From positions 2,319,897 through 2,360,251 of the forward strand of contig CP070755.1 of NCBI GenBank assembly GCA_020348885.1: a DNA stretch of 40,355 nucleotides, written 5' to 3'. Source of the stretch: Candidatus Coatesiibacteriota bacterium. GTDB lineage: Bacteria; RBG-13-66-14; B26-G2; WVWN01; G020348885. Of the stretch, positions 1 through 40,355 are shown in pieces; the first letter of the stretch is position 1, and each line of letters opens with the position of its first letter. The translations under genes and the position numbers were made by a program. A model generated the notes under the pieces. It searched no databases and had not been told where the DNA came from. It saw only the letters and a list, made by a program, of their open reading frames with translations.

Positions 1-477
1 CTGCGGAAAAATACGTTGGCCGCGCTGGTCAAGGCGGTCGAGGCCGGCGGGTGGAGCGCCGACGATATAGAAAAGCTGCCGTTCACGCTACTCATCGAAG
101 GCGTCGAGAGAACGCTGGTGGAGCACACGAGGGCTATAACCCGGTGCGCCCGGGCGGTAGCTCAGGAAATGAAAACGATTTATGGCGACCGGCTCGAGAT
201 AAATATGGACGGTCTCGTCGCCGGCGCCCTCCTCCACGACTGCGGCAAGTTCGTCGAGTACGAGCGGGCGAAGAACGGATACGTCAAATCGCACCTGGGC
301 CGTATGCTGCGGCACCCGTTCAGCGGGACTGCCATAGCCCACGCCGCCGGGCTCCCGCCGGAAGTATGCCACGTAATCGCGACGCACGCCAAGGAGGGCG
401 ACGGAGCGAGGGTCACGGCCGAGGCGATTATCGTCAACCACGTCGATTTCGCCAACTTCGAACCGTTCAAGTTGTAG
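1..477 (+). CDS. HD-domain phosphohydrolase-like protein (5' end outside window)
   Basis: The reading frame is open from base 1, and the first in-window start (TTG at 16) has no ribosome site, so the gene probably begins upstream. The visible part carries HD-superfamily metal ligands: a His in EHTR (about residue 37 from the TTG), the HD pair in LLHDCGK (about 74), further histidines in the SHLGRMLRH and ATHAK segments, and a late Asp in NHVDF. These fit a metal-dependent phosphohydrolase of a nucleotide or phosphoester. No second domain is visible and the substrate cannot be read from the sequence. It ends in TAG two bases before the next ATG, so the two genes are probably co-transcribed. 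Confidence 0.8.
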   Translation: MRKNTLAALVKAVEAGGWSADDIEKLPFTLLIEGVERTLVEHTRAITRCARAVAQEMKTIYGDRLEINMDGLVAGALLHDCGKFVEYERAKNGYVKSHLGRMLRHPFSGTAIAHAAGLPPEVCHVIATHAKEGDGARVTAEAIIVNHVDFANFEPFKL

Positions 478-479
478 CT

Positions 480-923
480 ATGGGCCGCGAGGGATACACA
501 GCCGCTTTCTACGCGCTCTACGACGCCGCCGGATACTCGCTCTTGGCCGCGCCGGTATTGTACGTACTCGCGTTCGTCGGCGTCCACCTGGGGCACGCGC
601 CGGAGCCGAACGGCTTCGACCCGTTACAATCGCTGCTGGTTTTCCGGCTACTCTACCGCGATATACTGTTGGGCGCCGCCCTCTTCTCGGCCTGCGCCGG
701 CGGACTCGGTACGGTAAACGCCGTCGTCGGAAAACTCGCCGGGGTGCGTAATAAGCTCTTCTCGACGGTCTATTGGCCGGGGCGTCTCGCGATTATCATC
801 GCCGCCGCCGGCTACGTCGTCCTCTACTGGACCATCTACCCCTGGGCCGGGCCGGTCAAGTTCGTCTTCACGTCGGTAATCGTCGCCAGCGGCGCGATAA
901 ACGGATGGGACACCCACGCGTAG
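480..923 (+). CDS. Small integral membrane protein, unknown function
   Basis: This 147-residue protein starts at ATG 480, two bases after the HD gene's stop. It is strongly hydrophobic, with about three or four membrane spans: residues near 19-40, 58-82, and two stretches between about 100 and 140 separated by a short WTIYPWAG turn. It has no signal peptide cleavage site, no conserved catalytic motif and no cysteines suggesting redox work. I do not recognise the family. Its tight coupling to the HD-domain gene is the only clue to function. The same frame can be read open from base 51, but that upstream part only shadows the HD gene. Confidence 0.7.
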   Translation: MGREGYTAAFYALYDAAGYSLLAAPVLYVLAFVGVHLGHAPEPNGFDPLQSLLVFRLLYRDILLGAALFSACAGGLGTVNAVVGKLAGVRNKLFSTVYWPGRLAIIIAAAGYVVLYWTIYPWAGPVKFVFTSVIVASGAINGWDTHA

Positions 924-940
924 AGGACAGATTCTAAACG

Positions 941-2194
941 ATGGGCAAGCCTTTCGCAGAAAAGATATTCAGCGCCCGGGCCGGCCGGGACGTGGTCCCC
1001 GGCGAGATAATCACCGTCGAGCCAGATTACGTACTAAGCCACGACAATACGGCGGCGATAGCCGCGACCTTCGCGAAGATGGGCGCCGAGAAGGTCTTAC
1101 ACCCGGAGCGGTTGGTCATAGTATTAGACCACTGCGTACCCGCCGCTGACGCCAAGCACGCCGAGAACCATAAAAAGATCCGGGAGTTCGTCGCCGAACA
1201 GGGGGTCGAACACTTCTACGACGTCGGCCGTGGCATCTGCCACCAAGTTCTCCCGGAGGAGGGGTTCGCCCGCCCCGGCCGCTTGATACTCGGTTCCGAT
1301 AGCCACACGACGACTTACGGCGCCCTCGGCGCATTCAGCGCAGGAATTGGCCGCAGCGAGGCGGCGGCTATATGGGCCACGGGCGAGATATGGCTGATGT
1401 GCCCCGAGTCGGTTCGGATGAACATGACCGGGGAGTTCGCCCGCGGCGTCGGGCCGAAGGACCTCATCCTCTCCATAATCGGCGACGTCGGTGCCGACGG
1501 GATGCTCTACAAGTCGGTCGAGTTCGCGGGGGAGACGATGGAGGTGATGAGCGTCGCCGGCCACATGGTCCTCGCGAATATGTCGGTCGAGATGGGGGCG
1601 AAGAACGGATACGTCGCGCCGAACGATAAGACGGCCGAATGGCTCGCGTCACGGGAGTCGGCCGAATACGAAGCGGTCTACCCGGACGCGGACGCGTCTT
1701 ACGAGAGCGAGTTGGAATACGACGTGACCGACTTGCCGCCGATGGTCGCGAAGCCCCACACGGTAGATAACGTCGCGCCCGTCGAGGAAGTAGTCGGTAC
1801 GGCGGTGGACCAAGTAGTATTGGGGACATGCACCAACGGGCGGGAAGATGACCTCGAAGAAGCCGCCCGTATTCTGGAAGACCGGACGGTGGCGTCCGGC
1901 TGCCGCCTGCTCGTCTTCCCGGCCAGCCGGGAAATCTGGCGTGAAGCGATGAAATCCGGCGCGTTCGAAGCGATAGAGGGCGCCGGCGGGATCATAATGA
2001 ACGCCGGGTGCGGCCCGTGCCTGGGCGCCCACGAAGGCGTTCTCGCCCCCGGCGAGGTCTGTCTCTCGACGGCGAACCGCAACTTTAAGGGTCGAATGGG
2101 TACGCCCGAAGCCGAGATATATCTGGCATCGCCTGCGACGGCCGCCGCGACGGCGGTGGAGGGTCGGATCGCCGACCCCAGAGGTTACCTATAA
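941..2194 (+). CDS. leuC: 3-isopropylmalate dehydratase / homoaconitase family large subunit
   Basis: A 417-residue large subunit of the two-subunit aconitase-type hydro-lyases. The three [4Fe-4S] ligands are visible: Cys297 in GTCTNGR and Cys357 and Cys360 in GCGPCLGAH. The GSDSHTTTYGALG segment (about 118-130) is characteristic. The length matches the short LeuC/HacA group rather than full-size aconitase. The partner small subunit is encoded at 2377, and a possible dehydrogenase for the same type of pathway at 11537. No leuA lies nearby, so leucine synthesis, homocitrate conversion, another 2-hydroxyacid or a surrogate aconitase all remain possible. A GAGGAC ribosome site lies about 10 bases upstream of the start. 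Confidence 0.9.
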   Translation: MGKPFAEKIFSARAGRDVVPGEIITVEPDYVLSHDNTAAIAATFAKMGAEKVLHPERLVIVLDHCVPAADAKHAENHKKIREFVAEQGVEHFYDVGRGICHQVLPEEGFARPGRLILGSDSHTTTYGALGAFSAGIGRSEAAAIWATGEIWLMCPESVRMNMTGEFARGVGPKDLILSIIGDVGADGMLYKSVEFAGETMEVMSVAGHMVLANMSVEMGAKNGYVAPNDKTAEWLASRESAEYEAVYPDADASYESELEYDVTDLPPMVAKPHTVDNVAPVEEVVGTAVDQVVLGTCTNGREDDLEEAARILEDRTVASGCRLLVFPASREIWREAMKSGAFEAIEGAGGIIMNAGCGPCLGAHEGVLAPGEVCLSTANRNFKGRMGTPEAEIYLASPATAAATAVEGRIADPRGYL

Positions 2195-2222
2195 CCGCTT
2201 GAAGACTTTGAGGTGAACCGGT

Positions 2223-2351
2223 ATGTTGGCTAGTTCTTTACTTATTACGATAGTCATTATCGCGGTCATAGTCGTGGTGGCCGCTGTCGCGATATTGGGT
2301 ACGGCGCTTTTGATCATCTGGATCGTTAAGAAGACGTCCAAATCCGGCTGA
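2223..2351 (+). CDS. 42-residue single-span membrane peptide
   Basis: A small gene between leuC and leuD. ATG 2223 is preceded by GAGGTG at a normal distance. The product begins [10 protein letters not shown], runs as one hydrophobic helix through about residue 34, and ends in a basic tail KKTSKSG followed by TGA. The composition is that of a one-span membrane peptide with a positive-inside C-terminus. It lies in the leuCD transcription unit, 28 bases after leuC and 25 before leuD. I know of no family; a role in anchoring or regulating the hydro-lyase is only a guess. Confidence 0.6.
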
Positions 2352-2376
2352 CCCCCCGACGGCGGAGGGATTGACC

Positions 2377-2868
2377 GTGGTTAAGGGTAAGGTTTGGAAG
2401 TACGGCGACGACGTGAACACCGACGTCATCTTCCCGGGGAAGTACACCTACACGGTTACTGACCCGGCGGAGATAGCGTCCCACGCGTTGGAGGACCTCG
2501 ACCCGGACTTCGCTGCGAACGTGAAGCCCGGCGACGTCGTCGTGGTTGGCCGCAACTTCGGCTGCGGCTCGAGCCGGGAGCAGGCGGCGTTCTGCTTGAA
2601 GTACGCGGGCGTGGGCGCCGTCGTCGCCGAATCCTTCGCTCGGATTTTCTACCGGAACGCGATAAACGCGGGGTTGCCGATGGTCGTCTCGAAGGACGCG
2701 CCGGACGCGCTGGTGACCGGCGACCCGGTTGATATAGATTTCACGGCGGGCGAACTGAGGGCCGCTGACGGGAAGGTCTTCACATTTCCGCCGCTCCCGC
2801 CGGAGGTAATGGCCATCGTCGAGGCCGGGGGATTGGTGGAATACGTAAAACGCCGATTGAACAGATAA
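2377..2868 (+). CDS. leuD: 3-isopropylmalate dehydratase / homoaconitase family small subunit
   Basis: The swivel-domain partner of the large subunit at 941. The family signature [12 protein letters not shown] (about residues 55-66 here) forms the substrate-facing loop. About 163 residues is the usual size for the short LeuD/HacB group. The start is decided by the ribosome site: GGAGGG at 2364-2369 is seven bases before GTG 2377, whereas the in-frame TTG at 2371 is only one base away. The N-terminus then reads [16 protein letters not shown], with the typical DDVNTD segment. Substrate is not certain, for the reasons given for leuC. Confidence 0.9.
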
Positions 2869-2878
2869 CCGGAGGCAT

Positions 2879-3397
2879 ATGACAACCTATCGTTTGATAA
2901 ACGTACTTATACTCGCAACGGTTATAACGGTAAACGCGACGCTATTCGGCTGTTCCTGGTTCGAGGATTGCCCGGTCAACCATTGCGGTATCGGCGGCGG
3001 AGAAAATGGTGAACCTACCGAAACTTCGACCGTCAGCGACGATAACCCCGCCGAATCCGACCCGATCCATTACACCGACGCGCCGCCGGAAGGGGAACTC
3101 GCCAGGGCGCTTTTACTACTTGAAGGCTCGGAGTATCCGTTTCACGCCGTCCGGGCCAAACCGTTGCCCGAGTTCGAGGAGCTTGACGGCCTGCAGGGCT
3201 GGAACGCGTACGCGGCCGACGATTACGAGATATGTATATACGTAATGCTGTTCAATAATCAGGCCGAAGGGCTCGCGGCGATGGAGGTACTCCGAGCGGC
3301 CGCCGACGAAACGGCGGTATATAGGAACTTCGGCGTCAACGGCGCGCTCCTCTACTTCGCCGAAGCGGACGCCGAACCGTCCGAGGAAGACGAGTAG
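2879..3397 (+). CDS. Lipoprotein, possibly shortened by an in-frame TAG
   Basis: A 172-residue exported lipoprotein. A hydrophobic signal ends in the lipobox LFGC (Cys25), followed by an acidic, low-complexity linker and a compact C-terminal domain from about residue 75. The frame closes at TAG 3395-3397, but it stays open for 15 more sense codons reading YWVIADYVSALAGEE before TAA at 3443-3445. That segment looks like ordinary protein and not like intergenic sequence. The gene may therefore carry a nonsense mutation, a sequencing error or a read-through stop. GGAGG lies just three bases before the ATG, which is close. The family is unknown to me. Confidence 0.65.
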   Translation: MTTYRLINVLILATVITVNATLFGCSWFEDCPVNHCGIGGGENGEPTETSTVSDDNPAESDPIHYTDAPPEGELARALLLLEGSEYPFHAVRAKPLPEFEELDGLQGWNAYAADDYEICIYVMLFNNQAEGLAAMEVLRAAADETAVYRNFGVNGALLYFAEADAEPSEEDE

Positions 3398-3486
3398 TAC
3401 TGGGTAATCGCCGACTACGTTTCGGCCCTGGCCGGCGAGGAATAACGAGGTCGATAAAAGCCGGCCCCAATTCCGAAGGAGGGACT

Positions 3487-4215
3487 ATGAGGAAGCTCTT
3501 ACTATTATTGCCGGTTGTACTGTTCGTGGTCGCCGGGTGCATCGACTACGAACAGGAAACCACGCTCCACATGGACGGGAGCGGTTACGCCGATATACAC
3601 TATTCCGTGGTCGTCGGACCGTTCGCCGACGAGACCGTCCCGACCGAAGAGGACGACATAAAAGGACGTTACGAAGGCGAACCCGGGATAAAAGTCTCGA
3701 ACCTAGAGGTAACGACCGAAGGCGAGGCCATTGACGTCTCTTACAAGATCGACTTCGACGACTTCGACCGGTTCCTGGAAGTCCACGACGGCACGCTCGA
3801 CCCGTCCCGTACGACCTTCACCTCGGGGGCGGGCCGTTGGAAGTTCGTCGGCGTCGCCACGGGCGAGGACGAAGAAACCGACGCGGAGGAAACGACGGAC
3901 GAAGAGTCGTTCGGGCTTCTGTCCGGGTATCACGTAACGTACACGTTCAACTTCCCCGGGGAGGTAACGTCCACGAACGGCGAAATCACCGACGATTATG
4001 ATACGGTGGTCTGGGAATACACCCTCGCCGATGTCATGACCGGAGAGCTCCCGATGGAGGCCGAGGGCAAAGAAGCCGAGTTCCCTCTAGATTTCGTCAT
4101 CGGGATAATCGTCGTCGTCTTGGTCATATTAATATGCGCGGTCTTGATAGTAGTCTTAATAATCGTGATAATCGTACTGGTAGTACGGAAAGGTAAAAAA
4201 CGTAAAACGGTATAA
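3487..4215 (+). CDS. LppM-like lipoprotein with C-terminal membrane anchor
   Basis: A 242-residue protein with a lipoprotein signal ending in VVAGC (Cys18). Just after it comes the pattern ETTLHMDGSGYADIHYSV, typical of LppM-type domains in which beta strands follow a 'dGsG' turn. The middle is acidic with an E/T/D-rich linker around residues 118-140. A long hydrophobic segment near 200-233 is followed by a basic tail RKGKKRKTV, so the protein is held in the membrane at both ends. A strong GGAGGG site lies upstream. LppM-type assignment is by pattern only; function unknown. Confidence 0.65.
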   Translation: MRKLLLLLPVVLFVVAGCIDYEQETTLHMDGSGYADIHYSVVVGPFADETVPTEEDDIKGRYEGEPGIKVSNLEVTTEGEAIDVSYKIDFDDFDRFLEVHDGTLDPSRTTFTSGAGRWKFVGVATGEDEETDAEETTDEESFGLLSGYHVTYTFNFPGEVTSTNGEITDDYDTVVWEYTLADVMTGELPMEAEGKEAEFPLDFVIGIIVVVLVILICAVLIVVLIIVIIVLVVRKGKKRKTV

Positions 4216-4232
4216 GGCGCCAGCGGGGTATT

Positions 4233-4796
4233 ATGAGATGCGACCTATGCGATAACCGCGTCTGTATCGAGGGAACCGATTGCCGGGGCGCCGACGAGGA
4301 CATCGCGCTGCCCGAAGCAGACGACGCTCGGGTCCATCGCGCAGCGACCGAGGTCGAGGCCGAAGGGGATCTTAAGTTGACGCGGCTCGAGGAGATAATC
4401 CTCTTCGCCGAGAAGCTGGGGTACAAGCATATAGGCGTCGCGTTTTGCGTCGGGCTCGCCGAAGAAGCGGCGGTCGTCTGCGAGATACTGGGACGGCACT
4501 TCGACGTTACGGCGGTCATGTGTAAGGTCGGCGGCACCGACAAGGCCGAGTTGGAATTGCCCCAGATCCGGCCCGGCGGCTTCGAGTCGATATGCAACCC
4601 CTCGGAGCAGGCCCGTGTCCTGAACGAGGCCGCGACGGACCTCAACGTCGTACTCGGGCTATGCGTCGGCCACGACTCGACTTTCTGTAAAACTTCCGAC
4701 GCCCCGGTTACGACGCTTGCGGTAAAGGACCGGGTACTGGCCCACAACCCGCTGGCGGCGATTTATTGCCAGTATATCAGACGGCGTTTCGATTAA
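4233..4796 (+). CDS. DUF1847 (cysteine-rich, probable metal-binding) protein
   Basis: A 187-residue cytoplasmic protein. The N-terminus has a cysteine cluster (Cys3, Cys6, Cys11, Cys17) resembling a zinc or iron-sulfur knuckle. The rest forms an alpha/beta domain with further conserved-looking cysteines in VAFCVGLAEEA, MCKVGG and LGLCVGHDSTFCK. This layout matches the DUF1847 family found mostly in anaerobes. It starts 17 bases after the lipoprotein gene and precedes a zinc-ribbon/TPR gene. Its biochemical role is not known; redox or metal handling is an inference from the cysteines. Confidence 0.75.
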   Translation: MRCDLCDNRVCIEGTDCRGADEDIALPEADDARVHRAATEVEAEGDLKLTRLEEIILFAEKLGYKHIGVAFCVGLAEEAAVVCEILGRHFDVTAVMCKVGGTDKAELELPQIRPGGFESICNPSEQARVLNEAATDLNVVLGLCVGHDSTFCKTSDAPVTTLAVKDRVLAHNPLAAIYCQYIRRRFD

Positions 4797-4840
4797 GGAA
4801 GCATGGCGTTTCTTTAATGAACGCAAACAGGTAAAGCGAT

Positions 4841-5701
4841 ATGATTTTCGACGGTTCGAAAAAATGCGACGAGTGCGGGTACCTGAACCCGTACGACGCG
4901 ATCTTCTGCAACGATTGCGGCGCGAAACTCCCCAACGTATGCGTCTTCTGCGGCTACGTAAACGACCCCGATGCGGACTTCTGTATATCGTGCGGCGCCC
5001 TTCTCAAAAAGGCGGTAGAGGAACTCGCCCACAACCTGACGCGGGTGACGTCGTCTGGGCAGGACGCGGGGCGGTTCATCGATCTGGCGTACGACGCCAA
5101 CATGGCCGGGCGGTATGACGAAGGGCGCCAATACGCGTTTAACGCGGCGCTCCTGGAACCCGGCAACTACCTGGCGTACTGTAACCAAGCTTTCGCGCTC
5201 TTGAGGTCCAATCGGCCCAAGGACGCGGCGGTCCTTTACCGTAAAGCCGCCGAAATGGAACCGACGGACCCGATTACCTACACGATGCTCGGGCAGGCTT
5301 TGACGAACACGGGGCAATACACCGACGCGATCGATATGTTCAGGAAAGTTGCCGAGATGGCGCCGGACAACGCCGGGAACTACGACTCGTGGGGTTTTTG
5401 CCTGACGTCAATGGGAAACTACAAAGCCGCGCTGCCCCTGCTGGAAAAAGCGCTCGAGTTGGATCCGGAGATGGCGACGGCCTATCAGAATATGGCTCAC
5501 GCGCTCCACCACCTGGGCAAAAACGAAGAAGCGTTGGAGATATCCGAGAAAGGCTATCAGACGGTAATGACCGATGAGATCAAAGAGTGGGCGGACTTCC
5601 TGAAGAAAGAGTTGGCCGCCGCCGAAGAGCAGAAGCAGAAGGATTTCAAGCCGCCGGAGCAGACGGACGAAGGGGAGACGGGGGAAGAAGATTTCGATTA
5701 A
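4841..5701 (+). CDS. Double zinc-ribbon protein with TPR repeats
   Basis: A 286-residue soluble protein. Two zinc ribbons open it: CDECG...CNDCG (about residues 8-26) and CVFCG...CISCG (about 31-51). From about residue 70 to 255 it is built of tetratricopeptide-type helix pairs with the usual A/Y/P pattern (for example AVLYRKAAEMEPTDP and ALPLLEKALELDPE). The C-terminus is acidic and probably disordered. Such proteins act as protein-protein adaptors. It is the last gene of the (+) run and is followed directly by a terminator at 5721. Confidence 0.75.
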   Translation: MIFDGSKKCDECGYLNPYDAIFCNDCGAKLPNVCVFCGYVNDPDADFCISCGALLKKAVEELAHNLTRVTSSGQDAGRFIDLAYDANMAGRYDEGRQYAFNAALLEPGNYLAYCNQAFALLRSNRPKDAAVLYRKAAEMEPTDPITYTMLGQALTNTGQYTDAIDMFRKVAEMAPDNAGNYDSWGFCLTSMGNYKAALPLLEKALELDPEMATAYQNMAHALHHLGKNEEALEISEKGYQTVMTDEIKEWADFLKKELAAAEEQKQKDFKPPEQTDEGETGEEDFD

Positions 5702-5720
5702 AATCCGACCATCGAAAAAA

Positions 5721-5750
5721 CGGCCGGGGCGAACCCGGCCGCTCTTTTAT
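5721..5750. terminator. Bidirectional intrinsic terminator
   Basis: A perfect 8-bp stem (CGGCCGGG at 5721-5728, CCCGGCCG at 5734-5741) with a five-base loop. It is followed by CTCTTTTAT on the + strand and preceded by six A on the + strand, which read as U on the other strand. It sits between two convergent genes ending at 5701 and 5793. Confidence 0.85.
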
Positions 5751-5792
5751 TGCCCGGGAAAAGTACTAGTCAACGTATCGGGCGGCTTTAGC

Positions 5793-6620
5793 CTACCTAT
5801 CCGTCTTTAACCTCTTTACCGCCTTACCGCCGAACCACAAGCCCGTCAACCCTATGAAGACCGCAGCGTCGCAATAGAGAAGCGGCGCGAACGGCGGCGC
5901 TAACAGCGCAAACCGCTCCCTGAGGGGCGTCGGAAACGAGAAGAACGCCGACACGTGGTAAACCGTACCGATGACGCCGACCAACAGTACCAATACTGCC
6001 ACGGATAACACCAACGACCGTTCGGCGCCGGGCAGCGGCCGTTTCCACGCGTAAAAACCGAGAACGGCGGCGCTAAAAACCCCGGCCAACACGGGAACCC
6101 ACTCTGTCCATATCCAGAAACCGTTCTGGGCGTGGTCCTGGTACGCCATAATCGCAAGCCCGAGACACGATACGGCCGCCACGGAGGCGAGAGGCCTGAA
6201 GACGTCCCTCGAACCTGACCGGATGTATAGGTAAAGGGTCACGCCGAAGATGGATATAACAGCCGGGCCGAAGAGGGGCGCCGAATATATGAGGGAAGCG
6301 AAGGCCGGTTCGGCGAAAAATTGACCGGACAGATGCCAGAGAAGACCCAAGAGCCCCACTACCAGGGAGGCGCCGGCGGTCGCGTACAGAACCGACTTCC
6401 CAAATCGGCGAGGTTCAAACGGAACGAACGCCGCCGCCGCGAGTGCCGCCAGGGCCGGCCAGAGTGCCGAAAGGTACATCCCCGGATGATAGAAACCGAT
6501 CGACCAGTGAGCCAGAGTACAGTCGGCGGCCAGCCCCGCGAAGTTCCCCGCGATGAACAAAAGTAGCAACCGCCGTCGATGTTTTTGCGCCGCTTCCATG
6601 GCGTAATCGAACGGCCGCAT
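5793..6620 (-). CDS. Polytopic membrane protein coupled to HAO-like cytochrome
   Basis: A 275-residue membrane protein, starting at ATG 6620-6618. That start overlaps the TAA of the octaheme cytochrome gene (TAATG), so the two are translationally coupled. I count about eight hydrophobic spans, with histidines and aromatic residues near span ends (for example DCTLAHWSIGFYHPG, YQDHAQNGFWIW and TVYHVSAFF). Histidines in spans could ligate haem b and allow quinol contact, but this is inference. I do not recognise the family. The gene order suggests it links the periplasmic cytochrome to the quinone pool or anchors it. A longer frame back to 6698 only shadows the cytochrome gene. Confidence 0.7.
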   Translation of the reverse strand: MRPFDYAMEAAQKHRRRLLLLFIAGNFAGLAADCTLAHWSIGFYHPGMYLSALWPALAALAAAAFVPFEPRRFGKSVLYATAGASLVVGLLGLLWHLSGQFFAEPAFASLIYSAPLFGPAVISIFGVTLYLYIRSGSRDVFRPLASVAAVSCLGLAIMAYQDHAQNGFWIWTEWVPVLAGVFSAAVLGFYAWKRPLPGAERSLVLSVAVLVLLVGVIGTVYHVSAFFSFPTPLRERFALLAPPFAPLLYCDAAVFIGLTGLWFGGKAVKRLKTDR

Positions 6621-7855
6621 TACTCCAACCCCCTGAGCTCCCGGTCGATATCCCGAAACTCGTGGAGCCGCAGCAGTAACTCGTAGTTTCCGTGCCACTG
6701 GACGAAGTCGGCCCCGACCATGTAAGCGCCGTGCTTTGCGGTTCTCACGAAGTAGTGCCAGAAATCGAAGTATTCGAACTCGGCGGGCTCGTCGAACGGT
6801 TCGGGCGTCAGGACGCCGTCGGCGTACAGGCCGTCCATTATCGCTTTGACCTCGGCCACCCTATCGTTGGTGGCCGTCAAGGTCAGGTCGGCGTCGGCGT
6901 AGAACTCCTCGACGTGGGTCGCGGCGTGGCAGTTCAGACAGAGTTCCTTCATCCGCTCCCGGTTGGCCATCCCGCCGGGCCGTTCGGCGCTTATCGCGGC
7001 GAAGAGGTAATACGACAATCTCTCGCCGACGTCGTGGGTCATCCCGCCGCCGTTCAGACCCGAAAGATGGCACGTGGAGCACGTGGGCGCGGGCATGTCC
7101 TCCGTGGTCAGGCGGGCCGGCTCGACCTTCAGATTGAAATCGCCGCGCTTGGTCCGGTAGACGATACCGTGAGAGGATTCTTCGTAGATCTCGATCTGGC
7201 TGTGGTCCGGCCCCAGATGGCACGCGCCGCAGGTCTCGGGCTCCCGGGCCTCCTCGACGCTGAAGTAATGGCGCAGGTGACACTTGTTGCAGTTCCCCAC
7301 GGAGCCGTCAGCGTTGGGCGCTCCTATCTCGTGGCACGTCCCGCATCCGTTCTCCACGGCGCCGACGCCCTCGAGTTGCCCGAGTGCGTTCGGCCCCCGG
7401 TCCATCGCTTCGGGATGATACCTATAGGCGTAATCGTACTGGGCTTGAGTAAATGGTTCCTTGCCCATCACCGCGGTCCACGCAGGCGCGCCGTGGCGGC
7501 TCCGGGTGAGCTCCCGGTACTCCTCGGCGTGGCACTCGGCGCAGTTCCCGGCGGTGACGACCCGGACCACCTCGAAACCCTTGTGCTCCATAACCTCCTG
7601 TCCCGGAAGAGGTTTATGGCAGTCGAAGCAATTTATGTATTCGGCGTGAGGACCCTTCTCGAACGTTTCGACGATGGCCGGCGTCTCCCGGCGGTGGCAC
7701 TGGACGCATTTCCCGGCGGCGCGGGCCTCCTCGGCGGTCAAACGGGACTTCCCCGAATCGGGCCTCATCCCCGTCAGCGCGTACGCGAGGGCGAACAGCA
7801 CAAGCGTAATCAGAATGGCAAAGATTACAACCAGATACCACTTAACGCCTTTCAT
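6620..7855 (-). CDS. Octaheme cytochrome c, hydroxylamine oxidoreductase-like
   Basis: A 411-residue protein with one N-terminal membrane anchor (about residues 6-28) and eight CXXCH haem sites, at Cys50, 76, 105, 171, 189, 209, 259 and 306. The count, spacing and the C-terminal WHYFVRTAKHGAYM / VQWHGNYELL region match the hydroxylamine oxidoreductase (HAO) family, whose fourth haem is the active site in known structures. HAO-like enzymes either oxidise hydroxylamine or hydrazine, or reduce nitrite, NO or hydroxylamine. The direction depends largely on a crosslinking Tyr that I cannot place without alignment. An anaerobic Rrf2/ferredoxin context suggests detoxifying reduction. It faces the periplasm. 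Confidence 0.85.
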   Translation of the reverse strand: MKGVKWYLVVIFAILITLVLFALAYALTGMRPDSGKSRLTAEEARAAGKCVQCHRRETPAIVETFEKGPHAEYINCFDCHKPLPGQEVMEHKGFEVVRVVTAGNCAECHAEEYRELTRSRHGAPAWTAVMGKEPFTQAQYDYAYRYHPEAMDRGPNALGQLEGVGAVENGCGTCHEIGAPNADGSVGNCNKCHLRHYFSVEEAREPETCGACHLGPDHSQIEIYEESSHGIVYRTKRGDFNLKVEPARLTTEDMPAPTCSTCHLSGLNGGGMTHDVGERLSYYLFAAISAERPGGMANRERMKELCLNCHAATHVEEFYADADLTLTATNDRVAEVKAIMDGLYADGVLTPEPFDEPAEFEYFDFWHYFVRTAKHGAYMVGADFVQWHGNYELLLRLHEFRDIDRELRGLE

Positions 7856-7865
7856 AGCACCTCCT

Positions 7866-8654
7866 CTACAACCACTGGCGGTTCAATATCTCGCCTCCTA
7901 TCCCGACGACAATCTCCTCGACGGGAACGTTCTTTCCCGACGCTTTGACGGCGTCGACGACCGCGCGGGTCAAGCCGCCGCAGCACGGGACTTCCATCCG
8001 GGCCACGGCGACAGTATGAACGTTGTTGTTCGCGACGATGGCCGAAAGCTTCTTTATATAGAACTCTACGTCGCCGAACTTGGGGCAGCCTATCGCGATG
8101 GCGTGGTCCTTAACCAGGTCCGGGTGAGTATTCGCATACGCCAGGGGCGAGCAGTCGGCTATGACCATCAGGTCCGCGTCCTCGAAGTACGGCGCCCGTG
8201 GGTTGACCAGCTCGATCTTTACCGGCCACTGGCCCAGCTCCGAGACGAGGCGCCCGCCCCCCGCCGCCCCGGCCTTCCGTTCGGCCCGCATGTCCATCGT
8301 AGCGGCGCCGGGGCAACCGCAGGCTATCTCTTCGGCGGACTGGGCCCGGGCCTCCGCTCGGGTTCCCCCGCTTTCTGCGTTAACCACGCCGCGGGCCGCA
8401 CCCGTCCCGGCCAAGTGTTCCTCGACGGCGGCTTCGTCGAAGTCGTCGGCCTCGCGTTCTTCCATGGTAATAGCGTCCCGCGGGCACTCGCCCAGGCAGG
8501 CCCCCAACCCGTCGCAGTACTTATCGTCCACGAGCCGGGCCTTGCCGTCTATTATCTGGATGGCCCCCTCGGCACAGGCGGGTACGCAAAGCCCGCAGCC
8601 GTCGCACTTCTCCTCGTCTATCTTTACTATCTCCCGCATGGTCTTGGTAGTCAT
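7866..8654 (-). CDS. 4Fe-4S dicluster ferredoxin-like protein with C-terminal domain
   Basis: A 262-residue cytoplasmic protein. The N-terminal 65 residues hold two [4Fe-4S] motifs: CDGCGLCVPAC and a second reading CDGLGACLGECP. After a flexible, Ala/Glu-rich linker (about 75-125) with a CGCPG segment, a C-terminal domain carries more cysteines, in ADCSPL, GCPKF and the pair in VPCCGG. I recall similar proteins encoded beside Rrf2 regulators and hydroxylamine or NO reductase genes in anaerobes. It lies 10 bases before the cytochrome gene and 4 bases after the Rrf2 gene, so the four form one operon. GGAGG precedes the start. Confidence 0.75.
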   Translation of the reverse strand: MTTKTMREIVKIDEEKCDGCGLCVPACAEGAIQIIDGKARLVDDKYCDGLGACLGECPRDAITMEEREADDFDEAAVEEHLAGTGAARGVVNAESGGTRAEARAQSAEEIACGCPGAATMDMRAERKAGAAGGGRLVSELGQWPVKIELVNPRAPYFEDADLMVIADCSPLAYANTHPDLVKDHAIAIGCPKFGDVEFYIKKLSAIVANNNVHTVAVARMEVPCCGGLTRAVVDAVKASGKNVPVEEIVVGIGGEILNRQWL

Positions 8655-8658
8655 AGAT

Positions 8659-9093
8659 TCATTCCTCCGTATTCTTTACATTTTCGGCGAACGATTCGGC
8701 GAGTACGCCGAAAGTCGTCTCGCTCAGAAATTTCTTTAACTTGGCGTTGGCGTCGAAAAGTTGTTCGCCCATCGCGCATTTATCGATACCGCAAATCCTC
8801 TCGTCCAGCAGGCAGTTACGGGTCGCGAACGGGCCCTCTATGTATTCGTATACTTCCAGGAGCGCGACCCCGTCGGCGGGGCGCGCCAGGGTGAAGCCGC
8901 CTTGGGGCCCCCGGGCCGACTCCACGAAACCGCCGCGGACGAGACGCTGGAGGACTTTCGCCAGATGGTCCCTAGACGCCTTCAACGTTTCGGCGATTTC
9001 GGCGGCCGAAACGGTCTTCCCCGGGTTCGCCCCGAGGACCGCCATCGTGTGTATGGCGAGGGTAGCCGCCTCCGATATCTTCAAAGCCGTCAT
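8659..9093 (-). CDS. Rrf2 family regulator with three cluster-type cysteines (NsrR/IscR-like)
   Basis: A 144-residue winged-helix regulator. The DNA-recognition helix lies in the ASRDHLAKVLQRLVRGGFV stretch (about 39-57), followed by the wing ARGPQGGFTLAR. Cys94, Cys101 and Cys106 have the spacing of the [Fe-S] ligands of NsrR and IscR, which sense NO or cluster status. As the first gene of an operon with an HAO-like cytochrome, an NO or hydroxylamine sensor is the most economical reading. A near-ideal promoter with an inverted repeat lies directly upstream, consistent with autoregulation. Which signal it senses is inference. Confidence 0.85.
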   Translation of the reverse strand: MTALKISEAATLAIHTMAVLGANPGKTVSAAEIAETLKASRDHLAKVLQRLVRGGFVESARGPQGGFTLARPADGVALLEVYEYIEGPFATRNCLLDERICGIDKCAMGEQLFDANAKLKKFLSETTFGVLAESFAENVKNTEE

Positions 9094-9114
9094 ATATAAT
9101 GGTAATCTGGTACT

Positions 9115-9130
9115 ATTATACCTATATAAT
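9115..9130. promoter_or_regulatory. Candidate Rrf2 operator (inverted repeat)
   Basis: The sequence ATTATA-ccta-TATAAT is a perfect 6-bp inverted repeat with a 4-base spacer. It covers the -10 and part of the spacer of the Rrf2 operon promoter, so a protein bound here would block transcription. Assignment to the adjacent Rrf2 protein is inference. Confidence 0.5.
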
Positions 9131-9142
9131 CTCCCGTGTCAA
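9115..9142 (-). promoter_or_regulatory. Consensus sigma-70 promoter for the Rrf2 operon
   Basis: On the minus strand a TTGACA -35 (9142-9137) and a TATAAT -10 (9120-9115) are separated by 16 bases. Both hexamers are perfect matches to the sigma-70 consensus. The start codon of the Rrf2 gene is 22 bases downstream of the -10. Confidence 0.85.
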
Positions 9143-9271
9143 GCGAAAACGGAGTAAAAAAGTTATAATTAGACGCGGGGGATTATACCCCGGCAGAATA
9201 ACGACTCAAGCGGCCCAAGGGCGACCTTATGCCTGTCACGTTATAAACCGAAATCGCGGCCCCGGAGCATA

Positions 9272-9297
9272 CAAAAAACCCGCCCCAACGGGCGGGC
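9272..9297 (-). terminator. Intrinsic terminator of the choice-of-anchor-V gene
   Basis: On the minus strand a 7-bp stem (CCCGCCC / GGGCGGG, four-base loop, 9279-9296) is followed by a run of six T. It lies 21 bases after the stop of the gene at 9318-9890. The rest of 9143-9271 holds no gene that I can support. Confidence 0.85.
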
Positions 9298-9317
9298 TTC
9301 CGATACTCAAAACCGTT

Positions 9318-9890
9318 TTAATTATACATCGACTTAACTTTTCCGAACGACGCAGGTTCCACAGCGGTATCGTCGGGGTCGATATTCCATGTACCCAAAG
9401 AGGTTTTATCGCCTGTGGTACTGCCGTCGTTGTTTGCCGAGTTACCGGCGGCGTACACGGTAACGATGCCCACGTACGCGTCAGGTTCCCAGTCAAAACT
9501 CCAGGTCGCCGAGCCGCCCGTGCCGGGGAACGTCCCAGCGGACGTATGCTTGACGTAAGTCTTCCCGCCGGACGTCGAGTCCTGGGGGTTGGTCGGGTCG
9601 GTTATCGTTACGCTGCCGGCCTGGTCACCGTTCTCGTCGAGGACGACCGCCTCGAAGCCCCAGCGCATCGCCGACGAATCGGCGACCTCGACTTCGATCG
9701 TATAGGCAGTACCCGGGACGTACGTATCCGGTCCCGATACAGTCGTAGTACCGCCGGAGCCGTCGTGGCAGTCATTGCAAGTCCCTTCGCCGGGCGCGCC
9801 GGTTTTACCGTCGGGCGGACCGCCGGAAAACGCGAACGCCGACGCAGAGACCATAAAAAAACTTACTAAAACTACCGTACTCTTGTTCAT
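9318..9890 (-). CDS. Secreted choice-of-anchor-V domain protein with one CXXCH haem site
   Basis: A 190-residue exported protein with a clear Sec signal (MNKSTVVLVS...ASAFA, cleavage about residue 20). The mature start FSGGPPDGKTGAPGEGTC followed by NDCH is the hallmark of the choice-of-anchor-V (Reeler-like) family. Cys38-x-x-Cys41-His42 is a single c-type haem site. A beta-rich domain follows, with the family's GW/WGFE and YAAGNSANNDGS segments. The last residues VEPASFGKVKSMYN resemble the tail of the unrelated secreted protein at 10750 (VEPASLGDAKATFK), suggesting a shared sorting or anchoring signal. GGAGGAAGAT precedes the ATG. Confidence 0.8.
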   Translation of the reverse strand: MNKSTVVLVSFFMVSASAFAFSGGPPDGKTGAPGEGTCNDCHDGSGGTTTVSGPDTYVPGTAYTIEVEVADSSAMRWGFEAVVLDENGDQAGSVTITDPTNPQDSTSGGKTYVKHTSAGTFPGTGGSATWSFDWEPDAYVGIVTVYAAGNSANNDGSTTGDKTSLGTWNIDPDDTAVEPASFGKVKSMYN

Positions 9891-9911
9891 ATCTTCCTCC
9901 CTTGTTCATAA

Positions 9912-9932
9912 TAATAACGATTATTGTTATTA
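9912..9932. promoter_or_regulatory. Candidate operator, 7-bp inverted repeat
   Basis: TAATAAC and GTTATTA form a perfect inverted repeat with a 7-base AT-rich spacer, immediately downstream of the -10 of the promoter for the gene at 9318-9890. The AT-rich form recalls Fur-superfamily boxes, but no Fur-type gene is in the window, so the regulator is unknown. Confidence 0.45.
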
Positions 9933-9960
9933 ATATAACAAATTAAAATCCGGAAGTCAA
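9932..9960 (-). promoter_or_regulatory. Sigma-70 promoter for the choice-of-anchor-V gene
   Basis: Minus-strand TTGACT (9960-9955) and TATATT (9937-9932) separated by 17 bases. The -10 touches the inverted repeat at 9912-9932. Confidence 0.75.
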
Positions 9961-10002
9961 GTTAATCAGCGAAAAAAGGCCGCTTTCCCGCCCGTTCGGT
10001 TA

Positions 10003-10476
10003 TTAACCAGCGAATAACGCTTCGGCTCTCGGGAACAACAACTCTTCTTCAAGTAATATATGGGCGTTTAATACGACCGCCAGCGTAACGAATCCCCCCG
10101 CCAGTTCCTCATGCTCGTCCTCCAGAGACTCCGACAACCCTACCACCTTGTCGAAAAACGCCTTCGTCTCCTCATGTTCGCTTATGAGCTCCCGGACCGT
10201 CACTTCGAAGAATTCCAAAGCCCCGGGCTCTCCCGAGTCGGGCGTCCCCGCTTTCTCGGCCCGGAGTATCTTCGAGAACAGGTCCTGCTCCTCCCCTTTA
10301 AAATGGTCTTCCAGCGCGTCCAACATAGCGACAATCTCCGGCACAAGGGTTTCCGCGTTTTTATCGCCTTCGTCGGCCAGCTTTTTTACGGAATTGAACA
10401 GGTACTGGAGCGTCTTCCGAAGGTAACGGTGTTGCACGTCTACGAGAACCCCGATAAGCTCTTTGTTGGAAATCAT
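10003..10476 (-). CDS. Hemerythrin-like / RIC-type di-iron protein
   Basis: A 157-residue four-helix-bundle protein. The ligand set of hemerythrin-like domains is visible: His16, His58 with Glu62 (HFKGE), His101 and His139 with Glu143 (HILLEEE). The C-terminal LLFPRAE is typical. Proteins of this type bind oxygen or NO at a di-iron centre, or repair iron-sulfur clusters (RIC/ScdA). The N-terminal ScdA domain is absent. Its position beside the Rrf2/HAO-like module fits nitrosative or oxidative stress defence. It has its own promoter and a GGAGG site. Confidence 0.8.
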   Translation of the reverse strand: MISNKELIGVLVDVQHRYLRKTLQYLFNSVKKLADEGDKNAETLVPEIVAMLDALEDHFKGEEQDLFSKILRAEKAGTPDSGEPGALEFFEVTVRELISEHEETKAFFDKVVGLSESLEDEHEELAGGFVTLAVVLNAHILLEEELLFPRAEALFAG

Positions 10477-10497
10477 GTAAAACCTCCTTCAATCGCG

Positions 10498-10527
10498 ATT
10501 ATAAACCCGGTACAAAACGCGCGTCAA
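10498..10527 (-). promoter_or_regulatory. Sigma-70 promoter for the hemerythrin-like gene
   Basis: Minus-strand TTGACG (10527-10522) and a perfect TATAAT (10503-10498) separated by 18 bases, 22 bases before the start codon. Confidence 0.75.
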
Positions 10528-10749
10528 GGTATTATATGACCAAAAGGCCAATAGCACCATCTCCGGCACGACTGCCACTGAAACCGGAACCGTGGGTCCT
10601 GTGAACTCAACCCGGGACTATAACATAGGGGAGACGCGTAACATTCCGCCGTTTCATGTTACGTATTTAGTAACGGCCTTTAACCAGGGCGGTTTCACTT
10701 TTTAACAATGCCGGACTGGAACCCTAAACTTAAAGCGGAAGGAGAACAT

Positions 10750-11373
10750 ATGCATATCGGAATAGCTTTACTGGGCGTATTATGCGTCGCGCTACCGACG
10801 GCGGCCGCCCAAATAGAATTAACGCCGGTCCAGGACGCGTACGTTTGCGACTGCCTTCCCGACGTTACGAACCCCAACGGCGGCCCTAATTATCTCTACC
10901 AGGGCCAGTATGGGAGTTGTTTCGACCGAACGCTCGTCCAATGGGACATATCCGGAATACCCTCCGATGCTACAATCGTTAACGCCGAAGTCCGGCTTTA
11001 CTGCGAAGGTTTCTACGGGGCCGAATCCGGATATATGATTTATTACCGAATAACCGAACCCTGGGACGAAAACACCGTTACTTATAACAACAGCCCGGCG
11101 TACAGCGACGACGTCTCCGCTACCGCCGACTGGCCCGACGTTGATACGTGGCACACCGTTAACGCGACGGAATTCGTAGAAGGTTGGTACGACGGGTCGT
11201 TCGACAATTACGGACTTTATTGCCATTGCGAAGATACGACCGGTACGTGCGTTGCCGGGTATTGGTCGTCTAACTACTCGGACGAAAGTTTGCGACCCAA
11301 ATTGGTTATAGAATATACGATGTTGGGCGTCGAACCCGCCAGTCTGGGCGATGCCAAAGCCACGTTTAAGTAG
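10750..11373 (+). CDS. Secreted DNRLRE-type (CBM96-like) domain protein
   Basis: A 207-residue exported protein. ATG 10750 is chosen over an in-frame start at 10708 because AAGGAG lies just upstream and a clean signal peptide begins there (MHIGIALLGVLC...AAA, cleavage about residue 20). The mature part reads TPVQDAYVCDCLPD, LVQWDISGIPSDATI, then a Trp-rich strand pattern and PKLVIEYT. This matches the beta-sandwich DNRLRE family of extracellular proteins, some of which bind polysaccharide. It has several cysteines that could pair outside the cell. It ends in VEPASLGDAKATFK, similar to the tail of the protein at 9318-9890. Confidence 0.8.
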   Translation: MHIGIALLGVLCVALPTAAAQIELTPVQDAYVCDCLPDVTNPNGGPNYLYQGQYGSCFDRTLVQWDISGIPSDATIVNAEVRLYCEGFYGAESGYMIYYRITEPWDENTVTYNNSPAYSDDVSATADWPDVDTWHTVNATEFVEGWYDGSFDNYGLYCHCEDTTGTCVAGYWSSNYSDESLRPKLVIEYTMLGVEPASLGDAKATFK

Positions 11374-11394
11374 AAGTCGGAATATAGTTAAAAC

Positions 11395-11424
11395 AACCGG
11401 ACGGTCGCCGCCGTCCGGTTTTCC
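11395..11424 (+). terminator. Intrinsic terminator after the DNRLRE gene
   Basis: A perfect 10-bp stem (AACCGGACGG at 11395-11404, CCGTCCGGTT at 11411-11420) with a 6-base loop, ending in a short T run. Confidence 0.75.
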
Positions 11425-11464
11425 CGTTCCGTCGCGGGCAACCAGCGCGGACGGCCGAATTCCC

Positions 11465-11493
11465 TTGAAACGGTTCGCCCGCTGATATATCAT
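11465..11493 (+). promoter_or_regulatory. Possible promoter for the dehydrogenase gene
   Basis: TTGAAA (11465-11470) and TATCAT (11488-11493) separated by 17 bases, 43 bases before the ATG at 11537. Both hexamers deviate from consensus. Confidence 0.4.
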
Positions 11494-11536
11494 CCGCCGC
11501 TAAAACACGCCGGCTTGCTTAAATAGGAGTAAACGA

Positions 11537-12655
11537 ATGCCCAAATATAAAATAGCCTGGCTTCCCGGCGACGGCGTCGGCCACGACGTTATGGAAGCCG
11601 CCCGAATTGTCCTCGACCGCATCGGCCTCAACGCGGAATATATCCACGGCGACATCGGCTGGGAGTTCTGGCGGACCGAGGGCGACCCCCTGCCCGAACG
11701 GACCAAAGAGCTCCTCCGGAAGACCGACTGCGCCCTCTTCGGCGCGATTACCTCCAAACCCAAGGACGAGGCCGCCCGCGAACTCGTCCCGGAGCTCCAA
11801 GGCGAGGGGTACGTCTACGTCTCGCCCATCGTGCGGCTCCGCCAGGAGTTCGACCTCCACACGAACCTACGGCCGTGCAAGGCTTACCCGGGCAACCCCC
11901 TCAACTACCGGGACGACGTCGACTTGGTGATATTCCGGGAGAACACGGAGGGGCTGTACGTAGGGCTGGAATGGCATCCGGTCCCCGAAGGGCTATGGTC
12001 CGCGATATCGGCCGCCCACGAAAAGGCGGCCCGTTTCGCCGGGACACCCCGGGACGAGATGGCCATCTCGGTCCGGTTGATGACCAAGTTCGGCTGCGAG
12101 AGGATAATCCGGGCCGCCTTCGAGTACGCGGCGAATAAGGGTTATCCGACGGTGACCGTCGTCGAGAAGCCCAACGTCCTCCGGGAAACCGGCGGGTTGA
12201 TGGTCCGCACCGCCCGGGAAGCCGCGGCGGACTATCCCGGCGTCGAACTCTGGGAGACCAACATAGACGCGATGTGCATGTGGCTCATCAAGAACCCGCA
12301 AGATTACGGCGTACTCGTCGCCGAGAACATGTTCGGCGACATAATATCCGACGAGGCGGCCCAGCTCGTCGGCGGGCTGGGGTTCGCCTGCTCCGGCAAC
12401 ATAGGAGACGAGTACGCGGTCTTCGAACCGACCCACGGCTCGGCGCCCAAGTACGCCGGGCAGTATAAAGTAAACCCGACGGCGATGCTCCTCGCGACAC
12501 GGATGATGCTCGACTGGCTGGGCGAGACCGACGCGGCCGCCGCCTTGGAGTCCGCCGTCGCCGGGGTAATCGCCGACGGGAAGGTCCGGACCTACGACAT
12601 GGGCGGCGACAGCTCCACCCTAGACGTCGCCGAAGCGGTGGCCGAACGGCTGTGA
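11537..12655 (+). CDS. NAD(P)-dependent isocitrate/isopropylmalate/homoisocitrate dehydrogenase
   Basis: A 372-residue beta-decarboxylating dehydrogenase. It opens with WLPGDGVGHDV and contains NLRPCKAYPG, the FRENTEGLYVG loop, the metal-binding NMFGDIISDEAAQLVGG region and the FEPTHGSAPKYAG cofactor loop. The RENTEGLY loop and length are shared by isocitrate, homoisocitrate and tartrate-type enzymes; leuB usually differs there. With the LeuC/LeuD-type hydro-lyase at 941-2868 it could complete a citrate-to-2-oxoglutarate or homocitrate-type chain. The exact substrate cannot be read by eye. It sits alone between two terminators. The start has an AGGAGT site. Confidence 0.85.
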   Translation: MPKYKIAWLPGDGVGHDVMEAARIVLDRIGLNAEYIHGDIGWEFWRTEGDPLPERTKELLRKTDCALFGAITSKPKDEAARELVPELQGEGYVYVSPIVRLRQEFDLHTNLRPCKAYPGNPLNYRDDVDLVIFRENTEGLYVGLEWHPVPEGLWSAISAAHEKAARFAGTPRDEMAISVRLMTKFGCERIIRAAFEYAANKGYPTVTVVEKPNVLRETGGLMVRTAREAAADYPGVELWETNIDAMCMWLIKNPQDYGVLVAENMFGDIISDEAAQLVGGLGFACSGNIGDEYAVFEPTHGSAPKYAGQYKVNPTAMLLATRMMLDWLGETDAAAALESAVAGVIADGKVRTYDMGGDSSTLDVAEAVAERL

Positions 12656-12684
12656 ACGACCCCGGAAGCCCGCCGACGGTACGG

Positions 12685-12717
12685 AAGCCCCGCGAAAACG
12701 GGGCTTTACTATTCTTA
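12685..12717 (+). terminator. Intrinsic terminator after the dehydrogenase gene
   Basis: An 8-bp stem (AAGCCCCG at 12685-12692, CGGGGCTT at 12699-12706) with loop CGAAAA, followed by TTACTATTCTT. Confidence 0.8.
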
Positions 12718-12784
12718 TAATCTATGGTAGAAAGGTCGAATACGTGTAACGTTTCCGCCGTAATTTACGGTAAACTATTTGACT

Positions 12785-13285
12785 ATGGTTACTTCGGGTT
12801 ATCGTACTATCACAATAATAACTGCGTCCATCCTCGGCGCCGTAAGCGTAAATGCGGCGGGCCCGCTGGACGCCGCGCACTTTACCTTCGGGACCGGCGT
12901 CTACGACTTCCACGAGGCGAAACAAGCCCTCGAGTTCCGGGTCGAGTACCACCCGGGCTGGAAATTAGCCTGGTTCCGGCCCTTCGTCGGGCTCTCCGGC
13001 ACCACCAAAGGCTCCGTCTATTCCTACTTCGGCCTTCTCGCGAGGGTTCGGATTACCGACCGGCTCACGCTCATCCCCAGCGCCGCCGCTGGCGCGTACG
13101 AAAAGGGCAACGCCAAGGACCTGGGCCACCGCCTCGAGTTCCGGACCGGCGGCGAAATATCCTTCCGCGTTTACGACGGCTTCCGCCTGGGAATCGCTTT
13201 CCACCACATCTCGAACGCGAGCATCGGCGCCGAAAATCCGGGCCTGGAGTTGCTCGTCGCGACCTACTCGGTACCGCTGCCGTAA
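12785..13285 (+). CDS. pagL: Acyloxyacyl hydrolase (PagL-like lipid A 3-O-deacylase)
   Basis: A 166-residue outer-membrane protein with a signal peptide (through about residue 24, SVNA) and alternating beta-barrel strands. The active-site pattern GIAFHHISNASIG holds the His and Ser (about 141 and 143) of the PagL catalytic set, and ENPGLELLVATYSVPLP is the expected closing strand. PagL removes the 3-O acyl chain of lipid A in the outer membrane, which implies lipopolysaccharide in this organism. The ribosome site is weak and a TTG at 12779 is an alternative start. A 53-base degenerate copy of part of this gene lies at 14208-14260. Confidence 0.8.
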   Translation: MVTSGYRTITIITASILGAVSVNAAGPLDAAHFTFGTGVYDFHEAKQALEFRVEYHPGWKLAWFRPFVGLSGTTKGSVYSYFGLLARVRITDRLTLIPSAAAGAYEKGNAKDLGHRLEFRTGGEISFRVYDGFRLGIAFHHISNASIGAENPGLELLVATYSVPLP

Positions 13286-13425
13286 TATTCGAGTAAAAAC
13301 CGTTGGGCGAAACGTACGCTCCTCCCGAAATAAACGATGAGAAGAAAACGTCCCCCCCGCGCTGCGGTTTACGCGTTAAACGCGCTCAATACGACGGGAC
13401 GTTCCCAACGATAGGAAGAAGCCGT

Positions 13426-14208
13426 ATGAGAGTATTTGACGAAGAAGTAGGTAGGCGCTGGGACCAAGACGCGGATTGCTGGGCCGATGGCGTTCGCAAG
13501 GGACACGATATCTACCGCGATTACTTCAATAACCCGGCTTTCTTCGAATTCATCGGCGATATTAAAAACAAGAAAGTCCTGGACGCGGGCTGCGGCGAAG
13601 GCTACAACTCCCGGCTACTGGCGCAGAAAGGAGCGCAGGTCGTCGGCGTAGACATCTCTCCGCGGATGATCGAACTGGCCCGAGAAGAGGAGCGGCGCGA
13701 TCCCATGGGAATCGCTTACCACGTTGCGTCGTTCTCCGACTTGGACGGTTTCGATTCGCGATCGTTCGATATAGTGGTTTCTTTCATGGCCCTTATGGGA
13801 GCCCCAGGCTACGAAGAGGCCGTTAGCGAGTTCTTCCGCGTTCTCCGAAAAGGGGGCGCCCTTTACATCAGCATATCTCATCCCTGCTTTATGACCGAGA
13901 AGGTCAACTGGATAGAGGACAAACAAGGGAACGTTGTAAGTATAGCCAACTCCGATTATTTTTCCTCCGAGCCTTATGAAGAACGTTGGGGGTTCTCGAA
14001 AAGCAAGGTATTAGAGAAGTTCACGATAACCTACTTTCCCCGTACCCTTTCCCAGTACCTTAACGGTCTTATAAATGCCGGATTCGTACTGAAACGGATA
14101 GCAGAACCACGTCCGGCAGAAGAGATATGCGAAAAGTACCCAAGTATGCAGAGGTGGCGGGACCACGCCTCTATCTTCTTGTATGTACATGCGGTAAAGC
14201 CACAATGA
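13426..14208 (+). CDS. Class I SAM-dependent methyltransferase
   Basis: A 260-residue cytoplasmic methyltransferase. ATG 13426 follows an AGGAAG site; a longer frame from 13303 lacks one and adds low-quality sequence. Motif I VLDAGCGEGYNSRLLA (about 50-65) and the acidic VVGVDIS strand end bind S-adenosylmethionine. SFDIVVSFMAL is motif II/post II. The acceptor substrate is unknown. Its stop codon is immediately followed by a decayed pagL fragment, so the gene lies between a full pagL and a broken pagL copy. It uses more A/T-rich codons than its neighbours. Both hint at insertion by recombination. Confidence 0.8.
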   Translation: MRVFDEEVGRRWDQDADCWADGVRKGHDIYRDYFNNPAFFEFIGDIKNKKVLDAGCGEGYNSRLLAQKGAQVVGVDISPRMIELAREEERRDPMGIAYHVASFSDLDGFDSRSFDIVVSFMALMGAPGYEEAVSEFFRVLRKGGALYISISHPCFMTEKVNWIEDKQGNVVSIANSDYFSSEPYEERWGFSKSKVLEKFTITYFPRTLSQYLNGLINAGFVLKRIAEPRPAEEICEKYPSMQRWRDHASIFLYVHAVKPQ

Positions 14209-14260
14209 AAAGCGCAACGCCAAGGACCTCGGGCGCCCCCTCGAATCCCGAACCGGCGGT
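14207..14260 (+). pseudogene. Decayed fragment of a second pagL copy
   Basis: Bases 14208-14260 match 13101-13153 inside pagL at 45 of 53 positions without gaps, counted by hand. The match begins at the methyltransferase stop codon. The fragment corresponds to the EKGNAKDLGHRLEFRTGG part of PagL and has no usable reading frame on either side. Weak similarity may continue to about 14310. It is best explained by a tandem pagL duplication, now interrupted and eroding. Confidence 0.65.
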
Positions 14261-14316
14261 CTTTTTAATACCCTTCGTCGTAGCGGCGCCGGCCTAGACG
14301 CTGTCCTATAATATCG

Positions 14317-14343
14317 TGAAAAAGCCGGAGCATGAACGCTCCG
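14317..14343 (-). terminator. Intrinsic terminator of the beta-barrel gene
   Basis: On the minus strand CGGAGC-gttcat-GCTCCG (14343-14326) is followed by GCTTTTTCAC. It lies about 115 bases downstream of the gene ending at 14458. I see no gene between the pagL fragment and 14458. Confidence 0.7.
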
Positions 14344-14457
14344 ACCCGGCGGTCTGCTTACGACCTACCGTTATATTATCCGGCGGTGAATCGGTATATT
14401 CTCGGCTTACTCCTCTGGTCGGCGTCTCCATTTGCTTCTAGCCGATAATGCCCGGCG

Positions 14458-15072
14458 TTATAAAACGTCAATCGTCAAACCGGCGCTTATACCCAAACCC
14501 CAGTATTCTATATCCATGTAACGGTACTCTCCCGTCCAATAGCCGTAAGCTCGTAAGAGTTTTAGAAAATGCCGTTCGTAACCGAACTCGCCGAAGCAAC
14601 CGACGGGACCCCATATCGACACATCAGCGCCGCCGCTTATGCTAAACATAAAGGCCGGTCCGTCATCCGGGTCAGGCGGGACGACACCACCCCACGGATT
14701 GGGGACTGAACGCCCTAAAACATCGAAGTAGGAATACCAGACTAGCCCCATCTCCGCGGCGACGTACGGAGATACGCGATACCGTAAAATATTATACTTA
14801 ACCCCGCCTTTCACCGTATGCGTTTTCCACCCGTGAACGGGTTGCTCGTTCGGGAAGACGCCGGTACCTATCCAATCGATATCGGAGTCGGCGTAGCGGT
14901 AACCGCCTCTAATACTAACCGGGCCGAGTTCGTGTTCGGCGCCGACGAAAAGGCCGAGGTCAGACGTTATATTGTCCTTCGGCGCGAACGAGTACTCATA
15001 TCCGCCGTATAAACTCACGGCGTACACTACAATCGGCATTAAAAACGCGAAAACGGTTATTTTCCGTAACAT
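14458..15072 (-). CDS. Outer-membrane beta-barrel protein
   Basis: A 204-residue exported protein with a signal peptide (MLRKITVFAF...YAVS, cleavage about residue 19). The rest alternates polar and hydrophobic residues in about eight strands (for example SLYGGYEYSFAP, SIRGGYRYADSDI, HTVKGGVKYNI, SPYVAAEMGLVWYSYF and GCFGEFGYERHFL) and ends in a strand reading GISAGLTIDVL. This is the layout of small OmpA/OmpW-like eight-strand barrels. No enzymatic motif is visible. GGAGG lies about 10 bases before the ATG. It is transcribed alone, bounded by terminators at 14317 and 15239. Confidence 0.75.
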   Translation of the reverse strand: MLRKITVFAFLMPIVVYAVSLYGGYEYSFAPKDNITSDLGLFVGAEHELGPVSIRGGYRYADSDIDWIGTGVFPNEQPVHGWKTHTVKGGVKYNILRYRVSPYVAAEMGLVWYSYFDVLGRSVPNPWGGVVPPDPDDGPAFMFSISGGADVSIWGPVGCFGEFGYERHFLKLLRAYGYWTGEYRYMDIEYWGLGISAGLTIDVL

Positions 15073-15238
15073 AAAGTTTCAACCTCCGGCGTCGTATGCC
15101 ATTGCTATCAGTACACATTGCGTTTCGAACGTTACACCGGGTTAAAACCTCTAAAGAATAAGTCAAGGGGTTGCAGGACATATATAAACCGGCCCCTCTC
15201 AAAGTCGGTTCCCCCGTAAAGAATACCGACCCTGACAG

Positions 15239-15262
15239 GAAAAAACCCCGCCTTCAAGCGGG
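15239..15262 (-). terminator. Intrinsic terminator upstream of the beta-barrel gene
   Basis: On the minus strand CCCGC-ttgaag-GCGGG (15262-15247) is followed by GTTTTTTCC. It would end transcripts from the small gene at 15525 and the cluster above it. The stretch 15263-15524 holds no gene I can support; it contains one further hairpin without a T run (15420-15441). Confidence 0.75.
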
Positions 15263-15419
15263 ATCAAAGAGCAGGGCGCGAACCGCGTTTAATCTACCCC
15301 TCAACGGTTCCGACCGAACCACCCGACGCGAAACCTTTACGAATCGCTTGTCGATAAAAACACCGGTTTATCATGCAGTACCCCTGTTAATCCAACCGCC
15401 CCGACCTAGGTAGCAGCGA

Positions 15420-15441
15420 CGGAGCGGATATCACCGCTCCG
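15420..15441. repeat. Perfect 8-bp hairpin
   Basis: CGGAGCGG at 15420-15427 pairs with CCGCTCCG at 15434-15441 across a 6-base loop. No T run follows on either strand, so it may be a processing or stability element in the 3' untranslated region of the gene at 15525. Confidence 0.45.
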
Positions 15442-15524
15442 CCACCTTCAAACAACCGTAGGGTTTTATATACCCGTGAACCTGGCGTTTACCATCTTTC
15501 TTCTCGGGAATACGAAAACTTCGG

Positions 15525-15653
15525 TTAACCCTTCTCGTAATACTCGCACGTATCTTTCTCTTTTGCGGTAACGTAAATACCGAGTTTTTCGCACCATATC
15601 ATACCCGTTTCGTTCGGTTCGCTGGCATACTTACAGTCGGATTTAGCCACCAT
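15525..15653 (-). CDS. 42-residue protein with three cysteines
   Basis: A short gene below usual length cut-offs. ATG 15653 is preceded by GGAGG at seven bases, and the product starts MVAKSDCKYASEP and ends DTCEYYEKG before TAA. Cys7, Cys21 and Cys36 sit in polar, charged surroundings (CKYA, IWCEK, TCEYY), like a small metal-binding or redox peptide. It follows the gene at 15718 on the same strand by 64 bases and may belong to the DUF4388/roadblock cluster. I do not recognise the family. Confidence 0.6.
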   Translation of the reverse strand: MVAKSDCKYASEPNETGMIWCEKLGIYVTAKEKDTCEYYEKG

Positions 15654-15717
15654 TTATAAACCTCCGGTACGTTTGTCGGGTTAGACTTACACCTCTTAAT
15701 CGCCGTCAGCGTCAGCC

Positions 15718-16188
15718 TCACCGAAGTTTGATCGTGAATATCCGCGTGTTCTGGTCGGGCACCATTTTCGCGTCGGTCATCAAACCGTTCTTCCCGGTAT
15801 TTTCGGCTATCACCGAGAGTAAACCGCCGATTACCGGGCAAGGCGGTATATCCATCCCCAGTTCCGCGAGGAACTTCGTCGCAGGGGCGAAAACGCATTC
15901 GCCGGCGTCGATTACCAGGGTGTCGTCTTTATACTCGAGCAATTCGAAACGCCCGGTTATCTTCTTGTCCTTGAAACCGGCCGCGTACTCTTCGACGATT
16001 TCCTTGACGTCCTTACTGGTAATCTCCGGGAGCCCGACCTCCTTCCACAGGGCCGAACCGCCCTTCAAGATGGCGTCCCCGGCCTTCCGGTTGAACTGGA
16101 GCTTGGAGATGTCCATCAGGTCGTACAGGGCCGCGCCGAACCCGTACAGTATCATGTTCATGAAGGCATTCGTTTCGCGTGCGTCCAT
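15718..16188 (-). CDS. Putative ligand-binding protein (V4R/MetOD1-like), unknown function
   Basis: A 156-residue soluble protein. It is mixed alpha/beta, with helices in the first 75 residues and then ITGRFELLEYKDDTLVIDAGECVFAP and a Cys-containing segment DIPPCPVIGGLLSVIAE. The late ECxFAP and PCP...GLL pattern resembles the V4R or methanogen-output small-molecule-binding folds, but I am unsure. GGGAG precedes the ATG. It lies 35 bases after the roadblock gene, so it probably works with that signalling unit, perhaps as a sensor input. Confidence 0.65.
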   Translation of the reverse strand: MDARETNAFMNMILYGFGAALYDLMDISKLQFNRKAGDAILKGGSALWKEVGLPEITSKDVKEIVEEYAAGFKDKKITGRFELLEYKDDTLVIDAGECVFAPATKFLAELGMDIPPCPVIGGLLSVIAENTGKNGLMTDAKMVPDQNTRIFTIKLR

Positions 16189-16204
16189 ACCTTACTCCCT
16201 TCTC

Positions 16205-16225
16205 AAAGGTATTTAAGCTACCTTT
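16205..16225. repeat. Inverted repeat at the roadblock stop codon
   Basis: AAAGGTA (16205-16211) and TACCTTT (16219-16225) form a perfect 7-bp stem with a 7-base loop. It overlaps the stop of the roadblock gene and lies 17 bases before the ATG of the gene at 15718-16188. It could tune expression between the two genes. Confidence 0.4.
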
Positions 16226-16592
16226 AAACCACCTTCTCGATTTCCTCGGCGGTACGCTGCATATCGAGGAATATCAAGCCCAGTTTAGCGTCCTCGCGCG
16301 CCAACGCCGTAAGAACGGACTCGCGCCCCGCGCTCATCAATACAACGTAACCGTCGGCGCCTTTGATGAAGACCTGGTCGAGAGTACCCCGACCCAGTTC
16401 GGCTGCCGTACGTTCGCCGAGGGAAAGCATCGCCGCCGACATCGCCGCCACGCGGTCCTCCTCCACGCCGGCGGGAAGCGCGCTCGCTATAACAAGACCG
16501 TCGACCGAGACTACGGCCGTCGCTTCGATATCCGCCGACGCGCCCTGGAGGTCCTTCAATATCGACTCGAGCGCATCTGTTCTTTTCGCCAT
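16224..16592 (-). CDS. Roadblock/LC7 domain protein
   Basis: A 122-residue protein that is almost entirely one roadblock/LC7 domain: an N-terminal helix (ALESILKDLQ), strands ATAVVSVDGLVIASALPAG, a helix with AAMSAAMLSLGERTAAEL, then QVFIKGADGYVVLMSAG. Such domains dimerise and regulate small GTPases of the MglA type. No GTPase is adjacent here; the nearest mglA is at 34722. ATG 16592 is chosen because GAGGTG lies just upstream and the domain starts there. It lies between a DUF4388 gene and the putative ligand-binding gene. Confidence 0.85.
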   Translation of the reverse strand: MAKRTDALESILKDLQGASADIEATAVVSVDGLVIASALPAGVEEDRVAAMSAAMLSLGERTAAELGRGTLDQVFIKGADGYVVLMSAGRESVLTALAREDAKLGLIFLDMQRTAEEIEKVV

Positions 16593-16720
16593 TTCCGTTT
16601 CACCTCTCTTTCGCAGTTGATCCACTTACCGTTATCTCACATGAGTATATGGCCGCAAACAACTACCGGAACCCAAGTACAAATAGAGGTTAATAGACCT
16701 TTTAATACGTCACGGCCGGC

Positions 16721-17032
16721 TCATCTTAATATCGCCGAAATATCCCCGTTCAATAAAGAATGAAGCGGTTCTTCTATGGTCCTGGTTTCCGGGAAAATAC
16801 CAAACTCAAGTACAAACTCTCCGTCTCCCCAATTAAACATTATCCGAAAAGCAGTCAGACCGGTTTTACTGCAATACCTTGCGTGAATGACAGCTCCTTC
16901 CGCAAAATATATCGCCCCCACCTTCTCTCCCTGCCTGACGGTCAAACGCCCGTACCGGCCGCTCGAACACAATAATTGGACGATATCCGATAGGGGGAAA
17001 TCCTCAATCCTCGCCCTTAAGCCGTGTTTCAT
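16721..17032 (-). CDS. DUF4388 (PATAN) domain protein, short form
   Basis: A 103-residue protein consisting of one DUF4388/PATAN domain. It opens LRARIEDFPLSDIVQLLCSSGRYGRLTV and continues GAIYFAEGAVIHARY and NWGDGEFVLEFG. The longer protein at 33636-34646 has the same pattern at its N-terminus. PATAN domains are found in signalling and motility-related proteins, where they mediate protein contacts. The start at 17032 matches the domain start. It overlaps the stop of the weak upstream frame by ATGA. Confidence 0.75.
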   Translation of the reverse strand: MKHGLRARIEDFPLSDIVQLLCSSGRYGRLTVRQGEKVGAIYFAEGAVIHARYCSKTGLTAFRIMFNWGDGEFVLEFGIFPETRTIEEPLHSLLNGDISAILR

Positions 17033-17310
17033 TTCACTTTCTTTCTTACGTTCCCGGTTGTCCCTCGACACGTTACGGGAACCAATGTATAGCAACATAA
17101 ACCCCGCCTGGTCTTTTCACCGATTGTCAATGTTTGCCAAATCTTTTTACCCGGGGTTATAATCGGGGTTCTACCGACTGGAAATGCTATTTGGCCTTTC
17201 CAATCCCCATTCACGGAGTATTCAATAACAACGAAACGCCGTCGCACCGGCGGGTACTCCCGCCTCCTTTCCTTGAACGTAATTAATCGTACGGAAACGC
17301 CAGCGGACAC
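17029..17310 (-). CDS. Uncertain small basic protein upstream of DUF4388 gene
   Basis: A 93-residue frame starting at GTG 17310. It is only weakly supported. In favour: its TGA overlaps the ATG of the DUF4388 gene (ATGA), an AGGAGG lies at the front of an internal GTG start near 17247, and the middle reads like a folded strand pattern (FVVIEYSVNGDWKGQIAF). Against: codon use differs from neighbours and no family is recognisable. If it is not a gene, 17033-17387 is a non-coding leader. Confidence 0.3.
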   Translation of the reverse strand: MSAGVSVRLITFKERRREYPPVRRRFVVIEYSVNGDWKGQIAFPVGRTPIITPGKKIWQTLTIGEKTRRGLCCYTLVPVTCRGTTGNVRKKVK

Positions 17311-17387
17311 GAAGCCGTTCGCTTAACTCTTAATCCGCTCCTAAGTTCATAGAACGTGCCTAAAACTCCAAGGGGCTTTCTACCCTC

Positions 17388-17414
17388 ATAAAAAATCCCC
17401 CCGGTTAAGGGGGG
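17388..17414 (-). terminator. Intrinsic terminator of the PAS-array gene
   Basis: On the minus strand CCCCCC-ttaacc-GGGGGG (17414-17397) is followed by ATTTTTTATG. It is the second and stronger of two hairpins after the stop codon at 17543. Confidence 0.8.
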
Positions 17415-17449
17415 TTATCGCGTTAATATGATTGGGCGAAGTTAAAGCG

Positions 17450-17480
17450 GGAAAATAGCGTCTTCAGTCTTTACGCTATT
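17450..17480 (-). terminator. First hairpin after the PAS-array gene
   Basis: AATAGCGT (17454-17461) and ACGCTATT (17473-17480) form a perfect 8-bp stem with an 11-base loop, followed on the minus strand by TTTTCCC. Together with 17388-17414 it gives a tandem terminator. Confidence 0.55.
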
Positions 17481-17542
17481 CTGATTCTTCGAAGCTTTTC
17501 CTCCTCCCGGCTTGAAAAACATCTACGGGAACTATCTTTGTT

Positions 17543-20500
17543 CTACGTGTCGAACCCAACGCCGGGTAACCGGGTTACCGTTACAGCTGCGCCGGCGTAA
17601 GAACCATCTCCAGTAAATATAGGCGACGCCGAAACCAGGAATTTTCTCCGCCGTCCGTTATTGCGGTTCAATTCGACGGTATACCGAGAGCTTTTACCAA
17701 GACGCTGTTTTTCGGTTTTCTTCAAAATCTTCCTATAACCTTTACGAGTAGTCAATTCCTGCATGTTCATCCCGGTCAACTCTTCAACGGTATAACCGAG
17801 GGCTTCGGCAAATGCTTTGTTTACGAAAGTCAAATTCTCCGCCACGTCTATTATACCGATACCCTCTTCAACCGTTTCTACCAAATTACGGTACTTATCT
17901 TCGGATTCTTTTAACGCTTCCTGGACACGTATACGAGTGAAGACGCCTCCAATTTGAGCGGCTATAGTTTCAAGCGCATTGCGAGCAGATATCGGCACCT
18001 CATCGGTAACGTGCGAAGCTACGTTCATGCAGGCGATGATTTTTCCCTCGTAAAATATGGGAAGAACGGCGATAGCGCGAAGCCCCTCGTTACGGCGCGG
18101 CTCGTCCAAAGGTACTCCCAATTCCTGATGTACGGAATAAACGGGCTTACCTGCCTTGATCAACCGGGCGCTGGGAGAATCAGCACTGTAGTGAGACGCG
18201 CTTTTTACAAAATCGGATAGTAATCCTTTAGAGTAAACAAGGTTTAAATCGCCGTTCTCCTCGTCAACGAGGTACACTCCGCCCGAATCCATACCTCCCG
18301 CTTGAATGGCCGCTTCGGTACAGAGAGCCAGCGCATCGTTGAGGTTTGATGTAACGTTGAGCGCCTCGCTAAGTCCGTGCTGGATACGGGATAAATCCTC
18401 GGCCCGTTTGCGCTCTCGAATATCTCTAGCGAATGCTAAGTCGGCGGGACGGCCGTTGTAATCGAAAACGCCCGCGTTAATTTCAACGTCTATCGTTGCG
18501 CCATCACGTCGCAGAAGTTTCGTCTCGTAAATCGGAGGTACGTTTTCTCCCGCGATACGCCTGCGGTAACGGTCCACTAACTCATCATGAACCTCGGGTA
18601 CCACGATTTCCGTGAATTCCGTCCCCGCTAATTCGTCGGGAGTGTACCCCAACATGCGCGCAGCCGCCCGGTTGGCGAAGAGAAAACGTCCGTCCTGGAT
18701 AATAGCGATACCGTCAATAGCCTGCTCAACCAGGGAGCGGTACTTTTCCTCACTTTCCTTCAACGACTTCTCAGCCCGTACGTGGTCCGATATATCCGTA
18801 GAGAGAACCAGTATCTGATCCCTCTCCCCGTCCGGCCCCTCCAACGGAACCGCGTTACACAGGAAGGTCCGTCCCGCGAAATCCCCCTCAAATGTCACGG
18901 ATTCGCCTCCGATTACGCGCTTATAATTTTCGGCGACCATTTGGGCTATATCCGGTGGCAGAACATCGTAGATGCTCTTACCCGCCAGCTCCTCGTCGGG
19001 CAAACCTATTTCCCTAAGTACCTCTCCGTCGCTGAATACGTATCGGAAGTCCTTATCCATGATATGTACGGCGCCCTTCGGCAAATTGCTGGAAATCTTT
19101 TTATACCGTTCTTCGCTTTCCCGCAGTGCTTCTTCGGCCCGCTTTCGCTCGGTGACGTCCATGGAGATTATCTGGAAGCCGGTAACCTCACCATCCTTCA
19201 TTAATAAGGAATCTATAACGTTAATCCAACGCTTTTCCCCGTTTTTCCTTGTAATTTCGAGCTCGTAAGGTTCGACCGCTTTCCCCTTTAAAAGGTCTCC
19301 AAACTTTTCTCTCAACACTGGTAGGTCTCCAGCGTTTAACGTAGTAAGTTCTTCGAACCGTTTTCCGATTATTCCCTCTTTCCGGTATCCTATTAATTCT
19401 TCAGTATATCTATTGCAGTCGATGATAACGCCCGACCTATCCACCAACGTAATGGAGGTCGGAGAGTCCTCGAATAAACTTCGATATTTTTCCTCGGATT
19501 CTCGCAGCGCCTCTTCGGCCCGTTTTCGCTCCGTGATGTTAAAAGCAACTCCCCTTAATCCGACAGATTTTTCTCCTCTTATAATGGAGCTGGAGTATAT
19601 GACGACCGGGAACGTGCTGCCGTCCTTCCTTCGTACCGTATATTCGCTATATTCGGTCTCCTCTCCCCTCAATCTCTTTTCAATGTTCAGCTTGACTCTT
19701 TCTCTGTCCTCGGGGATAAATAATTGGATAGCGTTAAAACCCTTGTCTACATCCTTCTGAGTATAACCCGAGGATTCGAACCCGCATTGGTTCACGTAAG
19801 TAAAATTGCCTTCTATGTCGATTTCAAAAACGGTCTGCGGTAATAATTCGGCCAACTCCTTGAACCTTTCTTCACTTACTAGTAACGCCTCCTCGGCCCG
19901 CTTACGCTCGGTGATGTCGCGCGCGATGTGCACCGCACCCATCCGCTTACCTTCGGCGTCGTTTACGGGAGAAACGTAAACCTCGTAATAACGGTCCAGT
20001 TTTTTAAAGTATGCTTCGATTTTACGTTCTCTTTCGTCCAGAGGTACGCGGACGTGCGGGCAGAAATCGCACGGTTCGTCCGCTCCGTTAAGGGCCTCAT
20101 AGCAGTGGGCACCCAAAGCCTCTTTAGGTTCTACCCCGATTTTCTCAGCCATTGCCTTGTTAAGACGCAAGATGCGGCAATCGTCGTCTATTATAGCGAT
20201 GAGGTCCGGAATCGTATCAAAGGTCTTGCGCCACTCTTTAGCAGCGTTCCTTATTACGTCCTCGGTTTGTTTTCGGTCGGTAATGTCCACGGACATCTGA
20301 AATACCTCTTCGACCTTCCCTTCGACGAAAACAGGGAACATCTGCGAATATACCCACCGGCGACCGCCGTCCGGACGGGCGAACGAAAATTCCTTGGGCT
20401 CGCCAGTCTCTCCTGAGGCGAAGATTCGATCCAGATCATCCTTGAAACCGGCGTGATCTTCGCCGTTAAGGAACGTCAAAGTTTCCGCTCTTTCGCCGAT

Positions 20501-21751
20501 TACTTCGGTAGAAGAGTAATCGAAAATTTGTTCGGCCGCCGGGTTCCAATGCCGTATTTTCCCATCAGGTCCGAAACCCTGAACCGCTACATTCGGTACG
20601 TTTTCAAAAACTGACTCGAATCGGGAAAGCGCTTCCCTCGTGAAACGCTCGGCGTTCAACCTATCGGTGATATCCCGCGTTATCGCGCATATCCCGACAG
20701 GATTACCGTCAGCCCCGTGTACTATGGAATAAGATGCGGACGCGTAAAGGGTCGTACCGTCTTTTCGATGCCTTTCAATCGGTTCTTCGGCGTACCACCC
20801 GCCCTTCTCCTCGATAATCAGGAACAACTCGCGAAAATCCCTCGATTCCCCGCGGGGATTAATCAATTTATCTATGTATTTACCGAAGGCTTCCTCTTTA
20901 GAATAACCGTATATTGCTTCAGCGCCCCTATTCCAAGTTACCACTCGGCCATCTATGTCAGTCGTTATTATCGCATCCATAGACCCTTGAAGGACATTTT
21001 CTAAATATCGACGCGTCTCGGTTATTTTTCCTTCCAGGCGGATACGGTCGGTCACGTCGCGGCTGATACCTTTAATGCAGGCCGAGTCCCCGGACGCATT
21101 AAAAACCGGGCTTGCGCTCGTCTCTATATGTCGAACCGAACCTTCGCGGTGTATATACCGACAGAGGAAACCGTGTACGATTTCCTTTTGTCCAGTCAGC
21201 CGCCCCACTGCGGTACGGTACTTACTCCTATCGTCCGGGTGGACGAGGAACTCTTCGGCGGTGAAACCAACCAGTTCTTCAGGTTCGTAACCGAGTATCT
21301 CTAAAACCCCGGGACTTGAGTATACGAACTCACCGTCGGCGTCAACCTCCCAAATCCATTCCGGTATTTCCTCCACCAGGTTTCTGTATTTTTCTTCCGC
21401 CGACTTAAGCTGGACCTCAATCCGTTCGAACTCTGCGACGTCTTTCCCAATCCGTATAACCGCTAATTTTTCCCGATCGTCGCGCCGTAAAAGCGTAGCA
21501 AGTACACCGGAAAGATCCTTGGTTTCTTCTATCTCGTCGACGGTCCCTGACCCTGCGATAGAATTGACCTCGGTGGCTCGAAGCCCTTTAAGCCATTTGT
21601 CTATGTCGGCGTTGAAGGCGCGTACCTGTCCGCCCGAACGGAATACGGGTAGGCCGTCGCGTTCGCGCCTGATGGCCGTCGCGACGGAACACCCGAGGTA
21701 CCCGGAGATTTCCTTCCAACCGTTTAGAATATCCGCTCTTTTAAGCCCCAT
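17543..21751 (-). CDS. HTH + nine PAS + GAF sensory protein without kinase
   Basis: A 1402-residue cytoplasmic sensor. Residues 1-58 form a DNA-binding excisionase/MerR-like domain (NGWKEISGYLGCSVATAIRR, then GLPVFRSGGQ and DKWLKG). PAS domains of about 125 residues follow, ending near 234, 362, 490, 615, 742, 869, 990 and 1115. A GAF domain (about 1120-1265) and a ninth PAS (about 1290-1395) complete it. Linkers repeat the DITERKRAEEALRESEEKYR theme. No histidine-kinase, GGDEF, EAL or receiver domain is present, so the only evident output is the N-terminal DNA-binding domain. PAS4 has extra cysteines (Cys-rich EPCDFCPH). No membrane span is seen. ATG 21751 is preferred; GTG 21787 in frame is possible. 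Confidence 0.85.
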   Translation of the reverse strand: MGLKRADILNGWKEISGYLGCSVATAIRRERDGLPVFRSGGQVRAFNADIDKWLKGLRATEVNSIAGSGTVDEIEETKDLSGVLATLLRRDDREKLAVIRIGKDVAEFERIEVQLKSAEEKYRNLVEEIPEWIWEVDADGEFVYSSPGVLEILGYEPEELVGFTAEEFLVHPDDRSKYRTAVGRLTGQKEIVHGFLCRYIHREGSVRHIETSASPVFNASGDSACIKGISRDVTDRIRLEGKITETRRYLENVLQGSMDAIITTDIDGRVVTWNRGAEAIYGYSKEEAFGKYIDKLINPRGESRDFRELFLIIEEKGGWYAEEPIERHRKDGTTLYASASYSIVHGADGNPVGICAITRDITDRLNAERFTREALSRFESVFENVPNVAVQGFGPDGKIRHWNPAAEQIFDYSSTEVIGERAETLTFLNGEDHAGFKDDLDRIFASGETGEPKEFSFARPDGGRRWVYSQMFPVFVEGKVEEVFQMSVDITDRKQTEDVIRNAAKEWRKTFDTIPDLIAIIDDDCRILRLNKAMAEKIGVEPKEALGAHCYEALNGADEPCDFCPHVRVPLDERERKIEAYFKKLDRYYEVYVSPVNDAEGKRMGAVHIARDITERKRAEEALLVSEERFKELAELLPQTVFEIDIEGNFTYVNQCGFESSGYTQKDVDKGFNAIQLFIPEDRERVKLNIEKRLRGEETEYSEYTVRRKDGSTFPVVIYSSSIIRGEKSVGLRGVAFNITERKRAEEALRESEEKYRSLFEDSPTSITLVDRSGVIIDCNRYTEELIGYRKEGIIGKRFEELTTLNAGDLPVLREKFGDLLKGKAVEPYELEITRKNGEKRWINVIDSLLMKDGEVTGFQIISMDVTERKRAEEALRESEERYKKISSNLPKGAVHIMDKDFRYVFSDGEVLREIGLPDEELAGKSIYDVLPPDIAQMVAENYKRVIGGESVTFEGDFAGRTFLCNAVPLEGPDGERDQILVLSTDISDHVRAEKSLKESEEKYRSLVEQAIDGIAIIQDGRFLFANRAAARMLGYTPDELAGTEFTEIVVPEVHDELVDRYRRRIAGENVPPIYETKLLRRDGATIDVEINAGVFDYNGRPADLAFARDIRERKRAEDLSRIQHGLSEALNVTSNLNDALALCTEAAIQAGGMDSGGVYLVDEENGDLNLVYSKGLLSDFVKSASHYSADSPSARLIKAGKPVYSVHQELGVPLDEPRRNEGLRAIAVLPIFYEGKIIACMNVASHVTDEVPISARNALETIAAQIGGVFTRIRVQEALKESEDKYRNLVETVEEGIGIIDVAENLTFVNKAFAEALGYTVEELTGMNMQELTTRKGYRKILKKTEKQRLGKSSRYTVELNRNNGRRRKFLVSASPIFTGDGSYAGAAVTVTRLPGVGFDT

Positions 21752-21787
21752 TACCCTATTTGATAACGTTTGATAAGTTCTTAACAC

Positions 21788-22160
21788 CCGATACGTTTGT
21801 AGAGTCTTAATTATCCTAAGGCTAGAACGGGCCGAGTGTTAATACCGCCTTAATATTCTATAGCACGCTAATCGTCGACTTAATTATCATTACCGGTCAA
21901 ATTTCATCACCGCTTATCGTATATCCATACCTATGTAAAGTTTAACGCTTACATCGGAAAAACTCGCGCCATAATCAAAAACAATATGCAATGAAAATAC
22001 TACGATTGATATAAAAGGACGGAAACGTTACGCACTACCGGTTGGACTCCGATTACAGCCTTTCAAAGTCTAAGTAGCGTTTAAAAATAAGATCCCCGAC
22101 GTGAACGTATTCCTATTCATAGCAGAACATCCCCATCCCTAAGCAACAAACTCATGTCTA
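21788..22160. other. AT-rich intergenic region without a recognisable gene
   Basis: This stretch is clearly more AT-rich than its surroundings and has many stop codons in all frames. I see no tRNA, riboswitch or well-formed promoter, though it should contain the promoter of the PAS-array gene. Weak repeated motifs such as TTAATA occur but show no regular spacing. Confidence 0.6.
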
Positions 22161-22194
22161 ATCTAAAATAAAAACGAACGGCTAATAGCCGTTC
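22161..22194 (-). terminator. Intrinsic terminator downstream of tRNA-Glu
   Basis: On the minus strand GAACGGC-tatta-GCCGTTC (22194-22176) is followed by GTTTTTATTTTAG. It would end the tRNA-Glu transcript; 22195-22348 between them holds no gene I can support. Confidence 0.8.
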
Positions 22195-22348
22195 AAAGAT
22201 AATCGTACGCTCCAAGTAAAAAAAACCACGACGGGTTACATATGAACTAATTACTCGTCGGTAAGCGCCTCGGCCGGTTTATTGGCCTAAGTACCACCGA
22301 CCGATTACGTATATGACTCGAAAAGGCGCCCAGACCACGAATGCGAAA

Positions 22349-22366
22349 CCGGCCCCACGGAGCCGG
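22349..22366 (-). repeat. Hairpin just after tRNA-Glu
   Basis: CCGGC (22349-22353) pairs with GCCGG (22362-22366). It overlaps the 12-base perfect palindrome GGAGCCGGCTCC at 22359-22370. On the minus strand it lies 13 bases after the tRNA and is followed by only three T. It may be a processing signal or a weak terminator. Confidence 0.45.
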
Positions 22367-22382
22367 CTCCCTTTAAACAAAT

Positions 22383-22457
22383 TGACCCCAGCGGGATTCG
22401 AACCCGCGTTGCCGGCGTGAAAGGCCAGTGTCCTAGACCGGGCTAGACGATGGGGTC
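22383..22457 (-). tRNA. tRNA-Glu (anticodon TTC)
   Basis: Read on the minus strand. The acceptor stem GACCCCA / TGGGGTC is perfect, the anticodon arm is CTGGC-CTTTCAC-GCCGG with anticodon TTC, and the T arm is GCGGG-TTCGAAT-CCCGC. The discriminator base is A at 22383, and CCA is not encoded. It follows ispH by 62 bases on the same strand. Confidence 0.95.
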
Positions 22458-22519
22458 GCGCGCGCCTATATATCACAAAAGGGGCGTAAAGTAAAGTAAA
22501 ATCGCCGGTTGCGCCGCTC

Positions 22520-23386
22520 TCAGCCGTTCCGCCTGTCCACGACCGTCGCGTCCTCGAACTCTACCAGGCGGGCCACGACATCTTCGATTATCCAATCCGG
22601 CGTGGACGCGCCGCCGGTAATACCGACCCGTTCGGCGCCGTCGAACCACGCCGGATCCAGCTCGTCCGCCGTTTCGACGTGAAACGACCGATCCGTCGCT
22701 TCGGCGCATATCTCGGCGAGCCGGGCCGTGTTCGCGCTGTTCCGGCCGCCCACTATAAGCATAACGTCCACGTCACCGGCCAGTTCCCGGGCCGCGTCCT
22801 GCCGTACCGACGTCGCGTTGCACAACGTGTTGAAAACACGAAGCTCACGGGCTTTCGGGAGGAGCGCGCCTATAATCTCCTCGCATTCGTCGAGCCGATG
22901 CGTCGTCTGGATGACGACGCCCACCTTGCCGTGCCTATCCATCCGCGCGGCCTCCTCGACCGAGTCGACAATCACCACGTCGGGTCCCGCGTACCCGGCG
23001 ACGGCCTGGACCTCTGGGTGGTTCCGGTCTCCGATAATTACTACCCGGTAACCCTCTCCCGCCAGGAACTCGGCGTCGTGCTGTTGCGCCTTCACTATCG
23101 GGCAAGTCGCGTCGATCAAACGGGCGGCTTTCGCCTCCACCGCGCGATAAGTGTCCGGCGGAAGCCCGTGGGACCGGATAATCACCGTCGCCTTCGCCGC
23201 CTCGTTGACGGTCTCTACCGGCGCCACGCCGGCACCCCGCAGTTTCTCCACCACCTGCGGGTTATGGATAAGCTCGCCGAAGGTGAAGACCGGCTTCTCG
23301 GCCTCGCCGGCCGCCTCGAAGGCTATTTCGGTCGCGCGCTTCACGCCGAAACATACCCCCGCCTCGTCTGCGATAATTATCTCCAC
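22520..23386 (-). CDS. ispH: 4-hydroxy-3-methylbut-2-enyl diphosphate reductase
   Basis: The last enzyme of the MEP isoprenoid pathway; it reduces HMBPP to IPP and DMAPP with a [4Fe-4S] cluster. The 288-residue protein has the three cluster cysteines: Cys12 (GVCFGVKRA), the Cys in DATCPIVKAQQHD and the Cys in NTLCNATSVRQ. The end holds the SGN-like ASTPDWII loop. The start GTG 23386 overlaps the TAG of the upstream methyltransferase gene (TAGTG) and has GAGGAA about 8 bases before it. A longer frame from 23500 only shadows that upstream gene. It is the final gene of the trpS-ispH run. Confidence 0.95.
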   Translation of the reverse strand: MEIIIADEAGVCFGVKRATEIAFEAAGEAEKPVFTFGELIHNPQVVEKLRGAGVAPVETVNEAAKATVIIRSHGLPPDTYRAVEAKAARLIDATCPIVKAQQHDAEFLAGEGYRVVIIGDRNHPEVQAVAGYAGPDVVIVDSVEEAARMDRHGKVGVVIQTTHRLDECEEIIGALLPKARELRVFNTLCNATSVRQDAARELAGDVDVMLIVGGRNSANTARLAEICAEATDRSFHVETADELDPAWFDGAERVGITGGASTPDWIIEDVVARLVEFEDATVVDRRNG

Positions 23387-24108
23387 TACGGTTTCCTCGC
23401 GAGGACGACGTATCCCACGCCCCAGTCGCCCGATAGAAACAGGTCCATTATACCGAACGGGACGGCCGTCGCAGCCGGGTTGACCAGCGCGCGCGTCCAC
23501 GGCTTCATCTCCGAGTGAACGCCGCTAACCTTCGTCCGGTCTTCGGCGCCGCCGTCCTCGGTCAATCGCGGCCGGCCCGTCATCCATCTGAGCGCCGAGA
23601 TAAACGGCCAACCCCAGCACCAGAAGACCTCCGGTTCGAACCCGGCTCCCCGTACCAGACCGTCCAGGTCTTCTCGCTCGTAACGCCGCAAGTGTCCCTT
23701 AACGTCGTCGCGCCAACCCCACAGGGCTTTGCGCGCAGGGACCGAGATAAGGACCCTGCCGCCTTCCTGAAGTACTCCCGCCGCCTTCTCCATGAACGCC
23801 CGGTCGTCTTCTACGTGCTCAAGTATCTCGGGAAGCGTTACCAACGCGAATTCCCGGTCCGGCTCGTACTCGAGAAAGTCGAATTCGACGACCTCAACGT
23901 TGCCGTAACCGGCGAGCCGCTCCTTCGCCTCCGCGACCGCTTCGGGCCCGTAGTCAAGGGCGACGCCGGCGGCGCCCCGCCGCGCGAGATAGAGGGCGAC
24001 ATCGCCGAAGCCGGTCCCCACGTCCAGGAACGGGTCCGCCGGGACGCGGCTCAACAGTTTCCGGTAGAGGTGATGACGATACAGGTGGCTGGGCGTCGGC
24101 ACGTACAT
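23386..24108 (-). CDS. Class I SAM-dependent methyltransferase
   Basis: A 240-residue methyltransferase. Motif I PFLDVGTGFGDVALYLA lies at about 26-42, the acidic end of strand 2 in VALDYGP, and FALVTLPEILEHVEDD corresponds to motifs II and III. VLQEGGRVLISVPA is the typical post-motif strand. The later ALWGWRDDVKGHLRRYEREDL region is characteristic of UbiE/Methyltransf_11-type enzymes acting on small or lipid molecules. It lies between plsC and ispH with a 2-base gap and a one-base overlap, so a role in lipid or quinone chemistry is plausible but not shown. Confidence 0.8.
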   Translation of the reverse strand: MYVPTPSHLYRHHLYRKLLSRVPADPFLDVGTGFGDVALYLARRGAAGVALDYGPEAVAEAKERLAGYGNVEVVEFDFLEYEPDREFALVTLPEILEHVEDDRAFMEKAAGVLQEGGRVLISVPARKALWGWRDDVKGHLRRYEREDLDGLVRGAGFEPEVFWCWGWPFISALRWMTGRPRLTEDGGAEDRTKVSGVHSEMKPWTRALVNPAATAVPFGIMDLFLSGDWGVGYVVLARKP

Positions 24109-24110
24109 CG

Positions 24111-24764
24111 CTAAACCCTGTTCTCCGACGCGAAGTCCCGTAGCTCGGCGAGCGCGTCGGTAATCCTGTCGGCGACGAACCGGTAAGTCTCTTTATCGGC
24201 CGGCATCCGCCGATACTCGTCGGCGGGAAACTCCCGGCCGATGAGGACCTTTATCGGCGCGTTCCACAGGGACTCGCCTTTCGGCATTATGAAGTGCGAT
24301 CCTATCACGTACGTGGGGATAACCCGCGCCTTCGCTTTATATATGAGCATCCCGACGCCCAGCTCGCCGGGCCGCAGTTTTCCGTCGACCGACCGAGTCC
24401 CCTCGGGGAAAATTAACACCTCTTTACGTCCGGTAAATATCTTGAAGGTGGTCTTCACCCCGGCGGCCGGCTTTTCCAGGTCCAGCGGGAACGCCCCGTA
24501 CATCCTGATGAAGGCTGCGAACAGCGGGAACCGGAACAGCTTTTTGTTGGCGATATAATGCATCACCCGGTACTGGGCCGCGCCAACGATCGGCGGGTCG
24601 AACCACGATACGTGGTTGGAACAAACCAACAGCGGTCCCCGGTATATGTAATTGAATACGCCGTACTTCTGGTATCGTATGAGTAAAAACCCACCCAGGT
24701 CGGCGAAGATGTGGGAGAACAACCACCAAATTAATCTGAGTATATGTTTAATGCCCGGTTTCAT
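24111..24764 (-). CDS. plsC: 1-acyl-sn-glycerol-3-phosphate acyltransferase
   Basis: A 217-residue membrane-associated acyltransferase of phospholipid synthesis that makes phosphatidic acid. The catalytic NHVSWFD box (His51, Asp56) and the phosphate-binding FPEGTRS (about 119-125) are intact. One amphipathic or membrane helix lies at 8-31. Start: ATG 24764 is preferred over the in-frame TTG 24782 because GGAAG lies upstream and the helix begins there. It overlaps the end of cmk by 17 bases, so the two are translationally linked. Confidence 0.9.
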   Translation of the reverse strand: MKPGIKHILRLIWWLFSHIFADLGGFLLIRYQKYGVFNYIYRGPLLVCSNHVSWFDPPIVGAAQYRVMHYIANKKLFRFPLFAAFIRMYGAFPLDLEKPAAGVKTTFKIFTGRKEVLIFPEGTRSVDGKLRPGELGVGMLIYKAKARVIPTYVIGSHFIMPKGESLWNAPIKVLIGREFPADEYRRMPADKETYRFVADRITDALAELRDFASENRV

Positions 24765-25470
24765 CGTCTTCCGCGTTCCCAAGTCCGCGTTTTACGTGGC
24801 CAACCAAGCAGTTAACGACTTCGTCGAAGGACATATCCGTCGTATCGACGTAAACCGCGTCGTCGGCCCGGCGTAAGGGCGCGACCTTCCGGTTCCTGTC
24901 TCTCTCGTCCCGCGCCCGCAGTTGTTCGGCGACTTCCTCGAAGGTAACGTTCTCGCCCTTCGCCAGCAAGTCCTTCAACCGGCGCCCGGCCCGTTCCTCG
25001 ACAGACGCGTCCAGGTAGAACTTTACCGTCGCGTCCGGGAAGACGACGGTGCCGATATCTCGACCCTCCATTACCAGCCCCGGCGGACGCGCCAGCGAAC
25101 GTTGCACCTCGAGGAGCGCCGTACGAACCTCCGCCAGCGCCGAAAGGGCCGACGCAAGCTCGCCCACCTTCTCGGACGCGGCAAGCTTATCGGTTACGTC
25201 GGCGCCGTCGAGGAAAACCCGGGACTCGCCGTCGATATATCGATACCCAATGTCGGTTTCGCCGCAGAGCGCTTCGATTCCGGTTTTATCGTCAACCGAA
25301 ATACCAACGTCCGCGGCTTTCAATGCCAGCGCCCGGTAGAGTTTGCCCGTATCGGCGTAGATAAGCCCGAGACGTTTCGCGACGGCCCGGGCCACCGTAC
25401 TCTTCCCGGCGCCGGCGGGCCCGTCAATCGCGACTACCGGGGCGTCCTTATAGTCGTGTGCGTCAGTCAC
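24748..25470 (-). CDS. cmk: Cytidylate kinase
   Basis: A 240-residue kinase that phosphorylates CMP and dCMP. The P-loop GPAGAGKST is at about 17-25, the ADTGKLYRA segment follows, and EGRDIGTVVFPDA is the family signature. The RDERDRNRKVAPLRRADDAVYVDT lid region is complete, so the enzyme should be active. It starts with GTG 25470, which overlaps the TGA of the pseudouridine synthase gene by four bases (GTGA). cmk beside plsC and ispH is a common arrangement in several phyla. Confidence 0.95.
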   Translation of the reverse strand: MTDAHDYKDAPVVAIDGPAGAGKSTVARAVAKRLGLIYADTGKLYRALALKAADVGISVDDKTGIEALCGETDIGYRYIDGESRVFLDGADVTDKLAASEKVGELASALSALAEVRTALLEVQRSLARPPGLVMEGRDIGTVVFPDATVKFYLDASVEERAGRRLKDLLAKGENVTFEEVAEQLRARDERDRNRKVAPLRRADDAVYVDTTDMSFDEVVNCLVGHVKRGLGNAEDDETGH

Positions 25471-26183
25471 GTCTCCAACAGCGCCGCAACTTCCCTAGCG
25501 GTCAGTTCCCGGAATTTGCCCGGCTCGAGGTTACCCAACTCCACCGGGCCGACGGCTGAACGGCGCAGGACCGCGATTTTATACCCCAGCGCCCCGAACA
25601 TCCGTCGAATCATACGTTTGCGGCCGTAGCCAACTTCCAACACGACTACCGTAACGTCGTCGCTCTCGCGTACCGCCGTTACCATGCCGCGGCCGATATG
25701 TCCGTCGGGAAGCGCCACGCCGGTCTCGAGTTTCTTCAGGTCTTTTTCGGCTACTACGCCCTTGACCGTTATCTCGTACCGCTTGACGACGCCGCCCGAC
25801 GGGTGTGCAACCCTCTGGGCGAATGATCCGTCGTCGGTCAGAAGCAACAGCCCTTCGGTATCCCGATCCAGCCGCCCGACCGGCTTCAGGTCCCGGAGCC
25901 ACGGCGGGAGCAGGTGCTTGACTATCTTACGTTTATACGGGTCTTTTGCGGTCGTCAGGACGCCGCGAGGTTTGTTAAAAGCGTAGTATCGGTATTCCTT
26001 CGCCGGTTCTACGGGCTTCCCGTCGACGGCGACCTCATCGCCCTCATTAATGCACGCGCCCAACTTTGCGACGATTTCGCCGTTTACCTTCACGCGCCCG
26101 TCGGCGATTATAGTATCGCAGGCGCGCCTGGAACCGATACCGCATCTTGCGAGATAACGGTTCAACCGGACGCGAGGCGCCAT
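25467..26183 (-). CDS. rluB: 23S rRNA pseudouridine synthase (RsuA/RluB family)
   Basis: A 238-residue RNA-modifying enzyme. An S4 RNA-binding domain (about 5-60, RLNRYLARCGIGSRRACD) is followed by the catalytic domain, with the active Asp in VGRLDRDTEGLLLLT (about 103) and the GRKRMIRRMF motif. RluB in E. coli acts on U2605 of 23S rRNA, but RluB, RluE, RluF and RsuA are not separable by eye. ATG 26183 overlaps the scpB stop (TGATG), with a G-rich site upstream. A GTG at 26186 is the longer option. Confidence 0.9.
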   Translation of the reverse strand: MAPRVRLNRYLARCGIGSRRACDTIIADGRVKVNGEIVAKLGACINEGDEVAVDGKPVEPAKEYRYYAFNKPRGVLTTAKDPYKRKIVKHLLPPWLRDLKPVGRLDRDTEGLLLLTDDGSFAQRVAHPSGGVVKRYEITVKGVVAEKDLKKLETGVALPDGHIGRGMVTAVRESDDVTVVVLEVGYGRKRMIRRMFGALGYKIAVLRRSAVGPVELGNLEPGKFRELTAREVAALLET

Positions 26184-26704
26184 CACAACCCCCGTTCAGG
26201 CTCTTCCAGGTCCGGCAGTTCCTTTATATCGCTCAGGCCGAAGAAGTCCAGGAACGTACGCGTCGTACCGTAGAGTTTCGGCCGTCCTATCACGTCTTTA
26301 CGCCCTTTAACCTCTATGAAACCCCGTTCCAATAGAGTCCGGATAACGCCGGTGGAAGATATGCCGCGTATCTCCTCTATCTCGACGCGGGTTATCGGTT
26401 GGCGGTAAGCGATAATCGAAAGCGTCTCCAGGGCCGCCCGGGATAACCTTGGCTCCGGTTCGGTCGGAACCACCTTGACCGCCCATTCGGCGTACGCTTC
26501 CCGGCTGAAGAAGCGGTACCCGCCGGCGATCTGAACCAGCTCCAGCCCGCGCCCCTCATAGTCGGCCGCGAGCGACTGGAGCGCGGTTTTCACTTTCGTC
26601 CTCTCCGCCTCGGGTATCAGTTTAACCAGTTTCGGCAGGCTCAGCGGCGCGGGCGATATAAAAAGCATCGCCTCGATTATGTTTTTCAATTCGCGGTCGT
26701 CCAA
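26183..26704 (-). CDS. scpB: Segregation and condensation protein B
   Basis: A 173-residue partner of ScpA and SMC in chromosome condensation. It has two winged-helix domains: ELKNIIEAMLFISPAPLSLPKLVKL at the N-terminus and the conserved LSRAALETLSIIAYRQPITRVEIEEIRG block (about 90-117), followed by GRPKLYGTTRTFLDFFGL. The start is TTG 26704, supported by AGGAG about 8 bases upstream and by the position of the first helix. It follows scpA by 45 bases and is coupled to rluB. Confidence 0.9.
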   Translation of the reverse strand: MDDRELKNIIEAMLFISPAPLSLPKLVKLIPEAERTKVKTALQSLAADYEGRGLELVQIAGGYRFFSREAYAEWAVKVVPTEPEPRLSRAALETLSIIAYRQPITRVEIEEIRGISSTGVIRTLLERGFIEVKGRKDVIGRPKLYGTTRTFLDFFGLSDIKELPDLEEPERGL

Positions 26705-26749
26705 ACCGTTAACTCCTGGATAGCGGAACCGCGTGAACGTAATTGGCGA

Positions 26750-27463
26750 TTAGCCGGGCGCGGCCGTCGTCGGTACCAACCATATTTCGCCGAACGGATT
26801 ATTCTGTTCGGCCCGCGCTTCGCCTTTCTTTAGGACCTCCAACAACGCGAGGAACGTCACGATAATCACTATCTTCGGTCCCGGTTCGAAGAGGTCGCCG
26901 AAGCGCACACGCCCGCCGACCCCCGCGAGCTTCGAACGTATGACCTCCACCTGCTCCTCCACCGTCGGCCCCTCGGTAGATGGTACGAACAGGTCCGGCG
27001 TTACCGACCGCTCCATCACTTCTTTGAAAGCCGTGATGAGAGCGAATACCGAGACCGACCCGCCCGTCTCGCCGCGCGGAAGGTTGTCGCCGTCTCCGCC
27101 GACCGGAAAGCGTTTGGAACGGGCTTCGGCCAACTCAGCCAACTCGCCGGCGGCTTCCCGGTATCTCTTATACTCGAGAAGCTGTTTGACCAACTCAGCC
27201 CGCGGGTCCTCGAAGTCGGCCGCTTCCGGCTCTGCCCTCGGCAACATCACCGCCGACTTTATCTCCATCAGAGTGGCGGCCATCACGAAGAACTCGCCCG
27301 CCAGGGCGATGTCGAGTTCCTCGAACAACCTTATGTAATCCAGGTATTCCTCGGTAATCCGTGCGACCGGGATGTCGTAAACGTCAACCTCGTTCTTATT
27401 TATCAGGAAGAGGAGTAAGTCCAGGGGGCCTTCGTATATCGGCAGCTCGACTTTCCAGTCCAC
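26750..27463 (-). CDS. scpA: Segregation and condensation protein A
   Basis: A 237-residue kleisin that links SMC heads. It opens with the signature VELPIYEGPLDLLLFLINKNEVDVYDIPVARITEEYL, has the helical FFVMAATLMEIKSAVMLP segment, an acidic linker, and a C-terminal winged helix (VTFLALLEVLKKGEARAEQ). The start is GTG 27463, five bases after the trpS stop. It forms one transcription unit with trpS upstream and scpB downstream. Confidence 0.9.
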   Translation of the reverse strand: MDWKVELPIYEGPLDLLLFLINKNEVDVYDIPVARITEEYLDYIRLFEELDIALAGEFFVMAATLMEIKSAVMLPRAEPEAADFEDPRAELVKQLLEYKRYREAAGELAELAEARSKRFPVGGDGDNLPRGETGGSVSVFALITAFKEVMERSVTPDLFVPSTEGPTVEEQVEVIRSKLAGVGGRVRFGDLFEPGPKIVIIVTFLALLEVLKKGEARAEQNNPFGEIWLVPTTAAPG

Positions 27464-27468
27464 TCGGT

Positions 27469-28518
27469 TTACCCTCTGTACGCACCGCGGGGCATATTTA
27501 CCGCCTCGAAGGCTTCCCGGTAAGTTGCGTTAGCCACCTCGGAAGCGCGCCGGCGGCCGTCGTCGAGTATCTCGTAAAGCCGTTCGGGTCTCGACGCCCA
27601 TTCGCGACGCCTTTCACGAATTGGCGCCAAGTACCCGTTGATTCCGGCGGCTAAAGCGAGCTTACAGTCGGTACAACCTATTACGGCCCCCTCGCAGTCG
27701 GCCCGGAGCGCGTCCGGCTCCATCGATTCGTCGAAGATACGGCGGTACATATAGACGATACATTCGTCCGGGTGCCCCGGGTCCTTTCTGTAAACCCGTT
27801 TCGGGTCCGTGAACATCTTCCGGACCTTCTCCGCCGTTTCCTCGTCCGTGTCCTTGATATTTATCGCGTTATCGTACGACTTGCTCATCTTTCGCCCGTC
27901 TATCCCCGTTAAACGCGTTACCGCGCTAAGAAGCGCCCGCGGTTCCACGAAGACCGGGCCGAACAGATGGTTGAACCGCCGTACCAACTCACGCGTGAAC
28001 TCCAGATGGGGAAGCTGGTCTTCACCGATCGGTACCGTATCGGCTTTATAGAGAACGATGTCGGCGGCCTGAAGGACAGGGTAGCCCAGGAGCCCGAACG
28101 ACGCGTTCGCGCCGAGGCCCAACTCCTTAACTTGGTCTTTGTACGTCGGAACCCGTTCCAACCAAGACACGGGAATAAACATACCGAACATAGAATACAG
28201 CAAGGCGTGCTCCGGGACCTCAGACTGCACGAAAAGCGCCGAGCGTCCCGGGTCCAACCCGGCGGCCAGCCAGTCGAGCAGGATCTCGAACCGGTCATGA
28301 CGTATGTTGGAGGTGTCGGTCCGGTCGGTCAACGCGTGGAGGTCCGCGATCTCGAAGAAGCAGGTATATTCGTTTTGGCACGCGGCCCACTTCTCGAGCG
28401 CCCCCACCAGGTGCCCGAGGTGGAGAGGGCCCGTCGGCCTCATCCCCGAGAGTATGGTTTTAGTTACGGGTTGTTCCGGCGCAGTATCACCGGCCGATTT
28501 CGCCTTCTCTTTTCCCAT
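27469..28518 (-). CDS. trpS: Tryptophanyl-tRNA synthetase
   Basis: A 349-residue class I synthetase. The HIGH-type motif HLGH lies in GPLHLGHLVGALEKW (about 29-43) and the KMSKS motif in GRKMSKSYDNAINIKDTDEE (about 215-235). ATG 28518 is chosen because GGGAG lies six bases upstream; the longer frame back to 28569 has no site and adds unrelated residues. It is the first gene of the run to ispH. Confidence 0.95.
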   Translation of the reverse strand: MGKEKAKSAGDTAPEQPVTKTILSGMRPTGPLHLGHLVGALEKWAACQNEYTCFFEIADLHALTDRTDTSNIRHDRFEILLDWLAAGLDPGRSALFVQSEVPEHALLYSMFGMFIPVSWLERVPTYKDQVKELGLGANASFGLLGYPVLQAADIVLYKADTVPIGEDQLPHLEFTRELVRRFNHLFGPVFVEPRALLSAVTRLTGIDGRKMSKSYDNAINIKDTDEETAEKVRKMFTDPKRVYRKDPGHPDECIVYMYRRIFDESMEPDALRADCEGAVIGCTDCKLALAAGINGYLAPIRERRREWASRPERLYEILDDGRRRASEVANATYREAFEAVNMPRGAYRG

Positions 28519-28540
28519 TCGCAACTCCCGAATTTCGGCG

Positions 28541-28569
28541 AGTCTAGCATAGGCACAGTGGGAAATCAA
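28541..28569 (-). promoter_or_regulatory. Possible promoter of the trpS-ispH operon
   Basis: Minus-strand TTGATT (28569-28564) and TAGACT (28546-28541) with a 17-base spacer, 22 bases before the trpS ATG. Hexamers are imperfect, but placement is right. Confidence 0.45.
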
Positions 28570-28620
28570 TAATCGGTATTAGGCGTATACGGCTTATGGT
28601 CGAATAACGCCGAAACGGCA

Positions 28621-28645
28621 TTAAAACAGCGCGGGTGAACCGCGC
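28621..28645 (-). terminator. Intrinsic terminator of gatA
   Basis: On the minus strand GCGCGG-ttcac-CCGCGC (28645-28629) is followed by TGTTTTAA. It is 28 bases after the gatA stop and would separate the mgl-gat run from trpS. Confidence 0.7.
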
Positions 28646-28673
28646 CGCGCCAATTGCTATTATATAATCGCCG

Positions 28674-30086
28674 TCAGACCGCCGGGTCCACGGGCGCCGC
28701 GTCCAAACCCAAGTCCGCTTCCAAACGCCGGGCGAAGGCCAGGAGCCGCGCTTCGTCGAAGTGGCGCCCGATTATCTGCATACCGACCGGCAAGCCCTTC
28801 GAGTCGAACCCGCAGGGGAGCGAAATAGCCGGCGTCCAGATCAAGTTCGCGAGGCACGTGAATATGTCAGCCAGGTACATTTGCTGGGGGTCGTCAACCC
28901 GTTCGCCCAGTTTGAAAGCGGTGAACGGCGACACCGGCGCCACCAGGAAGTCGAACTCGTCGAACACTTCCGCGAACCGGGACAGCATATCCCGGCGTAT
29001 CGTCTGGGCCTTCTCGTAGTAACGGCCCCTGTAGCCGACGCTCAGGGCGTACGCGCCGGCTACGATACGCCGCTTCACCTCGGCCCCGAAGCCGACACCC
29101 CGGGCCCGGGCGACGGTCTCTATTACGTCGCCCTCGCCGGCCCGTTCACCGAAAACAGTTCCCTGGTACCGCGCCAAGTTCGAATACACCTCGGCGCATA
29201 CGTCGACGTAGTAGGTCGGGAGCGCCCACTCGGCCCGGGGGAACGACGCCCGCTCGATCGCGTGTCCCGCCTTCTCCAATAACGCGAGCGCGTCCTCTAT
29301 CCGCTCGCGGACGCCGACTTCGACGCTTTCGTCGTAGAACTCGTTTATCACGCCTATCCGCGTACGACCCACGTCCTCCTCGAGACCCGCGACATAGTCC
29401 GGACGTTCGCCAGGCGCCGACGTGGCATCCCGCGAGTCGTGCCCGGCGATAACGTTCAACAACAGCGCAACATCCTCGACGGTGCGGCCCATCGGCCCTA
29501 TCTGGTCCAGCGACGGCCCGAACGCTATCAGCCCGTACCGGGATACCAGCCCGTAAGTCGTCTTCAACCCGACGACTCCGCACATGCAGGCCGGGTGCCT
29601 GACCGAACCGCCGGTATCCGTCCCGAGGGCTACCGGCGCCAGCCCGGCGGCCACGGCCACGGCCGAACCGCCGCTGGAGCCGCCGGGGACCCTTTCTAGG
29701 TCGTACGGGTTCCGGGCCGGGAAGAACGCGCTGTACTCGGTGCTGGAGCCCATTGCGAACTCATCCAGGTTGGCTTTTCCGATAACGTACGCGCCGGCGT
29801 CTATAATTTTATCCACCACGGTCGCGTTGTACGGCGGCCGATAGTGCTCGAGTATCTTCGACCCGGCGGTGGTTACTAGCCAGTCGGTATTTATGCAGTC
29901 CTTCACCGCGACCGGAACGCCGGCCAAAGGCCCGTCGGCCGTCGCCGGCGGTTCCCGGCCGTTCAACCTGATGAACGCGCCGAGAGTACCGTCGCATTTC
30001 CCTATACGTTCACGGAACGCCGCGGCAACTTCGGGCGACGCGAGTTCGCCGGTCCGGACCGCCGCCGCAATATCGACTGCAGTCAT
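28674..30086 (-). CDS. gatA: Aspartyl/glutamyl-tRNA amidotransferase subunit A
   Basis: The amidase subunit of GatCAB, which makes Gln-tRNA(Gln) or Asn-tRNA(Asn) from misacylated tRNA. The 470-residue protein has the Ser-cis-Ser-Lys triad: Lys in PVAVKDCI (about 62), Ser in PGGSSGGSA (about 138) and the nucleophile in GTDTGGSVRHPA (about 161). The last motif has His where Gln is usual in most GatA, which is minor. ATG 30086 and GTG 30092 are both possible starts and neither has a strong ribosome site. It is separated from gatC by a Kelch lipoprotein gene; gatB is not in the window. Confidence 0.95.
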   Translation of the reverse strand: MTAVDIAAAVRTGELASPEVAAAFRERIGKCDGTLGAFIRLNGREPPATADGPLAGVPVAVKDCINTDWLVTTAGSKILEHYRPPYNATVVDKIIDAGAYVIGKANLDEFAMGSSTEYSAFFPARNPYDLERVPGGSSGGSAVAVAAGLAPVALGTDTGGSVRHPACMCGVVGLKTTYGLVSRYGLIAFGPSLDQIGPMGRTVEDVALLLNVIAGHDSRDATSAPGERPDYVAGLEEDVGRTRIGVINEFYDESVEVGVRERIEDALALLEKAGHAIERASFPRAEWALPTYYVDVCAEVYSNLARYQGTVFGERAGEGDVIETVARARGVGFGAEVKRRIVAGAYALSVGYRGRYYEKAQTIRRDMLSRFAEVFDEFDFLVAPVSPFTAFKLGERVDDPQQMYLADIFTCLANLIWTPAISLPCGFDSKGLPVGMQIIGRHFDEARLLAFARRLEADLGLDAAPVDPAV

Positions 30087-30119
30087 TTTCACTATATCGT
30101 TACCGGACGTAATAACACC

Positions 30120-31268
30120 TCATTCGATATCAGCCAGGCGCCCCCGGTACGTGACTTCCCTGCCGACGCAATAGAAGAAAACACCGTCGTAGCATACAAG
30201 GTCGCTGCCCTCGGGAAGCCGGGTCGGCAACTCGGCCCACTCGTCCTCGTCTGGGTCGTACTCGTGGATACACCGGTTCATCCGGTCGGGCTGGTCGAAC
30301 CCATAGGACTCCCGGCCGCCCAACAAGTATATCTTATCGCCCACGACGAACGCCCGGCCGCCTTCCCGCGGCACGGGCGTCGGGTTCTTCTGCTGCCATT
30401 TGAATACCTCGAGGTCGTAGCGCATCGTGAAGTTGGTTACGCGTTCCGGTTGGTAGGTCAATCCGCCGAAGAAGTAAACCTGGGTCCCGTAAACGGACAT
30501 CTGCGGCCTGTACAAAGGTATCCTTAAATGAGTCAGCTTGGTCCAGCGGTCGGCGGCCGGGTCGTATCGGTCGAACTGCCTGTTGATTTCGTCCTGCGGG
30601 TCGTTCTTATCGAAGATTCCACCGGCGACGTATAGCAATCCGTCTTGTACCGTCGCGACTGCGCCGGCCCGGGCCGTGGGCAACGTCGTTACCTCGTCGA
30701 ATGACTCCGTCGCGATGTTGTACCTGTTAAAGTCAAGAGTTGACGCCGATAAAGGCGCGAACTCGAACTCGCCGTCGGGAACGAGTAATATGGTTTTCGG
30801 CGTGTACGCGCCGCCGGCACAGTAGATATACCGCCCGTCGGTCGCGACCGCTATATGCACCCGCTCATAGAAACGGCTGGACGTGGAACCAGCTTCGGCC
30901 ACGCCGCCGCGGGAAAGAGACAGGACGACGAGGTCGCAAGGTTTTTTATCTTTTGTGTTGTTCTCCACGACTTCGCCCTGCGCCCTGGTGCCCACAGCGC
31001 ATATACGGCCACCGGCCCACACGACCCCCGAAACCCAGTCGAGATCCAGGTGCGCCCGGCCGTACGGCGCCCACTCCTCCCAGGTGATGTCCACGCCCGC
31101 CTTCGGTACGGTACGGGTCTCGATGCCGGTCGCTTCCCCGACGGGCGTTTCGGTCTCGTCGGTTTCGGACGCTTCTTCGCCCGTTTCGCCGCAGCCGGAA
31201 AAAAGCGACGCGGCCAAAGCCGCGACGACCGCGAACCCCAATGCGTACCGCCGTAGCGGATTAACCAT
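30120..31268 (-). CDS. Kelch-repeat lipoprotein
   Basis: A 382-residue exported lipoprotein. The signal ends in LFSGC (Cys26), followed by an acidic Glu/Thr linker. The rest is a beta-propeller of Kelch-type repeats with the recurring YVAGG, YFFGG and YLLGG blade cores and downstream Trp/Tyr pairs such as DEDEWAEL. Kelch propellers bind proteins or sugars. ATG 31268 has GGGAG five bases upstream and overlaps the gatC stop, so it is translated from the gatC message. A propeller lipoprotein between gatC and gatA is unusual; no functional link is evident. Confidence 0.8.
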   Translation of the reverse strand: MVNPLRRYALGFAVVAALAASLFSGCGETGEEASETDETETPVGEATGIETRTVPKAGVDITWEEWAPYGRAHLDLDWVSGVVWAGGRICAVGTRAQGEVVENNTKDKKPCDLVVLSLSRGGVAEAGSTSSRFYERVHIAVATDGRYIYCAGGAYTPKTILLVPDGEFEFAPLSASTLDFNRYNIATESFDEVTTLPTARAGAVATVQDGLLYVAGGIFDKNDPQDEINRQFDRYDPAADRWTKLTHLRIPLYRPQMSVYGTQVYFFGGLTYQPERVTNFTMRYDLEVFKWQQKNPTPVPREGGRAFVVGDKIYLLGGRESYGFDQPDRMNRCIHEYDPDEDEWAELPTRLPEGSDLVCYDGVFFYCVGREVTYRGRLADIE

Positions 31269-31554
31269 CATCACTCCCCGTTACGACCCTTGGGACCGCG
31301 ACGTAACCGTCGCCAGAGTCCGGGGCGTTTTCGACGGCCTCGTCCCCGGGAAGGGTTTCGCCGGGTGCGTCGGCGCGGAGGGCCTCCGGCCCGACGGCCG
31401 GGCGTTCCGCACCTTCGTCGACCTCAATAGACGCGAGCACGTCGACGTTCTCGAGGAGGGCGACGACCTGCCTCGCGAGCTCTTCCACCTCATCAGGCTG
31501 AAGCGCCAACCGGGCTTCCCGAACCATTCGGACTATCGTGTCGTATTCGCCCAT
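31261..31554 (-). CDS. gatC: Aspartyl/glutamyl-tRNA amidotransferase subunit C
   Basis: A 97-residue protein that stabilises GatA and GatB. The family pattern is visible: VREARLALQPDEVEELARQVVALLENVDVL in the N-terminal helix pair, the acidic and proline-rich belt with LRADAPGETLP, and the closing ENAPDSGDGYVAVPRVV. It lacks a strong ribosome site. It lies 34 bases downstream of uvrD and overlaps the Kelch gene by eight bases. Confidence 0.85.
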   Translation of the reverse strand: MGEYDTIVRMVREARLALQPDEVEELARQVVALLENVDVLASIEVDEGAERPAVGPEALRADAPGETLPGDEAVENAPDSGDGYVAVPRVVTGSDDG

Positions 31555-31588
31555 TAACTACGTTCGCTCGATACAAGTGTTTATCGCT

Positions 31589-33571
31589 CTAATCTCGCCC
31601 CCACGGATTATGCCGCAGGACCGCTTCCGCGTCAAGGGCCGACGCTTCATCCAGAAGCCCCTCAGGGAGTTCGCGAAGGAACCGCGACGGAAGCCGGGCT
31701 TCGGTTACGCCGCGGAGCGCGCGCATCTGGGCGAACGAAAGGTGAAGCACGTCCATCGCCCGGGTGATGCCGACGTAACAAAGGCGCCGCTCCTCCTCCA
31801 GCTCGTCTTCATCGCCCATCGAGTTGGCGTGCGGCAATAGATACTCCTCCATCCCGACTATGAACACCGCCGGGAACTCGAGCCCCTTGGCCGTATGGAG
31901 CGTCATAAACGATACCGCTTCGTTGTCTTCCAGTTCGTCCGCGTCCTGGACCAGCGAGACGGCGTCGAGAAACGCTTCCATGCCCCCGTCGGGGTCGTAC
32001 TCCTCGAATTCGGCGGTGGCGGTAATCAATTCGTTTACGTTATCTATCCTAAACGAGTTCGTAACGTCCCTGTCCTCCTCGAGCCAGCTAATGTACCCGG
32101 ATTTCTTCGCGGCCAGTCCCAGCATCTCGCTAACGGGGCGCCCGTCGGTTTCCGCCGCCCGGATTTCGCCCAGCAGCGCCAGCAGACCGGCTAATCCTTT
32201 CGCCGCTTTCGGCGGAAGCGCCTCCCGCACCGCCGGGTCGGCTACCGTCTCTTGAAGACCCCGGCCACGCCGCTCGCCCATAACGGTATCCAGCGACTTC
32301 TTTCCGATACCCCTGGGCGGCGTGTTAATTATCCGCTCGAAGGAAACCGAGTCCGCCGGGTTATGGGCGGCCCGTAGGTACGCCAGGACGTCCTTCACCT
32401 CTCTGCGCTCGTAGAAGCGAACGCCGCCTATCACCTTATGGGGGATATTAGCGGAGCCGAAAACGTCCTCGAAAACGCGGGACTGGGCGTTCGTCCGATA
32501 AAGCACCGCGAAGTCCGAGTAGCCGAGCCCGTAGTTTGCTCGCAATTCCTCGATAGCGTACAGTACCCGCAGAGCTTCGTGCCGCTCGTCGATGTTGCGG
32601 AGTAAAACGGGCTTTAGCTCCCGGCCCCGGTCACTGTACAATTCTTTACCGAAGTACGAACGGGTATTATACTTTATCAGTTTGTTGGCTACTTCCAGAA
32701 TCCCTTCATGGGACCGGTAGTTACGCTCAAGATTAAGAACTCGCGTTTCCGGGAAGTCGTCTTTGAAACGGTTGAAGTTCGCGACGCTAGCCCCCCGCCA
32801 ACGGTATATGGACTGATCCGGGTCGCCAACGACGCAAATCGACTTATGCTCCGCTCCTAGCGACTTGATTAATTCGTACTGGGCCACGTTCGTGTCCTGG
32901 TACTCGTCCACCAGGATGTGCCGGTACGTGCTTCTGTACTTGCCGCGTACGACCGAATCGTTTCTTAATAAGGCGACAACTTCGGCGATTAAGTCGCCGA
33001 AGTCGTAAGCGTTGTTATCTATCAAGAAATCCTGATACGCCGCATAAACCTCGGCTACCGTCGCCTCGTAATAGTTAGACGTATCCAGGTCGCCCGGCCC
33101 GAGCAGGTCGTTCTTCGCCCGGTCTATCGAGTGGGCGACGGCGCGGTAATTAAACTGCTCTTCCGGTAATTCGAGGTCCCGAATTATCCTTCTCACAGCC
33201 GAATAACTATCCTGCTGGTCGAATATGATGAAATTTTTACCGGCTCTGGCGAGGGCACCCTCGGCTCGTAACAAACGCGCGCAGAACGAGTGAAACGTAC
33301 TGACCGACGGACTAGCGGTGCCGCCCAGAAGACCAGTGACCCGGTCCGACATCTCGCCGGCGGCTTTGTTGGTAAACGTTACCGCGAGGATGTCGCCGGG
33401 CGCCGCGACGCCGCACGCGATCAAATACGCTACGCGATACGTTATTACCCGCGTTTTGCCAGATCCCGCGCCGGCGATAACCACGAGGGGCCCCGGCTCG
33501 GCGGTTACCGCCTCGCGCTGCGACTCGTTAAGCTTCGCCAGGTCTATGTCCGCTGTCGGCGCTCCTACCAT
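31589..33571 (-). CDS. UvrD/PcrA-type superfamily 1 DNA helicase
   Basis: A 660-residue 3'-5' helicase. All SF1A motifs are present: Q motif LNESQREAV, Walker A GAGSGKT (34-40), TFTNKAA (Ia), STFHSFC, Walker B VDEYQDTN (about 230), GDPDQSIYRWRGA (III), ERNYRS (IV), TLHTAKGLEFPAVF (V) and EEERRLCYVGITRA (VI). This form acts in nucleotide excision repair, mismatch repair and removal of recombinases. It is about 60-100 residues shorter than typical PcrA/UvrD, and its C-terminus lacks the usual RNA polymerase-binding Tudor extension. It may be transcribed with the mgl genes upstream and gatC downstream. Confidence 0.9.
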   Translation of the reverse strand: MVGAPTADIDLAKLNESQREAVTAEPGPLVVIAGAGSGKTRVITYRVAYLIACGVAAPGDILAVTFTNKAAGEMSDRVTGLLGGTASPSVSTFHSFCARLLRAEGALARAGKNFIIFDQQDSYSAVRRIIRDLELPEEQFNYRAVAHSIDRAKNDLLGPGDLDTSNYYEATVAEVYAAYQDFLIDNNAYDFGDLIAEVVALLRNDSVVRGKYRSTYRHILVDEYQDTNVAQYELIKSLGAEHKSICVVGDPDQSIYRWRGASVANFNRFKDDFPETRVLNLERNYRSHEGILEVANKLIKYNTRSYFGKELYSDRGRELKPVLLRNIDERHEALRVLYAIEELRANYGLGYSDFAVLYRTNAQSRVFEDVFGSANIPHKVIGGVRFYERREVKDVLAYLRAAHNPADSVSFERIINTPPRGIGKKSLDTVMGERRGRGLQETVADPAVREALPPKAAKGLAGLLALLGEIRAAETDGRPVSEMLGLAAKKSGYISWLEEDRDVTNSFRIDNVNELITATAEFEEYDPDGGMEAFLDAVSLVQDADELEDNEAVSFMTLHTAKGLEFPAVFIVGMEEYLLPHANSMGDEDELEEERRLCYVGITRAMDVLHLSFAQMRALRGVTEARLPSRFLRELPEGLLDEASALDAEAVLRHNPWGRD

Positions 33572-33635
33572 ATAGGGAATACTCGCAGGGAACCGTATTA
33601 TTGATTATTGCGCGGTCTTACGCGGTTTGGAGGGT

Positions 33636-34646
33636 CTATTCGTGACCTTTACGTTTTAGGACGTTGCCCAAACCCAAGTCGGCCGGGTCGCGGCCGCGGA
33701 AAACGGCGTCGAGTACTTTGTCGTGACGCCTGGCGGCTGCTGCTTTGTTCGACTGTTTTTCGGCGGCCAGGAATACCTGTTCTTTTGCTTCAGCCAGCGC
33801 TATGATCAAGTTCTTCTTGGCGTTGTCATCTATATCCGCCTCTTTACCGTCCAAGTCGAGAATGTCGACCCTACCGTCGTCGTCAAAAGAAACGAGTCCC
33901 GTTTCGGGGTAACGCTCGGCCAACGAATCGATTCTTTCAGCGAGGGTCGCATCCTGTTCTATCGCGTTATACAGACCGTCGGGTTTGTCGAAATTATCCA
34001 ATAAGCCGTTGATAAACCGAGCGAAAGAAACCAATCCGCTTTCGTCTCCGGCGGCCTCGGGAACGATAGGTTCGCCCGGCGCTTCAAACGTTGCCCCGGT
34101 CGTTCCCGGCGGAAGCACTTCGAGAAGCCCCAACCTTACGAGCTCGCAGATAATCAGGGAGGTCTCGAATTCGCTAGTCCCTGACTTCTCGGCGATTTCC
34201 TTCGGCGACGACGAACCGTCTATTAAGGAGACGATCTTCCAATCGGCCGCTTCCAATTTGATCCTAGAAGCCAGGTCCTCGTGTACCGCCGAAAACCCGA
34301 TTACGTAATCATTAGTCGGGATTACAGCCCTTATCTTGTCCCACTCGTCGAGACGCCGGACCGCTTCCAGAACGAGATTATGGCAGTCCAGCGTAATCGT
34401 ACGGTCCGGCGCCGCGACGTCGGTTTGGAAAGCGAATTTACCTTCATCCCAATCGAAAACCTCGTACGCGGCTTTTTCGCCGGAAAGATTATCCAATTCT
34501 GCGTGGACGGCCTGGCCTTTCTCGAAGTAAATTACCGCTCGCCTTCGGTCGCGCTCGATTTCGAGCATACCGGACCGCTCGCCCATCAGTATCAACTGGA
34601 AGACGTCGGTCAGCGGAAAATCCTCAAGACTACCGTCGAGGCTCAT
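33636..34646 (-). CDS. DUF4388 (PATAN) domain protein with C-terminal extension
   Basis: A 336-residue signalling protein. Residues 1-100 form a DUF4388/PATAN domain (GSLEDFPLTDVFQLILMGERSG, AVIYFEKGQAVHAEL, FDWDEGKFAF). Residues about 130-180 look like a winged helix (KIVSLIDGSSSPKEIAEKSGTSEFE...LVRLGLLEVL), the usual second half of this group. The rest, with an IDSLAERYPETGLVSFDDDG segment and a charged helix, has no recognised domain. It is in an operon with mglA and a roadblock gene, which suggests it is an effector of that GTPase. Confidence 0.75.
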   Translation of the reverse strand: MSLDGSLEDFPLTDVFQLILMGERSGMLEIERDRRRAVIYFEKGQAVHAELDNLSGEKAAYEVFDWDEGKFAFQTDVAAPDRTITLDCHNLVLEAVRRLDEWDKIRAVIPTNDYVIGFSAVHEDLASRIKLEAADWKIVSLIDGSSSPKEIAEKSGTSEFETSLIICELVRLGLLEVLPPGTTGATFEAPGEPIVPEAAGDESGLVSFARFINGLLDNFDKPDGLYNAIEQDATLAERIDSLAERYPETGLVSFDDDGRVDILDLDGKEADIDDNAKKNLIIALAEAKEQVFLAAEKQSNKAAAARRHDKVLDAVFRGRDPADLGLGNVLKRKGHE

Positions 34647-34721
34647 AAACTCACCTCAACTAAAAACCCGACGGGGCCGGCCGTCGGTCGATGAAAAAGA
34701 ACCCGCCCGCCGGAGAACGCG

Positions 34722-35315
34722 TTACCCCGCCGTCTCGCGGGCGAGTTGAGCTATTACCAGTTTCGCGATCGCGCGGACCGAGTCGAGAACGCCCACGCCA
34801 ACTGTCGCGATCGACTCGAAAAACGGGACCTGGTTTTTATTAATCGCGGTTTCCAGCTCTTCCACGCCCGATATGTTAGCCAGGTCTCTTTTATTATATT
34901 GTATTATATAGGGGATATTCGCCAGATCATAACCTTGTAAATTCAGGTTCGTCTTCATGTTCTCAAAGGATTCTATGTTCTCGTCGAATCGATTAACCTG
35001 GGAGTCTACGACAAAGACTATACCGTCCACGCCTTTGAGTATCAATTTTCGCGACGCGTCGTAATGGACTTGGCCCGGAACCGTGTACAGATGGAAACGC
35101 GTTTTGAAGCCGTTGACGGTTCCGAGCTCGAGCGGCAGGAAGTCGAAGAACAGTGTCCGGTCCGTGTCGGTGGCCAGCGAGACCAATTTCCCCTTTATCT
35201 CCGGCGGTAATTTCTCGTGAATATAGAGTAGGTTCGTGGTCTTCCCGCAGAGACCGCACCCGTAATAAACTATCTTGCAGTTAATTTCGCGCGCCGAATA
35301 GTTGATGAGGGACAT
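34722..35315 (-). CDS. mglA: MglA-type small Ras-like GTPase
   Basis: A 197-residue GTPase very like Myxococcus xanthus MglA: MSLINYSAREINCKIVYYG, DTDRTLFFDFLPLELG, and FHLYTVPGQVHYDASRK are nearly the same. The P-loop reads GCGLCGKTT, where the usual residue after the first Gly is Pro; here it is Cys, giving two cysteines in the loop. Switch regions and the NKRD guanine-specificity motif (QYNKRDL, about 140) are intact. MglA sets the leading pole in gliding bacteria and is regulated by MglB-type roadblock proteins, one of which is encoded immediately upstream. Confidence 0.9.
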   Translation of the reverse strand: MSLINYSAREINCKIVYYGCGLCGKTTNLLYIHEKLPPEIKGKLVSLATDTDRTLFFDFLPLELGTVNGFKTRFHLYTVPGQVHYDASRKLILKGVDGIVFVVDSQVNRFDENIESFENMKTNLNLQGYDLANIPYIIQYNKRDLANISGVEELETAINKNQVPFFESIATVGVGVLDSVRAIAKLVIAQLARETAG

Positions 35316-35354
35316 AGCGATTTACCGTGAAACCCAATCCGTGGAGTTTGGCGA

Positions 35355-35855
35355 TTAATCCCTGAAAAGGTTATCGATTTCGCTCTCCGCCACGCTGGTG
35401 AACGACGAGTCCAAACCGGGGAATTCCGATTCAGCGGCCGTTTTTACCTTTTCGAAAAGCCGCGAGAATATTACCGAGAGTTCCGATATAGCCTTTTTCA
35501 CGCGCAACCGGACCAACCCGAGCGTCGTCTTATTATCGAAAACTACCACGAGGATAACCGACGATTCCACGATTGAAATGTGTATCGATTCGCTCACGCC
35601 CTGGTGGAAGAGTACCGAAAACTCTTCCTGCCCGAGTATACGGGCCAACTCACTCGTCGCCGCGTAGTTCCCGGCCGAAAGGGACGCGAAGGAAATCGAG
35701 TCCATTTCCCGAAAGTCGCCCTGGCTCGAGATTAACTGGCCGGACCGGTCCACAAGAAGCGCGAACTTCGAGTTCGTCTCTCGCACGAGGTTAGCGAGAA
35801 TACCGTTGATAGCGGTGTAATCTTCTTCGAAAAGTACTAGATCAGCACTAGCCAT
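35355..35855 (-). CDS. Roadblock/LC7 domain protein (MglB-like)
   Basis: A 166-residue protein with a roadblock fold: an N-terminal helix INGILANLVRET, strands FALLVDRSGQLIS, a helix with ATSELARILGQEEFSVLFHQG, and ESIHISIVESSVILVVVFDNKTTLGLVRLRVKKA. The C-terminal 40 residues are helical and end in an acidic tail. MglB-type roadblock proteins act as GTPase-activating partners of MglA. The mglA start is 39 bases downstream, so a functional pair is very likely. A GGAGGTGG site lies before the ATG. Confidence 0.85.
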   Translation of the reverse strand: MASADLVLFEEDYTAINGILANLVRETNSKFALLVDRSGQLISSQGDFREMDSISFASLSAGNYAATSELARILGQEEFSVLFHQGVSESIHISIVESSVILVVVFDNKTTLGLVRLRVKKAISELSVIFSRLFEKVKTAAESEFPGLDSSFTSVAESEIDNLFRD

Positions 35856-35868
35856 AAACCACCCACCT

Positions 35869-35929
35869 CCGATAACGGCGAAGGTATCGGAGTACCATTA
35901 TCCCTTTTAGCCGTCGAAACTTCGACGGC
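35869..35929 (-). promoter_or_regulatory. Structured 5' leader of the mglB-mglA operon
   Basis: Two inverted repeats lie between the promoter and the start codon. GCCGTCGAA (35910-35918) pairs perfectly with TTCGACGGC (35921-35929), and CCGATA (35869-35874) pairs with TATCGG (35885-35890). The second ends about 13 bases before the ATG. No known riboswitch class is recognised. Confidence 0.45.
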
Positions 35930-35958
35930 ATTTTCGCCTAAATCCTTTTAACCCTTAT

Positions 35959-35987
35959 ATATAAACCTATTTTAACGCGGTAGTCAA
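35959..35987 (-). promoter_or_regulatory. Sigma-70 promoter of the mglB-mglA operon
   Basis: Minus-strand TTGACT (35987-35982) and TTATAT (35964-35959) with a 17-base spacer, about 104 bases before the roadblock ATG. The remaining bases 35988-36111 hold no gene. Confidence 0.65.
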
Positions 35988-36111
35988 GGGGAATTTTAAA
36001 CGCCGCGCCCCCATTACCCGGGATAAAACCCTCTACGCTCTCCCCGAAACGTCGAAAACGGCCGCGTATAAACGGTTTCTAGCGGCATATCCCCGGGGGG
36101 CGAATTCGCTA

Positions 36112-37044
36112 CTATCCGTCCTCCCCGCAGAGTTTAAGCAACCGCGTCCAACCTCGGTCCACGTCCTCCTGAATCTGAGCTATCAGCTCGTCGTGTCTCC
36201 CATCGAACAGGTGCTTGAACCTGGCCTGGAACTTCAAGAAGTCGGTTATGGGTTTCTTCTCCTTCGGCTTATAATTCAGTTTCCACTCGCCGTACTCGAT
36301 TTCGTACAGCGGCCAGAAGCAAGTATCGGCGGCGATTCGACATATTTCGAGCGCTTGGTCTTCCTTCATACGCCAGCCCCGGTGGCACGGCGCGAACACG
36401 TTCATAAACGTCGGACCTTCGATCGAAAGCGCCTTCTGTACCTTCGTCATCAGGTCCCGCCAGCGGTGGGGCGCGGTCTGGGCGACGTAAGGTATGTGAT
36501 GGGCCGCCATGATCGCGGTCAGGTCCTTCTGGAGTTGCTGCTTCCCTGGAATCACTTCCCCCGCCGGACTCGTCGTAGTGTCTGCCCCCCTGGGCGTCGA
36601 GCTGGAGCGTTGGATACCGGTGTTCATGTACGCTTCGTTGTCGTAGCAGATGTAGAGCATATCGTGGCCGCGCTCCATAGCACCGGAAAGGGACTGCAGC
36701 CCGATATCGTACGTACCCCCGTCGCCGCCGACGGCGATGAACTTGACCGGCTTGTCCTTCTTAACCTTGCCCCGCCTTTTCAGCACCCGGTACGCGGTCT
36801 CCACTCCCGAGACGGTGGCCGCGACGTTCTCGAACGCGTTGTGTATCCACGACGTATCCCAGGCCGTGTACGGGAATATGGTAGTCGCCACCTCGAGGCA
36901 GCCGGTCGCGTTACCGATGACCACTTCGTCCTCGGTCGCGAGCATCACCTGGCGCATTATGATAGACGCGGCGCAGCCAGCGCATAGACGATGCCCGCCG
37001 GTCAGCCGGTCTTTTCTGTGGGTAAGTTCCTTTAACGTAACCAT
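36112..37044 (-). CDS. porB: 2-oxoacid:ferredoxin oxidoreductase (pyruvate synthase) beta subunit
   Basis: A 310-residue TPP-binding subunit. The TPP motif GGDGGTYDIGLQSLSGAMERGHD (about 107-129) ends with YDNEAYMNTGIQRS. Four cysteines suited to a [4Fe-4S] cluster are seen in LCAGC (Cys21, Cys24), NATGC (about 49) and APCHRGW (about 219). Por converts pyruvate and CoA to acetyl-CoA and CO2 with ferredoxin reduction. Other 2-oxoacids are possible. It is the last gene of the operon, 29 bases after porA. No strong terminator is visible downstream. Confidence 0.9.
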   Translation of the reverse strand: MVTLKELTHRKDRLTGGHRLCAGCAASIIMRQVMLATEDEVVIGNATGCLEVATTIFPYTAWDTSWIHNAFENVAATVSGVETAYRVLKRRGKVKKDKPVKFIAVGGDGGTYDIGLQSLSGAMERGHDMLYICYDNEAYMNTGIQRSSSTPRGADTTTSPAGEVIPGKQQLQKDLTAIMAAHHIPYVAQTAPHRWRDLMTKVQKALSIEGPTFMNVFAPCHRGWRMKEDQALEICRIAADTCFWPLYEIEYGEWKLNYKPKEKKPITDFLKFQARFKHLFDGRHDELIAQIQEDVDRGWTRLLKLCGEDG

Positions 37045-37073
37045 TTACGTGAACCTTCCTGCATTCGTCCCGC

Positions 37074-38273
37074 TCACTCCCGAACGCCGAGATACTCGAC
37101 GTACTTCTCTACCTTGCCGGTCTCGACTACTTTAAGGCCGGCGTCGAACGCGGCCTCTATCTGGTCCGGGCCCGTGTCCCGGCCGCCGAGCCCGTATATG
37201 AAGCCGATTACCTCGGGGGCGTCGGGCCGGCGGTAAAGGGCGTTCCTGACCTCCATAAATAACGGCCCGCCGAAGGCCCCTACGCTGGCGGCCCGGTCGA
37301 GTACGACTACGCACCCGGCGGAACCGAGGGCGCTTGCGACGGTTTCGTGTGGGAACGGCCGAAACGCGGTGAGTTTGACCACCCCGACCTTCTTACCCTG
37401 CTCCCGGAGTACGTCCGCCGCGTACTTGGCGGTACCGGCGGTGGAACCCATCGCTATAAGGACTACTTCGGCGTCGTCGGTATTGTATTCGGTCAGCCAA
37501 TCGTACGCCCGCCCCGTCAGGTCGGCGAACTCGGCCCAGACCTCCGGTATGACCTCGGGCGCGCGTTCCATCGCGTCCAACTCGGCCCGCTTGTGTTCGA
37601 AGTAATAATCGTGGAAGTCGAGGGGCCCGACGGTTATCGGGTCGTCGCCCAAGAGGGTATACGCCGGTTCGTACTCGCCCACGAAATCCTTTACCGCCCC
37701 TGCCGGTATGGTTTCGACTATCTCCATCGTATGGCTGATGATGAAACCGTCCTGACAGACCATACCCGGCAAGCGTACCGAATCGCTCTCGGCGGTCCTG
37801 AGGGTCGTTATCAGGAGGTCGTATGCTTCCTGGGCGTTCTCGGCGAAGAACATCATCCAGCCGGTATCCCGGCAGCCCATAGCGTCGGAATGGTCGCAGT
37901 GGATGTTGATGTTGCCCGAAAGCGCCCGGTTGATTATCGACATTATTATCGGAAGCCGGAGCGACGCGGCGATGTAGAGGGTCTCCCACATTAGCGCCAG
38001 GCCGTTGGCGGAGGTGGCCGTCATGGTGCGGGCACCAGCCGCCGCGGCGCCGATGCATGCGCTCATCGCCGAGTGCTCGCTCTCAACCGTAATCAACTCG
38101 GTTCCGACCTTCCCGTCAGCCACGTACTTGGCGAAGGTTTGCATCAGCTCCGTCGAAGGCGTGATGGGGTATGCGGCGCATACGTCCGGGTCTATCTGCA
38201 TCATCGCGTACGCGGCGGCTTCGTTCCCCGCCAGGGGAAGCGGTTCGCTCTTTAACGCTTTCGTCTCAGCCAT
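37074..38273 (-). CDS. porA: 2-oxoacid:ferredoxin oxidoreductase (pyruvate synthase) alpha subunit
   Basis: A 399-residue subunit with the pyrimidine-binding domain I and domain II. The entry pattern is YPITPSTELMQTFAKYVADG (about 35-54), then TVESEHSAMSACIGAAAAGART and TATSANGLALMWETLYIAA. These are diagnostic for PorA of the four-subunit enzymes. The later region VVVLDRAASVGAFGGPLFMEV is the domain II core. AGGAAG precedes the ATG. The PorD stop is 17 bases upstream. Confidence 0.95.
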   Translation of the reverse strand: MAETKALKSEPLPLAGNEAAAYAMMQIDPDVCAAYPITPSTELMQTFAKYVADGKVGTELITVESEHSAMSACIGAAAAGARTMTATSANGLALMWETLYIAASLRLPIIMSIINRALSGNINIHCDHSDAMGCRDTGWMMFFAENAQEAYDLLITTLRTAESDSVRLPGMVCQDGFIISHTMEIVETIPAGAVKDFVGEYEPAYTLLGDDPITVGPLDFHDYYFEHKRAELDAMERAPEVIPEVWAEFADLTGRAYDWLTEYNTDDAEVVLIAMGSTAGTAKYAADVLREQGKKVGVVKLTAFRPFPHETVASALGSAGCVVVLDRAASVGAFGGPLFMEVRNALYRRPDAPEVIGFIYGLGGRDTGPDQIEAAFDAGLKVVETGKVEKYVEYLGVRE

Positions 38274-38289
38274 ACTTCCTGTCTCCCGC

Positions 38290-38595
38290 CTACTCGCAAA
38301 CCGCCTCGGCCGGCGGCTCTTCCAGGACCATCTCGATACATTTTACGGGGCATTCGACGGCGCAGATACCGCAGCCCTTACAGTGGACCATATCGAAGCC
38401 CTTCATCTCCTCGTCCTCGACGATTATCGCCGAGTCGGGGCAGAAAATCCAGCAGAGCATACAGTTGGTACAACTCTCTTTATCGAGAACGGGTTTGAAC
38501 GTACGCCAGGAGCCGGTCTCGTATTCGCGTGCGTTACCCGCGTCGGTTATAATCCCGCCGATCGCGAGGTCGCGCCAGCCTTCTTTACCCGTCAT
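38290..38595 (-). CDS. porD: 2-oxoacid:ferredoxin oxidoreductase delta subunit (2[4Fe-4S])
   Basis: A 101-residue ferredoxin-like subunit. Its two cluster motifs are CTNCMLCWIFCPDSAI and CKGCGICAVECPVKCI, with complete Cys sets for two [4Fe-4S] clusters. It carries electrons from the TPP centre to the external ferredoxin. The N-terminal part (about 1-35) is the usual non-ferredoxin extension with TWRTFKPVLD. A GAGGTG site precedes the ATG. It is separated from porC by the exported gene at 38631. Confidence 0.9.
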   Translation of the reverse strand: MTGKEGWRDLAIGGIITDAGNAREYETGSWRTFKPVLDKESCTNCMLCWIFCPDSAIIVEDEEMKGFDMVHCKGCGICAVECPVKCIEMVLEEPPAEAVCE

Positions 38596-38630
38596 TACCG
38601 TTCACCTCTTGGTAACATGGTTGCCCCCTC

Positions 38631-39164
38631 TTACTCGTCGCCGTATAACCCGCCCGCCCGTTCGATTATCTCCGGGTATATTCCGTCGACGAAGTTGACC
38701 ATCGCCCGTATCGTGTCGAGGTACTCTTGCCTGTCGAGCAAGCGCGTCGGGGCGTCCACGTTGAAGTACAACATACCCTCGTTGGTCCCGAATTTGGCCT
38801 GGTTGATATCGAAATTCTTGTCCAATAACCAAGCGTAAAACGACGGTTCCACGTCTTCAGGGATATCGAAAACCTCCACTACGAACACTACGTACTCCGG
38901 GTCGACGCTGACGACGACGTACCAGTCGCCGGTTTTACCCTCGAAAGGCACGGCCCACCGCCCCGGGTACTCCTCGTCCACGGCGTAACTGATACCCTCC
39001 TCGTCCATAAAGGCGAGCAGGTCCCTCGCCAGCCCGGCCGCATACTCGTATCCGGCGTACTCCTCGGCCGTTATAGGTGCGTCCTCCGCCGGTACGGCGG
39101 ACGCGACGCACGGAACCAAGCCAAGTACAAAGGTAAGCGCCCCGATTACGCGACTGTTAACCGT
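38631..39164 (-). CDS. Exported YbjN-like domain protein, probable ACG start
   Basis: A 177-residue secreted protein if read from ACG 39164. Only TTG 39119 is a standard start in the frame; it has no ribosome site and would cut the signal peptide in half. Reading from ACG gives NSRVIGALTFVLGLVPCVASA, a full Sec signal, and GGAGGAGG lies six bases before the ACG. The mature part contains the YbjN-type core: FYAWLLDKNFDINQAKFG, LYFNVDAPTRLLDRQEYL and FVDGIYPEI. It overlaps the porC stop by eight bases. Why an exported YbjN-like protein sits inside a por operon is unknown. Confidence 0.6.
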   Translation of the reverse strand, partial: TVNSRVIGALTFVLGLVPCVASAVPAEDAPITAEEYAGYEYAAGLARDLLAFMDEEGISYAVDEEYPGRWAVPFEGKTGDWYVVVSVDPEYVVFVVEVFDIPEDVEPSFYAWLLDKNFDINQAKFGTNEGMLYFNVDAPTRLLDRQEYLDTIRAMVNFVDGIYPEIIERAGGLYGDE

Positions 39165-39729
39165 TAACGACCTCCTCCATCGCCCGTTCGACGGCTTCGA
39201 GGTTCTTTTCGACGACTTCCGACGATTTGCGACCGAATTTACGTTCTATCGTCTTGTGCACCGCTTTTAATTCGACCAATCCGGTGGCTTTTATGAACGC
39301 GCCCAGCATAGGCGCATTCGGTATGTTCCGCCCGATGGTATCCAGCGATATCTGGGTGGCGTCCACGGTCCAAATCCGCTCGGCCGGGATACCAAGGGCC
39401 TCGGCGTAGTCTGCGGGGCACTTGCTCGTATTGACAATCACGATGCCGTCGTCGGCCAGCCCGTCGGTTACCGGTATGACCCCTATGAGAGTATTATCCA
39501 GAATAATCACGACGTCCGGATTCGTGATGAAGTTGTGAAGGTTGATAGGCGCGTCGCTTACTCGGGTAAACCCCTGGACCGGCGCGCCGGCCCGCTCAGG
39601 ACCGTAGTCGGAGAAGCCCTGTATGTATTTGCCGCCGGCCATCGCCGCTTCCGCCAAGAGCAGGGAGGCGGTCTTTACGCCCTGTCCGCCCCGCCCGTGG
39701 AGACGCACCTCGGTAAGTTCGTTTTTCAT
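39157..39729 (-). CDS. porC: 2-oxoacid:ferredoxin oxidoreductase gamma subunit
   Basis: A 190-residue subunit that completes the Por complex. It opens EVRLHGRGGQGVKTASLLLAEAAM and has QGFSDYGPERAGAPVQGFTRVSD, both typical for PorC/gamma of 2-oxoacid oxidoreductases. VVIILDNTLIG and PNAPMLGAFIKATGLV are the later conserved strands. ATG 39729 is the first gene of the operon porC-(YbjN-like)-porD-porA-porB. The region upstream to 39900 carries a repeated motif that may control the operon. Confidence 0.9.
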   Translation of the reverse strand: MKNELTEVRLHGRGGQGVKTASLLLAEAAMAGGKYIQGFSDYGPERAGAPVQGFTRVSDAPINLHNFITNPDVVIILDNTLIGVIPVTDGLADDGIVIVNTSKCPADYAEALGIPAERIWTVDATQISLDTIGRNIPNAPMLGAFIKATGLVELKAVHKTIERKFGRKSSEVVEKNLEAVERAMEEVVNG

Positions 39730-39789
39730 ATATCTATGCCCCCAAAAACTTTGTGCGAAATTTCACAGATTCTCGGAAGGGAAAGAGAA

Positions 39790-39890
39790 TATAACATACC
39801 GCCATCGAAAAATCCAGTATAACTCGTGCGGAATCCCGCAAACCCTCGATATGACCTATAACACATTTCCTATCGGAAATCTAGTATAAC
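39790..39890. repeat. Two imperfect direct repeats upstream of porC
   Basis: Two units, 39790-39823 and 39857-39890, are 67 bases apart. Each begins and ends with TATAAC, with the two hexamers 28 bases apart in both units. The inner part matches after one short gap. The second unit contains the perfect inverted repeat ATTTCC-tatc-GGAAAT (39865-39880). Read on the minus strand the TATAAC ends give GTTATA, which can serve as -10-like sequence. This looks like a paired operator or duplicated promoter. Confidence 0.5.
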
Positions 39891-39971
39891 CGTAGGTAAT
39901 GTAGAAAACGTATAGCCGCGTCACTAAGGGGCGTTACGTTATAAACGGGTTCCGCGCCGACAGGAAAACCC

Positions 39972-40000
39972 TTGCGCCGCCAAACCGAGTACGGTATAAT
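39972..40000 (+). promoter_or_regulatory. Promoter for the rightmost (+) genes
   Basis: TTGCGC (39972-39977) and a perfect TATAAT (39995-40000) with a 17-base spacer on the + strand, pointing towards the short frame at 40061 and the lipoprotein at 40213. Confidence 0.6.
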
Positions 40001-40060
40001 ATTTATCGAGAAATAGCGAATACGGCGTATTTACGCATTCTTGCGTATATAAAGTGTATT

Positions 40061-40198
40061 ATGCGTTTCGCGACGATTTCGGTTGTTTTACTCGTTTCAC
40101 CCGAATGGAGCTGGACGCCGGAGTTCCCGGCCTCGCCGTTTCTGAGGAACCTGTGGGTCGAACCGTTCTTAATGTTGGAGAAAGAAGTTACGTGGTAA
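40061..40198 (+). CDS. Doubtful 45-residue frame upstream of a lipoprotein
   Basis: A short frame starting MRFATISVVLLVS and ending LEKEVTW. It begins with a signal-like hydrophobic segment and ends 14 bases before the next ATG. There is no ribosome site. It may be a leader peptide or chance. Confidence 0.25.
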   Translation: MRFATISVVLLVSPEWSWTPEFPASPFLRNLWVEPFLMLEKEVTW

Positions 40199-40212
40199 AG
40201 GAGAGGTACTCA

Positions 40213-40355
40213 ATGAAAACAGTTAAGTACATAACGTTATGCTTAACATTGGTTGCTGTAATTTCATTCTATAGCTGCGCCGACCTGACGCCGCCGTACG
40301 GCGGCTGGTTGTGGGTAGTTACAAACGAAGAAGGCTACGGGGACCGAGGTTCGAT
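40213..40355 (+). CDS. Lipoprotein, 3' end outside window
   Basis: The first 47 residues of an exported protein. ATG 40213 has AGGAGAGG about 8 bases upstream. The signal MKTVKYITLCLTLVAVISFYSC ends in the lipobox FYSC (Cys22), and the mature protein begins ADLTPPYGGWLWVVTNE. A promoter lies at 39972-40000. The function cannot be told from the visible part. Confidence 0.65.
   Translation, partial: MKTVKYITLCLTLVAVISFYSCADLTPPYGGWLWVVTNEEGYGDRGS

Follow-up and report, generated by a model that had tools for sequence, protein, structure and literature searches.

Two Tail-Bearing Secreted Proteins in the Window

The DNA analyzed here (hereafter the window) is a stretch of 40,355 nucleotides from a genome affiliated with Candidatus Coatesiibacteriota (hereafter the source genome). 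It encodes a secreted choice-of-anchor-V protein and, on the opposite strand, a secreted DNRLRE/CBM96 protein (Table 1). A first-pass annotation of the sequence had held that these proteins end in a common tail and that the domains preceding the tails are unrelated, and both statements were borne out. The tail is seen in the open reading frames at 9318-9890 (-) and 10708-11373 (+), where it comprises 14 residues of the form V-E-x-x-S-[WLF]-G-x-[IV]-K-A-[LM]-[YF]-[RK]-COOH. The domains in front of it belong to two different families according to Pfam and NCBIfam domain matches, choice_anch_V (E = 3e-33) and DNRLRE/CBM96 (E = 2e-28). The frame at 10708-11373 (+) is the mechanically called one; the true start of the DNRLRE protein is probably 10750 rather than 10708, since an AAGGAG site precedes the ATG at 10750 and the signal peptide begins there, which makes this start the better fit to both features.

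The choice-of-anchor-V protein contains a single CxxCH haem-binding motif. Near this CxxCH-encoding gene, the minus strand also encodes a multihaem cytochrome (PF13447; 6620-7855) and a ferredoxin-type protein (7866-8654). Elsewhere in the window, a minus-strand gene (17543-21787) encodes a protein of 1414 residues that comprises about nine PAS domains plus one GAF domain and in which Pfam found no output domain.

Table 1. Features of the two tail-bearing genes, with positions counted from the first nucleotide of the window.
Feature	Position	Strand	Basis
Secreted choice-of-anchor-V protein, 190 aa, tail-bearing	9318..9890	-	NF041895, E = 2.9e-33, residues 11-166
Sec signal peptide of the choice-of-anchor-V protein, MNKSTVVLVSFFMVSASAFA	9831..9890	-	Sequence and signal-peptide heuristic
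choice_anch_V domain	9393..9860	-	NF041895 model match
14-residue C-terminal tail of the choice-of-anchor-V protein, VEPASFGKVKSMYN	9321..9362	-	Sequence, pattern, PSSM
Secreted DNRLRE/CBM96 protein, tail-bearing	10750..11373	+	DNRLRE/CBM96 matches, E = 2e-28 and 3.5e-17
Sec signal peptide of the DNRLRE protein, MHIGIALLGVLCVALPTAAA	10750..10809	+	Sequence and signal-peptide heuristic
DNRLRE domain, modelled as a closed beta-sandwich	10867..11313	+	Domain match and predicted model
14-residue C-terminal tail of the DNRLRE protein, VEPASLGDAKATFK	11329..11370	+	Outside the folded domain, pLDDT ~50

Recurrence of the Tail in the Source Genome

The 2.6 Mb source genome was searched on both strands with a back-translated pattern of the tail that carried no stop codon (V-E-x-x-[S/T]-x-G-x-x-K) and with the reversed pattern as a control. 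The pattern returned 26 matches and the control none. In 21 of these matches the protein ends exactly four residues past the K; the remaining five are short matches that lie internally or in a wrong frame. We also called 295 genes in 334 kb of the source genome, in stretches picked around tail genes (the window included), and scored them with a position-specific matrix (PSSM) trained without the two window tails. The scores were clearly bimodal, with 21 genes above 20 bits and the next best at -3.7. Five of the 21 lack the strict VE pattern (e.g., IEPTSMGTIKATYR and FTPASFGQIKALYK), and the tail genes read in the source genome therefore number at least 26. An 18-position hidden Markov model (HMM) of the tail, built from alignment A1, returned 106 source-genome matches at E up to 5, part of which were read and about five of which are expected by chance. 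The tail is common to many proteins of the source genome, and not by chance.

Distribution of the Tail Across Genomes

Within the Coatesbacteria-like phylum to which the source genome belongs, the strict pattern followed by a stop codon was detected in 12 of 14 genomes, with up to 25 copies (control, 0), and the tail HMM was positive in all 14. The two genomes that lack the strict pattern (G002 and G007) had been considered as tail-free contrasts within the phylum and were rejected as such because the HMM finds the tail in both. In the Eisenbacteria-type phylum (that of genome G017), 20 of 20 genomes encode the tail, with 13-37 copies per genome against none for the control. When each GTDB species was represented by a single genome, at least 127 matches were obtained; among the matches listed, all records are either named as Eisenbacteria, Coatesbacteria, Krumholzibacteria, Effluviviacota, Zixibacteria, or (in one case) Gemmatimonadota or are other metagenome-assembled genomes (MAGs), UBP1 among them. 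No record named as Bacteroidota, a large phylum rich in type IX secretion systems (T9SS), was among these matches. Twelve genomes, mostly from further lineages, contained 1-67 copies at E up to 0.01. The reversed control returned zero matches in each genome scanned with the pattern. As for the names, L057, L096, and related MAG records that NCBI assigns to Zixibacteria are likely misnamed Coatesbacteria.

Viral spread of the tail was considered and rejected. A collection of 2.9 million viral contigs contained one match (L290; IMGVR_UViG_3300031565_012670, 7695-7739). The body of this protein is similar to tail proteins of Coatesbacteria-like genomes, and the match is therefore taken to be either a host gene carried by a phage or host sequence included in the viral collection.

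Restriction of the Tail to Proteins With Signal Peptides

A simple signal-peptide rule was passed by 104 of the 295 called source-genome genes and by 19 of the 21 tail genes, the rule being crude in that a looser version of it also admits 16 of 100 shuffled proteins. In the remaining two tail genes a signal peptide lies just upstream of an in-frame TGA, such that all 21 can be read as secreted; no tail was found on a gene without a signal peptide among the 295. That the stretches were picked around tail genes is not expected to influence whether a gene has a signal peptide. Outside these stretches, the rule is passed by 87 of 100 complete tail proteins and by 49 of 54 HMM-found tail loci with a complete 5' end; in several of those that fail, a signal peptide is visible by eye.

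The first-pass annotation had proposed scanning the genome and its relatives for the tail and checking the hits for signal peptides. The tail proved to be recurrent in the source genome and kept across several phyla, and signal peptides accompany 21 of 21 source-genome tail genes when the two preceding an in-frame TGA are counted. It had also named two outcomes at odds with a sorting role, namely a tail missing from other secreted proteins or one equally frequent in cytoplasmic proteins. Neither was observed, and the tail instead occurs on dozens of unrelated secreted proteins per genome.

Anatomy of the Tail and Selection Acting on It

The consensus over the genome-contig matches is P/A-V-E-x-[STA]-[ST]-[W, or L/F in Coatesbacteria]-G-x-[IV]-K-A-[LM]-[YF]-R, in which the search pattern itself dictates V, E, G, K, A, and the end. 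In alignment A1, where tails detected without the VE pair are included, each of V and E is present in at least 90% of sequences and G and K are invariant. Position at the C-terminus was evaluated with the HMM, which imposes no stop requirement: among 60 sampled loci, 49 end exactly at the tail, and in 59 the tail lies within -1 to +3 residues of the stop. In three loci (L154, L160, and L283) the tails run 3-4 residues further (ALYRANPR, AIYRTGPR, and AMYRSPR), indicating that a short overhang is tolerated. In another (L284; G018:C289:15776-15895) the tail is followed by a TAG stop and by a second, near-identical in-frame tail within the next 22 codons before the next stop, which, judged from the sequence, is a tandem duplication of the tail-coding end.

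All synonymous codons are used at the invariant tail residues, including both TCN and AGY for Ser and both CGN and AGR for Arg. This free use of synonymous codons at fixed residues indicates that selection on the tail acts at the peptide level. Across eight DNRLRE proteins that share 23-34% identity with the window protein, half of the invariant columns (6 of 12) fall in the 14-residue tail.

For the DNRLRE protein of the window, the predicted model (mean pLDDT 75) comprises a well-formed beta-sandwich with a closing strand at residues 184-191, after which comes a flexible tail, modelled with low confidence and containing a short helix (residues 199-205). A single-sequence model of the choice-of-anchor-V protein was poor overall, with the lowest confidence at the tail. 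A generic amphipathic membrane helix was considered and is unsupported, because the helical moment of the tail (0.43) is not clearly above that of shuffled tails (0.35), 32% of which reach 0.43.

These structural features bear on the idea that the tail is no export signal but serves, once export is complete, for docking or retention by binding a periplasmic or surface scaffold (dockerin-like) or a membrane surface. A flexible tail with a short helix outside the folded domain, together with tolerance of C-terminal extensions of 1-3 residues, would suit such a motif. We nonetheless consider it improbable, given that no recurrent partner or scaffold was seen, that the helical moment is unremarkable relative to shuffled tails, and that invariance at G and K speaks for a specific receptor.

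Passenger Domains and Exchange of the Tail With Other C-Terminal Signals

After removal of their tails, 136 tail proteins formed 52 BLAST clusters. Passengers in the source genome include PD40 propeller, Big_5, Cleaved_Adhesin, DNRLRE, and choice_anch_V domains. Tandem paralogues among the tail genes (e.g., L204) are what would be expected if the tail reflected common descent of one family or, with coincidence and a mobile DNA repeat as further variants, had no sorting role at all. Such an origin is exceedingly improbable in light of the unrelated passengers, the silence of the controls in all genomes scanned, the free synonymous codon use, and the confinement of the tail to secreted proteins.

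The window choice_anch_V protein also matches NF041894, a MYXO-CTERM-anchored family (positions 3-154 of 203), and the tail sits at the place of the MYXO-CTERM anchor. A second kind of exchange was identified by pairing the domains of tail proteins with those of larger proteins from similar genomes (L094 with L166, L061, and L102; L110 with L109; L098 with L161). Five of six larger proteins in these pairs match TIGR04183, the model of the type A T9SS C-terminal domain (CTD), at E < 0.001; relative to the curated cut-off, three of the five are clearly above, one is just above, and one is below. L102 has only FlgD/PorU-type C-terminal similarity. By these sequence matches, homologous domains are followed by the tail in some proteins and by a type A CTD in others. 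Type A CTD matches number 24-70 per genome alongside the tail proteins, and no locus with both was found among the listed source-genome loci.

That choice_anch_V proteins have alternative anchors, and that the tail and the type A CTD replace one another on homologous domains, places the tail among sorting signals. We consider it very probable that the tail is a short sorting or targeting signal for Sec-exported proteins. In practical terms, a single profile of 14 residues predicts dozens of exported proteins in each genome, many of which lack a known domain, and thereby opens the secretome of several uncultured phyla to sequence-based study.

Relation to Known Sorting Signals

The tail had no match in Pfam or NCBIfam, TIGR04183 included (E up to 1 and 10), no PDB chain contained it, and no description of it was found in the open literature, with subscription journals and preprints lying outside that search. 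The first-pass annotation had suggested an undescribed sorting system. The tail does appear to be undescribed in these sources; a sorting system is a matter of interpretation, and its best candidate is an existing one, the T9SS.

Substrates of the T9SS with type A (TIGR04183) or type B (TIGR04131) CTDs resemble tail proteins in combining an N-terminal Sec signal peptide, which tail proteins share with type A substrates, with a C-terminal signal on dozens of unrelated passengers. The kinds of domains are similar and type A CTDs occur in the same genomes as the tail. However, these CTDs comprise about 100 or 150-235 residues rather than 14, have other conserved residues, and form an Ig-like beta-sandwich (about 70-100 residues in type A), whereas the tail is predicted to be unfolded. 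PEP-CTERM, GlyGly-CTERM, and MYXO-CTERM tags are likewise short C-terminal homologies on many unrelated secreted proteins, and in the choice_anch_V family the tail stands in for MYXO-CTERM, but it lacks their transmembrane helix, basic cluster, and known paired intramembrane protease. Tail proteins end about four residues past the conserved K in nearly all cases and have no hydrophobic stretch. LPXTG sortase signals are also C-terminal and found on Sec-exported proteins, yet the tail lacks the LPXTG motif, the hydrophobic stretch, and the positive end. The C-terminal beta-signal of outer-membrane barrels is similarly short, read at the outer membrane, and has an aromatic residue near the end; the tail, in contrast, is carried by soluble domains rather than barrels, and its hydrophobic spacing presumably does not fit the published beta-signal motif. 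As judged from its sequence, then, the tail works like a sorting signal yet lies outside the known signal families, because it differs from T9SS CTDs in size, fold, and model match and from CTERM tags in lacking a transmembrane helix and basic end.

Candidate Machinery

SprA was identified in all 14 genomes of the Coatesbacteria-like phylum (by PF14349 in 11 and by a Coatesbacteria SprA query in 14). It was also identified in 17 of 18 tail genomes reached via tail loci, or in 15 of 16 when two that repeat phylum genomes are set aside, and in 0 of 14 controls. The repeats are two "Zixibacteria" genomes with SprA at coordinates identical to those in phylum genomes (G014 and G005; G025 and G003), which indicates that they are the same genomes, Coatesbacteria-like by GTDB. 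The exception is G024, a UBP1-like and perhaps incomplete genome with 11 tail copies, in which no SprA_N match was found. SprA is widespread in these phyla regardless of the tail, and its co-occurrence is thus not discriminating.

Members of the PorV family are present in 14 of 14 phylum genomes at 6-14 per genome. A dedicated PorV gain was considered and rejected, as counts of 6-14 everywhere do not discriminate. Some of the PorV/PorQ-family matches in the 14 genomes lie in open frames of 600-700 amino acids, i.e., they are fused or extended. In the source genome, SprA is encoded in two halves 1.17 Mb apart (G000:C1:245142-246884 and 1412990-1414720; L226 and L227). Each half-frame runs into a run of 100 N, by which the single contig is a scaffold joined in the wrong order; the split is probably not biological.

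Known T9SS signals are about 100 amino acids (type A) or 150-235 amino acids (type B) in length, and Flavobacterium johnsoniae uses separate shuttles for each, PorV for type A and a PorP/SprF-like protein for type B (PMC12618676). The CTD is gripped jointly by SprA and PorV (PMC10994853). Given these signal-specific shuttles and the joint hold on the CTD, a PorV-type shuttle is the most economical idea for the tail. We infer that the tail may be read by the T9SS, most likely via such a shuttle, a proposition for which we judge the case to be evenly balanced. On balance, we regard as slightly more likely than not a combined reading of two-signal export in which the tail is bound by an SprA/PorV-type T9SS receptor. 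The N-terminal signal peptide would direct the protein through Sec to the periplasm, where an outer-membrane receptor would bind the 14-residue tail protruding from the folded domain and deliver the protein to the cell surface or the exterior. The receptor would most likely be the T9SS, comprising the SprA translocon and one of the many PorV-family proteins as a tail-specific shuttle. The tail might then be cleaved or might serve to anchor the protein.

Both SprA and PorV-family proteins, which typify genomes with a T9SS, are present in the tail genomes, with the exception of SprA_N in G024. Against a T9SS reading, the tail is, on sequence, far shorter than every known T9SS signal and matches no T9SS model. 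Also against it, G024 has tails and no SprA_N match, and no recurrent shuttle gene adjoins the tail genes at 120 loci. These same facts, namely tails that are unlike any T9SS signal and that occur in G024, would suit a dedicated machine operating in parallel to the T9SS, such as a sortase-like transpeptidase, a lipid-attaching enzyme, or an outer-membrane translocon, as would the coexistence of tail proteins with type A CTD proteins (24-70 CTD matches per genome) that share no listed source-genome locus. Clustering of 716 ORFs from the 120 loci, however, revealed no machinery gene recurring beside tail genes; those that recur are mostly passenger paralogues and unrelated genes. The dedicated processing enzyme that the first-pass annotation had suggested looking for was accordingly not found at these loci. 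The swapping of tail and CTD on homologous domains also counts against a dedicated machine, since it suggests a common destination. We therefore view a dedicated machine as a tentative alternative. It is likewise doubtful, if conceivable, that the tail marks its own export and surface-sorting system, separate from the T9SS and handling dozens of proteins in each cell by means of a very short C-terminal signal that contains no helix. That such a system might be common to Coatesbacteria, Eisenbacteria, Krumholzibacteria, UBP1, and neighbouring lineages is a suggestion we make with similar reserve.

The two readings differ in what they imply. If the T9SS reads the tail, a short peptide suffices in place of a folded domain, which simplifies what SprA and PorV recognise; if the reader is another, a secretion or anchoring system is still to be found.

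In-Frame TGA Codons in Tail Genes

Several tail genes contain an in-frame TGA with a signal peptide upstream of it, namely L199 (8427-8429, minus strand), L203 (9189, plus strand), L242/L090, L033, L247, L208 (minus strand), and L278. Cases of this kind with TGA clearly outnumber those with TAG (1-2) or TAA (0). No tRNA-Sec was found in the source assembly among the 150 of 368 candidates that were scored, the top two matches being Leu tRNAs. Stem-loops occur downstream of the TGA, with folding energies only modestly below those of shuffled sequences. The sequence contexts recur among homologues: a C-G-[EST]-TGA family comprises three homologues in two genomes (two source-genome paralogues and one in genome G004/CP070633), and GG-TGA-G is found in the DNRLRE group in G008 (two paralogues) and G010. 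A thioredoxin-like tail gene of the source genome reads W-K-Q-S-TGA-G-A-C, where thioredoxins have W-C-G-P-C at the corresponding site. From their sequences, the TGA-bearing tail genes look like candidate secreted selenoproteins in which TGA would encode selenocysteine.
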